Positions 1-64,000 of a DNA stretch of 64,000 bases are shown here, piece by piece. Position 1 is the stretch's first letter. Every line of letters begins with the position of its first letter. Position numbers and translations under genes: made by a program. Origin of the DNA: Pseudomonadales bacterium. Its GTDB lineage: Bacteria; Pseudomonadota; Gammaproteobacteria; Pseudomonadales; Azotimanducaceae. Where the stretch lies: positions 1-64,000 of the forward strand of contig JAJECH010000025.1 of assembly GCA_022822135.1 (NCBI GenBank), written 5' to 3'. Under the pieces are notes generated by a model that saw only the letters and a program-made list of their open reading frames with translations, was not told where the DNA came from and did not search any database.

Positions 1-114
1 AAGATATATAACCCGTTAAGGCGGGTTTCATTGAACCGAAACGAGCTGGAGCAACTTGCCAGGCTCGATGACGAGGAGCGAAGCAATGAAAATGGCTTCG
101 ACCCTCTTACTTAA
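1..114 (+). CDS. C-terminal end of a gene entering from the left, function unknown
   Basis: An open frame begins at base 1 and runs 37 codons to a TAA at 112-114. The residues are hydrophilic and acidic toward the end (ELEQLARLDDEE), with normal codon use for this window, so this is probably the 3' end of a real gene whose start lies outside. The fragment is too short to name a family. A small hairpin at 10-27 (AACCCG/CGGGTT) lies inside this frame and so is probably not a terminator. Confidence 0.5.
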   Translation, partial: KIYNPLRRVSLNRNELEQLARLDDEERSNENGFDPLT

Positions 115-613
115 TGTGTCCCCTAAAACGTGCGCAGTCCCCGATCCTATGCATCAATTTCACTCAAGTGTCGCCTTCGCAATATCATTTCCAAAGCAAT
201 TAACTAATCAGAGGATCCGAAAATGACAGGTACTGACGTGATCTAATGTGACAAATCGTTGCCATTTACTTGCATATCCGTTGGTGGACTAAATTCGTCG
301 TGAGAAGCGCGGTGGCGAAGGCATCTTCATCGAAATTGAAGCTATCGCTAACGACATTGCGGAACCAAAGAAGCACTATCAGGCCGCCTAAGCAATTCGA
401 ATGTGGTGGCGATTAGTTGAATAGACTGGTCTGCATCCTGTTGGATCTGCCTTCTTACTCGCTACGCTTCTTGTACCGTCGTGTACCAGCCACATCTGCA
501 CGCTTCAACGATCCTTGGAACTAAAGTGATGCACCGCCGGATTCTTGGAAGAAACTAACAAAACGAGAACGATCGTTCAATCTGAGCGCAAACAAGAAAC
601 GTAATCACGTCAG
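115..613. other. Intergenic stretch with a possible gene remnant
   Basis: No complete gene is visible in about 500 bases. A short open stretch on the plus strand (293-391) has coding-like composition, including IFIEIEAIANDIAEPKKHYQ before a TAA. It has no start codon of its own and a stop immediately upstream, so it may be the 3' end of a decayed gene. DUF2283 genes often sit next to a DUF4258 gene, but no DUF4258-like frame was found here. Confidence 0.35.
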
Positions 614-820
614 TCAATGCGATCTGATTGGTAGAGCTTCCACTTCAATTTTGGACAAATCGACGCGGGTCGAGGCTTTGTCGATATCAAATCCGACGAC
701 ATCACCACTACTGTCGAGACCAACGTTGAGTCCAGAAGAGACTTCAACGGTTTCTGAACCCGGACCCGGTTTGAGCTCGATGTACAAGCTGTCAGTGTCG
801 ACGTAGTAATGAAGTTTCAT
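614..820 (-). CDS. DUF2283 domain protein
   Basis: This 68-residue protein fits DUF2283 over its whole length. It opens with the family pattern Y-x-D-x-D-S-L-Y-I-E-L, followed by a GLNVGLDSSGDVVGFDI stretch typical of the domain. DUF2283 proteins are small and uncharacterised, and often occur beside DUF4258 genes in arrangements resembling toxin-antitoxin pairs. No such partner is adjacent here, so the gene may be an orphan. Upstream of its ATG (minus strand) is an AGGAAGAC stretch that can serve as ribosome-binding site. The function is unknown; only the family call is firm. Confidence 0.8.
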   Translation of the reverse strand: MKLHYYVDTDSLYIELKPGPGSETVEVSSGLNVGLDSSGDVVGFDIDKASTRVDLSKIEVEALPIRSH

Positions 821-955
821 TTTGTCTTCCTCTCAAATCCTGGGTCAAAACCATATTGTGAACGGTCTCGCCAGTTCGATGCGCGCTAATGTTCTTAGCG
901 GAGTCCTGTAAAGTTCACTAACCTTTGCACCTGATCTCATGACCGGCGTGCTAGA

Positions 956-1201
956 GTGCGCAAAGTCAGCATAACCTACGCGAAAGCGCACCTCAGCGGA
1001 CTTTTAAACGAAGTCCAATCGGGTCAAGACGTGGTGATTACTCGACACGGCCAAGATATCGTTCGTCTGAGCGCCGTTGATCAGCCTAAGTCTAAAGAAC
1101 CAATCCAACTGGCGGATTTAGCTGAATTTCGAGCAAAGATGCCAAAACTAAGGATGCCATCTTCGAAATTGATCCGAGAAATGCGAGATGAGGGCTATTG
1201 A
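956..1201 (+). CDS. Phd/YefM-type antitoxin, apparently orphan
   Basis: The 81-residue protein starts with GTG and matches the Phd/YefM antitoxin fold: the N-terminal SITYAKAHLSGLLNEVQSG and VVITRHGQDIVRLS segments form the dimeric DNA-binding region that represses its own promoter. The C-terminal 35 residues would wrap the toxin. In VapBC- or Phd-Doc-type pairs the toxin gene follows or overlaps at once. Here an ATG one base after the stop (1202) opens a frame that ends after seven codons (MKFLFLK), and no PIN, Doc or RelE frame follows. The toxin therefore appears lost or reduced to its first codons. The gene is oriented away from the DUF2283 gene. Confidence 0.8.
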   Translation: MRKVSITYAKAHLSGLLNEVQSGQDVVITRHGQDIVRLSAVDQPKSKEPIQLADLAEFRAKMPKLRMPSSKLIREMRDEGY

Positions 1202-1277
1202 ATGAAGTTTCTATTTCTGAAATAACTCAACTAGTCCCGGACTAGCTCTCAAAATCCGATCTAGGCCGGCGCAAATG

Positions 1278-2627
1278 TCAATATGCCTGCGCTGGTAACC
1301 AAGTCACCAGAGAGGCGAAATAGAAGATTAGAGCCAGTCCGATCAACTGCAGCACGATAAACGGGCTAACACCTTTGTAAATTGTGGTGGCTTGTAAGTC
1401 TGGTGGTGCCGAACCTTTTAGATAGAAGATCGCGAATCCAACTGGCGGTGTTAAGAAGCTCGTTTGCAGACACACCGCAAATAGAACCGTAAACCAGATT
1501 GGGTCGAAGCCGAGTGCTACGACGACTGGTGACACCAATGGAAGGATGATTAACGTCAGTTCAATCCAATCTAGAAAGAAACCTAGCAGGAACGTACAGA
1601 ACAGGATCGTAATGACGACTCCCGTTGGACCAAACGGCAGATTCAGCAGCGTTCGCTCAATAAGTTCGTCGCCACCTAAACCACGAAGCACCAACGAAAA
1701 CGCGGTAGCACCGATCAGGATCGCGAAGATGAATGCCGTGGTCTTAGTCGTTTCTTCCAGCACTTCCTTGAATACAGGCAGAGTTAGTTTTCGCTTCCAT
1801 AACGCTAACAGCAATGCACCGAAAGCACCCACGCCTGCCGCTTCGGTGGGCGTCGCGATGCCGAAAAAGATGCTCCCGAGTACACCGAGAATCAATGCCG
1901 CGGGTGGCAGAATCGCTAGAACCAAGCGTTGCAGTTCTCTGAAGTCGAATGTCCCTTCGTCGGCGAGTTTCGGAGCTAAGTCAGGCTTTACCAAGCCCAG
2001 CACAACGATGTAGAGGACATAGAGCGATCCAAGCAACAGTCCAGGGAATACGGCGCCGAGGAATAGGTCGCCAACAGGCATTGCCATTCTGTCAGCCATC
2101 AATACGAGCATGATGCTGGGTGGAATCAAGATTCCCAATGTACCGACCGCACATACGGTTCCAGACGCCAACATCGGCGCATAGCCCTGCTTCAACATGA
2201 CAGGCAATCCAAGCAGCGCGAGTAACACGACCGAAGCGCCGATGATCCCGGTTGTCGCCGCCAGCAAAACACCGATCAACGTCACCGAAATCGCTAGTCC
2301 ACCCGATACCCGTCGAAAGAGTTTCGCGAAACTCGTCATGAGTTCACTTGCAATACCTGAGCGATCCAGAAGAAGCCCCATAAAAATGAACATGGGTAAT
2401 GCGACCATCACCCAGTTTTCCATGACATTCCAGACACGATCAACCGTAATCGACGTGTAGAGCCAGTCAACGCCCGTAAATAAACCTAAGTCAATGTCGA
2501 CGATGATGGCAATACATGTGAACAAAATCGCTAATCCAGCGAGAATCCACGCAACGGGAAAACCCGTAAAAACCAACAGAATGAAGGCGAAAAACATCGC
2601 CAACGCAAGTATTTCGTTAAGTTCCAC
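1278..2627 (-). CDS. dctM: TRAP transporter large permease (DctM family)
   Basis: The 449-residue protein is the large membrane subunit of a tripartite ATP-independent periplasmic transporter. It carries the DctM signature stretches in order: an N-terminal hydrophobic pair with GFPVAWILAG, ALPMFIFMGLLLDRSGIA, TTGIIGASVVLLALLGLPVML, GILIPPSIMLVLMADRM, TPTEAAGVGAFGALLLA and a final SFLTPPVGFAIFYLKG. About a dozen membrane segments are visible. Family members use a Na+ or proton gradient to import carboxylates or related acids. The GTG start overlaps the end of the small-subunit gene by 11 bases, so translation is probably coupled. It is the third gene of a dctPQM operon read on the minus strand. 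The substrate cannot be read from the sequence. Confidence 0.93.
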   Translation of the reverse strand: MELNEILALAMFFAFILLVFTGFPVAWILAGLAILFTCIAIIVDIDLGLFTGVDWLYTSITVDRVWNVMENWVMVALPMFIFMGLLLDRSGIASELMTSFAKLFRRVSGGLAISVTLIGVLLAATTGIIGASVVLLALLGLPVMLKQGYAPMLASGTVCAVGTLGILIPPSIMLVLMADRMAMPVGDLFLGAVFPGLLLGSLYVLYIVVLGLVKPDLAPKLADEGTFDFRELQRLVLAILPPAALILGVLGSIFFGIATPTEAAGVGAFGALLLALWKRKLTLPVFKEVLEETTKTTAFIFAILIGATAFSLVLRGLGGDELIERTLLNLPFGPTGVVITILFCTFLLGFFLDWIELTLIILPLVSPVVVALGFDPIWFTVLFAVCLQTSFLTPPVGFAIFYLKGSAPPDLQATTIYKGVSPFIVLQLIGLALIFYFASLVTWLPAQAY

Positions 2628-3132
2628 GTATGAACAAACCAGCGTAGAGCCGCGAGAGCCTTGAGAGTGCGGCTAGTAGTAGCAATGCAAACCCAATCAC
2701 CAAAAACGCTTTGATGAACCAGCGGAACGGCAGACCGCCCGGCGACGCCGAGATTTCACCAATATTGAAGCTGTAGATAAAGAAATCCCACCCGTACCAA
2801 ATCATGACGAGACAAAACGGGACCACAAATATCAGCAAACCGTAAAAATCAACCCATAGCCGCGCCCGATGCGGCATTCTCTCGTGGAATACGTCCACTC
2901 GAATATGTGCATCCCTGACCAATGTATAGCCAATGGTCAACATAAAGCCCATGGAATACAGATGCCACTGAAGTTCTTCGAACTCGATTCGACCCTGATC
3001 GAACAAATACCTAGCCGTCACATTGATCACGATGACGGCCATAAGGATGACCCAGAGAACGGAAACGCCTTGGGCAATCCGGGTCAGAACTGGATCAACA
3101 ATGCGCGACAGCCATGTGTTCGGTAAATCCAT
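2617..3132 (-). CDS. dctQ: TRAP transporter small permease (DctQ family)
   Basis: This 171-residue membrane protein has four hydrophobic segments at roughly residues 24-43, 57-75, 96-118 and 143-160, the layout of DctQ small subunits. The segment after the first helix, VTARYLFDQGRIEFEELQWHL, contains the E-x-x-x-W motif common in this family. DctQ joins DctM in the inner membrane and helps dock the periplasmic binding protein. The gene abuts the upstream binding-protein gene (its stop at 3133) and overlaps dctM, which supports one transcript. Confidence 0.9.
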   Translation of the reverse strand: MDLPNTWLSRIVDPVLTRIAQGVSVLWVILMAVIVINVTARYLFDQGRIEFEELQWHLYSMGFMLTIGYTLVRDAHIRVDVFHERMPHRARLWVDFYGLLIFVVPFCLVMIWYGWDFFIYSFNIGEISASPGGLPFRWFIKAFLVIGFALLLLAALSRLSRLYAGLFIRGT

Positions 3133-4257
3133 TCAGAAATCCCGTGGAAGATACGCGAATTTCTTCCAGTGCGCATAGTCAGCTCGAAACGCTTGCTGCG
3201 ACTCATAAATTCGTTTGAAGTCCGCATCATTCGCTGATTCCTCTGCCATAACCTCGTCCGAAAGACGATTCAGTTCGCGAAGCACCTCCTCAGGTAAGTA
3301 ATTTGCGGTAACACCTTTCTCTGCAAAACTCGCGATGATCGGTCCTTGTATAGCCTCTGCTTTAGCCAAGTTGCGGGTCACGCCGGCAGTACATGCGGTT
3401 TCCAAAATGCTCTGTTCCTGAGGCGTCAGGCTTTTCCATTCATCCATATTTACCGTCAAGTGGATTGACGTAAATACCTGATGCCACCCTGGGAAATAGT
3501 TGAGCTTCGCAACGCGATCGAAACCCAATGATTGATCCACGTTTGGTAACGAATATTCGGTAGCGTCAATGGCACCTTTTTCGAGTGCTTGAAAGATCTC
3601 CGCGCCTGGGATCATCGTGACCGACGCGCCGGTTCTTTCAATGACCTTTCCACCAAGACCGGCAAACCGAATCTTTAGGCCGCGAAGATCATCAAGCGAG
3701 TCAATCGGTTCTCTGAACCAACCGGCCGTCTCTGGTCCGATCAGTCCACATAGCAGGACATGCACTCCGTCACGCGCATAGAGTTCTTGGGCCAGTTCCT
3801 CGCCTCCGCCTTCGAACCACCACGATGAGAACTCCCAAGGTTCCAGTCCAAACGGGACTGCGCCAAGTAACGGCGACGCTGGAATTTTGCCTTGATCGTA
3901 GCCTAACCAGGTGTAGCCGGCCGGGATTTTCCCTTCGCGCACCGCATCGACGATTTGGAACTCCGGGACGATCTCTTTCGGCTCGGCGACGAGGAATTCG
4001 AACGTGTTGTTCGAGAGCGAACTCACTAATCCGGCGACATAAATGATGTTGTCGCCAAGCACCTCGAGATTGGTCGGAAACGACACCGGAACCCGCCATC
4101 GCTTCCTGGCGGCAGTGTTACTGTCAACCATCTGACTGGAACTGACCGCTTCACTGTTGTCGGTCGAATACCAAAGCGGAAATCGAATTACGAGCGCGAG
4201 AACCAGCCCCACAACAAACGCGACCAAAACAAGCAGCGAAACCTCTCGTCGAGTCAA
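3133..4257 (-). CDS. dctP: TRAP transporter substrate-binding protein (DctP family)
   Basis: The 374-residue protein has an N-terminal hydrophobic export segment (about residues 8-28) and then a DctP-type periplasmic binding domain. Recognisable parts are KIRFAGLGGKVIERTGASV, GAEIFQALEKGAIDATEYS (the helix-strand around the ligand-binding Arg and Glu/Asp region) and the tryptophan/proline-rich NYFPGWHQVFTSIHL. The binding protein captures the solute and delivers it to DctQM. It is the first gene of the operon and starts with TTG at 4257 behind AAAGGA. A 197-base divergent spacer separates it from the P450 gene, so the two units may be co-regulated. Confidence 0.9.
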   Translation of the reverse strand: MTRREVSLLVLVAFVVGLVLALVIRFPLWYSTDNSEAVSSSQMVDSNTAARKRWRVPVSFPTNLEVLGDNIIYVAGLVSSLSNNTFEFLVAEPKEIVPEFQIVDAVREGKIPAGYTWLGYDQGKIPASPLLGAVPFGLEPWEFSSWWFEGGGEELAQELYARDGVHVLLCGLIGPETAGWFREPIDSLDDLRGLKIRFAGLGGKVIERTGASVTMIPGAEIFQALEKGAIDATEYSLPNVDQSLGFDRVAKLNYFPGWHQVFTSIHLTVNMDEWKSLTPQEQSILETACTAGVTRNLAKAEAIQGPIIASFAEKGVTANYLPEEVLRELNRLSDEVMAEESANDADFKRIYESQQAFRADYAHWKKFAYLPRDF

Positions 4258-4454
4258 GCCAGTGTCCTTTTAGATTGCATGATGGACCGCGAAACGGAAC
4301 CGTCGAGGCGTCATGCTAGCACAGCGACGAAAACCTGTAGATAGCCCACAACATGCGCCTCTCGGGCGTGCGACCATCATTATGATTTAGGTGGCAAAGT
4401 CAATGAACCATTGACCTTGTCGGGGTGCGTTAATTTCGGGGAAGAGAACACAAT

Positions 4455-5777
4455 ATGACTGCTGAACAGGAACCTCGTACGTTCGATGTTTACAAAGAGA
4501 ACTTGCGAGATCTATGGGCTGAATGGGAAATAGACGTCCATCAAGACCCCTACTCTATCCCGCTCGAAGAATTCAACTGTGCGCACCCCTATCTATTCCG
4601 CGAAAACACGATCATGCCGTATTTCGAGCGCTTGCGGAAAGAAGAGCCAGTGCACTTTACCGAAAGGTCACCATTTGGACCGTATTGGGACATTACTAAA
4701 TATCGCGACATCGTCGATATCGAGAAGGATTTCAAGACTTTCTCATCCGAAATGAAGCACGGCGGGATTCAACTCGGTGGTATCAAGTACGACACCCCGG
4801 ATCCCACGTTCAGCCTACCGATGTTCATCGCGATGGACCCACCGAAACACGATGAACAACGCAAGGTCGTTCAACCGCGTTTTACGCAACGAGCCTTGCA
4901 AGACCTAGAAGACGACATCCGGCGTCGCGCGCAGATCATTCTGGACGGCTTACCTCGAAACGAGACTTTCAATTGGGTGGAGCACGTCTCAAAAGAACTG
5001 ACAGGCCAGATGCTTGCACAGCTGTTCGATGTGCCGCAAGAAGACCGCAACAAACTGCTTGAATGGTCAGACACCATTCAAAATGGGTCCAACATCGAGT
5101 ACTTCGACACAATCGAAGATGCATTTAAGGTGCTTTGGGAGTGCCATGCGTACTTTGCCGAAGTCTGGCAAGAAAAGCTAAAGCAAGAGAAACCTGGTAA
5201 CGACCTCATTTCGATGCTAGCGTTTGGCGAGGCAACCAAAGACATGCCGCCGAACGAGTATTTAGGCAACGTGCTGTTGCTGATCGTCGGAGGAAATGAC
5301 ACGACCCGCAATAGCATCAGCGGGGGTGTGCTGGCATTGAACCAATTCCCGGACGAGTACGAAAAACTAAAGCAAAACCGAGATTTGATTCCCGACATGG
5401 TGTGCGAAATGATCCGCTTTCAAACACCTGTGGCGCATATGGCGCGGACAGCACTGCGAGACACCAAATTTCGAGGGAAGACGATCCACGAAGGCGATCG
5501 CGTCGCGCTCTGGTACATATCAGGTAATCGCGATGAGGAAGTCATTCCTAACGCAGACGAGTTCATCATCGACCGTGACAACGTGCGAAGCCACCTGTCC
5601 TTTGGATTCGGCATTCATCGTTGCATGGGTAATCGCCTCGGCGAGATGCAACTAAGAGTCCTTTGGGAAGAGATTGAAAAGCGGTTTGACCGAATTGAAT
5701 TGGATGGTGATCCGGTTTATCTTCAATCCTCGTTCATTCACGGGATTCGCGAATTACCCGTACGCATCGCTGCGTGA
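4455..5777 (+). CDS. Cytochrome P450, CYP153-like
   Basis: The 440-residue soluble bacterial P450 shows the I-helix oxygen-activation motif GGNDTT (279-284), an ExxR in the K helix, and the haem-binding loop FGFGIHRCMG with the thiolate Cys390. The combination LLIVGGNDTTRNS, followed by a Q/W-T-P loop, GNRDE, HLSFGFGIHRCMGNRLGE and LRVLWEEI, is the pattern of the CYP153 group, whose characterised members hydroxylate the terminal carbon of alkanes, fatty acids or cyclic hydrocarbons. There is no signal peptide and no reductase fusion, and no ferredoxin or ferredoxin reductase gene is adjacent, so electron partners must lie elsewhere. A GGGGAAGAG stretch precedes the ATG. The substrate is inferred only at family level. 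Confidence 0.88.
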   Translation: MTAEQEPRTFDVYKENLRDLWAEWEIDVHQDPYSIPLEEFNCAHPYLFRENTIMPYFERLRKEEPVHFTERSPFGPYWDITKYRDIVDIEKDFKTFSSEMKHGGIQLGGIKYDTPDPTFSLPMFIAMDPPKHDEQRKVVQPRFTQRALQDLEDDIRRRAQIILDGLPRNETFNWVEHVSKELTGQMLAQLFDVPQEDRNKLLEWSDTIQNGSNIEYFDTIEDAFKVLWECHAYFAEVWQEKLKQEKPGNDLISMLAFGEATKDMPPNEYLGNVLLLIVGGNDTTRNSISGGVLALNQFPDEYEKLKQNRDLIPDMVCEMIRFQTPVAHMARTALRDTKFRGKTIHEGDRVALWYISGNRDEEVIPNADEFIIDRDNVRSHLSFGFGIHRCMGNRLGEMQLRVLWEEIEKRFDRIELDGDPVYLQSSFIHGIRELPVRIAA

Positions 5778-5826
5778 AGAATCGATAGGTCACCCAGCAA
5801 ACTAGACAAGAGACCAAGAGTAATCC

Positions 5827-7221
5827 ATGACGAAGCCAAACGTACTGTTTTTGATGACGGACCAGCAACGCGCCGACGCAATGAGCTGTGCAAGCGACGG
5901 TTCCTGGGTGAAAACCCCTAATCTCGACCGAATCGCGGCCGAAGGCGTCCGGTTCACCAACTGCTCGACCACGACACCGATCTGTATTCCTGCTCGCGTG
6001 ACGCTGGCAACAGGCTTGTACCCGCACAACACCCATGTGTGGAACAACCTGCAATACGCGCTACCGGAAACGGCGCAAACCTGGATGCGTTTGCTCCGAG
6101 ACATGGGCTATCGAACCAGCATCTTTGGAAAAACTCACCTGCATCCGCATCGAGGCGATCTGCGGGATCGCGAGTACCTTCTGCATGCATGGGGACTCGA
6201 CGACGTGGACGAGATCGGTGGTCCAAGAGCAAGTGCCGCCGTCATGAGTCATATGACGGCACGCTGGGAAGAGAAAGGACTGCTCGAAGCCTACCGCGCT
6301 GATTTCGCCGAACGCTTTGCGAATAAACCGCATGTCGCGCGAGCATCGGTATTGCCATTAGAGGAATACGCGGACGTTTACGTCGGTCAGCAAGCGAAAA
6401 AGTACCTTTCAGCATACGATCACAACCAACCATGGTTTTGTTGGGTTACGTTTGGCGGACCACACGAACCATGGGATGCGCCAGAACCGTATGCCAGTAT
6501 GTACGATCCCGCCACAATGCCTGAACCGCAGCCGCGACCTATCGAAGAAGATGCCAACAAGCGACCACAAGGTTGGCTCGACACGTTCATGGAACGTCGA
6601 ACACCGAAATTCGACGAAGGCGATCAAGCCGCCATGCGCGCGAATTACGCGGGCAATGTAACCCTTATTGATGACCAAATCGGCGAAATCCTCGAGACGA
6701 TCGAGGAAAGAGGCGAGCTAGATAACACCATCATCGCGTTTACCTCCGATCACGGTGAAATGAACGGCGACTGGGACCTGATTTACAAGATGAATTTCCT
6801 CGACAGCTCTGCGCGCGTGCCGTTACTTTTCCGCTCACCGAAGACCATCAATAACGGCGGCAAGGTCATCGATGCACCCGTCGAAAACGTCGATCTTGGT
6901 CCTACAGTGATTGAGTTGGCGGGTGGCGAGTTAGAGTATCAGCAGTTTGGTCAATCGCTCGTTTCAACGTGGGAATCAAATGGCTCGCTCGAACGCACCG
7001 GTATGTCGCAGTTTAGCGGTGAATTCATGATTACCGACGGGAAATACAAAATGATGCTCAACCGTGAAGGAGAGCCTTATTACCTTCTCAGTCAGGAAAC
7101 CGATGAATTCGAAACGGTGAACTGTGTCAATGGCAATGCGCCGCAAGGTGTCATCTCGGACCTACAAGGCAAACTGATCGAACGGATTGCTAAGTCTCAG
7201 CTGAGAGCACCATGGTATTGA
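5827..7221 (+). CDS. Sulfatase (type I, formylglycine-dependent)
   Basis: The 464-residue protein is a type I sulfatase of the alkaline phosphatase superfamily. The N-terminal strand NVLFLMTDQQRAD supplies metal-binding Asp12. The C-x-P-x-R motif CIPAR begins at Cys53, the residue oxidised to formylglycine by the maturation enzyme. The second metal site is visible in FTSDHGEMNGDWDL. No signal peptide is present, so the enzyme is probably cytoplasmic, as are choline-sulfatase-like relatives. It hydrolyses a sulfate ester; the substrate is unknown. It follows the P450 gene by 49 bases and is likely cotranscribed with it. No formylglycine-generating enzyme gene is in the window. Confidence 0.9.
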   Translation: MTKPNVLFLMTDQQRADAMSCASDGSWVKTPNLDRIAAEGVRFTNCSTTTPICIPARVTLATGLYPHNTHVWNNLQYALPETAQTWMRLLRDMGYRTSIFGKTHLHPHRGDLRDREYLLHAWGLDDVDEIGGPRASAAVMSHMTARWEEKGLLEAYRADFAERFANKPHVARASVLPLEEYADVYVGQQAKKYLSAYDHNQPWFCWVTFGGPHEPWDAPEPYASMYDPATMPEPQPRPIEEDANKRPQGWLDTFMERRTPKFDEGDQAAMRANYAGNVTLIDDQIGEILETIEERGELDNTIIAFTSDHGEMNGDWDLIYKMNFLDSSARVPLLFRSPKTINNGGKVIDAPVENVDLGPTVIELAGGELEYQQFGQSLVSTWESNGSLERTGMSQFSGEFMITDGKYKMMLNREGEPYYLLSQETDEFETVNCVNGNAPQGVISDLQGKLIERIAKSQLRAPWY

Positions 7222-7352
7222 GCTCCTGATTGCTCAGCCGCTCAAGCTGATTTCTTCTCAACTAACTGAATAAGCGCATCGCACACGACAAACGTCTACG
7301 GCACTCGAAAAGCCTTATGTGATAATTGTTAAATCCGGAAATCGAACACACT

Positions 7353-8630
7353 ATGAACGCACCTAACGTCGCTTCGCAAGCAACTGTGGTGGATCGTGAC
7401 GCCCAATCCGACGCGTACGTTCCCCCATTTCAACTCACCAAAGGTCAACCTACCCCTATCGCCTCCCACGGCGGTATCTCATACATGACGTTCGATAAGG
7501 ACGGGGATGCAGGTACTGCGGTAGCGATGGAAGACGCATTCCGCCTCATGGATGAAGGTGAAGGTCAAGCTGTCATTGACTTGATCGAAAACGCGCCACC
7601 AGGTCCGATTGAGACGAAGTGGGGCAAAGGGTTCCGCACGTACGACGAGTGCATGGACTACATTCGCGATAACAACATTGTCGCGCCCGAAGGCGGCGTT
7701 GCATTGCCGCTACGCTATACGGTCCATGAGGAGCCTTCGTATTCGATTGTGTCCTCCAATGCGTTTTGGCGCGACCCGTCTCGCGAGGAAGATGCGAAGC
7801 GAGTTCGCATCGAGGAACGGGACATCGGTCGAAGGTGCCTCTATTTCCCACAGATCCTGCGTGACGCGCGACGAATAGAAGAGTATCACTCAGGTCTTTC
7901 GCCTAACAGTCCTGAGTGCATGGACCGTCTCGGTGTTTCCTTAGCACATTTGGACTCGAAGTGCCGCAACTTCTACGATTCGAAAGAAGTTCAACGAGTT
8001 TTCTACCCTGAAATTGAGCAACTACTCCTTGATTTCTTCCCTGGCGCCACAGATGCTCTCGTGTACAACCACGATGTCTTCAACAAGGACTACGAAGGCG
8101 ACCGAAAAGAAGATCAAGATAACAAGAACCCCGGCGTAAATCTAGGCTACGCCAACCTCGTGCATAACGACCTGAACGACAACAGTGGTCGGGTCCGTTG
8201 CCGTGAGCTACTAACTAAAAACCTCCGCAATTTCGGTCGTACGCAACACTACACCGGAGAAGAAGCCGACGCCAAAATGTCACGGCGATTCATGTCGATC
8301 AACCTCGCAAAACCCATGGAGACCGTTGAGCAGTTTCCATTTGTGTTGTGCGCGTGGCCGTCATTTGCCGACCAGCCTTACATCACGAACTATCGGATAT
8401 ATGACGACCGTGTTGGTGAGACGACGCGGTTCACGTATCGACCTGAGCACGAGTGGTACTGGTTCCCTCAGCAGACCTCTACTGAGGTTTCAATGTTGAA
8501 GTGTTATGACTCGGTTACCGACGGTTCAGTCTCGCGATGGTCATTCCATTCAGCGTGCGTTGATCCAACCGCACCTGAAGATGCTCGTTGCCGAAAGAAC
8601 GTCGTCGTGAGGTCTTTCGTCTTTTTCTAA
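7353..8630 (+). CDS. CmcJ/NvfI-type oxygenase family protein
   Basis: The C-terminal 250 residues match the CmcJ/NvfI (AsaB-like) family of putative Fe(II)/2-oxoglutarate-type oxygenases. The pattern includes ALVYNHDVF, NLVHNDLND with a His-x-Asp pair, SINLAKPMETVEQFPFVLCA, a DDRVGETTRFTYRPEHEWYW stretch and FKCYDS-like LKCYDSVTDG followed by FHSA and a VVRSFVFF end. Characterised relatives act in cephamycin, meroterpenoid and related fungal pathways; most bacterial members are unassigned. The first 100 residues are not typical of the family. ATG 7353 (425 aa) was chosen because GGAAATCG lies upstream of it; the frame is open to a TTG at 7326. The gene follows P450 and sulfatase in the same direction, which suggests an oxidative catabolic or tailoring role. 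Confidence 0.72.
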   Translation: MNAPNVASQATVVDRDAQSDAYVPPFQLTKGQPTPIASHGGISYMTFDKDGDAGTAVAMEDAFRLMDEGEGQAVIDLIENAPPGPIETKWGKGFRTYDECMDYIRDNNIVAPEGGVALPLRYTVHEEPSYSIVSSNAFWRDPSREEDAKRVRIEERDIGRRCLYFPQILRDARRIEEYHSGLSPNSPECMDRLGVSLAHLDSKCRNFYDSKEVQRVFYPEIEQLLLDFFPGATDALVYNHDVFNKDYEGDRKEDQDNKNPGVNLGYANLVHNDLNDNSGRVRCRELLTKNLRNFGRTQHYTGEEADAKMSRRFMSINLAKPMETVEQFPFVLCAWPSFADQPYITNYRIYDDRVGETTRFTYRPEHEWYWFPQQTSTEVSMLKCYDSVTDGSVSRWSFHSACVDPTAPEDARCRKNVVVRSFVFF

Positions 8631-8648
8631 AACTGCGCTTGGCAGCTT

Positions 8649-8664
8649 AGCGCCAGATGGCGCT
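8649..8664. terminator. Hairpin between convergent genes
   Basis: AGCGCCA and TGGCGCT form a perfect 7-base-pair stem around a two-base centre, in the 42-base gap between the CmcJ-like gene and the convergent DUF1428 gene. It has no strong T tract, so it is a weak candidate for a bidirectional terminator. Confidence 0.45.
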
Positions 8665-8672
8665 TGTGGAAT

Positions 8673-9038
8673 TCAAATTTCAACAAGCGTTTCGAATCCC
8701 CCGAAGATCATGCGTTTGCCGTCGAACGGAACCGGATATTTGGTCTCGTCGAATCTTTCATCTGATTCGGCTAGTTCGTGCATTCTTTCCATGCCTTGAT
8801 CGCGTGTCTCTTTATCTGGCCACTCAAACCACGCGAACACGATTGATTCGTCGTCCTTCGCGTTCACTGCTTTGCGGAAATCTGTCAATGTGCCATCGGG
8901 AATGTCGTCGCCCCAACACTCCATCGTCCGAGTAGCACCAAGTTCCTTAAACAAAGGATTGATGTGATGTGCATGCTCTATGTATTTCTGTTTATTCGCA
9001 GTCGGTACCGCTATCACAAAGCCGTCGATATACGACAC
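8673..9038 (-). CDS. DUF1428 family protein (YbaA-like)
   Basis: The 121-residue protein begins MSYIDGFVIAVPTANKQKY and contains ECWGDDIPDG and FAWFEWPDKETRD, the conserved stretches of DUF1428 (E. coli YbaA). The fold is ferredoxin-like with similarity to dimeric alpha-beta barrel proteins such as EthD and stress-responsive A/B domains. No biochemical role is established. It lies convergent to the CmcJ-like gene and is monocistronic. Its length and start fit the family. Confidence 0.88.
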   Translation of the reverse strand: MSYIDGFVIAVPTANKQKYIEHAHHINPLFKELGATRTMECWGDDIPDGTLTDFRKAVNAKDDESIVFAWFEWPDKETRDQGMERMHELAESDERFDETKYPVPFDGKRMIFGGFETLVEI

Positions 9039-9311
9039 GTAGTCTCCTAGAGCTATTTAGAAAGCAGCGCAAACTATAGACCTCTCTGACGTCCTGCTAA
9101 CGTTCGGTTCGAACTTGCAAGACGCGAGTCATACAGTAATTTCGAGCAGATTAATTCGTCGTTTGAGTTCAGGCGAAACTAGCGCAGGAACGCCGAAAAG
9201 TCGTATCTGAGCAGATCAAGAACCGACAAAACGCGTGTGACAGAATGACGTGCGCGTTCACCTTGGAATCTTGTATGATGAAGTCTATCTGGCGGATTGG
9301 ATGAAGGTAAC

Positions 9312-10160
9312 GTGCTTAGTGGGAACTGCCTCTGTGGCGACATTGTTTTTGAATTGAGTGGCGAGCCCAAGGGGTTGATGCACTGTCACTGCTCTATGTG
9401 CCGCAAACTCCACGGAAGCACATTTGCGACTTTTGGCGTTTTTGATTCGGAGGCAGTTCACTGGGTCAAAGGAATCGACAAGGTGAATCGCTTCAGATCA
9501 TCGGAATACGGGTCGCGAAGCTTCTGCAGCAAATGTGGTTCCGTCGTACCAGCACCAACGCAAACAGACGGTATTACCTACATCCCGATGGGGGTCGTCT
9601 CTGGCGACGTCGGAGAACCGCAGGCTCTTCATCTCTTCGTAGGCTCAAAAGCACCTTGGCACGAAATCACCGATGAACATGAGCAGCACTTGGAGTGGCC
9701 TCCCGGTTGGGACAACAGCATTCAAGTTAAAGCCGATGTACGAGAAACCGCAGACCCGAACTGCAGCGGCGGCAGCTGCCAATGCGGTGTAGTGCAGTTC
9801 GAATACGAGGGTGAAGCCGATCGCATGTTGAACTGCCACTGCTCCCGATGCCGTAGACAGATGAGCGCAGCGTACGGCACGTTTGTTTTCGTATCTAGCG
9901 ATCAGTTCCGTTGGACTTCAGGAGAAGACGATGTCGTGAACTACAAGATGCCGGAAGCTCGCGTCAAGGGAACGGCGTTTTGCCGTCACTGTGGCTCACT
10001 CGTAGCGCGAGAGCGCGATGCGGGTTCGATGCAAATCCCAGCGGGTTCGCTAGACGGCGATCCTCATATACGACCGATCGCCAACATTTTCACGGATTCA
10101 AAAGCACCTTGGGTCACACTTGACGAAAGCATCACCTGTTTTCCAGAGTATCCGACTTAA
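9312..10160 (+). CDS. Tandem GFA-domain protein
   Basis: The protein (about 282 aa) consists of two GFA domains in a row. Each has the zinc-binding set of the family: GNCLCGDIVFEL with MHCHCSMCRKLHG and FCSKCGS in the first half, and GGSCQCGVVQFEY with LNCHCSRCRRQMS and FCRHCGS in the second. The family is named after Gfa, described as a glutathione-dependent formaldehyde-activating enzyme, though most members have no proven activity. Single-domain proteins of about 130 residues are the norm, so this is a duplication or fusion. GTG 9312 is preferred because GAAGG precedes it and family proteins begin close to the G-x-C-x-C-G motif; the frame is open to TTG 9297. Confidence 0.85.
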   Translation: MLSGNCLCGDIVFELSGEPKGLMHCHCSMCRKLHGSTFATFGVFDSEAVHWVKGIDKVNRFRSSEYGSRSFCSKCGSVVPAPTQTDGITYIPMGVVSGDVGEPQALHLFVGSKAPWHEITDEHEQHLEWPPGWDNSIQVKADVRETADPNCSGGSCQCGVVQFEYEGEADRMLNCHCSRCRRQMSAAYGTFVFVSSDQFRWTSGEDDVVNYKMPEARVKGTAFCRHCGSLVARERDAGSMQIPAGSLDGDPHIRPIANIFTDSKAPWVTLDESITCFPEYPT

Positions 10161-10475
10161 GATCACGGTTCCAATCCGACGCTCGTCCAAACGCGCATCG
10201 CTGACCGCGCTCTTGACTGGTACTTGGCGAGTTCATTCGATATCCAATCTGGGGAACGAACCATCGCACATTAGTTAGTTCGAAAATGTCACGTTTGACA
10301 ACCGATTCTCAACGGATGCGGTAAGACCAATGCCAATAAAGATCGTGTCGCCAACGCTTGCACCAGATCTGTTTGAACATCACGCTGATGCGAGTCAATC
10401 AAGTGAGCTTTGTACCATTTCCACTGCACCACTGACCTCTAAGCGTTAGCTAGGTGGGAATCAATTGTTTTCAGC
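10161..10475. other. Intergenic stretch, one doubtful 39-codon frame
   Basis: About 315 bases separate the GFA gene from the small secreted-protein gene. A 39-codon plus-strand frame (10330-10449, beginning MPIKIVSPTLAPDLFEHHAD) is open, but it lacks a ribosome-binding site and resembles nothing I recognise. The opposite strand also has a short open frame there, so neither can be called a gene. A promoter for the 10476 gene presumably lies here, but I see no convincing -35/-10 pair. Confidence 0.4.
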
Positions 10476-10676
10476 ATGAGACCAATCACGATGAGATTAA
10501 CTCAAGAACTTGCCTTAGTGACGACCTTGAGTTTCGTTTTCGCCGGTACGGCGTGAGCGCAAGAAGAGGAAGAATACCAAGACCCGAGCACTGGCGAAGA
10601 GGTATTCTCGCCAGTCGACAACAAGTTTGTATCCGGTTGGCGATACTGGGGTTCGGAAATCCGCTATCGATTCTGA
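10476..10676 (+). pseudogene. Small secreted-protein gene with an in-frame TGA at the signal peptidase site
   Basis: Reading from ATG 10476 (or ATG 10491) gives a short basic N-terminus, the hydrophobic core LALVTTLSFVFAG and then T-A. A TGA follows at 10554-10556, then in the same frame A-Q-E-E-E-E-Y and a further 33 residues to a TGA at 10674. The mature part is acidic and aromatic and ends in SEIRYRF, with a C-terminal Phe. The sequence across the stop reads T-A-stop-A-Q. A Trp codon (TGG) there would give AWAQ, a common bacterial signal-peptidase-I junction, so a single G-to-A change explains the break. If the change is real, the product is only a 26-residue peptide. Recoding is unlikely because TGA ends other genes normally. 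A strong hairpin follows the second stop. Confidence 0.6.
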
Positions 10677-10685
10677 GTTTTATGC

Positions 10686-10712
10686 GTGACCGTCCGTTCT
10701 GCGGACGGTCAC
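10686..10712 (+). terminator. Strong hairpin, probable terminator of the small secreted-protein gene
   Basis: GTGACCGTCCG and CGGACGGTCAC form a perfect 11-base-pair stem with a five-base loop (TTCTG), starting 10 bases after the stop codon at 10676. The tract after it is GTTCAT rather than a T run, so termination may be inefficient; the hairpin may also protect the mRNA 3' end. Confidence 0.6.
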
Positions 10713-10804
10713 GTTCATACCTAATTCATTCAGCACCCAATCGGGATACAAGTCGCGTATGACGGCGACCTTCAACGATAGCTCCTGCTAAACGCACCCG
10801 AGCG

Positions 10805-12739
10805 TTGAACCAAACTCGCGAAAACGTGACGCCTCCCGACGAGTTCGAGGCGTTGCGTTTAGACCTTAAGGGACTAGGGCGGATCTATCTGTCGACCTGG
10901 CCCTACATACTCGCCCAACTACGTCATTTCCTTGCGCTGCTAGCGCTGAACCTGGGCATGATCGGCTTCGCCACGGCAGTCGGTTTCATGAGTTTCGACA
11001 TCCTTTGGGATTCGGTCGGCAGCAGTGAACCCCTTTCGCGTGCTCAAGCAGCCGTCATGTTCCTACCAGACGTTGATTACGTTGATGTCGACACCTTATC
11101 CGAAGACTCACGATTCGAAATCCTGTTTCGATTCCTCATCGTTTCAGCGATCATCATCGTGCTGACGACGAGCTCGTTCACGCTGATTTCGATTTACAAG
11201 ACATGGATTCTGCAACGCGTCAACCAGGCATTGCGCGTCGACATGGTCCGCAACGCAGAGGAACTGAGCTTGCGGTTCCACGCGACGGCGTCGGCCGGAG
11301 ACGGTATTTATCGCGTGTTTCAAGACAGCGCGATGGTGACAGCGGTGGTCGACAACATCGTCGTGCAGCCCATCATCGCATTGTTGACGCTAGTACTGCA
11401 ACTCACCATCGCCTCTCTATTCAGTCCTTGGTTCGCGTTTCTTCTTTGCGTCGCAAGCGCAACGATATTGACCATAACTGTTTGGTATACGCCAAGGTTG
11501 CGGACATGGAGCCAAGCGGCTCGTCGCTCAAACGCCGCCTTGTTCACACGCGTGCAGGAGACGTTTCAGAGTATTCAAGCGATCAAGGCATATGGGTTTG
11601 AGGACACGAACCTCTCACGATTCGAAAGTGAATCGAGCATCGCCTTAAACAATGCCTTTGCTTTGCGACGGGATTTTGCCATCGTAAAGGTTGTCGCGTC
11701 GTTTCTTCTTGCGTTAACACTATTTGTGACCGACTTCATCGCCACTCAGTTTGTACTGAATGAGGAGATCGTTTTTGGCGCATCGCTTCTGGCTCTATTC
11801 GGAATGACCGTTACACGTTGGACAGTCGCTGCGCATCAAGCGCGTAGAGGTTCGATCTACGCGTTTACATTCAATTTTGAGCATCTCGTGCGGTTGTGGT
11901 GCTTCGCGCAGGACATGGCCGTCGGTTTAGGACGTGCGTTTTGGCTATTAGCGCAACAACCCGAAGTTCGCGACCCAATTGATCCAGTCACATTCCCCAC
12001 GTCCATTCAAAACGTGAAATTCGAAGGGGTACGCTTCGGATACGAACCGCAGAGATTGGTGTTAGACGGGTTCGATTTGACCGCGCACGTTGGCCAGGTA
12101 ACTGCATTGGTTGGCGCTTCTGGATCGGGTAAATCGACGGCGATGTCGCTGTTGCTGCGACTCTTTGACCCGGATGCAGGCAACGTACAGATTAATGGCA
12201 TTCGCCTATCGCAGATGCGGATCAGAGACATCCGTTCAGCGATCGCGATCGCGCTTCAAGAAAACGTGCTATTCCCCATTTCAGTCGCTGAGAACTTGCG
12301 CTACACCACGCCGGATGCCACTGATGAAGAGATACGTGAAGCTGCAGCCGTAGCGTGCGCACTCGATTTCATAAACGAGCTACCAAATGGGTTTGAAACC
12401 GAACTAGGAATCGACGGTGCCTTGCTATCAGTCGGTCAGAAGCAACGTCTATCCATAGCACGCACATTGACTCGGAACGCACCCGTTTTGATATTGGACG
12501 AACCGACCGCATCACTTGACGCTGAAACTGAACGACAGGTGCTTGCGAATCTCAAGACATGGGCAAGCGAACGGGTGGTGTTTGTTATTACACATCGCAT
12601 GTCGACCATCAAAGACGTGGACCAAATCGCCTTTTTAACGGATGGCAAAGTGGTCGAAGCAGGGTCGCACGACGAATTGATGAGTCGGCAAGGACACTAC
12701 ACCGATTTTGTGATGTTGGGCGAATCAGCTCATGTCTGA
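10805..12739 (+). CDS. ABC exporter half-transporter (fused membrane and ATPase domains), first subunit
   Basis: The 644-residue protein has an N-terminal transmembrane domain (residues about 20-370, six hydrophobic segments) followed by an ATPase domain. Walker A is GASGSGKS from Gly437, the signature is LSVGQKQRLSIA, Walker B is VLILDEPTASLD with the catalytic Glu, and the switch His is in VFVITHRMST. The signature has Val in place of the usual first Gly of LSGGQ. The architecture is that of ABCB/MsbA-type exporters moving lipids, peptides or drugs outward. It overlaps the next gene by eight bases, and that gene encodes a second, different half-transporter, so the functional unit is probably a heterodimer. 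TTG 10805 is the only plausible start after an upstream stop. Confidence 0.88.
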   Translation: MNQTRENVTPPDEFEALRLDLKGLGRIYLSTWPYILAQLRHFLALLALNLGMIGFATAVGFMSFDILWDSVGSSEPLSRAQAAVMFLPDVDYVDVDTLSEDSRFEILFRFLIVSAIIIVLTTSSFTLISIYKTWILQRVNQALRVDMVRNAEELSLRFHATASAGDGIYRVFQDSAMVTAVVDNIVVQPIIALLTLVLQLTIASLFSPWFAFLLCVASATILTITVWYTPRLRTWSQAARRSNAALFTRVQETFQSIQAIKAYGFEDTNLSRFESESSIALNNAFALRRDFAIVKVVASFLLALTLFVTDFIATQFVLNEEIVFGASLLALFGMTVTRWTVAAHQARRGSIYAFTFNFEHLVRLWCFAQDMAVGLGRAFWLLAQQPEVRDPIDPVTFPTSIQNVKFEGVRFGYEPQRLVLDGFDLTAHVGQVTALVGASGSGKSTAMSLLLRLFDPDAGNVQINGIRLSQMRIRDIRSAIAIALQENVLFPISVAENLRYTTPDATDEEIREAAAVACALDFINELPNGFETELGIDGALLSVGQKQRLSIARTLTRNAPVLILDEPTASLDAETERQVLANLKTWASERVVFVITHRMSTIKDVDQIAFLTDGKVVEAGSHDELMSRQGHYTDFVMLGESAHV

Positions 12740-14711
12740 ACTCACATTCCACGATCGTCTTGACGTCAAGTCGACGTTAGCGACAGGCGATGTCATCGCG
12801 CTATTCAAACGGTCATTGAGATACCTCTGGCCGCAGCGTCGCTTATTTAGTGCACGCGTCGGACTGATGATCGTCATCTACGGACTGGGCTTGATCGTTC
12901 CTTGGTTACTGAAAATCGTGGTCGACCACGGGGTCATGCAACAACCGATCGAAGTTGGTGCTGATGGTTTCCTATTTCCGAGTTTCATGACGCCGTTTCT
13001 TAATTTCGTGGCAAGTATGGAACCGTTATCGGTCACGCTATATACGCTTCTATTCCTAGGGTTCATGTTCTTATTCGTGGGTTACTCAGGCAACACTTTG
13101 CTAGAGGCGAATCTAGCGGAAGGCGCGGATGTTGCAACACGTTCTGAAAACAAGATCAGTGCTGGTTTTAGCGCCGCGCACGGTCTCGTGGGGTTACTAG
13201 ATCTCTGCATCGCAATTCGACTTTCCCAACGCATCACCGACCACGTTCGACGTACGACGTTTTGGCGTCTCTCATGTCAATCCATGCCGACGCTAAGTCT
13301 GCAACGAACGGGTGATGCGTTGTTCCGTGTATTACACGACGCACCTTCGATCGCAGCGATTTGTCATGCACTGACATTGAATCCGCTCGCCATGTTCATC
13401 AGTGTCGGCGCGAATCTCTGGGTATTAGCCGCGGTCTACGGTGGTGTCGCACCATCACTGGTTTGGATTGGGTTTTCTGCGGTCTTTCTGACGCTTGTCG
13501 CAACATCGCCGCTTGCACGATGGGCACGCCGTGTCAGCCAAGCTAGCCGAGCGTCAGGAAGTGCGACCACGGACGAAATCGAGGAAGGTCTAAAGCATGT
13601 CGCCGCTGTGCAGAGTCTCGGAACCACAGATCGGCAAAGGAAGCAATTCGCCGATGCAAGTCGCGAGTCGTTTCGTCAAAGTTTGCTTTTGGTTTGGGTC
13701 CTATACGTCGTTGAATGGATTGCCGAAAACGTTCATTTGGTGTTCGCGACCGCTGGTTTTTGGGTGATTTTCTCTGGGATTATTCGAGGGGAACTCACTC
13801 TTGGCGACGCGCCAGTAGTGCTTCGAATGTACAGCTTGCTTTATGAAACGTCGATGCAATTCGGACGAATCTGGATCGACCAACAAGACAACGCCGCAGC
13901 CGCGCGCCGAGTGTTCTTTTCGATGGATCACGATGTTGAAGCAGTAACGCGTAATCGCCGTACGCGCTCAGGTGGAATGGATCGAGACGTTTCGCTACGC
14001 TTCAACGGCGTTGGATTCCACTACCCCGACGGCAGACGAGCTTTGGAAAACGTGAGTTTCGAAGCTCGTGCCGGTGAGACGATCGCAATCGTGGGTCCTA
14101 GTGGGGCCGGAAAAACCACGCTGGCGTACATGATTGCGAAATTCTTGGAGCCGACGAAAGGACGTGTATTGCTCAACGATGTCGATCTTGCGGATTTGGA
14201 TGTGCGAAGCGTGCGCGAGAACGTCGCCTATGTATTCCAAGAACACCAGTTGCTGACCGACACTGTGGCCGCGAATCTCCGAGTCGCCAAACCGGACGCT
14301 ACGCTCGATGAGATGAAGCAGGTGTGTCAAATGGTTGGTGCACTCGAATTCGTTATGGCGATGCCCGATGGTTTTGATTCGAAAATCGGACGCGGAGGCG
14401 GAACACTCTCCGTGGGTCAGAAGCAACGCTTGAGTATCGCTCGGGGATTGCTGATCAATGCAGGCATCTTGATTCTCGACGAACCCACTGCTGCGCTCGA
14501 CCCCGTGAACGAGACTTTATTGCTCGACACAATAAAGATGTCGCACACGCGCCTCAATATCGTCATTGCTCACCGTATTCGTACCATCGATCAAGCCGAC
14601 CGAATCTTCTTTCTCGATCAAGGCACGATCATCGAAACAGGTTCTCCCTCAGAGCTGCGGAATCAGAAAGGCAGTTTCTATCAACGTTTCGTCGATATTG
14701 CAGAGGTATGA
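12732..14711 (+). CDS. ABC exporter half-transporter, second subunit
   Basis: The 659-residue protein has the same layout as its upstream neighbour: a membrane domain to about residue 390 and an ATPase domain with Walker A GPSGAGKT from Gly455, signature LSVGQKQRLSIARG, Walker B ILILDEPTAALD and switch His in IVIAHRIRT. Both subunits share the unusual LSVGQ signature, and both Walker B motifs keep the catalytic Glu, so neither composite ATP site is obviously dead. Residues about 85-150 contain an extra polar stretch (EANLAEGADVATRSENK) between membrane segments. Its ATG lies inside the end of the first subunit gene, so translation is coupled. The cargo is unknown. Confidence 0.88.
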   Translation: MSELTFHDRLDVKSTLATGDVIALFKRSLRYLWPQRRLFSARVGLMIVIYGLGLIVPWLLKIVVDHGVMQQPIEVGADGFLFPSFMTPFLNFVASMEPLSVTLYTLLFLGFMFLFVGYSGNTLLEANLAEGADVATRSENKISAGFSAAHGLVGLLDLCIAIRLSQRITDHVRRTTFWRLSCQSMPTLSLQRTGDALFRVLHDAPSIAAICHALTLNPLAMFISVGANLWVLAAVYGGVAPSLVWIGFSAVFLTLVATSPLARWARRVSQASRASGSATTDEIEEGLKHVAAVQSLGTTDRQRKQFADASRESFRQSLLLVWVLYVVEWIAENVHLVFATAGFWVIFSGIIRGELTLGDAPVVLRMYSLLYETSMQFGRIWIDQQDNAAAARRVFFSMDHDVEAVTRNRRTRSGGMDRDVSLRFNGVGFHYPDGRRALENVSFEARAGETIAIVGPSGAGKTTLAYMIAKFLEPTKGRVLLNDVDLADLDVRSVRENVAYVFQEHQLLTDTVAANLRVAKPDATLDEMKQVCQMVGALEFVMAMPDGFDSKIGRGGGTLSVGQKQRLSIARGLLINAGILILDEPTAALDPVNETLLLDTIKMSHTRLNIVIAHRIRTIDQADRIFFLDQGTIIETGSPSELRNQKGSFYQRFVDIAEV

Positions 14712-15238
14712 CATGCCCCACTCGCGAGCGGTGCTGCTCTCCAATTTGAATGACCGGGATTCGCGGCGTCCTGGACAATGAATGGATGCTGCCGTTTTAA
14801 ATCTGGCATGATGACTGCCAGTTCCTCTCGGACAAGAGACGAATCCGTAGTCATCTCATTCTGGTTCTAAAGTCAAGCAAGTCGTGGTACTCCCTTGACG
14901 TGAAATGCGGACTAGTCCATGCGAGATCAGTTTCAGTGAATGATCGAGACTATTTTGGATCAAACTTCAAATTAGCTCAACTAAATTAAACTAGACTTAA
15001 ATTTGGTACGTATTTTTAGTTAGCACCGTTGCGTCTTCGATAGAAAAACGGACTCTCATAATGGGTGTAACTACATTGGCGTGATTGCGCAGGGGACCAA
15101 GAAAACGTCGTAACACGACGTCAACTAAACAGCATCAACGATTTAGTGCAATCGTAAAATGCGCCGTGCGGTCAGACTCGGCATCGATTAAGCGTTTGGT
15201 CTTCCGTATTTCTAGTTCTACACGTTACAGCTCTCCCC
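14712..15238. other. Intergenic region upstream of the transhydrogenase operon, with a perfect dyad
   Basis: No gene is supported in these 527 bases. The middle (about 14940-15030) is AT-rich and could hold the pnt promoter. A 17-base perfect dyad, ACGTCGT-AAC-ACGACGT, lies at 15105-15121, about 118 bases before pntAA, and could be an operator. No clear ribosome-binding site precedes pntAA. Confidence 0.4.
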
Positions 15239-16369
15239 ATGCGGATAGTTACGACCAAGGAAACTTGGCCTGGTGAAAAGCGCGTTGCGTTAGTACCCCA
15301 GATAGTTCAAAAACTGACGGATTTAGGTTTCGAAGTCACCGTTCAGACTGGCTGCGGGGAAGAAGCTGGCTTTACGGATGTTGAGTACGAAGCGGCAGGA
15401 GCGGTTCTGACCGAGTATGCGGACGAAGCACTTCGGTATGCAGACATTGTTCTTGCTGTCAGACCACCTTCACCTGAGGTAATTTCCTGGTATCCCGAGG
15501 GTTCAACCTATTTGGGATTCCTCGATCCATTCAGATTCGAAGCGACTGTCTCTGCATTTGAAAACTGCAAGGTAGACGCCATATCGCTCGATATGGTGCC
15601 TAGAAGCACCCGTGCACAAAAACTTGATGGCTTGTCGTCGCAAGCGAGTTTAGCCGGATACGCCGCAGTGGTTGTGGCTGCGTTCCATTTACCGCGGATC
15701 TTTCCATTGATGATGACGCCCGCTGGTACTCTCTCTCCAGCTCGAGTCTTCATTATCGGAGCAGGCGTCGCCGGACTACAGGCGATTGCTACCGCTCACC
15801 GCTTAGGTGCAAGAATTGAAGCGTTTGATACAAGACCAGTCGTCAAGGAAGAAGTACAGAGTCTTGGTGCGCGCTTTCTTGAAATCGATCTTGGTGAACT
15901 CGGACAAACTGAACAGGGTTACGCACAAGCTCTTACAGCTGAACAGGAAGAACTTCAGCGACAAGGAATGGCAGACGCTATAGCGCGCTCGGACATCGTC
16001 ATAACGACAGCACAGGTTTTCGGTCGACCCGCCCCTCGAATTGTCTCACTCGACATGTTGAAGGCAATGCAACCCACAAGCGTAATGATTGATATGGCCG
16101 TGGAATCGGGCGGCAATGTTGAAGGATCCCAACTCGACGAGATTGTCGACATCAACGGAGTCAAACTCATCGGTATGGGCAATCTACCTTCTCAAGTAGC
16201 AGGTCACGCGAGCGAGATGTTCTCGTCCAATCTATTCGAGTACTTAAGCGAATTTCTGAGCGAGGAGTCCGGGACCGTTAATCTGAGCGTCGAAGACGAG
16301 ATTCTCGATGCTTCACTCGTCGTAAGGGACGGTAAAGTGGTTAACGAAAGACTCAAGGAGATGACCTAA
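15239..16369 (+). CDS. pntAA: NAD(P) transhydrogenase alpha subunit, NAD-binding part
   Basis: This 376-residue soluble subunit (domain I) of the proton-translocating transhydrogenase binds NAD(H). It begins MRIVTTKETWPGEKRVALVP, as is usual, contains the RSTRAQKLDGLSSQASLAGY stretch of the AlaDh/PntA N-terminal domain, and has a Rossmann motif GAGVAGLQAIATAHRLGA with EAFDTRPVVKEEVQS. The enzyme couples hydride transfer from NADH to NADP+ to inward proton flow and so supplies NADPH. The alpha subunit is split here into AA and AB, as in Rhodospirillum, rather than joined as in E. coli. The pntAB gene follows after three bases. Confidence 0.95.
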   Translation: MRIVTTKETWPGEKRVALVPQIVQKLTDLGFEVTVQTGCGEEAGFTDVEYEAAGAVLTEYADEALRYADIVLAVRPPSPEVISWYPEGSTYLGFLDPFRFEATVSAFENCKVDAISLDMVPRSTRAQKLDGLSSQASLAGYAAVVVAAFHLPRIFPLMMTPAGTLSPARVFIIGAGVAGLQAIATAHRLGARIEAFDTRPVVKEEVQSLGARFLEIDLGELGQTEQGYAQALTAEQEELQRQGMADAIARSDIVITTAQVFGRPAPRIVSLDMLKAMQPTSVMIDMAVESGGNVEGSQLDEIVDINGVKLIGMGNLPSQVAGHASEMFSSNLFEYLSEFLSEESGTVNLSVEDEILDASLVVRDGKVVNERLKEMT

Positions 16370-16372
16370 CTC

Positions 16373-16675
16373 ATGGAACTGACCTTCGTTTATCTAGCGC
16401 TTATCTTGGTGCTGGCGATATTCCTAGGGTTCGAGCTGATCTCGAAGGTACCAGCAACGCTACACACACCTTTAATGTCTGGTGCGAACGCAATCTCTGG
16501 GATTACGATCGTTGGCGCACTACTTGCCGCGGGTAGTAGCGAAAACACTTCGTTAGCGACGTGGCTTGGTGCAGCCGCTGTTGTGTTCGCCACGATCAAT
16601 GTCGTCGGTGGTTACCTAGTCACTGATCGCATGCTTGGCATGTTCAGATCTCGCACCGATAAAACAGACGAATAA
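16373..16675 (+). CDS. pntAB: NAD(P) transhydrogenase alpha subunit, membrane part
   Basis: The 100-residue protein has three or four hydrophobic segments with the PntAB pattern: an N-terminal span, then VPATLHTPLMSGANAISGI and ATINVVGGYLVTDRMLGMF. It forms part of the proton channel (domain II) together with PntB. AAGGAG lies 12 bases upstream of its ATG, inside the end of pntAA. Length and position between pntAA and pntB fit the split form. Confidence 0.95.
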   Translation: MELTFVYLALILVLAIFLGFELISKVPATLHTPLMSGANAISGITIVGALLAAGSSENTSLATWLGAAAVVFATINVVGGYLVTDRMLGMFRSRTDKTDE

Positions 16676-16687
16676 GCCCGATCACTC

Positions 16688-18049
16688 GTGTTAAACCTAG
16701 TTGCAATTAACGCCGCATACATCGTAGCTGCGGGATTATTTATCTTTGGCTTAAAGATGCTTGGGCATCCGGCATCTGCGCGTCGAGGCAATTTCCTGTC
16801 AGCGCTAGGCATGCTGATCGCTATCGTCGTGACGCTTCTTTCCGAAGGCATCCTTACCTGGTATTGGATAACGATCTGTGCATTGATCGGCGCAGTCATC
16901 GGGGCAGCCGCTGCTAGATTAGTTGCAATGACTGCGATGCCTGAAATGGTCGCGGTTTTTAATGGGTTTGGTGGCGCTGCCAGTCTCTTAGTCGCGTGGG
17001 CAGCGTTGTTTGAATCTCATAGTCTGTTCGTTGCGATCACTGTCACACTTTCGGTCGTCATCGGTGGCGTGACTTTTGCGGGTAGTGTCATCGCTTGGGG
17101 CAAACTATCAGAAGTCATGACTTCTCGAGCGATCGTCTTCAACGGTCAGCGCATCGTTAACTCGTTGATACTACTGGCATTACTCGCATGCGCCGTCATG
17201 TTTTGCCTTGAGCCTTCGGCTCAATCACCCTATCTCTATGGTGTCATCGCTTTAGCGCTCATTCTCGGGATTTTCGTGGTGATCCCCATCGGTGGTGCGG
17301 ACATGCCCGTGGTGATCTCACTGTTAAACAGTTACTCCGGTTTGGCAGCATGTGCGGCAGGATTCGCCATTAACAACATCATCCTCATTGTTGCGGGTTC
17401 GTTGGTAGGCGCTGCTGGCATCATCCTGACCAACATCATGTGCAAGGCAATGAACCGCTCGTTAGGCAATGTGCTGTTTAGCGGGTTCGGTGCAGTGAAA
17501 ACTGCGACGAAGGTTGAAGGTGAAGTCAAACCTATCTCCGCGGGTGATGCCTATCTAATTCTTGAAGCTGCCAACTCCGTCACGTTCGTACCAGGATATG
17601 GCATGGCAGTCGCGCAAGCACAGCACGTTGTATGCGAACTCGGCGAGTTACTTGAGGCGCACGGTTGTGAGGTTAGCTACGCCATTCACCCGGTCGCTGG
17701 ACGTATGCCGGGTCACATGAATGTGTTACTTGCAGAAGCGAATGTGTCCTACGACCAATTAGTAGAGATGGCCGACATCAACCCACGATTACCATCCATT
17801 GATGTCGCCGTGGTTATTGGTGCAAATGATGTTGTAAACCCGTCAGCCAGAGATGACGAAGGTAGTCCGATCTACGGCATGCCCATCATCAATGTCGATG
17901 AAGCGAAGACAGTTTTTGTCTTGAAACGCTCGATGGCATCGGGATTTGCGGGTGTCGATAACCCATTGTTCATGGGGTCGAATACGCGCATGTTGTTCGG
18001 TGACGCGAAAGCGTCCATTTCAGAGATCATTAGCGAGTTCAAGCCTTAA
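16688..18049 (+). CDS. pntB: NAD(P) transhydrogenase beta subunit
   Basis: The 453-residue beta subunit has an N-terminal membrane domain of about eight segments (residues 1-260) and a C-terminal NADP(H)-binding domain III. The latter shows VPGYGMAVAQAQH, ANVSYDQLVEM, VVIGANDVVNPSA and VLKRSMASGFAGVDNPLF, all standard for PntB. It completes the complex with pntAA and pntAB in the inner membrane. The start is a GTG 12 bases after the pntAB stop. Confidence 0.95.
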   Translation: MLNLVAINAAYIVAAGLFIFGLKMLGHPASARRGNFLSALGMLIAIVVTLLSEGILTWYWITICALIGAVIGAAAARLVAMTAMPEMVAVFNGFGGAASLLVAWAALFESHSLFVAITVTLSVVIGGVTFAGSVIAWGKLSEVMTSRAIVFNGQRIVNSLILLALLACAVMFCLEPSAQSPYLYGVIALALILGIFVVIPIGGADMPVVISLLNSYSGLAACAAGFAINNIILIVAGSLVGAAGIILTNIMCKAMNRSLGNVLFSGFGAVKTATKVEGEVKPISAGDAYLILEAANSVTFVPGYGMAVAQAQHVVCELGELLEAHGCEVSYAIHPVAGRMPGHMNVLLAEANVSYDQLVEMADINPRLPSIDVAVVIGANDVVNPSARDDEGSPIYGMPIINVDEAKTVFVLKRSMASGFAGVDNPLFMGSNTRMLFGDAKASISEIISEFKP

Positions 18050-18185
18050 TCTGCTCATTCGCGTCGATCACTAAAGCGCACAATAGTTCGCTTGGTTAAC
18101 AATCGTATTCCTAAGCGCATAATGCGATTTGCTTAACGTAGACACCAAATGCGTCTATGGTTACTTTCTTTATTTACAAAAAGCG

Positions 18186-19646
18186 ATGAGCACATCTCAA
18201 ACCCCGATTCGTAATCCTCTTTTTTGGTATTGGTCATCTGCATCAGCTGCGTTCGGTATTAAGAACAACGCGTTTAGTTACTTACTGCTCCCGTTTACGA
18301 CGCAAGTTCTCGGTATGCCTGGCTACGTGGCTGCAAGTGCGCTAGGTGTTGCAATGCTCTGGGATGCCGTGAGTGATCTTATCTTAGGTCACTGGTCAGA
18401 CAAGACCTCGTCTCGATTAGGTCGGCGACACCCGTTCATGTACGCCGCATTAATTCTCTTGCCGCTGTCATTCTGGGGCATGTTTAACCCATTAATGGAA
18501 TTAACCGACGAGTTGATGTTCTGGTACGTACTCGTCTTCGCCATTTTGATTCGTACAGCAACAACCCTCGTAGAGGTGCCATCCATTGCGCAATTACCCG
18601 AGCTAGTTTCGCAGTATGAACGCCGAAGTGAATGGCTATCAATGCGCCATGCGTTCGGATGGCTGGGTGGAAATGGTCTGCACACCATCAATTTCTTTTT
18701 ATGGGTCGGTCACTATGGCATGTCGGTACATACAGGCTATGCTATTTATGCGTGGGTTGGAGCAAGCCTCATCGCCCTAACGATTCTGATCTCATCACTA
18801 GGAACACAGAAGTACTTTGCGGCACTCCCTCGACCAGAGAAAAGCCTAACCGATAACAACGTATGGGCTGTTCTAGTTCATGCTTTTAGCGAACTTGTAC
18901 AGTCGCTATCGAATAAAAACTTCGCCGTGCTTTTCTTCAACGGTCTTCTCACCGGTATTGCCGGTGGGATGCTTGCCGCCCTATATCTCTATAACACCAC
19001 CTATTTCTTTGGATTTACCGGCACACAAATCGCCATGACGGGCGTGTTTGTTCTGTTTTCGCCGCTAATCTCTATCGCGCTCATACCCAAAATCGGACGA
19101 ATATTCAGCAAACGTCAGATCGCGATGTTTGCAATCTCTTGCTTCATTCTCCTCACGCCATTCCCATACGTGATGTTTCTGTTGGGCATGTGGCCAGCAA
19201 TGGGGAGCTGGACATCACTATTTCTCTATAGTGTTTTCATCGTCATCGAGGTTGTCTGCCTGATCATAAACGGTGTCATGTTAGACTCGATGATGGCGGA
19301 CGTCGTCGAAGACAGCGAAATCGATACCAGTCGTCGCTCCGAAGGGCTTTTCTACGCTACACGCGGATTCGCTGCAAAAGCATTTTCAGCGGGAGGTATT
19401 TTTTTGGCGGGGATTATCGTGTCGATCGTTGGGATGGAGTCCTTCGTCACGGCAGCAGATATGAGCCATGATCATCGCGTCCTGCTGACGTCCTGGTTCC
19501 TCCCAATTTATTGTGGTCTTCAATTAAGTGCTATCGTATTGCTCATGTTTTATCGAATACAGAAAGAAACGCATGAGAGAAATCTAGTTACTCTTGCGGA
19601 ACGAAAGCAGTCAGTAAATGTCGCGACCTCCATGTCGGTGCCGTAA
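18186..19646 (+). CDS. MFS transporter of the glycoside-pentoside-hexuronide:cation symporter type
   Basis: The protein (486 aa from ATG 18186) has twelve hydrophobic segments and the GPH/MelB-type early motif region LWDAVSDLILGHWSDKTSSRLGRRHPFM, here cut by a membrane turn. The D-x-x-x-D near the end of helix 2 and the R-x-G-R-R-x-P loop are typical of this family, which imports sugars or related solutes with Na+ or H+. The open frame reaches TTG 18129, but ATG 18186 gives the usual short N-terminus before N-P-L-F-W. It is 80 bases beyond a separate unit (pntB) and ends before a pair of hairpins. The substrate is unknown. Confidence 0.85.
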   Translation: MSTSQTPIRNPLFWYWSSASAAFGIKNNAFSYLLLPFTTQVLGMPGYVAASALGVAMLWDAVSDLILGHWSDKTSSRLGRRHPFMYAALILLPLSFWGMFNPLMELTDELMFWYVLVFAILIRTATTLVEVPSIAQLPELVSQYERRSEWLSMRHAFGWLGGNGLHTINFFLWVGHYGMSVHTGYAIYAWVGASLIALTILISSLGTQKYFAALPRPEKSLTDNNVWAVLVHAFSELVQSLSNKNFAVLFFNGLLTGIAGGMLAALYLYNTTYFFGFTGTQIAMTGVFVLFSPLISIALIPKIGRIFSKRQIAMFAISCFILLTPFPYVMFLLGMWPAMGSWTSLFLYSVFIVIEVVCLIINGVMLDSMMADVVEDSEIDTSRRSEGLFYATRGFAAKAFSAGGIFLAGIIVSIVGMESFVTAADMSHDHRVLLTSWFLPIYCGLQLSAIVLLMFYRIQKETHERNLVTLAERKQSVNVATSMSVP

Positions 19647-19654
19647 GTGTGCGA

Positions 19655-19721
19655 AGGCCCAGATCCAATCGGTAACTGGGCCTCACAGGGAAAGGGCGCG
19701 CATCGGGGAATTAACGCCCTT
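19655..19721 (+). terminator. Two consecutive hairpins downstream of the MFS gene
   Basis: The first hairpin pairs AGGCCCAG (19655-19662) with CTGGGCCT (19676-19683). The second pairs AAGGGCG (19692-19698) with CGCCCTT (19715-19721). They start nine bases after the MFS stop. Neither is followed by a good T run. A further inverted pair, GCGGAATC at 19724 and GATTCCGC at 19790, brackets the next 60 bases, so this region is unusually rich in secondary structure. Confidence 0.55.
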
Positions 19722-20036
19722 ATGCGGAATCAACCACACACGAGAATGAAGCAAATTTCATGCCACTCCGACAATGTGGCCGCACGCCAGATTCCGCCCG
19801 CAATTTAAGCGAAGCGAATCCGCACTTGCGACCGAGACTCAAGAATTTGAGTTAATCGACAAAAATAAATCGAAAGTTCGTTTGCCCAAATATTGAGCAA
19901 CGACAAGTGAGTTGTTGGGCAATACGAGAACCTCCTTACTAGGAACAATATGTGGTTCGTTTAGGCATGGCACCTATTGTTACCCAAAGCGGACAATTTA
20001 CTAATACAAGAATTAATCAGAAAGGGATAACGCCAA
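19722..20036. other. Intergenic region before the nitroreductase gene
   Basis: No gene is visible. The segment becomes AT-rich toward 19850-20010, and AGAAAGGGATAA lies just before the nitroreductase ATG as its ribosome-binding site. A promoter probably lies here, but no convincing box pair can be picked by eye. Confidence 0.4.
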
Positions 20037-20702
20037 ATGGACCTCTACGATGTCATGCGAACCACATTTGCTGCGCGACAACACTCCGAAGACTCAATCC
20101 CCGACAGCACTGTTTATCGTATTCTCGATAACGCTCGCTTCGCACCGAGCGGCGGTAACCGACAAGGATGGCGCGTGATCATCATTCGCGATGAAGAGAA
20201 ACGGCAAGCACTTGCACCACTCATAGCACCCGTCATGCAACGGTATCGTGCAATGGTCCAAGCGGGAGAGAATCCCTACAACACAATCGAGCCTTCTTCG
20301 GTCACAGAAGTCGACGTCGCAAACCAGCAACTCCCGGACGCATTCCTCAATCAGTTCACGCAGGCTCCGGTTCTCTTGTTAGTCTTGGTCGACCTCAAAG
20401 TGGTAGCTTCGATGGATCATGAACTTGATCGAGTAGGCGTGATATCGGGAGCGTCAATCTACCCGTTCGTTTGGAACATCTTGCTCGCCGCGCGCAATGA
20501 GGGACTTGGCGGAACGCTAACCACATTCCTTTCCGCAAGCGAACCTAAAGTCAAAGAGCTCTTCGCAATTCCAGATGAATACGCAGTTTGCGCTCTGTTA
20601 CCGATAGGCAAACCGTTGAAACAACTCACTAAGTTACGTCGCAAACCCGTCTCCGATTTCACAACGGTCGACTCATTTGAAGGCATGCGCTTCGACCAAT
20701 AG
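20037..20702 (+). CDS. Nitroreductase family flavoprotein
   Basis: The 221-residue protein has the nitroreductase fold pattern: an N-terminal helix with R-T-T-F-A-A-R, then ILDNARFAPSGGNRQGWRVI, where Ser-Gly-Gly-Asn-Arg-Gln contacts FMN phosphate, and a C-terminal AVCALLPIGKP strand. The family uses FMN and NAD(P)H to reduce nitro groups, quinones, enones or flavins. It is preceded by AGAAAGGGATAA and is a separate unit from the cox-like genes that follow 58 bases later, though co-transcription is possible. The substrate is unknown. Confidence 0.88.
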   Translation: MDLYDVMRTTFAARQHSEDSIPDSTVYRILDNARFAPSGGNRQGWRVIIIRDEEKRQALAPLIAPVMQRYRAMVQAGENPYNTIEPSSVTEVDVANQQLPDAFLNQFTQAPVLLLVLVDLKVVASMDHELDRVGVISGASIYPFVWNILLAARNEGLGGTLTTFLSASEPKVKELFAIPDEYAVCALLPIGKPLKQLTKLRRKPVSDFTTVDSFEGMRFDQ

Positions 20703-20760
20703 TCACACCTTAAATTCAAATGCGTACTATGCAATCTACTTAGATGGTACGAGATAAGAA

Positions 20761-21201
20761 GTGGAAGAACGAGGTGAGTTCGTGATACCTGCGCATCCGC
20801 AGGAAGTATGGGATGCTCTACAGAAGCCAGACGTCCTTAAAGAGTGTATCGATGGTTGTGAGGAGATGACTCTAACGGAAGAGGGAATGTTTGCTTGCGT
20901 CGTCGCCATTAAAGTAGGACCGGTCAAGGCGCGATTTACGGGCACGGTCAAGATTGAAGATCCCAATCCGCCACATAGTTACTTTCTTGACGTTTCGGCA
21001 CGTGGAGGAGCCGCTGGTTTTGGCAGCGGGCGCGCTGAAGTCACACTTACTGAAGTAGCCGAAGGTACTCGTCTCAACTACGAGGTGCAAGGAACGATAG
21101 GTGGCAAACTCGCGCAAATCGGTACGCGCTTGATTCAATCATTCAGTCGCAAAATGACGCGTACGTTCTTTGACAGGTTTTCACGACGCTGGGTAGGATA
21201 A
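20761..21201 (+). CDS. CoxG-like SRPBCC protein
   Basis: The 146-residue protein is a CoxG (carbon monoxide dehydrogenase subunit G) family member of the SRPBCC/START-like fold. It shows the opening G-E-F-V-I-P-A-H-P-Q-E-V-W-D-A-L, then DVLKECIDGCEEM and a central VGPVKARFTGTVKIED strand pair. CoxG is thought to help membrane attachment or cofactor insertion of the molybdenum enzyme. Its ending (SRKMTRTFFDRFSRRW) resembles the short CoxG form without a C-terminal anchor. It starts with GTG and opens the cluster coxG-S-L-M. Confidence 0.87.
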   Translation: MEERGEFVIPAHPQEVWDALQKPDVLKECIDGCEEMTLTEEGMFACVVAIKVGPVKARFTGTVKIEDPNPPHSYFLDVSARGGAAGFGSGRAEVTLTEVAEGTRLNYEVQGTIGGKLAQIGTRLIQSFSRKMTRTFFDRFSRRWVG

Positions 21202-21258
21202 TGAGACTATCTGGTCGCTTTGACCTAGGTTCACGTCCCCGGGGGAGGAGAGGGAACA

Positions 21259-21720
21259 ATGAAAGTGGATCTCACCGTCAACGGCAGCCAACACGCTGTT
21301 GACGTAGCAGACAACGCACTACTATCTGATGTTCTACGTGAGACACTCGGTCTCACAGGTACCCATGTCGGCTGCGACACCAGTCAATGTGGCGCGTGTA
21401 CAGTTCATCTGAATGGTAGTTCCGTAAAAGCTTGCACCGTGCTTGCGGGTCAAGCCGACGGTGGCGATATCACAACGATCGAAGGCATCGCTAATGGTGA
21501 TGACCTACATCCGATGCAAGTTGCATTTCGTGCAAACCATGCTCTACAGTGTGGGTTCTGTACACCCGGCATGATCATGAGTGCCATCGACTTGGTCCAG
21601 TCCGCAGATGAACCGTTGGGCGCAGACGAGGTCCGCGAAGGGCTCGAAGGTAACTTCTGCCGCTGCACGGGCTATCACAACATCGTCAAGGCTGTGCTCG
21701 ACGCACAAGCCAATATGTAG
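21259..21720 (+). CDS. Molybdenum hydroxylase small subunit with two [2Fe-2S] clusters (CoxS-like)
   Basis: The 153-residue iron-sulfur subunit has the plant-ferredoxin-type cluster motif [16 protein letters not shown] and the helical second cluster motif [12 protein letters not shown] with CRCTGYHNI. It passes electrons from the molybdenum site on CoxL to FAD on CoxM. A very strong ribosome-binding site, GGGGGAGGAGAGGG, precedes the ATG. Size and motifs match the xanthine dehydrogenase/CO dehydrogenase family. Confidence 0.95.
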
Positions 21721-21729
21721 GAGAACGAC

Positions 21730-24081
21730 ATGGACGCTGAAACTGGTATTGGTGCATCCGTTCTTCGAAAAGAGGATGCACGTTTCATCACGGGCAAAGG
21801 TCAGTACACCGACGACATAAGCGTATTCGGTCAAACGCACTGCGTTTTTGTGCGTTCGCCACACGCCCGTGCCAAAATCAACAGCATTAACACGGATCCT
21901 GCGATGGCTGTCGATGGTGTGATTCGTGTCTTCACGGGCGATGAGTTGGTCGAGGATGGAATCGGTGACCTGCCATGTGGATGGGTGGTCAACAGTAAAG
22001 ACGGCTCACCAATGGTCTCGCCACCCCACCCACCAATCGCGACGACCGTCGTGAACTATGTCGGCGAACCTTATGCATTTGTGGTTGCCGAAACGCTTCA
22101 AGCTGCCCGTGATGGGGCCGAAGCTGTCGAGGCTGACTTTGATATTTTGGAAGCGGTCGTCGATACTGCAACTGCATCGAGCAGCACCCAAATTCACGAG
22201 AACGCGCCAAACAATCAAGCTTATGACTGGGAACTAGGCGATAAAGAGGCAACGGACGCGGCTTTCGAAAACGCTGACCATGTCACCGAGTTGGACATTA
22301 CCAACAATCGCTTGATCCCAAACGCGATTGAGCCTCGAGCCGCCCTCGGTTCGTACGACGCCGCTTCAAGTACGTACACGCTGTACACCACCTCACAAAA
22401 TCCTCATGTCGAGCGAGTCGTTCTAGCGTTGTTCGTAAACGTAGCACCTGAGGCAAATCTACGTGTGATTTCACCTGATGTTGGCGGTGGCTTCGGATCG
22501 AAGATCTTCGTTTACGCGGAAGAAACTGCGGTTATTTGGGCGTCTGCAAAAGTAGGAAGACCCATCAAGTGGCGTGCAGACCGCTCAGAATCGTTTCTAG
22601 CAGATGCACACGGACGCGATCATGTAACAAAGGCTCAGTTAGCACTCTCGTCCGACGGTGAAATGCTTGGCTTGCGAGTCAAGACGATCGCTAATATGGG
22701 TGCGTACCTTTCGACGTTCTCATCAAGCGTGCCAACCTACCTCTATGGCACGTTGATGGCTGGTCAGTACAAAACGCCTGCTATCTACGTGGAGACCCAA
22801 GCTGTCTTCACCAATACCTCACCAGTCGATGCGTATCGCGGTGCAGGTAGACCCGAGGCGACGTATGTCGTAGAACGCATCGTCGAAACCGCAGCACGCG
22901 AACTCAATATGGATCCCGTCGAGCTACGACGGAAAAACTTCATTCCGCCTGACGCGTTTCCATATCAAACACCGGTCGCGCTTGAGTACGACACCGGTAA
23001 CTATGCAGCAAGTATGAGTAAAGCACTGGAACTCGCTGATAGCGACGGCTACGCGGCGCGCAAGGCAGCGTCGGAAGCAAACGGTAAACTGCGCGGGATC
23101 GGTTACTCCTGCTACATTGAGGCGTGCGGAATCGCACCGTCTCAGCTGGTCATCTCACTAGGCGCGGGTGTCGGTTTGTTCGAATCTGCGGAAGTACGTG
23201 TAGATGTCTCCGGCTCGGTATCTGTCATGACGGGTTCACACAGTCATGGCCAGGGTCATGAGACTACTTTCGCACAGCTGGTCTCCGATCGACTCGGCAT
23301 CCCGTTCGATAGTGTCAACGTGATTCACGGAGACACTGGACGATCTGACTACGGACTTGGTACTTATGGTTCTCGCTCCATAGCGGTCGGTGGATCTGCA
23401 ATCGATAAGGCATTGGACAAGATCATTGCAAAAGGCAAGAAGATTGCCGCGCATATGTTCGAGACCACTGAGGATAAGGTCAATTTCGCGGAAGGTCAAT
23501 TCAGTTACGAAGGAAGTAACGAACCGAAGCCGTTTGCGGAGATTGCAGGAGCGGCATACATACCTGCGGTCTACCCGCTCGATGAACTTGAACCAGGTCT
23601 GTCCGAAAAGGCGTTTTACGATCCGAAGAACTTCACGTATCCTGCGGGTTCGTACGTCTGCGAGGTGGAAATCGATCCTTCGACAGGCGTAACTGAAATC
23701 CAGAAGTTCGTCGCAGTCGACGATTTCGGCAATGTCATCAATCCGATGATCGTTGAAGGTCAAGTCCACGGCGGACTGGCACAAGGGATTGGTCAAGCAC
23801 TGCTCGAGCATGGCATCTATGACGCGGACGGCAACCTTTCAACGGGTTCCTACATGGATTACACCATGCCGCGCGCGGCTGATTTACCGGACTTCGAAGT
23901 TGATATGACATCAACGCCGTGTACGCACAACCCGCTCGGGGTTAAGGGATGCGGCGAAGCCGGCGCGATCGGTTCACCTGCTGCAGTCATGAACGCGATC
24001 ACCGATGCACTAGGCGTCAAAGATGTGCCGATGCCTGCAACGCCACACACTGTGTGGGAAACCATTCAGCAAGGAGCGTAA
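21730..24081 (+). CDS. Molybdenum hydroxylase large subunit, form II CoxL-like
   Basis: The 783-residue catalytic subunit binds the molybdopterin cytosine dinucleotide cofactor. Visible parts are GIGASVLRKEDARFITG at the N-terminus, GGGFGSKIFVYAEE near the Mo site, AYRGAGRPEA from residue 368, the Q-G-Q-G-H-E-like HSHGQGHETTFAQL loop and KGCGEAGAIGSPAAV with catalytic Glu743. True form I CO dehydrogenases carry AYxCSFR in the active-site loop; AYRGAGR marks the form II group, whose substrates are mostly unknown and need not be CO. TAGGAG precedes the ATG. It is the centre of a five-gene operon. Confidence 0.93.
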   Translation: MDAETGIGASVLRKEDARFITGKGQYTDDISVFGQTHCVFVRSPHARAKINSINTDPAMAVDGVIRVFTGDELVEDGIGDLPCGWVVNSKDGSPMVSPPHPPIATTVVNYVGEPYAFVVAETLQAARDGAEAVEADFDILEAVVDTATASSSTQIHENAPNNQAYDWELGDKEATDAAFENADHVTELDITNNRLIPNAIEPRAALGSYDAASSTYTLYTTSQNPHVERVVLALFVNVAPEANLRVISPDVGGGFGSKIFVYAEETAVIWASAKVGRPIKWRADRSESFLADAHGRDHVTKAQLALSSDGEMLGLRVKTIANMGAYLSTFSSSVPTYLYGTLMAGQYKTPAIYVETQAVFTNTSPVDAYRGAGRPEATYVVERIVETAARELNMDPVELRRKNFIPPDAFPYQTPVALEYDTGNYAASMSKALELADSDGYAARKAASEANGKLRGIGYSCYIEACGIAPSQLVISLGAGVGLFESAEVRVDVSGSVSVMTGSHSHGQGHETTFAQLVSDRLGIPFDSVNVIHGDTGRSDYGLGTYGSRSIAVGGSAIDKALDKIIAKGKKIAAHMFETTEDKVNFAEGQFSYEGSNEPKPFAEIAGAAYIPAVYPLDELEPGLSEKAFYDPKNFTYPAGSYVCEVEIDPSTGVTEIQKFVAVDDFGNVINPMIVEGQVHGGLAQGIGQALLEHGIYDADGNLSTGSYMDYTMPRAADLPDFEVDMTSTPCTHNPLGVKGCGEAGAIGSPAAVMNAITDALGVKDVPMPATPHTVWETIQQGA

Positions 24082-24084
24082 GTC

Positions 24085-24870
24085 ATGTATTCATTCAACT
24101 TTCGACGCGCTTCGAATATCGAGGACGCGCAACAGATTCATCAGTCATCATCCGACGCGGTGTATGTCGCCGGTGGTATGACATTGATTCCGTCGCTGAA
24201 ACTCCGTCTTGCGAATCCCGATGATGTCGTGGATCTCAGTCAGATCGAGGGTCTTAGCGCTATCTCATCCAACGACGGTGTCGTCAGCGTAGGTGCGATG
24301 GCTCGTCACTGCGAGGTCGCTGCAACAAGTGATATACCTGCCCTTGCCTCATTGGCGAGTCGAATCGGCGATGCTCAGGTGAGAAATCGTGGAACGATCG
24401 GTGGTTCGCTGGCGAACAACGACCCATCTGCTGACTATCCTGCCGCTGTATTAGGTCTTGGTGCCACGATTCACACCAATGCCCGTGCAATCGCAGGTGA
24501 CGATTTCTTCGTCGACCTGTTCGAAACGGCGCTAGAAGATGGCGAGATCATTACGCGAGTCGACTTTCCTATACCGAAACGTGCGGCGTATGCGAAGTTC
24601 GCTAACCAAGCCTCCAAATACGCCGTAGTCGGCGTAATGGTTGCTGAGACCGACGCTGGCGTCCGTGTTGGGGTCACCGGTGCGGCTGCATGTGCGTTCA
24701 GACTTACAAGCTTTGAAGAAGCGTTGTCTGCCAATATGTCTGCCTCCGCGCTGGATGGCATTGATGTGGACAGCAGCGACTTCAATAGTGATCTACACGC
24801 ATCAGCAGCGTATCGAGGAAGTCTGGTCACAGTCATGGCAAAGCAGGCGGTGGAACAACTCGCAGCGTGA
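24085..24870 (+). CDS. Molybdenum hydroxylase FAD-binding subunit (CoxM-like)
   Basis: The 261-residue flavoprotein shows the two FAD-binding segments of the family, AGGMTLIPSLKLR near residue 30 and the RNRGTIGGSLANNDPSADYP loop near residue 100, plus the CO-dehydrogenase FAD C-terminal domain. It transfers electrons to a quinone or other acceptor. Its ATG follows the coxL-like stop by three bases with AAGGAG upstream, and its stop overlaps the GTG of the next gene. Confidence 0.94.
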   Translation: MYSFNFRRASNIEDAQQIHQSSSDAVYVAGGMTLIPSLKLRLANPDDVVDLSQIEGLSAISSNDGVVSVGAMARHCEVAATSDIPALASLASRIGDAQVRNRGTIGGSLANNDPSADYPAAVLGLGATIHTNARAIAGDDFFVDLFETALEDGEIITRVDFPIPKRAAYAKFANQASKYAVVGVMVAETDAGVRVGVTGAAACAFRLTSFEEALSANMSASALDGIDVDSSDFNSDLHASAAYRGSLVTVMAKQAVEQLAA

Positions 24871-25895
24871 CACGCATCAAGAGCTATCGATGTCACGAGA
24901 TATCGGAAGACATCGGCAGCATTCAGCTTGATGAAATCGAAATAGCTGACCCCGGACCCGAAGAGATTCAGGTCCGGGTGAAGGCTTGTGCAGTCAACTT
25001 TCCTGATCTACTCATGATTCAGGATAAGTACCAGTTCCATCCGCCTCGACCATTCGCACCTGGGGGCGAAGGTTCTGGCGTCGTTGCGAAGATTGGTGCC
25101 GATGTCACCGATTGGCGCGAAGGGGACGCGGTCGTATTTGGTAGTCGTTACGGCGGTTTTTCCGAAGCCATCAACATGTCCTCACAAGCCGCGCGACCGC
25201 TTCCCCAGCACATGGACTTCGCACAAGGCGCGTCATACAGCACTGCGTATTCAACCGCCTGGGTTGCACTCTCTCATCGTGGCCAAGTCAAAGAGGGTGA
25301 GTGGTTGCTCGTTCATGGAGCCACAGGCGGAGTCGGCCTGGCAGCCGTCGATATCGGCAAGCTACTTGGCGCTAATGTCATCGCAACCGGTGGTCGTGAC
25401 GATAAATTAGCGGTTGTCAAATCACGCGGCGCAGACGAAGTCATTAACTACACGATGCCAGACGGTTCATTAGGTGGTTTCAGAGAGCGAGTTAAAGAAA
25501 TAACCGGAACTGGCGGTGCGGATGTCGTCTTCGACCCTGTCGGCGGTGACGTTTTCGACGAAACGATGCGATGCGTGAATTTCGGCGGTCGGATCTTGAC
25601 GATCGGCTTCACAAGCGGTCGATGGCCAGAGGCGCAAGTAAACCTCGTGTTGATCAAGATGCTCTCAATCATCGGCGTACGCGCAGGCGAAATTGGCCGC
25701 CGCAATCCCGAGCTTGGTGCAAAGTTCCGGCAGGAATTGAACGAGCTCGCTCAATCGGGAAGGATCACGCCGTACGTATGCAAGGGATTTCCGCTTGAGC
25801 GTGCTGTCGATGCCATGCGAATGCTCGAACATAGAGACGTAGTCGGCAAGTGCGTGGTCACAATGAACGACTACGAATTCTCACAAGCCTCCTGA
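24867..25895 (+). CDS. NADPH:quinone oxidoreductase family protein (zinc-free MDR)
   Basis: The 342-residue protein is a medium-chain dehydrogenase/reductase of the quinone oxidoreductase type. It has the GroES-like N-terminal domain (KACAVNFPDLLMIQDKYQ, then RPFAPGGEGSGVV) and a Rossmann domain with LVHGATGGVGLAAVDIGKLLGA and HGA-type AxxGxxG. The catalytic zinc ligands of alcohol dehydrogenases are absent. It starts with a GTG that overlaps the coxM-like stop (GTGA), so it is translationally coupled. The coupling suggests it acts on the same substrate or its product, for example on an enone or quinone. Confidence 0.88.
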   Translation: MTRIKSYRCHEISEDIGSIQLDEIEIADPGPEEIQVRVKACAVNFPDLLMIQDKYQFHPPRPFAPGGEGSGVVAKIGADVTDWREGDAVVFGSRYGGFSEAINMSSQAARPLPQHMDFAQGASYSTAYSTAWVALSHRGQVKEGEWLLVHGATGGVGLAAVDIGKLLGANVIATGGRDDKLAVVKSRGADEVINYTMPDGSLGGFRERVKEITGTGGADVVFDPVGGDVFDETMRCVNFGGRILTIGFTSGRWPEAQVNLVLIKMLSIIGVRAGEIGRRNPELGAKFRQELNELAQSGRITPYVCKGFPLERAVDAMRMLEHRDVVGKCVVTMNDYEFSQAS

Positions 25896-26293
25896 TATCG
25901 AACGTTCGCTCTTGGTCCCTCAATAAGAAACCACGGATTAAGCCACAATAGACTCTATCCGCTTCGATACTTCGGATTCTTTCACTCAGCAAACACATGA
26001 GCATTAGCTCTCAACGCGCCATTCTTGCGGGGTCACGCTCTCCAGTTCGATCCTTGACTTAAAAATCCACGCTCCGAGTGCGCAAGGCAAGAACATCAAA
26101 TCCAATATCAACAATGACATTTCATGGTCCAGTACCGAGAGGTGCTCGATCACGCGCAATCCATGAAATAGGACCAGTGGAGATTAAGTGATGCTCAAAG
26201 GAAACCGCCTCTATGCACTCAGTTCCGATTTAACTATATGAGAAGACAAAGTTCGCCGATGAACGCTTAACAATGTAACGCTGACGAAGACCT
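25896..26293. other. Intergenic stretch with a possible gene remnant on the minus strand
   Basis: No complete gene is evident. On the minus strand a 59-codon frame is open from 26183 to a stop at 26004. It encodes LFHGLRVIEHLSVLDHE, a hydrophobic segment LLILDLMFLPCALGAWIF and a hydrophilic end (ELESVTPQEWRVES). It looks protein-like but has no good start codon or ribosome-binding site (TTG 26159, GTG 26153 and ATG 26120 are possible). It may be the 3' end of a decayed membrane-protein gene or a very small membrane protein. Confidence 0.35.
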
Positions 26294-26554
26294 TTAAGAC
26301 GCGTCTCGATGACCACCGTCGCGATCTTCACGTATCAATGCTTCTGCAGGGGTATGCTGGCGACCTTCGGTCAAAGAACGTAGTCGATCTATAGCCTCAA
26401 GAAACACTATGCGTTTTGTGGCTATGTCGTCCTCTGCAGCACGTTCTAATATGTGACGTACCTCGCCCTCAAGCGATCGGTTATTCAGCGAAGCTCGCAG
26501 TTTAAGGCGATCCACCACCTTTTCGTCAAGCCGTCTTACAATGATCGTCGTCAT
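26294..26554 (-). CDS. FitA-like ribbon-helix-helix antitoxin, apparently orphan
   Basis: From ATG 26554 the protein has 86 residues. TTIIVRRLDEKVVDRLKLRA is the ribbon and first helix of an Arc/FitA-type DNA-binding domain, and SLEGEVRHILERA is the second helix. Such proteins bind inverted repeats at their promoter and neutralise a PIN-domain RNase (FitB/VapC) encoded directly downstream. No PIN frame follows. In another frame at the 3' end, GTGGTCATCGAGACG resembles the beginning of a VapC gene (V-V-I-D-A-S) but breaks down, so the toxin may be lost. The frame is open upstream to 26587, but M-T-T-I-I-V is the usual family start. Confidence 0.75.
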   Translation of the reverse strand: MTTIIVRRLDEKVVDRLKLRASLNNRSLEGEVRHILERAAEDDIATKRIVFLEAIDRLRSLTEGRQHTPAEALIREDRDGGHRDAS

Positions 26555-26659
26555 TGATTCGCGCAAAGTATCTGTTATCAAATTCATACCATAGTCGGAA
26601 ACTGCGCGAAAGTGCGCGAGTTCCGACCGTGAGTTTGTAATGCTCTTTCTGGTGATAGT

Positions 26660-26675
26660 TTAAAAACGTTTTTAA
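26660..26675. promoter_or_regulatory. 16-base perfect palindrome, possible operator
   Basis: TTAAAAACGTTTTTAA is a perfect palindrome about 105 bases upstream of the FitA-like ATG, in an AT-rich leader between that gene and the amidohydrolase gene. Ribbon-helix-helix antitoxins autoregulate through palindromic operators, so this is a candidate binding site. The T-rich half could instead belong to a promoter. Confidence 0.4.
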
Positions 26676-26808
26676 TGCTATACAGATACGACAAACAATC
26701 GACCTATATCCGCTAAGATTCGGTGGGACTGAGCCTTGAGAGATTCCTAACACTATATCTCAAAACACAGACGCGTAGCACGAGTGCCGAATGACCGATA
26801 AGCCAACG

Positions 26809-27960
26809 TCACATGGTCTCAAGATCGACATTCGGGTTGCGCGCCACATTCTTAGCACATGACCCTTTCATCAGAGTTGGAAACCGAAGGAAGACATCCT
26901 CAGGCACTCCAGCGAATTTCTTTGACACAGTGTCTCGATCCCAAAGATTGTCCATCCCTCGCGCAGTATTAGCTTGCTTCAACGTAATCGAGTCCAATAG
27001 GTAGTACGGACTGACCAAAGGGAAAAACTGAAGAGGCCAGTCCGTTCCATATAAGAGTCGCTTCGTAATTGACTCGACCTGCAACGCTTGCCGCAGATAT
27101 CCGATTTTGTTGATTTGCGTCAGACTCGACACATCTGCATACAAATTTGGGTACTCGTCAAACATCGGAATTAGACGCTCGAAGTGCTCCTCACCGTCAG
27201 TTTCTCCCGTCGTCGCGATATGTGCAGCTATAACGGTCACTCCAAGCGAGAGCGGTAAATGCAATCGAAATGGATCACCAAGTGAGTTATCTGCGTAGTT
27301 AAAGGAATGTTCCGCACCCGTATGTGTAAGTAACGGAACACAGTGCTGAACCAGTCGTCGGTAGAAAGGCTCAATTCGTCGGTCCGCTGGGTCAAAATGC
27401 ATGATGTTGGGGAGCCATTTGATGAGGAGCGCCCCGTTTTCAACGACGTAATCTAGTCGTTCAATACTGTCGTGTCGAAGTGGGTTCACACTCGCCCCAA
27501 AGAGCAGATTTGGGTAGTTCTTAAGCTCCCTAATCAAATAGTCATTCGGTACATAAATCTGAGTTCGCTCTCGATCGAGCATGCCTCGTTCATCAACCGC
27601 ACCATCCAAGGCAAGAATCACTGCCCTCTCGATAAACTGAGAGTCTGAAATCTTCGACGATAGCTTCCTAAGTAAAACCTGATCGCCTCCTTCTCGAAGT
27701 TCACTTTCGGTAACGTCAAACGCTCGCAAATAGATTGGAAACTTCCATGAGTTGACCATATCAGGATGAACGAAAGCGCCGCTGTTGCCGTACCCCAATC
27801 CAGCGGCGTGGACGTGCATATCGATGTAGCCACGTTCAGGAATGTCAGGGATAGGCGCCGTTCTCATGTAAAAATTCACATAGATCACGACGCCCAACAA
27901 GATCAACAACCAAATAGCGGTTTGTAATCCACGCGAACCGTTACGTTCGTCCGAGCTCAA
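26809..27960 (-). CDS. Membrane-anchored amidohydrolase (TIM-barrel metal-dependent hydrolase)
   Basis: The 383-residue protein has an N-terminal membrane segment (about 14-31) followed by an amidohydrolase-2-type barrel. The first metal motif is DMHVH with His49 and His51. Later come ALLIKWLPNIMHFDP, a conserved TH(T)GAEH-like LLTHTGAEHSF, and the final metal-binding Asp in LLYGTDWPLQFF. The substrate is unknown; relatives include decarboxylases and lactonases. The catalytic domain would face the periplasm if the segment is an uncleaved signal anchor. The start is TTG 27960. The gene is alone, with the tRNA-Gly gene on the other strand just upstream. Confidence 0.8.
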   Translation of the reverse strand: MSSDERNGSRGLQTAIWLLILLGVVIYVNFYMRTAPIPDIPERGYIDMHVHAAGLGYGNSGAFVHPDMVNSWKFPIYLRAFDVTESELREGGDQVLLRKLSSKISDSQFIERAVILALDGAVDERGMLDRERTQIYVPNDYLIRELKNYPNLLFGASVNPLRHDSIERLDYVVENGALLIKWLPNIMHFDPADRRIEPFYRRLVQHCVPLLTHTGAEHSFNYADNSLGDPFRLHLPLSLGVTVIAAHIATTGETDGEEHFERLIPMFDEYPNLYADVSSLTQINKIGYLRQALQVESITKRLLYGTDWPLQFFPLVSPYYLLDSITLKQANTARGMDNLWDRDTVSKKFAGVPEDVFLRFPTLMKGSCAKNVARNPNVDLETM

Positions 27961-28019
27961 GTTGTTCTCGCTCTATTTCGATTACAAGCGAACGGCGAGA
28001 GTGCAATAATTGGACTTGC

Positions 28020-28094
28020 GCGGGCGTCGTATAACGGTCATTACCTCAGCTTCCCAAGCTGAAGACGAGGGTTCGACTCCCTTCGCCCGCTCCA
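28020..28094 (+). tRNA. tRNA-Gly (anticodon CCC)
   Basis: A complete cloverleaf can be drawn. The acceptor stem GCGGGCG pairs with CGCCCGC, the anticodon stem TCAGC pairs with GCTGA around the loop TTCCCAA with anticodon CCC, and the T arm is GAGGG-TTCGACT-CCCTT. The CCA end is encoded (28092-28094). It reads glycine codon GGG. No integrase or attachment repeat is seen next to it. Confidence 0.95.
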
Positions 28095-28120
28095 ATTCAG
28101 GCGGAGACTCGAGTAGCGTC

Positions 28121-29203
28121 CTACTCGAACATCACCACGTTGCGTGCCACTTCGCCTGTCTCTAACGCATCAAATGCACCGTTGATATCGCCAAGATGTA
28201 TATGACCTGAGATCATGTCGTCGAGATGCAACTTTCCGGCAAGGTAGAAATCCACGAATCGAGGCATGTCGACGCGAAATCGATTTGAGCCCATATTCGA
28301 ACCCTGGAGTTTCTTCTCGCGGAGCAACTCTGGACCGTGAATCTCAATATTGGTACCTACCGGGATCATCCCAATAACGGTTGCGCAGCCACCCGCGCCA
28401 ATCATCTTCCACGCCTGTTCTGTCGTGACTTTCAATCCGATGGCTTCGAATGCGTAGTGAACACCGCCACCGGTCATCTCGCGTACCGCTTCAACCGGAT
28501 CAACCTCCGCCGCGTTGACGGTATCCGTTGCACCAAATTTCCGCGCCAGCTCAAGCTTGCTCGCGACGGTATCGATGGCGATGATTCGACCAGCACCTGC
28601 TAGTTCTGCACCGTTAACACAAGACAACCCAACACCGCCACAACCAATCACCGCCACCGACGATCCAGGTTCGATTGCGGCCGTGTGGATAACTGCGCCT
28701 ACACCTGTGGTTACGCCACAGCCAATCAACGCCGCTCTATCCAGTGGCATATCTTGGCGGATCTTCGCAACCGCATGCTCATGCACCAGCATGTACTCAG
28801 CGAACGACGAGAGATTGAGAAACTGCGCAACTGGCTTACCCTCTCTCGATAGCCGTGGCTCATCGTCGAAACCACGTTGCAGCTCAGGTTCCTGACACAG
28901 TGACATGTGACCCGTTAGACAGTATTCGCAATGCCCACAGAAGGCCGACAAGCACGTGATGACATGATCGCCCGGTTTAACGTAAACGACATCCGATCCA
29001 ACCTGCTCAACAATGCCCGCAGATTCATGTCCGAGGATACACGGAACCGGATACGGATACGAACCGTTTTGGAAGTGCAAATCTGAATGACAAACCCCTG
29101 CCGCAACTGTACGAACCAGTACTTCTCGGGCACGCGGTTTGCTGATGGAAACCTCTTCGATTTCTAGCGGGCTTCTCGCCTCATTCAATACTGCTGCTTT
29201 CAT
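28121..29203 (-). CDS. Zinc-dependent alcohol dehydrogenase (class III-like MDR)
   Basis: The protein (360 aa) is a zinc medium-chain alcohol dehydrogenase. The catalytic zinc site is in AGVCHSDLHF (Cys, with Asp) and ILGHESAGIVE (His-Glu), and the structural zinc lobe is CGHCEYCLTGHMSLC. The NAD-binding motif is VIGCGGVGLSCVNGA, with an Asp at the end of the second strand (IAIDTVASK) that favours NAD over NADP. The long insert and RGFDDEPRLS stretch resemble class III/FDH-like and mycobacterial-type enzymes. ATG 29203 is chosen because GAGGAG lies nine bases upstream; a TTG two codons earlier is too close to it. A hairpin (28110-28127) spans the stop codon. The substrate is unknown. Confidence 0.9.
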   Translation of the reverse strand: MKAAVLNEARSPLEIEEVSISKPRAREVLVRTVAAGVCHSDLHFQNGSYPYPVPCILGHESAGIVEQVGSDVVYVKPGDHVITCLSAFCGHCEYCLTGHMSLCQEPELQRGFDDEPRLSREGKPVAQFLNLSSFAEYMLVHEHAVAKIRQDMPLDRAALIGCGVTTGVGAVIHTAAIEPGSSVAVIGCGGVGLSCVNGAELAGAGRIIAIDTVASKLELARKFGATDTVNAAEVDPVEAVREMTGGGVHYAFEAIGLKVTTEQAWKMIGAGGCATVIGMIPVGTNIEIHGPELLREKKLQGSNMGSNRFRVDMPRFVDFYLAGKLHLDDMISGHIHLGDINGAFDALETGEVARNVVMFE

Positions 29204-29249
29204 CGTCAATCTCCTCAGACCTGATCAAGCCCAACTGCAAATTAAAACT

Positions 29250-29963
29250 CTAACCGCTTAACAGCTTTTCCCGCCTGTTACTCCGCATAAACGCAAGACC
29301 AAGAATCGAAAGAGTAAGCAAGAAATACCCAATTCGATTCTGCATGGTTGCCGCCAATAAGGTCTCAGGGTCCGCGTCAAATAAACTGAACGGGTTGTAA
29401 AAAGGCGAAAACACGCGTTGAACATTGCCAAAGCCTGATACGAATGCAAAAAATACAAGCACAAGCGCCGTAGCAACCGCGCCTCCTATCTCGCTTCGAA
29501 ATAACGCCGACATTCCCATCGCCAGAACCATGGCAAAGAGCGCTCCTTGCAGCGCTCCTTGCAGCGCGAGAAGTGGGTATTTCGTAATAAAAAACCAAAC
29601 ACCAATCCCGAGCAGAATCTCGACTGGAAGCAGTATGAGCACAGCTGCGAGCAACTTGACCCACCAAACGCGTTCACATCCCCCAGGTACCGTGTAAACG
29701 ATTTCCAAACTTCGACCACTGATCTCACTGGCAATGATTCTCAAGCCAAGGAAGACACCGATAAAAACCAGCGGAATCCCAATCAGTGTTACCTGCGCAT
29801 GCCCACCGTTGAATCCATCAACTAGCCCAACGTACTCGAGCAAGAATAGTCCTAGGACCCAGATCGGTGCCACCAACAAAATCAAGTAAAAATACTTCCC
29901 CGAGAGACTGATCGCAGCATAGCGATACATCTCCAAGCCGCCCAATAAAGATCGTAGATTCAT
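29250..29963 (-). CDS. ABC-2 type membrane permease
   Basis: The 237-residue membrane protein has six hydrophobic segments and an ABC-2 permease layout: a first span, the conserved loop ASEISGRSLEIVYTVP before span three, and a C-terminal FYNPFSLFDAD loop before the last span. The ATG begins two bases after the stop of the RND-ABC fusion gene, so the two are one operon. The only ABC ATPase domain in the operon is the one fused to the RND pump, which makes that ATPase its likely partner. A 12-base tandem duplication (29540-29563) lies in the codons for its fourth hydrophobic stretch. Confidence 0.82.
   Translation of the reverse strand: MNLRSLLGGLEMYRYAAISLSGKYFYLILLVAPIWVLGLFLLEYVGLVDGFNGGHAQVTLIGIPLVFIGVFLGLRIIASEISGRSLEIVYTVPGGCERVWWVKLLAAVLILLPVEILLGIGVWFFITKYPLLALQGALQGALFAMVLAMGMSALFRSEIGGAVATALVLVFFAFVSGFGNVQRVFSPFYNPFSLFDADPETLLAATMQNRIGYFLLTLSILGLAFMRSNRREKLLSG
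29540..29563. repeat. 12-base tandem duplication in the permease gene
   Basis: GCGCTCCTTGCA occurs twice in a row, followed by a further partial GCGC. On the coding strand it doubles the peptide LQGA inside a predicted membrane helix, lengthening it by four residues, about one helical turn. Confidence 0.85.
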
Positions 29964-29965
29964 CG

Positions 29966-32900
29966 TTACGTCGTATCGCCGATCAACCAGAGGTACCCGT
30001 CTTCGAGATTCGCATTGACCTTCGTTGCGTCACGCACAGGTGCTTCTCTCGCTAATATCCTTCTGCGAACTTGCCCGCCTCCGGTTGGCGTTTCGTTAAC
30101 AAGAATCGCGCCTTCTGGAAGTTCAAACCCAACATCTTCGGATTGCTCGAACGTCCAAACCTTGTCGTCCGCATACGTAGAGAGATCCGACGGCGCACCA
30201 TCGAATTGCATCTGATTTCGAGCTAGCACAAGTACTCGATCGCATGCTACTGCCACGTCATCAACCACGTGCGTAGAGAACAAGACGATTCGGTTCTGTG
30301 CGAGTCGACTGAGCAGATTTCGAAATCGAATACGCTCTCTCGGGTCAAGACCGACGGTAGGTTCATCAACAATGATGATCGGTGGTAGTCGCAACAGAGT
30401 TCTTGCCACCGCCACCCGTTGCCTCATCCCGCCTGACAAACTACCGATTGCATCGTCCTCCTTCTCGTCGAGGCCGACTTCCTTCAGCAGGCTGTCAACT
30501 CGCTCTTCGCGATCCGCGACAGGGATTTCATACAAACCCGCATAGTACATTAGGTATGCCTTGGGGGTCGACCCAGCGGGTAATCCAGAGTCCTGTGGAA
30601 GGTAGCCAATCCAACGCGCTAAGTGCTTTCTCAGCAGATTGATCGGTACGCCGCCAAGCGACACCAACCCGCTAGTCGGTTCAAGGATTCCCGCCATTTG
30701 TCTCAGTAAGGTCGTTTTACCCGCGCCGTTCGGTCCGAGAATACCGATCATGCCGCGCTCGGCAATGAAATCCACACCCGTAAGCGCTTTGACCTCATCA
30801 CCTTGCATATCCAATCCGGCCAATCGTTTCGACCAACGTCTCACGAACGTTCGCGGATATCGGAGAAAACCCTCTACGCGCTCTGGAATATCGCCTCGAA
30901 TCTGTCTGACAGCACTCCGGCGCATGAACTGCAACACGAACAAGACCACGCCGATAGCGATCGGCCAGATCAACGGTACCTCAGGAACCTCGTTTTCAAG
31001 TGTCGGTCTCACGTTGACGATGTAGACGTTTATCGCAATCGCGACCCAAGGTAATCCGTATACCAACACGGTCACCAGACCATTCGGAATGACCGACCCG
31101 GTATCGTCCACTCGACCCAAGAGGCTGCGAATCTCATAAGTAAATAGAGCAATACAGCACGCCACGCCAAGCGAAGCAAGTAATCCCCATAGACCTTCGA
31201 TCGTCAGATAACTGATCGCTCCAAAACCCGCCGCGACAATTAGAAAAACAAGCACTTTTTCAATCGAATCGGCCCGCGAGAACATCACACCGCCACGTTC
31301 AATGACGCGACTAATGAACTCCTTGCGTCGCTCAATCGTTGCGCGCAACGGACCTGGTAGACCGTAGATTTTGCCGAGGTGTTTGACCTCAAGTAGCGGT
31401 GGACCTCCGTCGGTGTGAGGTTCCGGTGGCTCTTGTCTACGGAAGAACATCACTATCAGCGCGAGTAAACAGCCACCCACGAGCAAGGCGACGATGAACT
31501 GCCAGAGGATTGATTCCAACAGACCAGACCAGATTAACCACGTCATGATGGCAGCTGTTGCACCAACCCAACCGACCATTAACCATGGCCCGACGCGACC
31601 GAATATCCGATCCAGTCGGTGCAGCAAGATGTAGCCGACTGGAATGACCAATAAAGTCAATAGCGCTGAGGTGATTAAACCGCCGATTACCGTCACTGCG
31701 AATCCGGGCCAGATTTCGTTTTCGCGTCCTGTTGAGACGGCTAGCGGTGCTAACGCTGCGATCGTCGTCGCAGTCACCAATAACACCGGTCGGGTACGTT
31801 CTCTCATCGCAGATAGTGCTGCGGCACCGCGTGACCAGCCGGCATCAAGCGTCTTCCTTTGCATGCGATCCACAAGCAAAATCGCCGGATTTACCGTGAG
31901 GCCAACCAACGCCAACATGCCTACAAGGACACCCGGCTCTAGCGGCTTTCCAGTAAAGAACAACACCCAACCCGATCCCAGCATGGTAAGTGGGAGTGCA
32001 AGCAACACCAATACCGGTAATGACAACGACTCAAAAGTCATCGCCAACACAAGGAACAAGAACAATATTGCAGGAAGCAAGACCTTCGACACCGCAGAAA
32101 CATCTTCGTTTTGCTCTGGCGTTTCGATCACATACTCAGGCGGTCGCGGCGCGCTTGCCGCCATCATGTTGATTTGCTCTCGAATAGATTCGAGCGCCTC
32201 ACCCGATGAAGGCGCTGAACTACTAAATCGATAGTTGACCGCCATTTCGCGTCTGCCATTCTTGTGCACGATCACAGGGGATGGTCGCATCTGACGCGCG
32301 GTTGCAACCGTCTCTAGGCGAATGGCTCCAGCAGTCGTGTTAATGCGCATGTTGCGCAAGTCGCTGAGCGAGGTCGTTTCATCTCTTACGCCGATGCGTT
32401 CAACGACGATAGGAATCTCGCGGCCCGACGGTAACGCGTAATCCGTTGCCATTTGGACGCCTTCCGTACCAGCGATATTGAGGTTCCCGAGAACATCGGT
32501 AAGTTGCAATCCGAGGGAGTCAAGAACGCTTTCGTTCGGACTAACCCAGAGTTCAGGATCGCCACGAGGCGCCGCGACCCATGCGCCCGCAATGAAGTTC
32601 GCCCCCTCCAATCGCTCCTCAATGTCGTCGGCAACATTCCAAAGCGTTTGAGAGTCAGGACCAGACACAACGATGCGACCTGGCGGCGCATCGTTAAACC
32701 TGGACGAGGCTCTCCTTCGTCGATCCGAGCTATAGTCCTGCTCTCCCGGATTCATGACGTCGATGCCTCTGAGTTTTGCCGCTAGCTTGGATACACGCCC
32801 TCGAATCGCACCGACGGTGAGATCTTTAGGGCGATCATCGAGGTCAACGAATTGCACCGTGAGCTGTGCACCTTCTTTATTGCCGTTGACAGTCACGGAC

Positions 32901-34744
32901 TCCACGCCTTCAATGCTCAACAGCTCCGCCTCAATGCGGCTCATCACATCGACGGCGGCGTCGATGCTCCGTGCGCCACGATCGAACATCACGTTCATCT
33001 GGACGTTGTCAGCATTCTGCGCACCACTCGCCGTCGTACCGGCAATGACCGGTATCCACGCAAAAAAGATGGTGAGTAAGACTGCAAACGCGACCCCAGT
33101 CAACCACGTCGCCGGGTAGCGTAGTGCGGATTTCGAAACACCCGTCAAAAACACACGAAGGAAATCGGGCGCGACCAGTCCGCCTCGCTTCGCGTGCACT
33201 TCACGCTGACGCTCGACTCGTTTCAGTGCGGCGGGTGCGGCGAGACGATGGGCAAGCAACGGCACCAAACCAATCGCTACGAAAAGTGATGTACCGATTG
33301 GCAGCAACAATGAGACGGCAACGATCGTTATGAATTCCTGAATGAACGTGTTTTCAAGATCTATCAAAACGATTGGGAGGAACACGACCGCAGTCGTCAA
33401 ACTTGCTGCCGAAATTGCTCGTATGGTTCGCCGTATGCCTTTTTCAGCAGCTTCCGCGATCGGAACCTGACGTTCAACACCACGCAAAATCGCTTCATAC
33501 ACGACGACGCTGTTATCAACGAGTAACCCCGTCGAAACGGCCAAACCGAACAAAGTCAGTAGATTGATGCCGTACCCAAAGAGGTAGAGCAACGCCAACG
33601 CTAAGACGATACTGATTGGTACGGCGACTCCCACCACCAACACCGCGCGCCATTGGCGTAGGAACAGGAACAACGCGAGCATCGATAGGCTTAAACCGAT
33701 CAAACCGAGTTTGGTAAGCCGTGTGAGCTGTTCGCCGACTTGCTCCGAAGCGTCCTGCAGCACGACTAAGTCAATGCCCATCGACTCGAGTTCTGCTCGG
33801 ACGTCTGCTACTCGTTCTCGTAATGCGCCACCAAGCTCAACTAAATTAGCGTTTTCCTCTTGATAAACGGTGATGCCAACCGCTTCTTCGCCGTTAACGC
33901 GGTAGAACGAATCGTGTGCCGCGTAGCCGAAGAAAACATCGCTTGTGTGGCGCAGTTCTGCGGGCGATTGACCAGAAATCTGGGTGTTCTCAAGCGTCCG
34001 AAGGTTCCGCAAACGTCCGTCCAACATGACGGGCGTTACGCCTGTCTCATCTTCTAAATTACCCATGTAGCGTAAAGAGCCAGCGCTCCGTTCGATCGCT
34101 TGGGTAATGTCCTCCGTATTAATTCCCAGCATCGCCGCCGCACTCGGATCGACCTGGATCACGACTTGCCTGCCACCTCCGCCAGAAGTGGTTGCTTGCG
34201 CTACGCCAGGAACCGAAGCAAAGCGCGGCGCGATGACATCGGCGGCGATATCGAACAACACGTCGGTGTCGCCGGTTCCTCCGATGACAGAGATGTCCAT
34301 TACGAATGTGTCGAACGTACTGGTATTCGCAGCACGCACGCCTATGTACGTGGTATTTCGCGGTTGCTCACGCTGTAACCGCGACGCGATCCGTCGAATC
34401 TCATATTCGCGGATCTTGATATCCGTACCCGGTTTAAACTCGATTTGAAGACTGCCTTGAGAACCGCGAATCTGTCCAGTCGTCTCACGAACATCCGGAA
34501 TCGAACCGATTCGCGACTCGAGTTTGTTGAGAATTTCACGTTCCAGTAGCTCGGGACTACTGTTCTGACGCGAAAACATGACCGTTATCGTCTCGCCTTC
34601 GAGTGAAGGTAAGAGCGAGATCGGCATTCTTTGAACTGCGATCAGACCTAGCAGTAGGCATGCGAGAAAGAGCATGCTTGTCGCCATAGGTCGCCTGATC
34701 GGCAGACTTAGTATTGCGTTACTATTGAAAGAGCGTGTGGCCAC
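29966..34744 (-). CDS. RND efflux permease fused to an ABC ATPase
   Basis: The 1592-residue protein has an HAE1-type RND pump at its N-terminus (to about 1060): an IRRPMATSMLFLACLLLGL first helix, two large periplasmic loops, and two six-helix bundles. AcrB has Asp-Asp in helix 4, where this protein has Asp410-Asn411 (LLVDNSVVV); helix 10 has TVNPAILLVD instead of the Lys-Asn of AcrB. Variants like these are common in the wider family. Two extra spans follow (about 1065-1105). Residues 1117-1128 (LLEVKHLGKIYG) look like the first strand of an ABC-2-type ATPase. About 175 residues with four predicted spans then intervene before ALTGVDFIAERGMIGILGP and Walker A from Gly1337. The signature LSGGMRQRVA, Walker B PIIIVDEPTVGLD and the switch His in FSTHVVDD follow. 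It starts with GTG. No adaptor (HlyD/AcrA) or TolC-like gene is nearby; an ABC-2 permease gene follows after two bases. Confidence 0.9.
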   Translation of the reverse strand: MATRSFNSNAILSLPIRRPMATSMLFLACLLLGLIAVQRMPISLLPSLEGETITVMFSRQNSSPELLEREILNKLESRIGSIPDVRETTGQIRGSQGSLQIEFKPGTDIKIREYEIRRIASRLQREQPRNTTYIGVRAANTSTFDTFVMDISVIGGTGDTDVLFDIAADVIAPRFASVPGVAQATTSGGGGRQVVIQVDPSAAAMLGINTEDITQAIERSAGSLRYMGNLEDETGVTPVMLDGRLRNLRTLENTQISGQSPAELRHTSDVFFGYAAHDSFYRVNGEEAVGITVYQEENANLVELGGALRERVADVRAELESMGIDLVVLQDASEQVGEQLTRLTKLGLIGLSLSMLALFLFLRQWRAVLVVGVAVPISIVLALALLYLFGYGINLLTLFGLAVSTGLLVDNSVVVYEAILRGVERQVPIAEAAEKGIRRTIRAISAASLTTAVVFLPIVLIDLENTFIQEFITIVAVSLLLPIGTSLFVAIGLVPLLAHRLAAPAALKRVERQREVHAKRGGLVAPDFLRVFLTGVSKSALRYPATWLTGVAFAVLLTIFFAWIPVIAGTTASGAQNADNVQMNVMFDRGARSIDAAVDVMSRIEAELLSIEGVESVTVNGNKEGAQLTVQFVDLDDRPKDLTVGAIRGRVSKLAAKLRGIDVMNPGEQDYSSDRRRRASSRFNDAPPGRIVVSGPDSQTLWNVADDIEERLEGANFIAGAWVAAPRGDPELWVSPNESVLDSLGLQLTDVLGNLNIAGTEGVQMATDYALPSGREIPIVVERIGVRDETTSLSDLRNMRINTTAGAIRLETVATARQMRPSPVIVHKNGRREMAVNYRFSSSAPSSGEALESIREQINMMAASAPRPPEYVIETPEQNEDVSAVSKVLLPAILFLFLVLAMTFESLSLPVLVLLALPLTMLGSGWVLFFTGKPLEPGVLVGMLALVGLTVNPAILLVDRMQRKTLDAGWSRGAAALSAMRERTRPVLLVTATTIAALAPLAVSTGRENEIWPGFAVTVIGGLITSALLTLLVIPVGYILLHRLDRIFGRVGPWLMVGWVGATAAIMTWLIWSGLLESILWQFIVALLVGGCLLALIVMFFRRQEPPEPHTDGGPPLLEVKHLGKIYGLPGPLRATIERRKEFISRVIERGGVMFSRADSIEKVLVFLIVAAGFGAISYLTIEGLWGLLASLGVACCIALFTYEIRSLLGRVDDTGSVIPNGLVTVLVYGLPWVAIAINVYIVNVRPTLENEVPEVPLIWPIAIGVVLFVLQFMRRSAVRQIRGDIPERVEGFLRYPRTFVRRWSKRLAGLDMQGDEVKALTGVDFIAERGMIGILGPNGAGKTTLLRQMAGILEPTSGLVSLGGVPINLLRKHLARWIGYLPQDSGLPAGSTPKAYLMYYAGLYEIPVADREERVDSLLKEVGLDEKEDDAIGSLSGGMRQRVAVARTLLRLPPIIIVDEPTVGLDPRERIRFRNLLSRLAQNRIVLFSTHVVDDVAVACDRVLVLARNQMQFDGAPSDLSTYADDKVWTFEQSEDVGFELPEGAILVNETPTGGGQVRRRILAREAPVRDATKVNANLEDGYLWLIGDTT

Positions 34745-35010
34745 GGGGAGAACTTGGAAGTTGCACGATTAAGCGATTTCGATGACAGTCCACGAGACAT
34801 TGAGACGAACTCGCGGCTTACTCTTGCTACGACATCAGCGAACGCGTGCACAAAAACACGATTTTAAGCTGCGAAAACTCCGATGAATCACTATTCTGAC
34901 ACGAATGACTCAAACGACTAGTTAGTTTGATTTTTCAAGTTTTTATGGCATAGTTAGCGACAGGTAACGCGGTTACACTGTATCTAATCATCGTCCGCGG
35001 GGGAGAACAC

Positions 35011-35682
35011 ATGGATTTTCTAGAAATCATCAACTACATGGCGCGTTGGGGTCATTACGTATTTGGTGTCGCATGGATCGGTTTGCTTTATTACTTCAAC
35101 TTTGTTCAAGGTGGTTTCGCCGCGAATGCGTCTGATTCCACCAAAGTAGAGCTGTTCACCAAGTTAGTTCCCACGGCATTGTGGTATTTCCGATGGGCAG
35201 CTCTATTGACGTTCCTAACAGGCGTGGTATTACTGTATTTCGTTCATGACGTTGGTCTGCTTACAAGTGGTCTGCTAATCGGCGCTTTAATGGCAACCGT
35301 CATGTTCCTAAACGTCTGGTTGGTGATCTGGCCGAATCAAAAGATCGTCATCGCGTCTAATGAATCGATCGCTGGGGGCGGCGAAGCGGACCCAGGTCAG
35401 GCGGACGCAGCAGCCAAAGCACTGTTGGCATCTCGTACGAACACATTTCTCTCACTCCCGATGCTCTTTCTTATGGGTAGTTCAGCACACGGGAGTCTAT
35501 GGATGAAAGGAGATGCTTGGAATCAACCTAGCTATGACTTCTGGGTCCTATTGATACTCGTCATCCTGATTGAAGCCAATGCACTGTTCGGGAAGACCGG
35601 ACCCCTAACTACTGTCAGAGGGGTCATTGGGAGCAGTGTTATCTTGACGGTAGTGATGTTTGCTGTGCTAGCTTGGCTGTAG
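35011..35682 (+). CDS. PuuD-like urate hydroxylase membrane domain, without cytochrome c part
   Basis: The 223-residue membrane protein has about six hydrophobic segments and matches the urate oxidase N-terminal domain (Urate_ox_N), as in PuuD. It begins with a short helix then RWGHYVFGVAWIGLLYYFNF, later VWPNQKI-like VIWPNQKIVIAS, and a SLPMLFLMGSSAH segment with a conserved His. PuuD oxidises urate to 5-hydroxyisourate with a membrane domain joined to a C-terminal cytochrome c. Here the protein ends after the membrane part, so it is a shorter relative whose activity is not assured. GGGGGAGA precedes the ATG. No other purine-degradation genes are near. A clear terminator follows. Confidence 0.75.
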   Translation: MDFLEIINYMARWGHYVFGVAWIGLLYYFNFVQGGFAANASDSTKVELFTKLVPTALWYFRWAALLTFLTGVVLLYFVHDVGLLTSGLLIGALMATVMFLNVWLVIWPNQKIVIASNESIAGGGEADPGQADAAAKALLASRTNTFLSLPMLFLMGSSAHGSLWMKGDAWNQPSYDFWVLLILVILIEANALFGKTGPLTTVRGVIGSSVILTVVMFAVLAWL

Positions 35683-35707
35683 CACGCTAACGACTAGCTG
35701 TACTTTT

Positions 35708-35741
35708 GAAGGGGTTTCGATCGAGACCCCTTCTTCTTTTT
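35708..35741 (+). terminator. Rho-independent terminator after the PuuD-like gene
   Basis: AAGGGGTTTC pairs with GAGACCCCTT (one T-G wobble) around a GATC loop, followed by the T-rich tract TTCTTCTTTTTCTC. It is the most convincing intrinsic terminator in the window. Confidence 0.85.
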
Positions 35742-35958
35742 CTCGCTTTAACGCTTGTGTTTCCATACGGAACTTGACGAGTACGTTGCGTCTGAACCTC
35801 ATTCACACAGACGATGTCGGCGCCAAACTAGAAGGCACTCTAACGCTTTACTATTGCAAAAGAAATTTGTCTAAATCGACGTTGTGAGCTGCTTTGGTAC
35901 CGATTGGTTGCACTGTCAGTTAAACTAGCACTTATTTTCTCCCACTTGCGAATCACTC

Positions 35959-36651
35959 TTGAGCGACGATTCACTCGTACCTGGTCGTATATCACCGACC
36001 GCTGATCCCGAAGGGTCCTATCGACGTAACAACCGTTCATCCTCTGGACGGACGGTGCTGATCATGACGTTTCTATTACTGTTTTTAGTCGTAGGTCTCG
36101 TCGCCTTAGGATGGCTTGTTTGGCAACAACAACAGTCTATGACATTGATGAGTGAGCAACTAACCGAAGCGCATGATCAAGTTACCAAACTTTCCAATCA
36201 GCTCACAGACACTGAATCCAACATGACGGCTACGGTCCAAGATGCAGACCAACAGATCGCTATCAATGAGTCAGAAATACGCAAACTCTGGGACGTGAGC
36301 AACAAACGGAATAAAGCTTGGATTCAGACGAACCAAGCAAATGTCGCGACCAATCAGGACGAACTCGCGGCGACTCGTCGAACGTTAACGCAGATCGAAA
36401 CTGACCTCAACACATCGCTTACCAGTGTGATCGCACAACAACGTGACCTCACAGACAAGATCAACGTGTTAACGCGACAAACAAGCCAGTTAAACGACAC
36501 AATCAAACGTCAAGTCGAACAGAACACTCAGTCGATCCAAGCGATCGATGTATCCCGGCAGCAAAACAATCAGCGGCTTCTCGATGCATCCCGTCGCGTG
36601 AGCGGTCTTGAGAGTCGCGTTAGCTCCTTAGAGAGTAGACCGGGGCTCTAA
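35959..36651 (+). CDS. Single-pass membrane protein with a long coiled coil, function unknown
   Basis: The 230-residue protein begins with TTG. It has a hydrophilic start of about 31 residues, one membrane segment (about 34-56, LIMTFLLLFLVVGLVALGWL) and then about 170 residues of Gln-, Asn- and Thr-rich heptads predicted to form a coiled coil. The end repeats RVSGLESRVSSLESR. The region outside the membrane segment has no enzyme motif. Such proteins often serve as periplasmic or cytoplasmic tethers, but I recognise no family. Its stop lies one base from the stop of the convergent LLM gene. Confidence 0.7.
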   Translation: MSDDSLVPGRISPTADPEGSYRRNNRSSSGRTVLIMTFLLLFLVVGLVALGWLVWQQQQSMTLMSEQLTEAHDQVTKLSNQLTDTESNMTATVQDADQQIAINESEIRKLWDVSNKRNKAWIQTNQANVATNQDELAATRRTLTQIETDLNTSLTSVIAQQRDLTDKINVLTRQTSQLNDTIKRQVEQNTQSIQAIDVSRQQNNQRLLDASRRVSGLESRVSSLESRPGL

Positions 36652-36652
36652 A

Positions 36653-37486
36653 CTAATCAGGCATCCTTGACATCGCATCCCGCATCGTGGGGATGTGATC
36701 GGCAACGCCAATCCCACCGCCAAGTGTTCTTAGGCACAGGTGCGTGAGCCCCAGATTCTGCCAACCTGATACACGTTCTTGCCATTCATTTTCACGTGGC
36801 CCGACTACGGCAACGCCAGCCTCCATCCCGAGTTCCTCGGGAGCTCTTCCTGCTTCAACCGCATGAGCATTAATACTGTCGCGCACCTCGTGGAATTGAC
36901 TTGGATCGCATAACACGAACCAGCCGTCAGCAAGTGCGCCAATTCTCTTGCGGACGGCTTCTGACGGGACCCCCGCGCCGCCAACCCACATCGGAATCGG
37001 CTGCTGCACAGGCAGAGGGTCGAGAAACACCTCGGGCGCGATCGCATCGTACGTCGTACTAGCCTCAATCGACTCACCGCACCACAGCTTTTTTAACAGT
37101 GCCATTTGCTCAGAGCATCTGCGACCCCGTTGACGGAAATCGGTCCCCATCGACTCGTACTCCTCAACACTTCCCCCGACACCAATCCCTAAGCGCACGC
37201 GTCCACCACTTAGTCGGTCCAATTCCGCAGCTTGCTTGGCAAACAGTACAGTCTGCCGAGCTGGAAGCACGATCACTGAAGGTACAAGCTCGATTTTTGA
37301 TGTCACAGCTGCGATGTAGCTGAGAAGCATCATCGGCTCGTGTAGGTGACCGCTATTTCTGCGAAACACTTGATCCGGGACGCGCAAATGCGTCAAACCT
37401 AAATCGTCAGCGGCTTGCGCAAAATCTCGAATCGCGATCAAGTCGTCGCGCATTTCTCTCACAGGTAACGAAATACCAATCTTCAT
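36653..37486 (-). CDS. LLM class flavin-dependent oxidoreductase
   Basis: The 277-residue protein is a luciferase-like monooxygenase-fold enzyme of the TIGR03619/F420-type subgroup. It begins MKIGISLPV and shows HEPMMLLSYIAAVTSKIELV, LPARQTVLFAKQAAELDRLS, GGRVRLGIGVGGSVEEYESM, the hallmark stretches of the group. Members use F420 or FMN; the cofactor here cannot be told. GAGGAG precedes the ATG. The gene is about 40 bases downstream of the start of its neighbour's end on the same strand; the two may be cotranscribed with the acyltransferase. Confidence 0.87.
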   Translation of the reverse strand: MKIGISLPVREMRDDLIAIRDFAQAADDLGLTHLRVPDQVFRRNSGHLHEPMMLLSYIAAVTSKIELVPSVIVLPARQTVLFAKQAAELDRLSGGRVRLGIGVGGSVEEYESMGTDFRQRGRRCSEQMALLKKLWCGESIEASTTYDAIAPEVFLDPLPVQQPIPMWVGGAGVPSEAVRKRIGALADGWFVLCDPSQFHEVRDSINAHAVEAGRAPEELGMEAGVAVVGPRENEWQERVSGWQNLGLTHLCLRTLGGGIGVADHIPTMRDAMSRMPD

Positions 37487-37528
37487 TCTGATTTACTCCT
37501 CAATGACGTAATTGCAGCGCACAACCGC

Positions 37529-38371
37529 TTATGGTTTACTCGTGAGCTGCTGATCTTTTTCATCCCATAGGTCGTTTAACCAATTCGTTAACGTCCCTTG
37601 ATCTGTTGTAGGTTTCGGAATTTCCTCGACGACCAATCGAACACCCGACGTTCGCCCGGAAAGCAAATCCCAAAATCCCGGAACTTCGCCTCGGTATTGA
37701 ATCGTTGCGTTAAGAACGGTCTCGACTCGGTCCTCTAATACGACTAACGTCTGCAGTAATCCGCCGCGCCTCGGTCGCAACAAATTGACGTACGGCGAAC
37801 CCCTTGAATCGCGTTTGGCGGGCGTGAAGCGCGTTCCCTCAACGAAATTGATCACAGCTACTGGTTTGTCAAGAAATCTCCTGCCCTCTCGCTTCAGAAC
37901 CGTTTCATTAATCTCTCTTTGAGTCTCTGAAAGGCCGGGTCCCGTCGACTTCGCGCGGTATACATATGGAAAACCCAAAAACCACATCGCCAAACCAACG
38001 AAGGGTACCCAGATGAGTTCGTGTTTGGTAAAGAACTTAAGAACAGGCGCAACATCCCTGAAACTTACCTGCAAAACCACAATGTCTACCCAACTCTGAT
38101 GGTTACAGACGATGACTTGCCAATTACGCCGATCGCGCAGCGGAGGCGGCAACTCGACCTGTATGTCGATCAATCGACATGTACGTATTAACCACCGGAA
38201 CGAACTAACCCATGCATCGATCACGACGTCCATAGGGTACGCTAACCATCGGCGAAAGCTGGGGATCGGAACGATGAGTCGAATGATTCCTAAAACATAA
38301 AGTGGTATACAGACCAACACAGTGGTCATCGCTACCACGAACGCACTAAACGCACCGATCAGTCTGTGCAT
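37529..38371 (-). CDS. 1-acyl-sn-glycerol-3-phosphate acyltransferase family protein (PlsC-like)
   Basis: From ATG 38371 the protein has 280 residues. After an N-terminal hydrophobic segment it carries the acyltransferase motifs NHQSWVD (HxxxxD, catalytic) and FVEGTRFT (EGTR, glycerol-phosphate binding), with further blocks YVRPRRGG-like LLRPRRGGLLQ. The arrangement resembles YihG/LPLAT proteins that modify membrane phospholipids. The frame stays open to 38701, but that extension overlaps the upstream SLC13 gene and reads as low-complexity Gly/Arg, so it is not used. The start is five bases after the SLC13 stop, so the two are coupled. Confidence 0.9.
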   Translation of the reverse strand: MHRLIGAFSAFVVAMTTVLVCIPLYVLGIIRLIVPIPSFRRWLAYPMDVVIDAWVSSFRWLIRTCRLIDIQVELPPPLRDRRNWQVIVCNHQSWVDIVVLQVSFRDVAPVLKFFTKHELIWVPFVGLAMWFLGFPYVYRAKSTGPGLSETQREINETVLKREGRRFLDKPVAVINFVEGTRFTPAKRDSRGSPYVNLLRPRRGGLLQTLVVLEDRVETVLNATIQYRGEVPGFWDLLSGRTSGVRLVVEEIPKPTTDQGTLTNWLNDLWDEKDQQLTSKP

Positions 38372-38376
38372 TGAAG

Positions 38377-39756
38377 TTAGCGCACAACGAAGAAGCAGAT
38401 AGTCGAGATTAACGCGACGCCGACCAGGTTGAGCACGAACCCCTCCCGCATCATTCTTGTTAACGGAAATCGATTGGTTGAGAAAACGATCACGTTCGGC
38501 GGTGTTGCAACCGGCAACATGAATGCGCAACTCGCGCTCATCGCCGCAGGCACCATTAACAGTCTGGGATCCACCGCCGCCGCGACCGCCGCCGCGGCCA
38601 GTATGGGCATCAATAGCGTCGTGGTAGCCGTATTGCTTGTCGCTTCCGTCAGGAACGTGACACCTAGACAGATCATTGCCATCATTGCTAAGACTTGCCA
38701 CGACGCGACATTCGTTAGATATGCCCCGAGAACTTCACTAAGTCCTGACGCCACGAACGCCTTCGCGATACTAATACCTGCGCCGAACAGGAGGAGCATC
38801 CCCCACGGAATCTTGATTGCAGTGTCCCAATCAAGCAAACGACCCTTTTCTCCGTTTGGAATCACGAACATCAGGATGACGGCGATGAACGCAACCATTG
38901 CGTCGTTGGTGTAAGGTACGTCAAACCACGTTGACCAGCCACCGAACGGACCAGTGCGCGTAATCCAAGCTAGCGCTGTACAAACAAAAATGATCATGAC
39001 GCGACGTTCGTGCGGAGTCCACTCGCCAACTTCCGGAATACTCACTTTCCCCGTGTACTTCAGATTGCGCGTCAGCCAAAATCCAGCCACCGGCAGGAGG
39101 ACGACCACAACCGGTAGTCCCCATGCCATCCACTGCCCAAACGAAATCGTCTCACCAAAGGTCACCGCGTATACAGCGATAAACTCGAGATTAGGGGGCG
39201 TACCAATCGGTGTACCAATGCCCCCAATACTCGCACCATACGCGATCCCGAGGAGCAGCGGCACAGACAATTCCTTGTCCGGCGACTTCTCGACCACAGC
39301 GATGGCAACGGGGAGCATCATTAGCGCAGTCGCTGTGTTTGAAATCCACATCGAGAGCACAGCGGTCGCCACCATGAAGCCGAATACCAAACTGCGACTA
39401 CTCCCACCACCGAAGAGCCGAACCATGTTCATGGCGAGTCGAAGATGCGCACCGCTCTTTTCAACCGCAGTGGATAGGAGAAATCCTCCCAACAACAAAA
39501 GGACTAACGGACTACCGTATGCCGTGGAGACTTCGGACATCGGCAACACACCTAACATGGGTAGGAGTGCTAAAGGCGCTAATGACGTGACAGGAATCGG
39601 GACCGCATCGCTAATCCACCAGACCAGACAGAGGCTAGTAACGCCCGCAGTGAGCGCCGCAGGTAGTTCTAGTCCTAGTTGGTAAGTAACGAATGCGACA
39701 ATTAACGCAGTAATCGGTCCAAGCGCCATCAAAACAGTGCGCATGCGTTCGTTCAC
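38377..39756 (-). CDS. SLC13/DASS family anion:Na+ symporter
   Basis: The 459-residue membrane protein has about eleven segments and the DASS pattern: WWISDAVPIPVTSLAPLALL, a helix-hairpin SNTATALMMLPVAIAV (first SNT motif), GTPIGTPPNLEFIA, and the second SNT-type motif EATSNTATTTLLMPIL, followed by MLPVATPPNVIVF. These two SNT motifs bind substrate carboxylates and sodium. Family members import C4-dicarboxylates, citrate or sulfate; the exact substrate is open. The GTG start is only 15 bases from the divergent sbcB start, so promoters must lie inside the coding regions or a later start (ATG 39744) is used. Confidence 0.9.
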   Translation of the reverse strand: MNERMRTVLMALGPITALIVAFVTYQLGLELPAALTAGVTSLCLVWWISDAVPIPVTSLAPLALLPMLGVLPMSEVSTAYGSPLVLLLLGGFLLSTAVEKSGAHLRLAMNMVRLFGGGSSRSLVFGFMVATAVLSMWISNTATALMMLPVAIAVVEKSPDKELSVPLLLGIAYGASIGGIGTPIGTPPNLEFIAVYAVTFGETISFGQWMAWGLPVVVVLLPVAGFWLTRNLKYTGKVSIPEVGEWTPHERRVMIIFVCTALAWITRTGPFGGWSTWFDVPYTNDAMVAFIAVILMFVIPNGEKGRLLDWDTAIKIPWGMLLLFGAGISIAKAFVASGLSEVLGAYLTNVASWQVLAMMAMICLGVTFLTEATSNTATTTLLMPILAAAAVAAAVDPRLLMVPAAMSASCAFMLPVATPPNVIVFSTNRFPLTRMMREGFVLNLVGVALISTICFFVVR

Positions 39757-39771
39757 GCTTATCGAGTCTTC

Positions 39772-41223
39772 ATGGCAACTTCCTCAAATTCATTTTATTG
39801 GTACGATCTGGAGACCACTGGTCTGCTGGCACGCTGGGACCGCATAACTCAATTCGCCGGCCAACGGACCGACTTAGACCTGAACCCCGTCGGCGAACCT
39901 TTCGTTACTTATGTCCAGCTGCCCCCGCAGGTATTGCCGGATCCTGATTCAGTCCTCATCACAGGCATCACTCCGCAACGCCTTCAAGCAGAAGGTATCA
40001 GCGAATGGGAAGCGATCAACCAGATTAACGCTTTATTAAGTGAACCAGGTACGTGCACGATTGGCTACAACAATATTGCGTTCGACGATGAATTCATACG
40101 TTTTGCATTGTTTCGTAATCTCTTTCCACCGTACAAGCGCGAATTCAATCAAGGTAACAGTCGCTTCGATCTCTACACGGTAGTGAAAGCCGCAGCTGCG
40201 ATGCGGCCAGATCACATTGAATGGCCTACCAACGAAGAAGGCGTGCTTTCACCGAACTTGGCTGCTCTTGCCGAAGCGAACGGTATCGACCCGAGCGGTG
40301 CACACGACGCACTCTCGGATGTTCAAATGTCAATCGCGGTCGCGCGTCTCATCAAACATGCGGAACCCAAGATGTGGTCGTATCTATATAACCATAGACG
40401 CCGACACGAAGTCGAACGTGTTTTGAATGATGGCAGCCGGTTTTATCTCCATGTCAGTTCTGTATACGGTGCTAAACGTCGTTTTGTCGCTCCCGTTCAG
40501 GTATTAGCCACAAATCCAGAAATCAGTTCACGAGTTTTGGCCGCAGACTTAACGGCGGATTTGAGCATGCTTGAGTCGGCTACTCCGGACGAACTGAACC
40601 AAGCCCGTTTTCTGACCAAGGAAGAGGCTGAAGAATCAAATCGGACGCGACTTGCGCTTACTGAGGTGGCTACGAACAAGTGCCCCGTATTCGTAGGTCT
40701 CGACACGCTAGGGGAATCATTAGCGAACCGTTTAGAAGTTGATGTCGACAGACTAAACCACAACATCGAGCTTATCGAACGTATGCAACAAGGCGACTTG
40801 GAATCCCGCATGCGCGAGATGATGCTCATCCCTCGCGAACGGTCCGAGTCCGACTCTTTCCGAGATGCGTCCGAACGCTTATATGACGGGTTTATTTCGC
40901 GCAAGAATGAACAGTTGTGCGAGTCCGTCCACAATGCGATCAAACGCGACTTGCCGTGGCCGGAAATGACGACTGACGACGACCGAATCAGCACACTTGC
41001 CAATCGACTTAGGTACGAACTCCGCCCGAATGACGACGCTGCACTAGCGAAGACAAATAGTGAGTTCGTCTCGTCGATGTTAAGACAAGAAGGCGTCGGA
41101 CTCCGGGACCGACGTGCACGCATAAAGCAACTACGAGATACTGAATTGACTGCAGAGAAACATCAACTTCTTAACGAAGTAGAAACCTACATCGAAAACA
41201 TCGCGGCGCAATATGGCATCTGA
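39772..41223 (+). CDS. sbcB: Exodeoxyribonuclease I
   Basis: The 483-residue enzyme is the 3'-5' single-strand-specific exonuclease I (XonA). It belongs to the DnaQ fold: YDLETTG with Asp12 and Glu14, NNIAFDDEFIR with the third acidic residue, and HDALSD with His178 and Asp183. Typical family parts are SVLITGITPQ and the exonuclease I C-terminal domains. It acts in mismatch repair and recombination, and the family is largely gammaproteobacterial, which supports the host assignment. The end overlaps the next gene by 11 bases. Confidence 0.96.
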   Translation: MATSSNSFYWYDLETTGLLARWDRITQFAGQRTDLDLNPVGEPFVTYVQLPPQVLPDPDSVLITGITPQRLQAEGISEWEAINQINALLSEPGTCTIGYNNIAFDDEFIRFALFRNLFPPYKREFNQGNSRFDLYTVVKAAAAMRPDHIEWPTNEEGVLSPNLAALAEANGIDPSGAHDALSDVQMSIAVARLIKHAEPKMWSYLYNHRRRHEVERVLNDGSRFYLHVSSVYGAKRRFVAPVQVLATNPEISSRVLAADLTADLSMLESATPDELNQARFLTKEEAEESNRTRLALTEVATNKCPVFVGLDTLGESLANRLEVDVDRLNHNIELIERMQQGDLESRMREMMLIPRERSESDSFRDASERLYDGFISRKNEQLCESVHNAIKRDLPWPEMTTDDDRISTLANRLRYELRPNDDAALAKTNSEFVSSMLRQEGVGLRDRRARIKQLRDTELTAEKHQLLNEVETYIENIAAQYGI

Positions 41224-41959
41224 TCTACCTCACTGTGTCCAGTTCCAAAACGCCGGTAAGTTTCTCGGCGAAGATTGGGTATTTCGAGGCGTAGACGCAA
41301 ACGTACCTAACGCGCAAGTTACGGCGATTATCGGCGCTAGTGGTAGTGGTAAAACGACTCTTTTACGACTAATCAACGGTCTCTATCGACCCGACGAAGG
41401 AGACATAAAAGTCCTGGGAGAGGACATCCCTCAGAAGAACCAGCACCTTTTCCGGCGCAAGATTGGGTATGCGGTACAGGGCGCGGGTTTATTCCCACAC
41501 ATGACCATCGAGTCGAACATCACAAAACTAGCGAAACTCGATGGTTGGACGCAAGAACGAATTCAGCCTCGCCTAGATGAGTTACTAGAGCTAACCGGTC
41601 TCGAAATTGAGATGAAGGAACGCTACCCACATGAACTCTCAGGTGGTCAGCAACATCGCGTCAGCCTTTGTCGAGCATTGATGTTAGAACCCAAGCTGCT
41701 CCTGCTTGATGAACCTTTTTCGGCGATTGACGCTATTACCCGAAATGAGATTCAGGACTCGTTTATTGAATTGCAGCGCAAACTGGCGTTCAGTGCGGTA
41801 TTGGTAACACACGATTTTCGCGAAGCCACAAAACTCGCCCACTACCTTTTGGTACTTGGCGACGACGGAGTCGAACAACAAGGAACGCTTCAAGATCTTC
41901 TCGACAATCCTGCATCTTCGTTCCTACAAGAGTTAATTGAAACGGAGACATCCGCGTGA
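41213..41959 (+). CDS. ABC importer ATPase, osmoprotectant/glycine betaine type
   Basis: The 248-residue ATPase has Walker A GASGSGKT, the Q-loop AVQGAGLFPHMT, signature LSGGQQHRVSLCRA, Walker B LLLLDEPFSAID and switch His in VTHDF. It resembles OpuBA/ProV-like ATPases but lacks the C-terminal CBS domains of the larger forms. It overlaps sbcB by 11 bases upstream and the permease-fusion gene by four bases downstream, so it forms a two-gene importer operon read through from sbcB. Confidence 0.9.
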   Translation: MASDLPHCVQFQNAGKFLGEDWVFRGVDANVPNAQVTAIIGASGSGKTTLLRLINGLYRPDEGDIKVLGEDIPQKNQHLFRRKIGYAVQGAGLFPHMTIESNITKLAKLDGWTQERIQPRLDELLELTGLEIEMKERYPHELSGGQQHRVSLCRALMLEPKLLLLDEPFSAIDAITRNEIQDSFIELQRKLAFSAVLVTHDFREATKLAHYLLVLGDDGVEQQGTLQDLLDNPASSFLQELIETETSA

Positions 41960-43467
41960 AGTCGTTAGTACTCCTCATCCTTGCAAGCGTACTAATCGTG
42001 GTTACGGCAATTGCCGGTTGCGGACAGAAAGAGACCTACGTGATTGGGTCAAAGCAGCATACAGAGTCACACATCTTAGGTGAGCTTTTAGCGCAGACAT
42101 TGGAAACTGCCGGCTACACCGTCGACCGGAAATTCAACCTTGGTGGTACGAAAATTGTTTTTAATGCGTTAGAACAAGGTGACATTCACGCATACGCTGA
42201 ATACTCCGGAACGATTCAGGAAGTTATCCTGCAAGAGACGAGGACACTCACGCTCGACGAAATCACTGCTGCTTTAGCCAAACTTGGCATTCAAACGCTC
42301 GAACCGTTGGGATTTAACAATTCCTACGCCATGGGGATTCACGAAGACCTCGCGACAGAAACCGGCTTATCAAAAGTATCCGAGTTAGCTAATTACCCTG
42401 ATCTTCGCTTTTACTTTTCGCACGAGTTTTTAGAACGTGACGACGGTTATCCGAGTATGCGCGCACACTACGGCTTACCCCAATCCGCCGACGGCATCGA
42501 ACATGCCCTAGCGTTGCGCGCCATCGTTGCGCGCGAAATCGATGTCACAGACCTTTACACGACCGACGCCGAGATCGACCACTTTAATTTAGTCGTTCTC
42601 GAAGACGATCTTGAGTTTTTTCCAAAGTACCTCGCTATCCCGATCGTACGTAGCGACCTGCCGCAAGAGGTGAAGCAACTACTTAACGTGGCAGCGAATG
42701 CGCTCTCCGATACAACCATGGCGGGTCTCAACTACAAGGTTCACATCGAAGAGCAACCGATCTCGGACGTTGCGAAAGAGTTTCTCGCCACCTTGAATGT
42801 CCGGTCTACCCACGAGACTACAACGTTATTCGACAAGCTCGTTGAACGCACGATCGAGCATCTATATCTAGCCGGCATCGCGCTTTTCGCCGCCACGCTG
42901 GTAGCGCTCTCGATCTCGATTGCCGTGTACTCGATTCCGTGGTTATCGAAGCCGATAGCTTATGTCGCGGGTTTACTTCAGACGATCCCCTCGCTTGCAC
43001 TACTCGCGTTGATGGTTCCCTTGTTTGGTATCGGGAAGTTACCAGCGATCGTTGCTTTGTTTCTCTATTCACTGCTACCCATCATCCGAACTACTGTAAC
43101 AGCTCTATCGACTGTCGATCCAGTGCTCCTTCAAGTCGCAGAGGGACTTGGTTACACGCGAACTCAGTCACTTGTGCATGTGAAATTACCGCTGTCGATG
43201 CCAGCCATATTTGCAGGCATCCGTATCTCTGCGATCATCTGCATCGGTACAGCAACTCTCGCTGCGTTTATCGGAGGTGGTGGGCTTGGCGACTTGATTT
43301 TCCAAGGGCTCCAACTTGACGATACGCGTCTGATTTTGATTGGTGCGGCATCCGCTGCGTTAATGGCGATCATCGTTGAGCTACTTTTCGAGGGTGTTGA
43401 AAAACTCATAATTCCTGGTCACATCGCTGCCGCCAACAAAATTTCTAATGAACCGGTAGTGGCTTGA
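41956..43467 (+). CDS. Osmoprotectant importer: binding protein fused to permease
   Basis: The 503-residue protein joins two parts that are often separate. Residues 1-290 are a lipoprotein-type glycine-betaine/choline binding protein, with a lipobox ending in Cys22 (AIAGC) and the OpuBC-like YVIGSKQHTESHILGELLAQ. Residues about 300-503 are a ProW/OpuBB-like permease with several spans and the EGLGYTRTQSLVHVKLPLSMP loop that contacts the ATPase. This binding-protein-first order occurs in some bacteria. The GTG start overlaps the ATPase stop (GTGA). The solute is probably betaine, choline or a similar compound, by family. Confidence 0.88.
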   Translation: MKSLVLLILASVLIVVTAIAGCGQKETYVIGSKQHTESHILGELLAQTLETAGYTVDRKFNLGGTKIVFNALEQGDIHAYAEYSGTIQEVILQETRTLTLDEITAALAKLGIQTLEPLGFNNSYAMGIHEDLATETGLSKVSELANYPDLRFYFSHEFLERDDGYPSMRAHYGLPQSADGIEHALALRAIVAREIDVTDLYTTDAEIDHFNLVVLEDDLEFFPKYLAIPIVRSDLPQEVKQLLNVAANALSDTTMAGLNYKVHIEEQPISDVAKEFLATLNVRSTHETTTLFDKLVERTIEHLYLAGIALFAATLVALSISIAVYSIPWLSKPIAYVAGLLQTIPSLALLALMVPLFGIGKLPAIVALFLYSLLPIIRTTVTALSTVDPVLLQVAEGLGYTRTQSLVHVKLPLSMPAIFAGIRISAIICIGTATLAAFIGGGGLGDLIFQGLQLDDTRLILIGAASAALMAIIVELLFEGVEKLIIPGHIAAANKISNEPVVA

Positions 43468-44210
43468 TGAAAGACCAGCCAGTTACCTTTAACAAGACAA
43501 TCCGCGAGGCAGCTTCGGTTGTCGTCTTACGTGATGGCGTCGACGGTCCAGAAGTGTTCATGCTGCAACGCCCTGGTCGCGGCGACTTTCCAGATCTTCA
43601 TGTTTTTCCAGGTGGTAAGGTCGACGCCGACGACGTCGAACTAGGCGCTCAGCTCGCTGCCCCTCAATCACCGAATCACCCGACACAAAAGTTCAAGGCG
43701 GCCGCGCTTCGCGAGTGTTTTGAGGAGTGTGGGGTGTTATTTGCGGATAACGAAAGCAACCCGCTCAGCACTCACGCTTTGCAACAATTTCGAGCCGACG
43801 TACTGAGTAAACGCATCACGTTCAAAGACGGATTCGAACGATTTGAATTGACGTTTCATGACGACGCGGTACTGTATTTCAGCCATTGGATCACCCCGCC
43901 GTACGCACCCGCACGCTTCGATACGCGCTTCTTTGTCGCCCACGTTCCCGCAGAACAAGAAGCCGAGAATCACGCGAGTGAAACCATCGCAGGAAGTTGG
44001 CAGACGCCAGAAATCGCACTGAATAAATACGCAAAGGGAGATTGGCAATTGATCGTTCCGACGATTACGACGCTGAGGATGATCGCAGGCTACGACAACG
44101 TGAACACCCTAATGGATGCCGTGAGACACGGTGAACATCGCATACCTGTAACGTCATCGTTACACGAGAAAGGCATGCAGTACTTTGTTGGTACTTGGTG
44201 TTTGTTCTAG
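43467..44210 (+). CDS. Nudix hydrolase, NUDT19-like
   Basis: The 247-residue protein has a Nudix domain whose box reads GGKVDADD...AALRECFEECGVLF, with a long insertion between the first Gly-Gly and the R-E-x-x-E-E helix. This insertion and the length resemble NUDT7/NUDT19-type enzymes, some of which hydrolyse CoA derivatives. ATG 43467 overlaps the preceding stop by one base (TGATG). The Nudix catalytic Glu residues are present. Its substrate is not established. Confidence 0.85.
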   Translation: MKDQPVTFNKTIREAASVVVLRDGVDGPEVFMLQRPGRGDFPDLHVFPGGKVDADDVELGAQLAAPQSPNHPTQKFKAAALRECFEECGVLFADNESNPLSTHALQQFRADVLSKRITFKDGFERFELTFHDDAVLYFSHWITPPYAPARFDTRFFVAHVPAEQEAENHASETIAGSWQTPEIALNKYAKGDWQLIVPTITTLRMIAGYDNVNTLMDAVRHGEHRIPVTSSLHEKGMQYFVGTWCLF

Positions 44211-44854
44211 ATAACGTCGGCAAGTATTACCGCGACGGCGATTCGAAGCGCTGGGTCCTTCGCAGCTTCGCTCACGACTTTACGGCGCACCAATACATCT
44301 GTGTGGCTGGACCTAGCGGTTCCGGAAAAAGTACGCTCCTCAACTTACTTTGCGGTCTAATTGGTGCAGACGAAGGTTCGATTACATTTCTGCAAGGCGA
44401 TGAGGCGTTTTCATTGGACGCGGCGACACCGAAGGAACTACGGGAGTTTCGAAGGCAACGCGTCGGCTTCATCTACCAGTTTTTTAATCTCATTCCGACT
44501 TTGACAGCACTTGAGAACGTGCTTCTTCCTCTTGAATTGACACGTCAACGATCGCTTGACGCCTTAGCACGAGATCGATTACAGCAACTGGGATTAGCGG
44601 ATCGGATGAACGCATTCCCCGAGGAACTCTCAGGTGGCGAACAGCAAAGACTTGCCGTCGCACGCGCCTGTGCACACAATCCAGACGTCATACTAGCTGA
44701 TGAACCCACCGGAAACCTCGACCGTGCCACCGCAAGCGAAGTCATCGATCTCCTCTGGCGCGAAACAGCGCGGACAGACGCCACGTTGATCGTAGCATCC
44801 CACGACGAACATGTAAGCGCGCGATGTCAGGAAGTACTCTCACTCGAAATATAG
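44198..44854 (+). CDS. ABC transporter ATPase, LolD/AttE-like
   Basis: The ATPase (218 aa from GTG 44198; TTG 44195 also possible) has Walker [10 protein letters not shown]-loop [10 protein letters not shown], signature [14 protein letters not shown] and Walker [13 protein letters not shown]. This is the MacB/LolD subfamily, which partners FtsX-type permeases. It overlaps the end of the Nudix gene. With the FtsX-type gene and the lipocalin-like gene that follow, it forms an AttEFGH-like cluster. Such ATPases drive mechanotransmission for lipoprotein or small-molecule release rather than channel transport. Confidence 0.9.
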
Positions 44855-44921
44855 TCTCATTTCCCGCATACCAAGTCGCGTTCCATCGTCTGACCGCTAG
44901 CTACCAAATCGACATGAAATC

Positions 44922-47252
44922 ATGTTGTCCCTGATCAAGAGCGAGCTGCGCGATATTCGGCGCAATTTGCTGAGTGCCATACTCGTAACCATCAGTTTGT
45001 GCATTGGTGTTATGAGTGTGCTGGTCACCCATCAACTGAGCGTATCGATCTTAGATACCTTCTCGAGAAGTGGCTTACAAGGTTCGTATGACGGCGTCAT
45101 ACAGCTGCACACGCGATCAGAGGAAGAGTATTTCCACTTACGTCATCGATGGCGAACCGGCGAGATGCCCGAGGTCACTCACGTCGTGCCAGTCATCGAA
45201 GGCGTCTTAAGCATCGACGGAAAAGTACTCAACGTACTCGGCTACGACCCCATCGCGACGATGCCGACCCGCAACGACGCTACACGAGGCATGCAGACCG
45301 ACTCACGTTTCATGGTTGAAGCTAGCGTGATCGCGTTTGGTACCGACTTGCAGCCGAACGATCAAGTCCTCGACACATTAGTAATTCGCAATGAAGAAGC
45401 TCGACGACCGCAGTTAATCGCAGATCTTCCGACAGCACAACGCCTACTAAGTCGCGATGGCGAAATCGACACGCTGTGGGTAAAGAAGCAACCTATCGTC
45501 AGTCCGTGGTGGAACCTACTTGTGCCAGGGTTACTCACGGCAGCTCAGCCGGAATCGACTGATGTACTACTAGACGGCTACGAGGTTTTGCCATTTGCAA
45601 CTTGGAATCCATCAGCGCAGCTAGGTGATGCGATTGTCTTCAACCTAGGGATGTTGAGTCTTCTCACTCTTCTAGTCGCGGGCTTCATCGTCTTCCAGGC
45701 GATCCAAAGCAATCTGCGAAACCGTGAGATTCAGGTGCAGCTACTTGACTCGCTCGGGATATCAGAAACTCAGCAGCGACTGTTGGTTTTTTTTCAGTGT
45801 TCACTTTTCGGTTTTTGCGGATGCGCTTTAGGTGTCTTCGTTGGTTTAGTCGCGCTTTCATACCTGAACGAAACCTCACTCATTGAGACTTGGCAGACAC
45901 TCAACCACGTCGCATTTTGGAAAGCTGTTGTACTCGGTATGACAACCGCGATGCTCGTCGGCGTATTTACGCAGCGCGGAGCCGCAAAGCAACGGAATCA
46001 TGTATGGTGGATTGGCTCCGTCCTAGCGCTCATCGGGATTGGATACGGTCTATGGGACGAAAGTGGTTTGCTCGGTGCGTCATTACTAAGCGTTTGCTTC
46101 TGCTTACTCAGCATTTTCTGCGTCGTACCCCTATCAATCAGAGGCGGTGTTTTTGCCATGACGCGAATACGTACGAATTCGATAACTCTCAATCTAAACC
46201 TTCGAAACGCGTTTACGACGGCTAGCGACATTCGTCTAGCGATCAACGCGCTTTCAATCGCCGTTGCGACCGCCATTGGTATTGGACTCATGCTCGTGAG
46301 TTTCAAGTACGAATTTACAGCTCTTCTTGACCAGCGGCTTGCCAATGACCTTCACCTGTCCGATGCTGCCGACATTAGCGAAGACGATCTTTCGGCGATG
46401 GCGCATATCGACTCAGTGCGTACATATCGACATGGCAACGCACAGCTCAACGGTGTTCCTGTCCGTCTTATCGCGACAGAGATAGATCGTTTCGAGCAGA
46501 TGCGTTATGGGTTTGACGGCGAGTCTTCATACGGGATATTTATCAACGAAATTGCAGCCAGAACATACGCGTATGAGATTGGTGATCTCGTATCAATTGA
46601 TATCGCTCTTAATCCAAACCAGTTGGTCCCTATCCTCCATATATTCAAGGATTACGGCGAAATTCACAGTCGCGTAATCGTTCCATCAGAGCTTGTTCGG
46701 TTAGAGAGTCTTGTCGCGGACCGTTTCAGTATCGATACCTCACAGCCCGATCTCGTACGCTCCGTCATTGACACCCAATATCCGAATGTGCGCGTGCTTG
46801 ACTCAGACGAAATTCGCAACGCATCGATTCAGATTTTCAACGCGAGCTTCGCAACGGCGCAAGTTATGGTGAATATCGCGATATTCGTCGCGGTCATCGG
46901 GATGGCTTGTGCGCTGATCGGCATGCAAGCAAAGCGTCTGAAGGAGATGCGTTTGCTCACGATGATGGGGACGTCGCGCGCTGCGTTAGCACTCAACGCT
47001 CTCATCCAGAATGCTCTAATTGGACTGTTCGCGATCGCCGTTGCACTGCCGTTGAGTTTTGCACTCGCGTGGAACCTTTGCTACCACGTCAACCCGCGCG
47101 CATACGGCTGGTCGTTCGATCTCGCATTCGCCTGGCAACCGATCCTCGTGCCCGTTTTACTAGGGGTAGGCGCAGCCATGCTCGCTGGTCTCGAACCGAT
47201 GCGCCAAGCCTTGAGCAAACTGGTCACTCAGCCGATTAGCAATGTCCGTTAA
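44922..47252 (+). CDS. FtsX-family ABC permease
   Basis: The 776-residue protein has an N-terminal membrane segment, a periplasmic MacB-like domain to about residue 240, a block of about six spans in the middle, a second periplasmic portion, and a three-span FtsX domain at the C-terminus (VMVNIAIFVAVIGMACALIG onward). It is the two-copy FtsX-type permease seen in AttF/G or LolCE-like fusions. It lies between the LolD-like ATPase and the lipocalin-like lipoprotein, and its end overlaps that gene by 11 bases. The cargo is unknown. Confidence 0.87.
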   Translation: MLSLIKSELRDIRRNLLSAILVTISLCIGVMSVLVTHQLSVSILDTFSRSGLQGSYDGVIQLHTRSEEEYFHLRHRWRTGEMPEVTHVVPVIEGVLSIDGKVLNVLGYDPIATMPTRNDATRGMQTDSRFMVEASVIAFGTDLQPNDQVLDTLVIRNEEARRPQLIADLPTAQRLLSRDGEIDTLWVKKQPIVSPWWNLLVPGLLTAAQPESTDVLLDGYEVLPFATWNPSAQLGDAIVFNLGMLSLLTLLVAGFIVFQAIQSNLRNREIQVQLLDSLGISETQQRLLVFFQCSLFGFCGCALGVFVGLVALSYLNETSLIETWQTLNHVAFWKAVVLGMTTAMLVGVFTQRGAAKQRNHVWWIGSVLALIGIGYGLWDESGLLGASLLSVCFCLLSIFCVVPLSIRGGVFAMTRIRTNSITLNLNLRNAFTTASDIRLAINALSIAVATAIGIGLMLVSFKYEFTALLDQRLANDLHLSDAADISEDDLSAMAHIDSVRTYRHGNAQLNGVPVRLIATEIDRFEQMRYGFDGESSYGIFINEIAARTYAYEIGDLVSIDIALNPNQLVPILHIFKDYGEIHSRVIVPSELVRLESLVADRFSIDTSQPDLVRSVIDTQYPNVRVLDSDEIRNASIQIFNASFATAQVMVNIAIFVAVIGMACALIGMQAKRLKEMRLLTMMGTSRAALALNALIQNALIGLFAIAVALPLSFALAWNLCYHVNPRAYGWSFDLAFAWQPILVPVLLGVGAAMLAGLEPMRQALSKLVTQPISNVR

Positions 47253-48315
47253 GCACCTCTGCCTGCTGTACTTAATCCTAATACTCAGCGCATGTGGAAC
47301 CGAGGAGAGTCGCCCTCTTTCGATGAACGCGCTCTATGAAAATCCTGATGTTACTGGATTTTCAAGAGCCGAAAAAGTAGTGCCCTTCGAGTTTCCGCGC
47401 GAACATGGTGAACATCGGGACTTTCAAACCGAGTGGTGGTACTTAGTAGGGGTCGTTGCTGACGAAAATCAGAGAGAGTTCGGATTTCAATTCACGCTAT
47501 TTCGTCAAGCGCTGACATCAACCATGCCATCTGAAGAGGCATGGCGAAGCGGTCAGGTCTACATGGCGCACTTTGCCATATCGGATATAGCCGCGCGCGA
47601 CCACGTCGCATTTGAACGATTCTCGCGGGGTCATGAGCGTTTAGCGGGTGTCTCGAGCGAACCGTTTAAGGCATTCCTCGAAGATTGGGTGTTGCAGTCT
47701 GTCAATACGACCTTCTCACCGCTCGAATTGCGAACACAGGATAGTGGTTACGCGCTTGAGATTTCATTAGAAGCCACAAAACCGCCAGTCTTACACGGTG
47801 AAGATGGTCTCTCGTGGAAATCAGACAAGAATGCCAGTTACTACTACTCAATCCCTCGTTTGAAAGCAGTTGGAACGCTCACAACGCCTGAACAATCCTT
47901 TGAAGTCAGCGGGGAAGCGTGGTTAGATCGCGAATGGAGCACTGGCGTTCTAGATCCAAACTACCAGGGTTGGAACTGGCTCACGCTTCACCTAGACGAT
48001 GGTCGTGATCTCGTCTTATTCAATCTAGTACCCAAAACCGAGTCCGTCGACGTCATGCCAGTGGGTATGCTCATTGACGAAAACGGGAGTCGCACGCGAC
48101 TTCAGCCAAGCGAATGGGCAATGAAATCAATGCGCTTATGGCGGACATGGCCTGTAAGTTGGGAGCTTGAGCTTCAAGATAAGACACTCGCCATCGAACC
48201 AGCGTTCGACGACCAGTTGATGTCAACTTCAGTGCGGTACTGGGAAGGTGTGGTATTTGCTTTTGATGGTAAAGAACGCGTCGGTACAGGCTACCTTGAA
48301 CTCACTGGCTATTGA
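47242..48315 (+). CDS. AttH/CrtC-like lipocalin lipoprotein
   Basis: The 357-residue lipoprotein has a lipobox ending in Cys18 (LILSAC) and the AttH/CrtC-type lipocalin-like tandem domain. EFPREHGEHRDFQTEWWYLV is the diagnostic start of the fold, followed by FGFQFTLFR, the YYYSIPRL and WLDREWSTGVLD segments and a final GTGYLELTGY. Carotenoid 1,2-hydratase has the same fold, but AttH-like members in this genomic setting are not carotenoid enzymes. It is the third gene of an AttEFGH-like unit, encoded with an ATPase and FtsX permease, and probably binds a lipid-like molecule at the outer membrane. Confidence 0.88.
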   Translation: MSVKHLCLLYLILILSACGTEESRPLSMNALYENPDVTGFSRAEKVVPFEFPREHGEHRDFQTEWWYLVGVVADENQREFGFQFTLFRQALTSTMPSEEAWRSGQVYMAHFAISDIAARDHVAFERFSRGHERLAGVSSEPFKAFLEDWVLQSVNTTFSPLELRTQDSGYALEISLEATKPPVLHGEDGLSWKSDKNASYYYSIPRLKAVGTLTTPEQSFEVSGEAWLDREWSTGVLDPNYQGWNWLTLHLDDGRDLVLFNLVPKTESVDVMPVGMLIDENGSRTRLQPSEWAMKSMRLWRTWPVSWELELQDKTLAIEPAFDDQLMSTSVRYWEGVVFAFDGKERVGTGYLELTGY

Positions 48316-48488
48316 TCCGACTGTTAAGCTTGACCTACAGTCAGCGCTGAGAGCCGATCATTTCTGAAAAACACCAATCACCAAGCGACTTAGCCCTCAC
48401 GTGGCGAAAGATCAGGTCTGAACACGGGGAGAATCTCAACATTCTTCAGGTTCGTCACGACTGGCTTGAACATCCTACGTCAAAAGCT

Positions 48489-48968
48489 GTGATGAAACGC
48501 CTCGTACTTGAGAGTGTGGATTGGATCAATATCGTTGCGCTGACGGCTGCACACGAGTCTGTCATGGTGCGTCAGTATCGATTTGGGATCGGCGCATGCA
48601 CGCTTGAAACGCCAGGAGGTATGGTGGACGACGGCGAATCTCCCTTAGAAGCCGCGAAACATGAGCTTCTCGAGGAAACGGGCTATAAGAGCGACGATTG
48701 GGCGTACCTGGGAGCAGTTGAGCCGAATCCCGCATTCCATCCTCATCTATGCCATCACTTTCTTGCTCGCGATGTGACGCGCGTCGCTGATCTAGATCTC
48801 GGACCCGGCGAAGCTATAGAAATCGAAATTTGTGATCTCGATCGCCTTCGCGCGGCAATGCACGACGGTAGTCTGCGACATTCGTTAGCGCTCTCGGCAC
48901 TTTCACGCGTGTATCCCTTGTGGCAACTTCCTCACACACAATCATTTGATACAGTTACTCGCCTCTAA
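48489..48968 (+). CDS. Nudix hydrolase, ADP-ribose pyrophosphatase-like, start uncertain
   Basis: The protein shows a Nudix box ETPGGMVDDGE...AAKHELLEETGY with the standard G-x5-E-x7-R/K-E-L-x-E-E-x-G pattern, and the preceding VRQYRFG and DWINIVALT typical of the NudF/ADP-ribose pyrophosphatase group. GTG 48489 is the first canonical start. Homology-like sequence extends upstream in frame (TWRKIRSEHGENLNILQVRH) to a TGA at 48348 with no ATG, GTG or TTG, so the true start may be ATT 48360 or ATC 48357, behind a GAGAG. It lies between the AttH-like gene and the Cys/Met enzyme gene. Confidence 0.8.
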   Translation: MMKRLVLESVDWINIVALTAAHESVMVRQYRFGIGACTLETPGGMVDDGESPLEAAKHELLEETGYKSDDWAYLGAVEPNPAFHPHLCHHFLARDVTRVADLDLGPGEAIEIEICDLDRLRAAMHDGSLRHSLALSALSRVYPLWQLPHTQSFDTVTRL

Positions 48969-48983
48969 GAGGCTTAGATCGCC

Positions 48984-50216
48984 ATGCTTGGTTTCACCAC
49001 TCGAATCCTGCACTCGGATCGCGAAGACGCGATAGAACACGGTTCGCTTCACAAACCCGTCCATGGCTCGGTTGCGTATGGCTATGAAGATGCCCGTGAC
49101 CTTGCCGGTGTGTTTCAAGGTACGCACAAAGGCTATTCGTATGGTCGGCAGGTCAACCCTACCGTATCAGCGCTAGAAAAGCAGATCAACGCGATGGAGC
49201 GCGGACTTGATACGGTGTGTTTCTCTACCGGAATGGGCGCTATCGGTACGATGCTGTTTGCGTTACTACGTCACGGCGACCACTTTGTGTCAAGTTCGTT
49301 CTTGTTCGGCAACACGAATAGTCTGTTCAACAGCTTCGCAGCGCAAGGACTTCAGGTTACGTTCGTTGACGCCACCGATGCAAAACATGTGGCCGACGCG
49401 ATTCGACCAGAGACGAAACTCGTCTTCGTCGAGACCATCGCAAACCCAAGAACACAAATTGCAGACCTTGAAGGCATCGCCGATGTATGCGAACAGCACG
49501 GAGTGATTTACGTAGTCGACAACACCATGACGACACCTTATCTCTATCAGCCGATCGATTCGAAAGCTGATATCGTGATCAATAGTTTGACGAAATACAT
49601 CGGAGGCCACGGAAACGTTCTTGGCGGTTCGATCACCGATACGGGTCGATATGACTGGCAATCGTTTGAGAATATCTACGACACGTATCAGAAAGGCGAC
49701 TCGGCAAAATGGGGCATCACCCAAATTCGGAAGAAAGGTCTACGGGATTTCGGTGCAACTCTGGACGCTGAAGCGGCGAATCGAATCGCATTGGGCGCCG
49801 AAACGCTCGCGTTGCGGGTCACTAAACAATGCGAAAACGCGCAACGCCTTTGCGACTACCTCAGTGCACACCCAGCATGCAAAGCTGTCTACTATCCAGG
49901 ACTACGGGATCATCCTGAATTCGATCGTGCGAAGCGATTGTTCAAATTTCCGGGCGCGATTTTTTCGTTTGAGTTGACGGACGGTATCGATATTTTTGAG
50001 TTCATGAATTCGTTACGCGTCGTGATTAAGTCCAGTAATCTGGGTGACACAAGAACGTTGGCCATCCCTGTAGCTCACACGATTTACTACGAAATGGGAC
50101 CTGAGCGGCGCGCGAGCATGGGTATCGACGATTCGTTGATTCGGATATCGACCGGTATAGAGGATTTTGATGATTTACGTACGGACTTCGACAACGCATT
50201 TAAGGCAACGACATGA
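48984..50216 (+). CDS. PLP-dependent Cys/Met metabolism enzyme (cystathionine gamma-synthase family)
   Basis: The 410-residue protein belongs to the trans-sulfuration PLP enzymes. It begins GFTTRILHSDRED, shows YSYGRQVNPTVSALEKQINAME, the STGMGAIGTML phosphate-binding loop and the PLP lysine in NSLTKYIGGHGNVLGGS. The HxY-type SYGR pattern is consistent with an O-acetylhomoserine sulfhydrylase or gamma-synthase, but the exact reaction cannot be separated by eye. Its stop overlaps the SDR gene (ATGA). Confidence 0.88.
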   Translation: MLGFTTRILHSDREDAIEHGSLHKPVHGSVAYGYEDARDLAGVFQGTHKGYSYGRQVNPTVSALEKQINAMERGLDTVCFSTGMGAIGTMLFALLRHGDHFVSSSFLFGNTNSLFNSFAAQGLQVTFVDATDAKHVADAIRPETKLVFVETIANPRTQIADLEGIADVCEQHGVIYVVDNTMTTPYLYQPIDSKADIVINSLTKYIGGHGNVLGGSITDTGRYDWQSFENIYDTYQKGDSAKWGITQIRKKGLRDFGATLDAEAANRIALGAETLALRVTKQCENAQRLCDYLSAHPACKAVYYPGLRDHPEFDRAKRLFKFPGAIFSFELTDGIDIFEFMNSLRVVIKSSNLGDTRTLAIPVAHTIYYEMGPERRASMGIDDSLIRISTGIEDFDDLRTDFDNAFKATT

Positions 50217-50980
50217 GTGACGAATTTAGTGGCAAGACCGTCATCGTGACGGGTGGCGCGGGTGGTATCGGCACCGCCGCGGTTCACTACCTTGCAAACA
50301 GAGGCGCGAATGTCGTCGCGGTCGACCTCGAAGAAGATGCGCTTCGTGCAAGTACGAAAGGACTAAGCGAAGACTCGGTTTCCATTTGTGCTGCAGATGT
50401 TGCGCTTGCGGACGACAACCATCGCATGGCGGAACACACGCTCGACAGATTTGGCAGCATCGATGGTTTTCTGGCGAATGCAGCCATCGAAGGGCAAGTA
50501 ACCGACACACTTAACTACGATGAAGACATATTCGACCGCGTCATGGCGGTCAATGTCAAAGGAGTGTGGTTAGGACTACGTGCGGTAATACCGCAAATGA
50601 TCGAACAACGGTCCGGCAGTATCGTGATTACTTCCAGTGTTGCTGGACTCTCGGGTGCACCCGGAATAACGCCTTACAGCACGAGCAAGCATGCAGTCAT
50701 CGGTTTGATGCGATCCGTGGCTAAGGAATACGCTCAATTCAACATCCGCGTGAACACCGTCAATCCGTCCCCAGTGGAGACTCGTATGATGCGCAGCCTA
50801 GAGCAGGGGATGGCACCCGACGATATGAACGCGGCGAAGACACGCATTGCAGCCAGAATACCGCTCGGTCGGTACGCCGACCCACGTGAAATCGCTCAAG
50901 TTATGGCGTTCCTGTTAAGCGATGACGCGTCGTGGGTCACCGGTTCTGTTTACACGGTTGACGGTGGTAACACCGCATAG
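50213..50980 (+). CDS. Short-chain dehydrogenase/reductase
   Basis: The 255-residue classical SDR has the nucleotide-binding motif TGGAGGIG, Asp after the second strand (VDLEED) favouring NAD(H), the NAA motif LANAAIEG, the catalytic Ser in ITSSVAG with the YSTSK pair, and the closing VTGSVYTVDGG. It is translationally coupled to the Cys/Met enzyme by ATGA and followed closely by purC. The substrate is unknown. Confidence 0.93.
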   Translation: MSDEFSGKTVIVTGGAGGIGTAAVHYLANRGANVVAVDLEEDALRASTKGLSEDSVSICAADVALADDNHRMAEHTLDRFGSIDGFLANAAIEGQVTDTLNYDEDIFDRVMAVNVKGVWLGLRAVIPQMIEQRSGSIVITSSVAGLSGAPGITPYSTSKHAVIGLMRSVAKEYAQFNIRVNTVNPSPVETRMMRSLEQGMAPDDMNAAKTRIAARIPLGRYADPREIAQVMAFLLSDDASWVTGSVYTVDGGNTA

Positions 50981-50988
50981 AAGAGAAA

Positions 50989-51915
50989 ATGGTTCAGTTA
51001 GTAACAGAAACAAATCTAAACCTACCTAACAAGCGTGTTGGAAAGGTTCGGGACCTATACGAGACGACGTTACCCGACGGCGACCCTGGCCTGTTGATCA
51101 TTGCGACGGATCGGGTAAGCGCATTTGATGTTGTCCTAGATACGGGATTGCCCGGGAAAGGGATCGTTCTCACACAAATATCCAAGTTCTGGTTCGATTT
51201 CTTCGCGGATGATGTCGATCATCATTTAGTTACCACGAACGTTGAAGAGGTTCCTGGACTCTCAGATGAGGAACGCCAGCAGCTGCGCGGACGTGTGAAA
51301 CTTTGTCGCAAAGCGAGCGTGATACCTGTCGAGTGCATCGCTCGAGGGTACATCACTGGTAGCGGTTGGAAGGACTATCAACGTAGCGGCAAAGTCTGTG
51401 GTATCCCATTACCTTCCGGTCTCCGCAACAGCGACCGTCTGGATGAGCCATTGTTCACGCCTTCAACGAAAGCCGAACAAGGGGATCACGACGAGAACAT
51501 CAGTTTCGAAGAAGGCGTCAAAATCATTGGCGAGGAGAAAATGACGTGGCTCCGTGACACGACGCTTTCGTTATACAACCGCGCTCGGGAGCACGCAATC
51601 GAACGAGGCATCATTCTTGCCGATACGAAATTGGAGTTCGGCGTTCAAAACGGTTCAAACGAACCGATCCTAATTGACGAAATCTTTACGCCCGATAGTT
51701 CCAGGTTTTGGCCAGCGGATGACTGGGAACCTGGACGCGAACAAGAAAGTTACGACAAGCAAATCGTTCGCAACTACCTCGAAACGCTTGTATCGGCTGG
51801 AAGCTGGGACAAAACCCCACCAGGTCCGGAATTGCCAGCGGACGTCATCGAACGGACGATGCGTCGTTACTTAGAGGCGTACGAACATCTGACAGGGCAA
51901 ACACTCGAACTCTAA
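50989..51915 (+). CDS. purC: Phosphoribosylaminoimidazole-succinocarboxamide synthase
   Basis: The 308-residue SAICAR synthase (purine synthesis step joining CAIR and aspartate with ATP) has GKVRDLYET near the start, RVSAFDVVLDTGLPGKG, VIPVECIARGYITGSGWKDY and DEIFTPDSSRFW. This longer version (about 300 aa, like yeast Ade1) differs from the 237-residue E. coli PurC. It starts nine bases after the SDR stop. Confidence 0.96.
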   Translation: MVQLVTETNLNLPNKRVGKVRDLYETTLPDGDPGLLIIATDRVSAFDVVLDTGLPGKGIVLTQISKFWFDFFADDVDHHLVTTNVEEVPGLSDEERQQLRGRVKLCRKASVIPVECIARGYITGSGWKDYQRSGKVCGIPLPSGLRNSDRLDEPLFTPSTKAEQGDHDENISFEEGVKIIGEEKMTWLRDTTLSLYNRAREHAIERGIILADTKLEFGVQNGSNEPILIDEIFTPDSSRFWPADDWEPGREQESYDKQIVRNYLETLVSAGSWDKTPPGPELPADVIERTMRRYLEAYEHLTGQTLEL

Positions 51916-51920
51916 TTCGC

Positions 51921-52271
51921 TTGGACTGGGACACCTATAAGCAACTAAGCCACAGCCCCGCGTACTTCACCCGGTGGGCGCTTGATAAAACCATCGACCA
52001 TGTAACCGGAACGCTCCGTGAGTACCTTGCTCAATGTACATCGCTTGAACCGCTGGAGAAGCCTAGCGACCACAAGGGCGGTCCTAAAACCGACGTTCTA
52101 AAGCTTGAGCTAACTAGCGAATGTGTCCAATCGATTGTAGCTGCACTTGACGATGCCCGTGCCAGACTGAAGCTTGAGGAAGCCTCTTCACAAACCAATC
52201 TCAGCACTCTGATCAAAAGTTGGGTGGAATACCAGGAGTGGTTGAGCGACGATACACACCATACCGAATGA
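51921..52271 (+). CDS. Conserved-looking small protein of unknown function
   Basis: The 116-residue hydrophilic protein starts with TTG five bases after purC. It is helix-rich, with WDTYKQLSHSPAYFTRWALD and a central EKPSDHKGGPKTDVLKLEL, and lacks membrane segments or enzyme motifs. No ribosome-binding site precedes it, so translation probably depends on purC. I do not recognise the family. Confidence 0.55.
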   Translation: MDWDTYKQLSHSPAYFTRWALDKTIDHVTGTLREYLAQCTSLEPLEKPSDHKGGPKTDVLKLELTSECVQSIVAALDDARARLKLEEASSQTNLSTLIKSWVEYQEWLSDDTHHTE

Positions 52272-52378
52272 CGAAGTCTTGTTCCGTCGTACTGTCTAGT
52301 ACAGCGCATGACGAACTTAGATTTGATCTGATCTAATGATGCCCTACACACGGTACCGCTGTAACGGAAGTTCTCAAG

Positions 52379-53797
52379 TTACATCATTTCTTTCCCTATG
52401 TATTTTTTTCTAAAGGTGGACTTCGTATCCTCCTGCTCAATTTTTTCAATTTCATCGACTCCTACGATTCGCCCAATGTCAAAAGGGTCGTACGAGAGTC
52501 CATAAGCAACAGCCATTCGATCAAATCCAGCGGGTCGGTCATTAGCGAACTGGAAATCATTCGGGATTGGTAGTCTTGATTCGCGTAACCTACAAGGAGT
52601 AACTTCCCGTTCGAATCTGCTAAGCAAGGTAGCGTAAAAATCTGCCAATGAACCGCCACCCGTATAGAAACTGCGGACCGGTTTGCCAAATTCATTGGAA
52701 TCTCGCGACCATTGTGGAGCTTTTGGATAGCGATCCCTTTTTGTATCACGTAATAACTGACGGATCGCATCCGCAACTTCTATCTTAATCGGTAAATCCA
52801 CCTCATCTAAACGCTCTTTATCCACATTAAAGTTGCTTTGGATGAACTCGTTTGTCGGAAAATGTTCGAACGGAGAGTACTCCCATTCAGCTAGTTGTGG
52901 TAACCTACTAAGTCGAGTTTCAGCCAGATGGTTAACGCCCAATTCGTGTACCTCTCGGGCTAACACTGGGAAGGTATCTTCTCCATCAAATTCCTCGACA
53001 TTAAAGATGGTCGTATCCATAGTTCCACCACCTACGTCAACCGTAACGTGTAACCCATTTCGCCGGAGCGACGAACGCAAATAACCAGCAAGCTGCGCAG
53101 CGAACTCGGGGAACGTGTTAATCCTGTCTGCAGGTAACTCCGGCGCCTCGTTATCGCTCTGTAATCCAGATATCTCGCCACCTTCCTCATGGATGTGCTG
53201 CTTCATTCTCTCCAACGTAATGTCCTCGTCCTGTGCGCTTGCCCTCCACGCTGCTTCGACGATAGATTTGTAAACTGACTTCAGTTCCTCATCGTCAAAA
53301 CTAGCCGTAGGAAGGCCGATATTGATAAACCACTCACGCTTTCTGTTCTCATATGTCAAGCCGTGTGTGTCCGCTAGCCAGTTACGTGCGTGCTTAATAA
53401 CCAATCCCAAGTAAGCCGATGCGCGTACACAATCTTCAAGAGACCAGCTCCTATCAATGAGCGGCATTTTTAGATTGTCATACAAGTCGTCGTGTTGTGA
53501 TTCGGTACTTAGTTCACAAACATTCGTACGTGCCCGGACGTAGAGTCTCGAAGGTAGTAAATATGGATTCTCTGCTGACGTTAGTCCGTTGAACGGAATC
53601 GCATAACGTACACGGTCCTCACCGATGACAACTTTCGTAAAACACGTACCGAAATCTAATCCGATAACTAGCCGAATTGAATCTTCTTCGGAATTCCTCG
53701 ATTTAGGATCTGGTCGCTCATTGATTTCGAAATTTCGCCCTCGTCGCAATATAGCTATCAACTCAGCAAACACCTTTAATAACTTTCTCCAGTACAT
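52379..53797 (-). CDS. Hsp70/actin-fold ATPase without substrate-binding domain
   Basis: The protein (472 aa from ATG 53797) contains the nucleotide-binding folds of the actin/Hsp70/sugar-kinase superfamily: phosphate-1 GLDFGTCFTKVV from about residue 46 (Asp48), phosphate-2 VDVGGGTMDTTIF with Asp254, and the adenosine motif FYTGGGSLADFY around Gly380. There is no DnaK substrate-binding domain; the protein ends with a 30-residue hydrophilic tail. A GTG at 53830 would add 11 residues and overlap the SNF2 gene; ATG 53797 is eight bases after the SNF2 stop. It is the second gene of the SNF2-Hsp70 operon. DnaK-like genes joined to helicase genes recur in bacterial defence islands, but no function is proven. 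Confidence 0.85.
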   Translation of the reverse strand: MYWRKLLKVFAELIAILRRGRNFEINERPDPKSRNSEEDSIRLVIGLDFGTCFTKVVIGEDRVRYAIPFNGLTSAENPYLLPSRLYVRARTNVCELSTESQHDDLYDNLKMPLIDRSWSLEDCVRASAYLGLVIKHARNWLADTHGLTYENRKREWFINIGLPTASFDDEELKSVYKSIVEAAWRASAQDEDITLERMKQHIHEEGGEISGLQSDNEAPELPADRINTFPEFAAQLAGYLRSSLRRNGLHVTVDVGGGTMDTTIFNVEEFDGEDTFPVLAREVHELGVNHLAETRLSRLPQLAEWEYSPFEHFPTNEFIQSNFNVDKERLDEVDLPIKIEVADAIRQLLRDTKRDRYPKAPQWSRDSNEFGKPVRSFYTGGGSLADFYATLLSRFEREVTPCRLRESRLPIPNDFQFANDRPAGFDRMAVAYGLSYDPFDIGRIVGVDEIEKIEQEDTKSTFRKKYIGKEMM

Positions 53798-53804
53798 ATT
53801 TCGC

Positions 53805-56800
53805 TCATGCCGCCGTAGCTTTGATGACACCGTAGCAAACTTCCGAACTAGCCGGAGTCATTCTTCCTTTTTTCCGCAGCTCAATCAGACGGCGCTCGAA
53901 CTTCCTCGTTATCGAACTAATCCGACCTTCAGTAGCGGGAATCATCCGATGATGCTCGTCCTCCAATCGATAGCGTTCTAAAACTTCATTGAGACTACCC
54001 AACAACCGGTCTCGATGTCGAGATGCGCTTGTTTTCTGGAAATTGACTCGATCCGCATTTTCATTGGTTCGTTCTCTCTTTGCAGTTTCGTAGTCCTGAT
54101 CCAACAGCATGTCACATCTATCGATGGCTTCTTCAAGTCGATCAATTGGCACATCATTCCTAACTGAAAACCAATCAACACCGTTCAGCCTTGCCGCATT
54201 CACTAGATCCCATGACTGATCAGCATCTAGTGGCGAAACGTGGCCGTTCAGCGAAATCGCCCGAGTGCATAGTTCTTCTTCTGTTCGAAGACCGGTAAAA
54301 GACCATTTCTTGCATGCGAATGCGTACACCCCTTCCGACACGTCCGGTAGAGTAGCGACCGACACTGAAACAGCAACCAATGGGCAGATACCCTCTGGAC
54401 GGTTTCTCAAACTGTCGCTGATGAAGCGAACTAGGGGATGAAACTGACTTACCGTTTCGACCTTCGAAGAGAGCCGTTCCACCCGATTATTAAATTTGCA
54501 TCGGATAGTGTCTCCACTCGCGAGTCGACTCTTACCGAGAAGGTTCTTTCGACGGATAAAGTCGTCTAGCTCAGAGGCAAATTCTGTCGGGAATTCAATG
54601 GAAACGATCGACGGGTCACGATCATCCTCAAGAAATGTAAAGCCCGTTAGATGTCTATCGAGATAGTCTTTGACATACGTTTTTAGATCCTCCCCAGAAA
54701 TCCAACGTCTAAATTCGTGTGCGACGCGTACACGCTCTAGGATCTGTCCACCGTGGGCAATAAGGTGGCTAGCTTTTTCTTCTAGCTCAGACTCCTGTTG
54801 TCTAACGTTCTCGATTGCGATTCGAGCTTGGTTTATCCTCAATTCTTCCTCTTCGCGACTGAGATCTAGTCGCATCAGATCGCTTGTAAGTTTGTTGATC
54901 AACTCACCAAGAACAACCTCCATTCCACCGATTGCACGATTGAAGATGTCGAGCTTTTGTAAAAGAAGCTCATAAATCCGTTCATCGATGCTGTCTGCAT
55001 ATCCCAAATTGTGAATTAGGACCTTGTCGGAGCGCTGTCCTATTCGGTCGAGTCGACCAATGCGCTGTTCAATCTTCATAGGATTCCACGGTAAGTCGTA
55101 ATTAACAATCAAACTACAAAACTGTAGATCAACACCTTCACTCGCAACTTCCGACGTTAGCAAGACCCGAGAGTCGGCAGAGCTTTCAAAATCTTCGATA
55201 ACTGACTGCTTGTTCTCCGCGATGTCACCATGCAACACTCTACTCGTTACTCCGTGAGATTTCAGTCGTTCCTCGAGGTAGCCGAGAGTCGCCTTGAAAT
55301 AAGAGAAAACGATGATCTTCTCATCTGGGTATGAATCAAAATAGTCATTAACAATTTCCCAAAACCGATCGAATTTCGTGTCATGCTCTCGCAACGCCTC
55401 GATGTCAAGTCCAGGAAGCGCCGATCGCGCTATGAATTCAATGAGTGGACCAGCTTGGGACTGGCCTACATAATCTTCGACTCCTATGTCTTCGTAGAGC
55501 AACGTGGAAGCATCATCCGATATTCGTGTTCGATCACTCCAACTACGCGCGGCAGCATACATGCAACTAGACATTTGGCGCTGTGGTGGGGAGAGCAAGA
55601 AGCCATCGCTTACATCCTTCAAGAACGCATAGTTGCGTACTGCCCTGGTGACCTTGTCGTAGAACTTTCGTTCAACGCCGTCAGGCTCTAATTCGACGAA
55701 GTGGCTTTTCGCATCTCTTTCGACCTTCCACTCGTTCACTTCGACCTTTCTCGTCCGACTGACTGTGTGTCTTAGCAAATTTATGCGTTCTATACGATCC
55801 GCTAACTTGATCCTGTTGCTCGTTTTTTCAAGATATTCGAAGCTGAAGTCTTGGCTCAATAGGTCGCGAAGTTGCTGACTGTTTGCTAAAAGGGGGTGTT
55901 TTTCTGCGTTCTGAAGCTGCGTCAGGATTTGTATGCCTTCTGAATCTGGATCAAGTGCTAGATCTCGTGCTGCTATCAATGGTTCATTCGCAGATATAAC
56001 CTGTGGAAACTGGTCCGGAGACTCGAACGAATCAGGATCAATCAGTCGCAACAACTGAAATAGATCCTCCTGACGGTTATTAATTGGGGTCGCCGATAAA
56101 AAAACAATGTTTGAACTGACCTCTCGAAGAAGTGTCCCGAGAGCTGCTGTTTGAGTCTCAGGATTCCGTAAATAATGCGCTTCGTCAATGATCAGCAGAT
56201 CGATAACCGGTTCGCTATCAGCGAGCTTTTCAAGAAGGTGAGCTAATTTCGTTCTGCTGTCCGTTCTCTCTGTAAAACGCCATCCTGACGGCGGTCGGAG
56301 TCCCTGCAAGCTACAGATAATCCCTTGCCCATCACGAATCTCATTCTTATCCCGCTTGAGTTCATTTGTAAGTTGCGCTGCATCCAGTTGTCTAGGATCG
56401 ATGCCAAATTTACCTTCGAGCTCCAGACTCCATTTGTCTCGCAACATTGCCGGACAAACCACAACTAGCCGACGACATGTGTCATCACGAGCCCTTAGTT
56501 CGGTCCATATCAAGCCCGCTTCAATTGTCTTCCCTAAGCCGACTTCATCTGCAATTAATATGGCGTTAGATGGTGAATCCAGGAAGTTAAGTACGGGCTT
56601 ATATTGATAAGCTAGAAAATCAGTATTTGTAGCATCCATGCTATATACGACATTGGCCAGGCGACCACTAAGTTGGATAAATGTCAGATTTCGACGGAGA
56701 TCACCTATGCGACCGAAGCGTCTCCTTTGCAGCAGCTCAAAAGCGTCCTCACCTGACTCGTCAATGCTCTCGAACGCGTACTCTGGCGTCCATCCGTAGG

Positions 56801-56930
56801 AGCCATCATTCCATTTGATCCGATACACATCTCCATCTGAACGGGAACGAGGTCCGGCTGTGATTGTCCCGCGCCGACCTGGATCATCTTTCGATCCCAC
56901 CGAAACACCCACTGGATATTTATTCACCAC
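53805..56930 (-). CDS. SNF2-family helicase/translocase, RapA/HepA-like
   Basis: The protein (1041 aa from GTG 56930) starts with a Tudor/SH3-like stretch (GVSVGSKDDPGRRGT and YRIKWNDGSYGW). The SNF2 core shows Walker A ADEVGLGKT with Lys134, DEAH at 249-252, LSATPINN with Ser279, and, in the helicase C domain, KIIVFSYFKATL, VLLTSEVASEGVDLQF and RIGRLDRIGQ around 622-631. About 400 residues of coiled-coil and mixed structure follow. RapA recycles RNA polymerase, but this protein is too different, and its operon with the Hsp70-like gene points to another role. The GTG is behind GAGGAG (spacing ten); ATG 56948 or 56972 would also be in frame. SNF2 translocases are parts of known anti-phage systems such as DISARM and Zorya. 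Confidence 0.85.
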   Translation of the reverse strand: MVNKYPVGVSVGSKDDPGRRGTITAGPRSRSDGDVYRIKWNDGSYGWTPEYAFESIDESGEDAFELLQRRRFGRIGDLRRNLTFIQLSGRLANVVYSMDATNTDFLAYQYKPVLNFLDSPSNAILIADEVGLGKTIEAGLIWTELRARDDTCRRLVVVCPAMLRDKWSLELEGKFGIDPRQLDAAQLTNELKRDKNEIRDGQGIICSLQGLRPPSGWRFTERTDSRTKLAHLLEKLADSEPVIDLLIIDEAHYLRNPETQTAALGTLLREVSSNIVFLSATPINNRQEDLFQLLRLIDPDSFESPDQFPQVISANEPLIAARDLALDPDSEGIQILTQLQNAEKHPLLANSQQLRDLLSQDFSFEYLEKTSNRIKLADRIERINLLRHTVSRTRKVEVNEWKVERDAKSHFVELEPDGVERKFYDKVTRAVRNYAFLKDVSDGFLLSPPQRQMSSCMYAAARSWSDRTRISDDASTLLYEDIGVEDYVGQSQAGPLIEFIARSALPGLDIEALREHDTKFDRFWEIVNDYFDSYPDEKIIVFSYFKATLGYLEERLKSHGVTSRVLHGDIAENKQSVIEDFESSADSRVLLTSEVASEGVDLQFCSLIVNYDLPWNPMKIEQRIGRLDRIGQRSDKVLIHNLGYADSIDERIYELLLQKLDIFNRAIGGMEVVLGELINKLTSDLMRLDLSREEEELRINQARIAIENVRQQESELEEKASHLIAHGGQILERVRVAHEFRRWISGEDLKTYVKDYLDRHLTGFTFLEDDRDPSIVSIEFPTEFASELDDFIRRKNLLGKSRLASGDTIRCKFNNRVERLSSKVETVSQFHPLVRFISDSLRNRPEGICPLVAVSVSVATLPDVSEGVYAFACKKWSFTGLRTEEELCTRAISLNGHVSPLDADQSWDLVNAARLNGVDWFSVRNDVPIDRLEEAIDRCDMLLDQDYETAKRERTNENADRVNFQKTSASRHRDRLLGSLNEVLERYRLEDEHHRMIPATEGRISSITRKFERRLIELRKKGRMTPASSEVCYGVIKATAA

Positions 56931-57351
56931 TCTCGAACATCTCCTCATTGACGTCAGTGTCGCTAAGTACAACCAAGTCCTAATCTCGCACTGATATCAT
57001 CAGCGTTTTGAACAAATCTACGACAACAAATTTCGATTGAAATTAACATCGATGGCGCTAAATCGTGTAATCGATGATAGTTCCCCGATCTCCGCATGTT
57101 TTGGCTCTTGTCGCGAACGTTACTACGAGTATCTACGATGCGACTTTCAAGCTCTTAATAGTGATTACCCAGACGACAGTCCTGACCTGTTGCACTATCG
57201 TTGCACGGCTAAAGCTACCTCTGCGTTAAAGATGAGTTTAGGAAGGTGTTACACGATTTAACCGACTAGCTGATCAATGCTAAGTGATATGTCGCCTAAT
57301 CAGGACGTTCCGCTGGATTTCGGTGTTATCCGATCCTAAACACGAGGAACT

Positions 57352-57530
57352 ATGTCTGACATTCCATCATTCCGTTCGACAATTTTCTGCTCGCACGTCA
57401 TAATCTGAGAAACATCGATGAATTACTGACCCATAAAGCGTTGACTAGCGTAACAGATTTCGAACCGGGTTTCTACGCAGTTACCGTCTTGCTGACCATC
57501 CCATACGTTGAAGGTGCTACCAACTTATAA
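57352..57530 (+). pseudogene. Possible decayed gene fragment with a frameshift
   Basis: ATG 57352 opens SDIPSFRSTIF and ends at a TGA. In the +1-shifted frame after about codon 11 the sequence continues as LLARHNLRNIDELLTHKALT and TDFEPGFYAVTVLLTIPYVE to a TAA at 57528-57530. One base lost or gained near TTTTCTG would join them. The shifted part is protein-like, so a remnant of a gene of at least 60 codons is possible. The family is not recognised, and the call could be chance. Confidence 0.35.
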
Positions 57531-57730
57531 CACACTTGCGGCTACCCGACCGTGTTATCAGTACGAATTCCAATGTGACCTGTACCGACTAACCGAGTAA
57601 GTCTATTGGAGCGATACTCGCTTACCTCTCAAAGCAAAAAGACAAGAAAGCACCTTTGGTTTCGAACAAACGTCGCAATACAGGTAACTTAGGCTTCTTC
57701 AGGTACTAAGTACGGCGCTAGAATGAATGG

Positions 57731-57754
57731 TCGCGACACAGGTGTACGTCGCGA
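57731..57754. promoter_or_regulatory. Inverted repeat upstream of the RecD-like gene, possible operator
   Basis: TCGCGAC and GTCGCGA flank a 10-base centre, ending 32 bases before the ATG at 57787. It sits where an operator for the helicase gene would lie. No regulator gene is adjacent, so the binding protein, if any, is unknown. Confidence 0.4.
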
Positions 57755-57786
57755 GTAAACCTTCTATTTAAATTGCGATGTATTAA

Positions 57787-60700
57787 ATGCCTACCCATGT
57801 GACCGCTCGCCTTGCCTGGCATTCTGACGGCTGGAATGGGGCCGTCTGTAAATCCCCAGCTGAGAATACCTACTGCGTTGGTACAAAGTCCTATCCCGGT
57901 GACGTGATCGCTCGAGAACGTAATCTCGAGAATGAGATGCGATACGCGGGTTGTTCTGGAAACGATCTAGATGGATACGTACCGCCATGTTGTTATAGCT
58001 ACAACGCTTTTGGTTTAGACGCTGCTCAGGTTATATCGGCGCCCCCCGACTTTTTTAACGGTCGTGCAGATCAAAAAGAATGGACACTGCCGCCTGCGAC
58101 CGTATGTATCTGGCCTTTCGAGGCGATGTATACGGATGAGGTGAAAACATCAGGTTATTTCGACAACGACCTTAGACGAGAACTCGCTCGTGAGTTTTTC
58201 GCTCCGATCCAAGGAGACTGTGGTTCTAACCTTATCTTCTACTACGCCAACTACTCGAATCCACTATCAGAGGATGAAGCGCCACGCTATGTGATGATAG
58301 GCGTTTCTCGCATTACAAGTGTCGGAGATGAGCTTTTATATAACAATGTCCAACCTCAAATCGCGGAAAAGTATGCGGGTGGGATGATTTGGTCGCGAGA
58401 GATTACATCCGCATATCCGGATGAAGGTGTACGGTTACCCTATCACCGTTATATGGACGATCCGAAAAGACTCGCTGAGATCGCGGTTTATCCTGAGAAT
58501 CCACAGATATGTAAATATGGTTCGAAGCACCTTTCTGATGATGAAGCCATAGGTGTTCTTGAGCAGCTTCTAGCCAAAGTGCGACTGTTGAAAGAAATCG
58601 ATGACGAGACTGAGAATTGGACTATCCGTGAAGAATGGCTTCTAAAGACAATCGCCGAACTGTGGACTCATCGGGGACTGTATCCCGGCTTGTTGAAAGC
58701 ACTCGATGTTGCAGGCGCGTCACGGCTTCTCGATGGCGTAAAGGAACTATGCATACAGGAAGGTCACGATCGAGCGCACGACCTCGCGTTCGAGGTAATT
58801 GAGACTAATCGAGACAACGAACTCACGCAAGAGATCGATGCAACTACTCGTAAGGAGATGTTGCGCAACTGGAAACTACTGGATGACGGTGCAAAGTCGT
58901 TATTGCGCGACATACTTCCAAGATTCGATCTCGATAAACAGTCAATGCACGATGTCGCTAACAACCGGAATAGCTGTGGTTTAACTGTAGCAGCTGAAGA
59001 AATAGCAGCGAACCCGTACTTACTGGCTGAACTATATTGTGGTGCCGATCAGGGTGAACGAATCCCCTGGAGCACGATCGACCGTGGTACTCTGCCTTCA
59101 CCCGATCTCGGTGGTACGCCCTTGGCAGGCGTCCAATTTAATGATGAGCGTCGTTTTCGTTCTCTCTGCGTGGAACACCTTCGTTCCGAGCCTAACCACA
59201 CGTTTCGTTTAGGTAAGGATCTGGTCGAGGAGATCTGCATTCGAATGGCACGTTTGCCGGATTGGAAGCAAGCTCAGTTTAGCGAGCGCTACTTTGAAGT
59301 AGACGAAGAGTTCTTGTCGGATTCTCTCAAGATTAGACGCTTAAATTCTGATTTACTGCTCTACGAAAGAGTGGTCTACGAAGATGAGCGCACCGTCGAG
59401 ATGACTCTCAATGAGCTAGTGTCGCGTCCCGAACTTAGTTTGCGTCGACCTGTTACGTCTTCGGATTGGTCCGCATGGGTAGTCAAGACCCAGAGCACAC
59501 TAGCGGAACGAGGAGGCGACGAATATGTGAAAGCTACGAACGAACAAATAGAAGTGTGCGAAAGACTGTTCAGGCAGCCAATTTCCGTTGTAACTGGTCC
59601 TGCTGGAACAGGCAAAACGACGGTCATCGAATCTCTCGTACGAGCTGTTCGTAAATCCGAAGGACAAGAAGCTAACGTCCTAGTAATGGCACCCACCGGT
59701 AAAGCCGCAGATAGGGCACGTCAGATGTTTGACGATGTGAATCTGTCAGATATACAGACGGTAACAGTCCATTCGTTTCTCGCCTCATTTGGCTGGCTAA
59801 ACAAGAACCTTACATTTCGTCGGATCGGCGGTAAGCGCGCGGAAGTTGGAACTTTGATCCTCGACGAAGCATCCATGCTGGACCTGGACCTCACAGCCGC
59901 ACTCTTTCGAGCGGTCGATTGGCAACACATACGACGCTTAATTCTTGTAGGTGACACAGGACAGCTACCACCGATTGGTAGGGGCCGCGTCTTCGTGGAC
60001 GTAGTTAAATGGCTAGAAACCCACTATCCCGACAACCTGGGTCGGCTTCGATCAAATCTGCGTCTGATGCTGAACAAGATCGAAGGTCGAGGACAGAGCA
60101 TCGTGAAACTCGCAGAGTTGTTTATTAGCCCTAATGAGGACAAGTCAATCGATGCAAGTAGAGACGAATCTACCCGTTTAGATCAAGAAAAGTTGATTGA
60201 GCAAATACACGAAGGTGGTGAAGTTGACGAAGCTCTTGATGTGATATTCTGGCATGAGCCTGAACGTCTCGCTGCAACGCTTATTGAAGCGATTGAAACC
60301 AAGATGTACGACGGAGACACCGAGAAAGCGCCATATGAAATCTGGCGTGATGGACTCGCAGACGATCCCACTGCATTTCAGATTCTCACTCCACATCGTG
60401 CCGAGTTGCACGGAGTTGAAGCACTTAACGACGCATGTCAAAAACGCAGGAATGAATTCGTAATGAATCGAGTCGGATGCGTGGACGGAGTTACGCTATT
60501 CGACAAGGTTATCCAGGTGCGAAACAGACCAAGGTCAGACCCGATTTGGGCATACCGCGCTGAAACCAGGGAGAAAATCGAAATCGAGGTCTTTAATGGG
60601 GAAATCGGTGTTGTCGGAGCCATCGGGTTTGACTCTAAAATCTGGAAGACGTTAAAAACTGGATATGGACCTCGCCTGGGTAGATTCGCTGTCGAATTCA

Positions 60701-61434
60701 CTCGGAAACCGGGAATCACTGTCGGCTACGGCAACGACGTTCCTCACGGCGGCAGATTCAAACGCAGTGAAAGCGTCGAAGAGAATCTCGAACTAGCGTA
60801 CGCGGTCTCTATTCACAAAGCCCAAGGTAGCGAGTTTGGGCATACTTTCGTGATTATTCCAGCCAGTAAGAAACGTCCTGTTTCCGCTGAATTAGTGTAT
60901 ACCGCACTAACCAGAGCCAGCAGACATTGCACGCTACTAATAGAAAACGACGTTTCGAGCCTACTTGATGCACGTCGACGAGAAAATACTCAAACCCGTC
61001 AGATTAATTCATCACTCTTTGAATTGCATTTGGTCAAGCGTGAGCTGACGAATAGGGACGGGTGGTACGAAGTAGGTAAGATCCACGAAGCCCTTAGCGG
61101 CGACATGCTTCGTTCAAAATCCGAGGTGATAATCGCTAATCTCCTTCACGATAGGCAGATCCCATTTCTGTACGAAAAACCACTGTTTGCGGCTGATGGT
61201 ACAGTGAGACTACCGGATTTCACCGTGGTTTTCGGAGGTAGGACTTTCTTCTGGGAGCATCTCGGACGCATGGATCTACCAGACTACGCACAAGCCTGGG
61301 CAGAAAAGCAAAAATGGTACGAGCGCTGGTTTCCCGGTCAGCTTTTGACAACGCGGGAAGGCAAGGGTTTAAGTAAAGAAGCGGCGGCGGTCATCGAGGA
61401 CCTCAAAAAAAACTTATTTCAAGCAGCTACTTGA
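57787..61434 (+). CDS. RecD-like helicase with Cys-rich N-terminal domain and PD-(D/E)xK-like C-terminus
   Basis: The 1215-residue protein has three parts. Residues 1 to about 330 form a domain with conserved-looking WHSDGWNGAVC, NTYCVGTKSYPG and VPPCCYSYNAFG stretches, seen in uncharacterised helicases. Residues about 560-1060 are a superfamily 1B (RecD-like) helicase: Walker A GPAGTGKTT at 604-612, DEASMLD at 693, GDTGQLPPI at 722, SIHKAQGSEF from Ser1008 and YTALTRA at 1038. The C-terminus has SEVIIANLL (1112), LPDF with Asp1144, and FFWEHLG with Glu1157, a spacing like a PD-(D/E)xK nuclease, though the Lys is replaced. The gene is divergent from the SNF2-Hsp70 operon. It could process DNA ends in defence or repair; this is inference. 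Confidence 0.85.
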   Translation: MPTHVTARLAWHSDGWNGAVCKSPAENTYCVGTKSYPGDVIARERNLENEMRYAGCSGNDLDGYVPPCCYSYNAFGLDAAQVISAPPDFFNGRADQKEWTLPPATVCIWPFEAMYTDEVKTSGYFDNDLRRELAREFFAPIQGDCGSNLIFYYANYSNPLSEDEAPRYVMIGVSRITSVGDELLYNNVQPQIAEKYAGGMIWSREITSAYPDEGVRLPYHRYMDDPKRLAEIAVYPENPQICKYGSKHLSDDEAIGVLEQLLAKVRLLKEIDDETENWTIREEWLLKTIAELWTHRGLYPGLLKALDVAGASRLLDGVKELCIQEGHDRAHDLAFEVIETNRDNELTQEIDATTRKEMLRNWKLLDDGAKSLLRDILPRFDLDKQSMHDVANNRNSCGLTVAAEEIAANPYLLAELYCGADQGERIPWSTIDRGTLPSPDLGGTPLAGVQFNDERRFRSLCVEHLRSEPNHTFRLGKDLVEEICIRMARLPDWKQAQFSERYFEVDEEFLSDSLKIRRLNSDLLLYERVVYEDERTVEMTLNELVSRPELSLRRPVTSSDWSAWVVKTQSTLAERGGDEYVKATNEQIEVCERLFRQPISVVTGPAGTGKTTVIESLVRAVRKSEGQEANVLVMAPTGKAADRARQMFDDVNLSDIQTVTVHSFLASFGWLNKNLTFRRIGGKRAEVGTLILDEASMLDLDLTAALFRAVDWQHIRRLILVGDTGQLPPIGRGRVFVDVVKWLETHYPDNLGRLRSNLRLMLNKIEGRGQSIVKLAELFISPNEDKSIDASRDESTRLDQEKLIEQIHEGGEVDEALDVIFWHEPERLAATLIEAIETKMYDGDTEKAPYEIWRDGLADDPTAFQILTPHRAELHGVEALNDACQKRRNEFVMNRVGCVDGVTLFDKVIQVRNRPRSDPIWAYRAETREKIEIEVFNGEIGVVGAIGFDSKIWKTLKTGYGPRLGRFAVEFTRKPGITVGYGNDVPHGGRFKRSESVEENLELAYAVSIHKAQGSEFGHTFVIIPASKKRPVSAELVYTALTRASRHCTLLIENDVSSLLDARRRENTQTRQINSSLFELHLVKRELTNRDGWYEVGKIHEALSGDMLRSKSEVIIANLLHDRQIPFLYEKPLFAADGTVRLPDFTVVFGGRTFFWEHLGRMDLPDYAQAWAEKQKWYERWFPGQLLTTREGKGLSKEAAAVIEDLKKNLFQAAT

Positions 61435-61437
61435 TTT

Positions 61438-62410
61438 GACGTTATTTGATCTCGCAAAACGTTGTTCTATAAACTTGCGCTACGTCAGTGATCGTAGACT
61501 ATCGGCGACTGAGTGTAGGAATGCTTCTTCCGTAGACAGAGCCGAATTGCAGCGTATGGAAATCGGTGGCGCAATCAATGGGGTTACAAGTGGACACCGA
61601 GTTGGCGATTTAGAGCCAATTCTGATCCATCACCTGTGGGTTGAAATGGCAAATGAAAGATGTGCAGCGGTCTGAGCATATCAAATTCTCGGCAGTGTTA
61701 TCTATTTCTGGCGATCATAGGAAATTACCTGCTCGACTGGCACCAAATGCCGAATACAAACGCTCATGGAGTGCTTTCGGTCACCTCCGTGTAGCAAATA
61801 GTGGACCTAATGACATCGTAGGTATTTACACGATATCGAGACTAATCAAGCATCGAAGACAACTAGCGTTCGGCCACCCCACTGACACGTTTCTGCAAAC
61901 AAGGTCGACTGTCGTGGTAATTAATACGACAAACTTTCACGCCGTGTGCCGCGTATAGAACATCGACGTTGTACTTGACCTTCTCGGCGAGCGAGCGTCG
62001 CGACGTTCTAATCGACCGTGAAATGGTGGATGAGGCACGTCAGTGGGTGCTTTGCTGATGGAAGAAGCCTATGACGACGATATAACCCACACGGTTGCGA
62101 CGAATTCTGACCCCAACGACGTGGCGCAGCGGAAGTTAACCCACATTTATCCGTGCCGTTAGCACAAGCAAGCGCTTCGCGAACGCAATGAAGCAATGCC
62201 TTCGTTCGAAAATTAACGAGGGAATTCAAACCATTTGCATGCACCTAATGATTCCTTATTTATCTAGCATTCATCAAGAAAGTGCGGAAATCAACGAATT
62301 CGCGTTCTAGTAACACGCAAAAGTAAAATCTCGCGTTCCTGCGATGCGTCAGCAGGTTCTCGACGCTTGCCAGGAGCCATTTTCCCGCAGCAAGAAGGCG
62401 ATCCATTTGC
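61438..62410. other. Non-coding or decayed stretch after the helicase island
   Basis: Almost 1 kb has no supported gene. Two short coupled frames (61975-62058 and 62058-62162, TGATG junction) encode SASERRDVLIDREMVDEARQ and EEAYDDDITHTVATNSDPND. These look protein-like but too short, and may be remnants. Other frames here lack start signals and family features. The sequence separates the island from the acyl-CoA carboxylase operon. Confidence 0.4.
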
Positions 62411-62632
62411 ATGGCTACGCACAACGTTGAAAGCGAAGTAACCGGAAGTGTCTGGAAGGTTCAAGTAGAGGTGGGCGATAGCGTCTCAGAAGGCGACGTA
62501 ATCCTGATCCTTGAATCAATGAAGATGGAAATTCCAGTCGAAAGTCCAGCTGACGGGACTGTGGCAGAGTTGAGAGTTCAGCCTGAAGAAGCTGTAGAAG
62601 AAGATCAAGTCGTCGCAGTCATTCAGAGTTAA
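62411..62632 (+). CDS. Biotin carboxyl carrier subunit (short acyl-CoA carboxylase type)
   Basis: The 73-residue protein is a free-standing biotinyl domain. The ESMKM motif carries the biotinylated Lys38, and the flanking VGDSVSEGDVILIL and SPADGTVAELRVQ strands form the hammerhead fold. Free short carriers like this serve acyl-CoA or acetyl-CoA carboxylases with separate subunits. It stands first in an operon with an enoyl-CoA hydratase-like gene and a carboxyltransferase gene, so it is the carrier of that carboxylase. The biotin carboxylase subunit should lie beyond the window. Confidence 0.93.
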   Translation: MATHNVESEVTGSVWKVQVEVGDSVSEGDVILILESMKMEIPVESPADGTVAELRVQPEEAVEEDQVVAVIQS

Positions 62633-62653
62633 AGTACCAATAGAGGAAGTGTC

Positions 62654-63478
62654 ATGTCCGATCTCGTAACCATCAATGTTGAAGAAGGTATCGCTGACGT
62701 ACGCCTGAATCGACCAGACAAGTACAACGCAATTTCGCCGGAAATGTTTCAAGCATTGAATAGTGCCGGAAACCAGTTACTGGAAGCCGACGACGTGCGC
62801 GCTGTTGTGTTGTCAGGTAACGGACCTGGCTTTTGTGCCGGTCTTGACATGAACAGCTTCCAAGGCATGGCTGATCGATCCGAATCGCGTTCGAGTGACA
62901 CTCAATCCAAGTCTGACGTGTCGGTAGAGCAAACCAAAACCGCAGAAAACCACGCTCAACGTGCAGCATATGTCTGGCGTCGTTTGCCAATGCCCGTGAT
63001 CGCTGCTATTCATGGCGTGGCCTACGGAGGCGGGTGCCAGATTGCACTCGCGACAGACATTCGATTTGCCGAGCCTTCTGCGAAGTTATCGGTACTCGAA
63101 ATCAAGTGGGGCTTGATTCCCGATATGTCCATAACACAGACGCTCCGGCAGACCGTCCGCATGGACGTCGCGAAGGAACTAACGTTCACTGGTCGTATCC
63201 TCAATGCAGAAGAAGCGAAGGAACTCGGTTTGGTCACGCATGTCACCGAAAATGCTCGAGACGCAGCACTCAATCTGGCTCGTGAGATTGCGGGTCGCTC
63301 GCCAACCGCCGTTCGTGCGGGCAAGCACTTACTTGAGACCACGTGGCACGCTGACGACGAATCGGGATTCGGGTTAGAGGCTAAATTGCAGACGGGTTTG
63401 ATTGGCTCGCCGAATCAAGTTGAAGCGATCAAAGCCAATTTCGAAAACCGCGATCCGAATTTCACGGATGTTGCATAA
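62654..63478 (+). CDS. Enoyl-CoA hydratase/isomerase (crotonase) family protein
   Basis: The 274-residue protein has the crotonase fold: VRLNRPDKYNAISPEMF, the oxyanion-hole strands LSGNGPGFCAGLDM and IAAIHGVAYGGGCQIALATDI, and the LSVLEIKWGLIPDMSIT helix. Family members hydrate, isomerise or hydrolyse CoA esters; here the second catalytic Glu position is GLIPD rather than GIxPG, so isomerase or hydratase cannot be decided. A GAGGAA precedes the ATG. It is encoded between the biotin carrier and the carboxyltransferase. Confidence 0.9.
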   Translation: MSDLVTINVEEGIADVRLNRPDKYNAISPEMFQALNSAGNQLLEADDVRAVVLSGNGPGFCAGLDMNSFQGMADRSESRSSDTQSKSDVSVEQTKTAENHAQRAAYVWRRLPMPVIAAIHGVAYGGGCQIALATDIRFAEPSAKLSVLEIKWGLIPDMSITQTLRQTVRMDVAKELTFTGRILNAEEAKELGLVTHVTENARDAALNLAREIAGRSPTAVRAGKHLLETTWHADDESGFGLEAKLQTGLIGSPNQVEAIKANFENRDPNFTDVA

Positions 63479-63495
63479 CGCGATCGTAAAGAGCC

Positions 63496-64000
63496 ATGAG
63501 CTGGGCAGAGGAAGTCGAGGAACTAAAGCGACGGCGTGAATTAGCGAAGCAGCAAGGCGGACCGGAAGGAATCGCCAAGCAGCACGGCTATGGTCGTATG
63601 ACCATTCGTGAACGAATTCATACGTTACTTGACGAAGGTTCATTTCAGGAACAAGGTAAAGCCACGGCCGTCCCCGATTACGATGATGACGACAACTTCC
63701 TTGGCTTTGTTCCAGCTAATTACGTTTTAGGCTTTGGTCGAATCGACGACCGACGCGTAGTCGTAGGCGGTGAAGACTTCACGCTTAAAGGCGGATCCCC
63801 CAACGCTGCCGGTTTACGAAAGAGTATCTACGCAGAGCATCTGGCGATTCAATACAAGATTCCGCTGGTGCGGATGCTCGAGGGTGGCGGTGGTAGCGTA
63901 AAAAGCAGTGGCAAACGGGGTGGCTCTTCAGGCGGGGATTCAGTTTTCTCCGAACCGCGATTTAAAGTCATTGCCGACGCGATGGGAGAAGTTCCTGTGG
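63496..64000 (+). CDS. Acyl-CoA carboxylase carboxyltransferase subunit, 5' part (runs off the window)
   Basis: From ATG 63496 an open frame of 168 codons runs off the right edge without a stop. It shows M-S-W-A-E-E-V-E-E-L-K-R-R-R, GYGRMTIRERIHTLLDEGSF, VPANYVLGFGRIDDRRVVVG and the GGEDFTLKGGS acyl-CoA loop, all standard for the beta (carboxyltransferase) subunit of propionyl-CoA- or methylcrotonyl-CoA-type carboxylases. With the biotin carrier and crotonase it suggests breakdown of branched or odd-chain acids. The exact substrate is not decidable from this part. Confidence 0.92.
   Translation, partial: MSWAEEVEELKRRRELAKQQGGPEGIAKQHGYGRMTIRERIHTLLDEGSFQEQGKATAVPDYDDDDNFLGFVPANYVLGFGRIDDRRVVVGGEDFTLKGGSPNAAGLRKSIYAEHLAIQYKIPLVRMLEGGGGSVKSSGKRGGSSGGDSVFSEPRFKVIADAMGEVPV

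Follow-up and report, generated by a model that had tools for sequence, protein, structure and literature searches.

One gene of the window (the whole stretch of 64 000 nucleotides that was analysed) codes for a single polypeptide in which a complete RND permease is followed by an ABC ATPase, and this ATPase, intact in its motifs, is interrupted by a membrane insert placed just after its first strand. Comparison with related genomes revealed that the fusion is inherited together with a second RND permease, RND1, and belongs to a set of six genes, which in the genus of the window organism is divided between loci. Besides the fusion, this larger set contains an adaptor, a second RND permease and a second ATPase.

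The fusion gene and its interrupted ATPase

A preliminary description of this region had claimed one intact frame, and the frame is indeed open over 1592 codons, from a GTG start to a TAA stop (Table 1). The domain order put forward there (RND permease, two spans, first ATPase strand, four spans, rest of the ATPase) was borne out by Pfam searches and by an AlphaFold model of residues 1045–1592. The RND part, called RND2 hereafter, is matched by the whole ACR_tran domain (profile positions 2–1021 of 1021); it scores under the cut-offs of the NCBIfam permease subfamilies, and its nearest solved relatives include 7cz9, 8zxs and MdtB. In the ATPase part, the Walker A, the Walker B Glu, the signature, the Q-loop and the H-loop are all present, and the catalytic motifs are retained across 42 fusion homologues. 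The curated ATPase models closest to it are GldA and DrrA, both under cut-off.

Table 1. Features of the fusion gene and of associated genes (window coordinates unless a contig is named)
Feature	Position	Strand	Basis
RND2-ABC fusion gene, 1592 aa	29966..34744	(-)	Single open frame; full-length homologues
HAE1-type RND permease part, residues 12-1042	31619..34711	(-)	ACR_tran, E 1.4e-139; motifs
Two extra membrane spans, helices 1046-1072 and 1079-1101	31442..31609	(-)	AlphaFold models
First ATPase strand and A-loop Tyr1127, residues 1117-1128	31361..31396	(-)	Tyr invariance, model, structural alignment
Insert, residues 1129-1316	30797..31360	(-)	AlphaFold models, homologue conservation, pN/pS
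Rest of ABC ATPase, residues 1317-1540	30125..30796	(-)	ABC_tran, E 2.4e-27; motifs
Walker A, residues 1337-1344	30713..30736	(-)	Motif alignment
C-terminal tail, residues 1541-1592	29969..30124	(-)	AlphaFold model
PERM2, 237-aa ABC-2-like permease	29250..29963	(-)	2 bases 3' of fusion stop
Large permease copies, window genome	G000:C47:5986-9468, C27:25045-28509, C37:6883-10329
Expanded large-permease region, G002	G002:C15:30377-63370 (L184, L185)

The gap of 209 residues that had been noticed between the first strand and Walker A is real. In the ordinary ATPase ABC1, encoded by the same genome, 30 residues separate the A-loop Tyr from the Walker A Lys; in the fusion both residues are invariant in the 42 homologues aligned, at a spacing of 206–225 residues, so that its ATPase departs from the contiguous layout in which the first strand precedes Walker A by about 30 residues. 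The Pfam matches differ accordingly: ABC_tran covers residues 1330–1463 of the fusion and starts only at profile position 11, whereas ABC1 is matched from position 1. The AlphaFold model, of moderate confidence (pLDDT 76.9, pTM 0.57; 65.0–76.9 over five models), has six long helices, the two extra spans listed in Table 1 before the first strand and four after it (1157–1180, 1185–1208, 1222–1249 and 1259–1283); the insert also contains a helix at either end, 1132–1149 and 1295–1309. Residues 1118–1127 form a strand when modelled with the rest of the ATPase and are disordered when modelled without it. LptB (4p31_B, residues 2..228) aligns structurally with 222 residues over model positions 72..481, the alignment beginning where LptB residue 2 pairs with model residue 72. 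Because 222 aligned residues exceed the 208 contained in positions 274–481, at least 14 of them precede position 274. The preliminary description had named a model placing residues 1117–1128 outside the ATPase as evidence against its view; according to this alignment, the model puts the strand 1118–1127 within the ATPase.

The insert is conserved among homologues. Comparison with three relatives about 90% identical gave an insert pN of 0.058–0.084 versus a pS of 0.59–0.68, and with a fourth (79% identical) 0.195 versus 0.79, ratios which are rough since synonymous sites are near saturation; pN/pS is low in the RND, insert and ATPase segments alike. Mean column identity is 49% in the profile of the six extra spans (A4, from 35 of the 42 fusions) and 57% in that of the spans plus ATPase (A5, from 41 of the 42), profiles A1 and A2 having been built from 20 sequences. 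Profile comparison gave no similarity between the six-span region and PERM2, and a fold search gave no convincing match for the six spans, for which reasons we refrain from describing them as an ABC transmembrane half.

Distribution of the fusion

At a threshold of E 1e-60, 31 of the 58 genomes searched (own included) match the fusion. The search for homologues of the same architecture, proposed in the preliminary description, was successful: the fusion is full length in 21 of these genomes, again with the window's own, i.e. in 18 of 18 of the genus and in three other genera, with 45–91% identity to the others. In a 22nd genome (G023) the copy is broken by contig ends, and nine genomes match the RND part only. 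In G784 (L212) the fusion is found as two frames of 705 and 900 aa, and the break lies inside the RND part; separate RND and ABC genes, or a break at the RND/ABC junction, which had been anticipated as a ground for rejecting the fusion, occur in no homologue read. The copies outside the 42 aligned fusions are those of G001, G012 and several family genomes, as well as L212, L215, L219, L220 and L221.

A profile of the insert matches 40 of 150 genomes of the family, in 8 of its 37 genera, but no more than 4 of 293 genomes of the order, all four in the same family, and 2 of 369 of the class (own included). Among the family genomes with the fusion, G701, G723 and G737 consist of a single contig. 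Named genomes, when scanned, yielded 20 loci: 18 belong to gammaproteobacterial MAGs and the other two to a MAG labelled Bacteroides sp. SM23_62, the only one to match among 395 genomes of its phylum; misbinning or transfer is possible for this occurrence. This MAG has two copies of the set, L081 (LJUP01000099.1) and L082 (LJUP01000003.1), both read only from inside the large permease onward, which may stem from transfer, duplication or misbinning. Two closely similar operon copies are also present in the 2.2 Mb genome G742, on contigs C10 and C6 (L115, L129), by duplication or as an assembly duplicate. Going by isolate names, we take the near relatives of the window organism to be sponge symbionts. 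The occurrence of Nitrospira sp. SB0677 in reef sponges, as reported in the part of PMC12203066 covered here, fits a sponge origin and is no proof of it.

A set of six genes

Outside the genus, the genes come in the order ABC1, large permease, adaptor, RND1, fusion and PERM2. Among the 26 of the 42 aligned fusions that belong to other genera, all six genes are consecutive at eight loci (L040, L041, L117, L118, L121, L122, L127 and L128, the large permeases of L040 and L041 having been recognised by alignment); most other loci are interrupted by sequence or contig ends. Gene order was read from the longest non-overlapping frames, a procedure by which some genes are hidden in G+C-rich loci, and PERM2 alone was rechecked, with tblastn. 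RND1 is directly upstream of the fusion at 25 of the 26 loci and at the 26th (G030, L055) an RND fragment at the contig end occupies its position. At L112, ABC1 lies beyond PERM2 and a large permease was not found; upstream of L113 only adaptor and RND1 were found, and the gene-order reading found no adaptor at L116 and L130. The claim that an ABC-2 permease directly follows the fusion stands as regards position: PERM2 is the next gene at all 41 loci without a contig cut (33, two more, L121 with a short copy, and five from the tblastn recheck), and so provides an ABC-2 permease partner. As regards family, 21 of 33 PERM2 homologues match ABC2_membrane_2, but the copy of the window has no Pfam match.

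The genus shows a different arrangement. RND1 is single copy in 18 of 18 genomes, always with adaptor and large permease beside it and, in 17, with ABC1 as well (in G001 there is a contig break). Upstream of the fusion, read in 16 of the 18, there is a divergent small membrane gene and not RND1; in G001 and G012, separate contigs carry the fusion and RND1. In the window, a small membrane protein matching Urate_ox_N is encoded at 35011–35682 (+), and the genus loci read have a similar-looking gene upstream of the fusion, in divergent orientation. The other half of the set of the window genome is at C47:4955-13696. Its adaptor is above the cut-off of TIGR01730 (RND_mfp, E 1.9e-55). The earlier statement that no adaptor gene adjoins the fusion is therefore true at the window, but an adaptor as expected of an RND tripartite system does exist, on C47 here and in the same operon in relatives. 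As for the outer-membrane channel, the two OEP genes of the genome, on C8 and C21, adjoin neither the fusion nor the C47 locus, and the six-gene set comprises no channel gene. In G005 (L054:2482-6042), the fusion locus also has a 1186-aa large permease, placed past PERM2 by about 670 bases and in the same orientation; it is a link between the two split loci.

The large permease itself is about 1160 aa long and weakly ABC-2-like, with a Golvesin_C-like end in 19 of the 22 copies, out of many, that were aligned (A6). At E 1e-30 it is expanded in some relatives, with 30 matches in G002, 26 in G011 and 22 each in G005 and G009 versus 3 in the window genome, with no matching increase of ABC1, RND1 or the fusion, each of which is single copy. 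In G002, nine large permeases are grouped around ABC1, upstream of adaptor and RND1.

Two RND subunits and relay residues unlike those of AcrB

Among the 150 family genomes, the fusion is found in 40 and RND1 (at E 1e-200) in 37, all of them within the 40, a co-occurrence counted inside one family and hence confounded by descent. The three fusion genomes without RND1 are G030 (RND fragment at the contig end), G784 (RND1 fragment before the fusion) and G711 (73% complete). RND1 and RND2 form separate clades with support 100/100 in a tree of 13 of the 42 RND2, 12 RND1 and five other RNDs of the genome, in which long branches are flagged, and they are 24–30% identical in the pieces aligned. The set thus holds two distinct, co-inherited RND subunits, as an MdtABC-like heteromer does. 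For the ATPases, an ABC1 query at E 1e-40, in a field of 29–82 candidates per genus genome, returned exactly two matches per genome in 18 of 18, namely ABC1 itself and the fusion ATPase. Conversely, the best match of the fusion ATPase in its genome is ABC1, narrowly (144.3 versus 137.4 bits for C61:21039).

The AcrB-type proton relay consists of two Asp in TM4 and a Lys in TM10. The solved 7cz9 has VDD in TM4 and the TM10 Lys. In 41 of 41 sequences, RND2 departs from this type by a single Asp in TM4, which reads VDN or IDN, and by Asn-Pro in TM10; RND1 departs too, with VDN and Asn-Asp in 12 of 12. In the five other RNDs of the genome, TM4 reads VDD, VDG or IDG, and the TM10 Lys is absent from all five. 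Judged by these residues, the relay is non-AcrB-like in both RND subunits and only partly kept, which alone is no proof that proton drive is lost. The idea of a proton-driven and an ATP-driven module in one chain is consequently upheld for the presence of both domains, but the proton half, with VDN and no TM10 Lys, is less sure than it had seemed.

Possible modes of action

By analogy with MdtBC, we infer that the fusion may contribute one subunit to an envelope exporter that combines both classes, a mixed RND trimer of which one RND subunit also bears an ABC exporter, and we give this reading an even chance of being right. Sequence, model and comparison establish the single chain, the interrupted ATPase with its motifs, the six-gene set, its division in the genus and the co-inheritance of RND1; the heteromer, the docking, the hand-over, the ATPase pairing and export itself are proposals. 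In favour of the reading are the gene order, the co-occurrence and separate clades of RND1 and RND2, the two matches per genome of the ABC1 query, the retained catalytic motifs and the position of PERM2. Against it count the six spans without similarity to PERM2 or a convincing fold match, the partly kept relay, the moderate confidence of the model, a set with no channel gene, the operons in which a member was not detected and the narrow lead of ABC1. RND2 and RND1 would form the trimer, as MdtB and MdtC do, and it would sit on the shared periplasmic adaptor and on an outer-membrane channel supplied by another locus of the genome. The fusion ATPase, anchored by the two plus four extra spans, would partner PERM2, and ABC1 and the large permease would probably join them, making up an exporter that runs on ATP and is docked to the RND trimer. 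A putative substrate might then be moved by the ABC part across the inner membrane or out of it, and be handed onward by the RND part via adaptor and channel. Fusion would hold the parts in a fixed geometry and may link the ATPase cycle to that of the RND. A bolder version, which we consider unlikely, is that ATP powers the RND wholly or partly: a heterodimer of the fusion ATPase and ABC1 would drive a mixed exporter (PERM2 plus an interchangeable large permease) within the RND1/RND2 trimer, the inserted spans carrying the ATPase stroke into the RND membrane domain. If so, a single motor and a single exit duct would, in some genomes, be shared by as many as about 30 exchangeable permeases.

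Another reading, a doubtful one in our opinion, is that the fusion is only a tether: the RND pump and an ABC exporter made of the fusion ATPase and PERM2 would work independently, fused for co-localisation or equal dosage, without energetic coupling and possibly on different substrates. The constant place of PERM2 after the fusion, as in an ordinary ATPase-permease pair, and the fact that, next to the ATPase, no part is less conserved than the six extra spans would agree with this. But a mere linker needs no four spans within the ATPase, kept at near-constant length in 42 homologues and under low pN/pS.

It is quite unlikely that the ATPase moves no substrate and instead gates or assembles the RND trimer, through recruitment or opening of the adaptor, with PERM2 as an accessory subunit. 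Such a role would suit an ATPase hard-wired to the RND chain through membrane spans, and extra energy or control could help two RND subunits that both have a non-AcrB relay, but the ABC-2 family matches of the PERM2 homologues, and the membership of a second ATPase and a large permease in the set, argue against it.

We see even less reason to favour a system for envelope building, in which a lipid, glycan or peptide product would be brought to the outer membrane or surface and the periplasmic part of the large permease would bind the cargo. The Golvesin_C-like ends and the copy number of the large permease point to cargo-specific modules more than to drug efflux, but Golvesin_C is poorly informative on function, and no cargo or biosynthetic neighbour gene was identified.

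Finally, the chance that an assembly or frameshift artefact joined two genes is practically nil: the broken frame of G784 would fit it, but this objection, foreseen in the preliminary description, is already refuted by full-length collinear frames throughout the genus and in other genera and by 41 full-length homologues in the alignment, and the low pN/pS also makes it very unlikely.

Comparison with known systems

Each half of the fusion comes from a known family. For their combination in a single chain, for the insert of membrane spans in the ATPase and for the six-gene set, we found no description in the open-access literature searched by topic, and the passages covered of a review of tripartite systems (PMC8277102) mention no such fusion. 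RND pumps are viewed as proton-driven and ABC exporters as ATP-driven, i.e. as separate classes, and here a conserved chain unites both. Such a chain, its ATPase split just after the adenine-contacting residue, offers a natural test of whether ATP can be coupled to an RND cycle, for which the six-gene set names candidate partners; where relatives have expanded their large permeases, one may ask whether one pump serves many cargo modules.

The exporter proposed above resembles MdtABC and MuxABC in having two different RND subunits and one adaptor per operon, and MdtB is among the nearest solved relatives of RND2. According to the part of PMC4338810 consulted, MdtB and MdtC are about 50% identical, when RND1 and RND2 reach 24–30% in the pieces aligned, and MdtBC is a B2C complex whose subunits differ in role. 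Unlike in these systems, one RND bears here an ATPase and six extra spans, and the operon has two ATPases and two permeases. With ABC-2 exporters of the DrrA/GldA type the fusion shares the best, below-cut-off fit of its ATPase and an adjacent ABC-2-like permease gene; those exporters are encoded by separate genes, whereas here an RND precedes the ATPase in the same chain, and four spans part the first ATPase strand from the rest. MacB, as presented in the sections of PMC8277102 covered, resembles the proposed exporter as an ABC transporter that works with an adaptor and an outer-membrane channel, and it has its NBD fused to its permease; but MacB has no RND part, while in the present case an RND permease is what the ATPase, itself interrupted, is fused to. 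Finally, the whole ACR_tran domain is common to RND2 and the AcrB-type homotrimeric pumps, from which RND2 differs by the replacement of the second TM4 Asp and the TM10 Lys of its solved relatives and by the ATPase attached to it.
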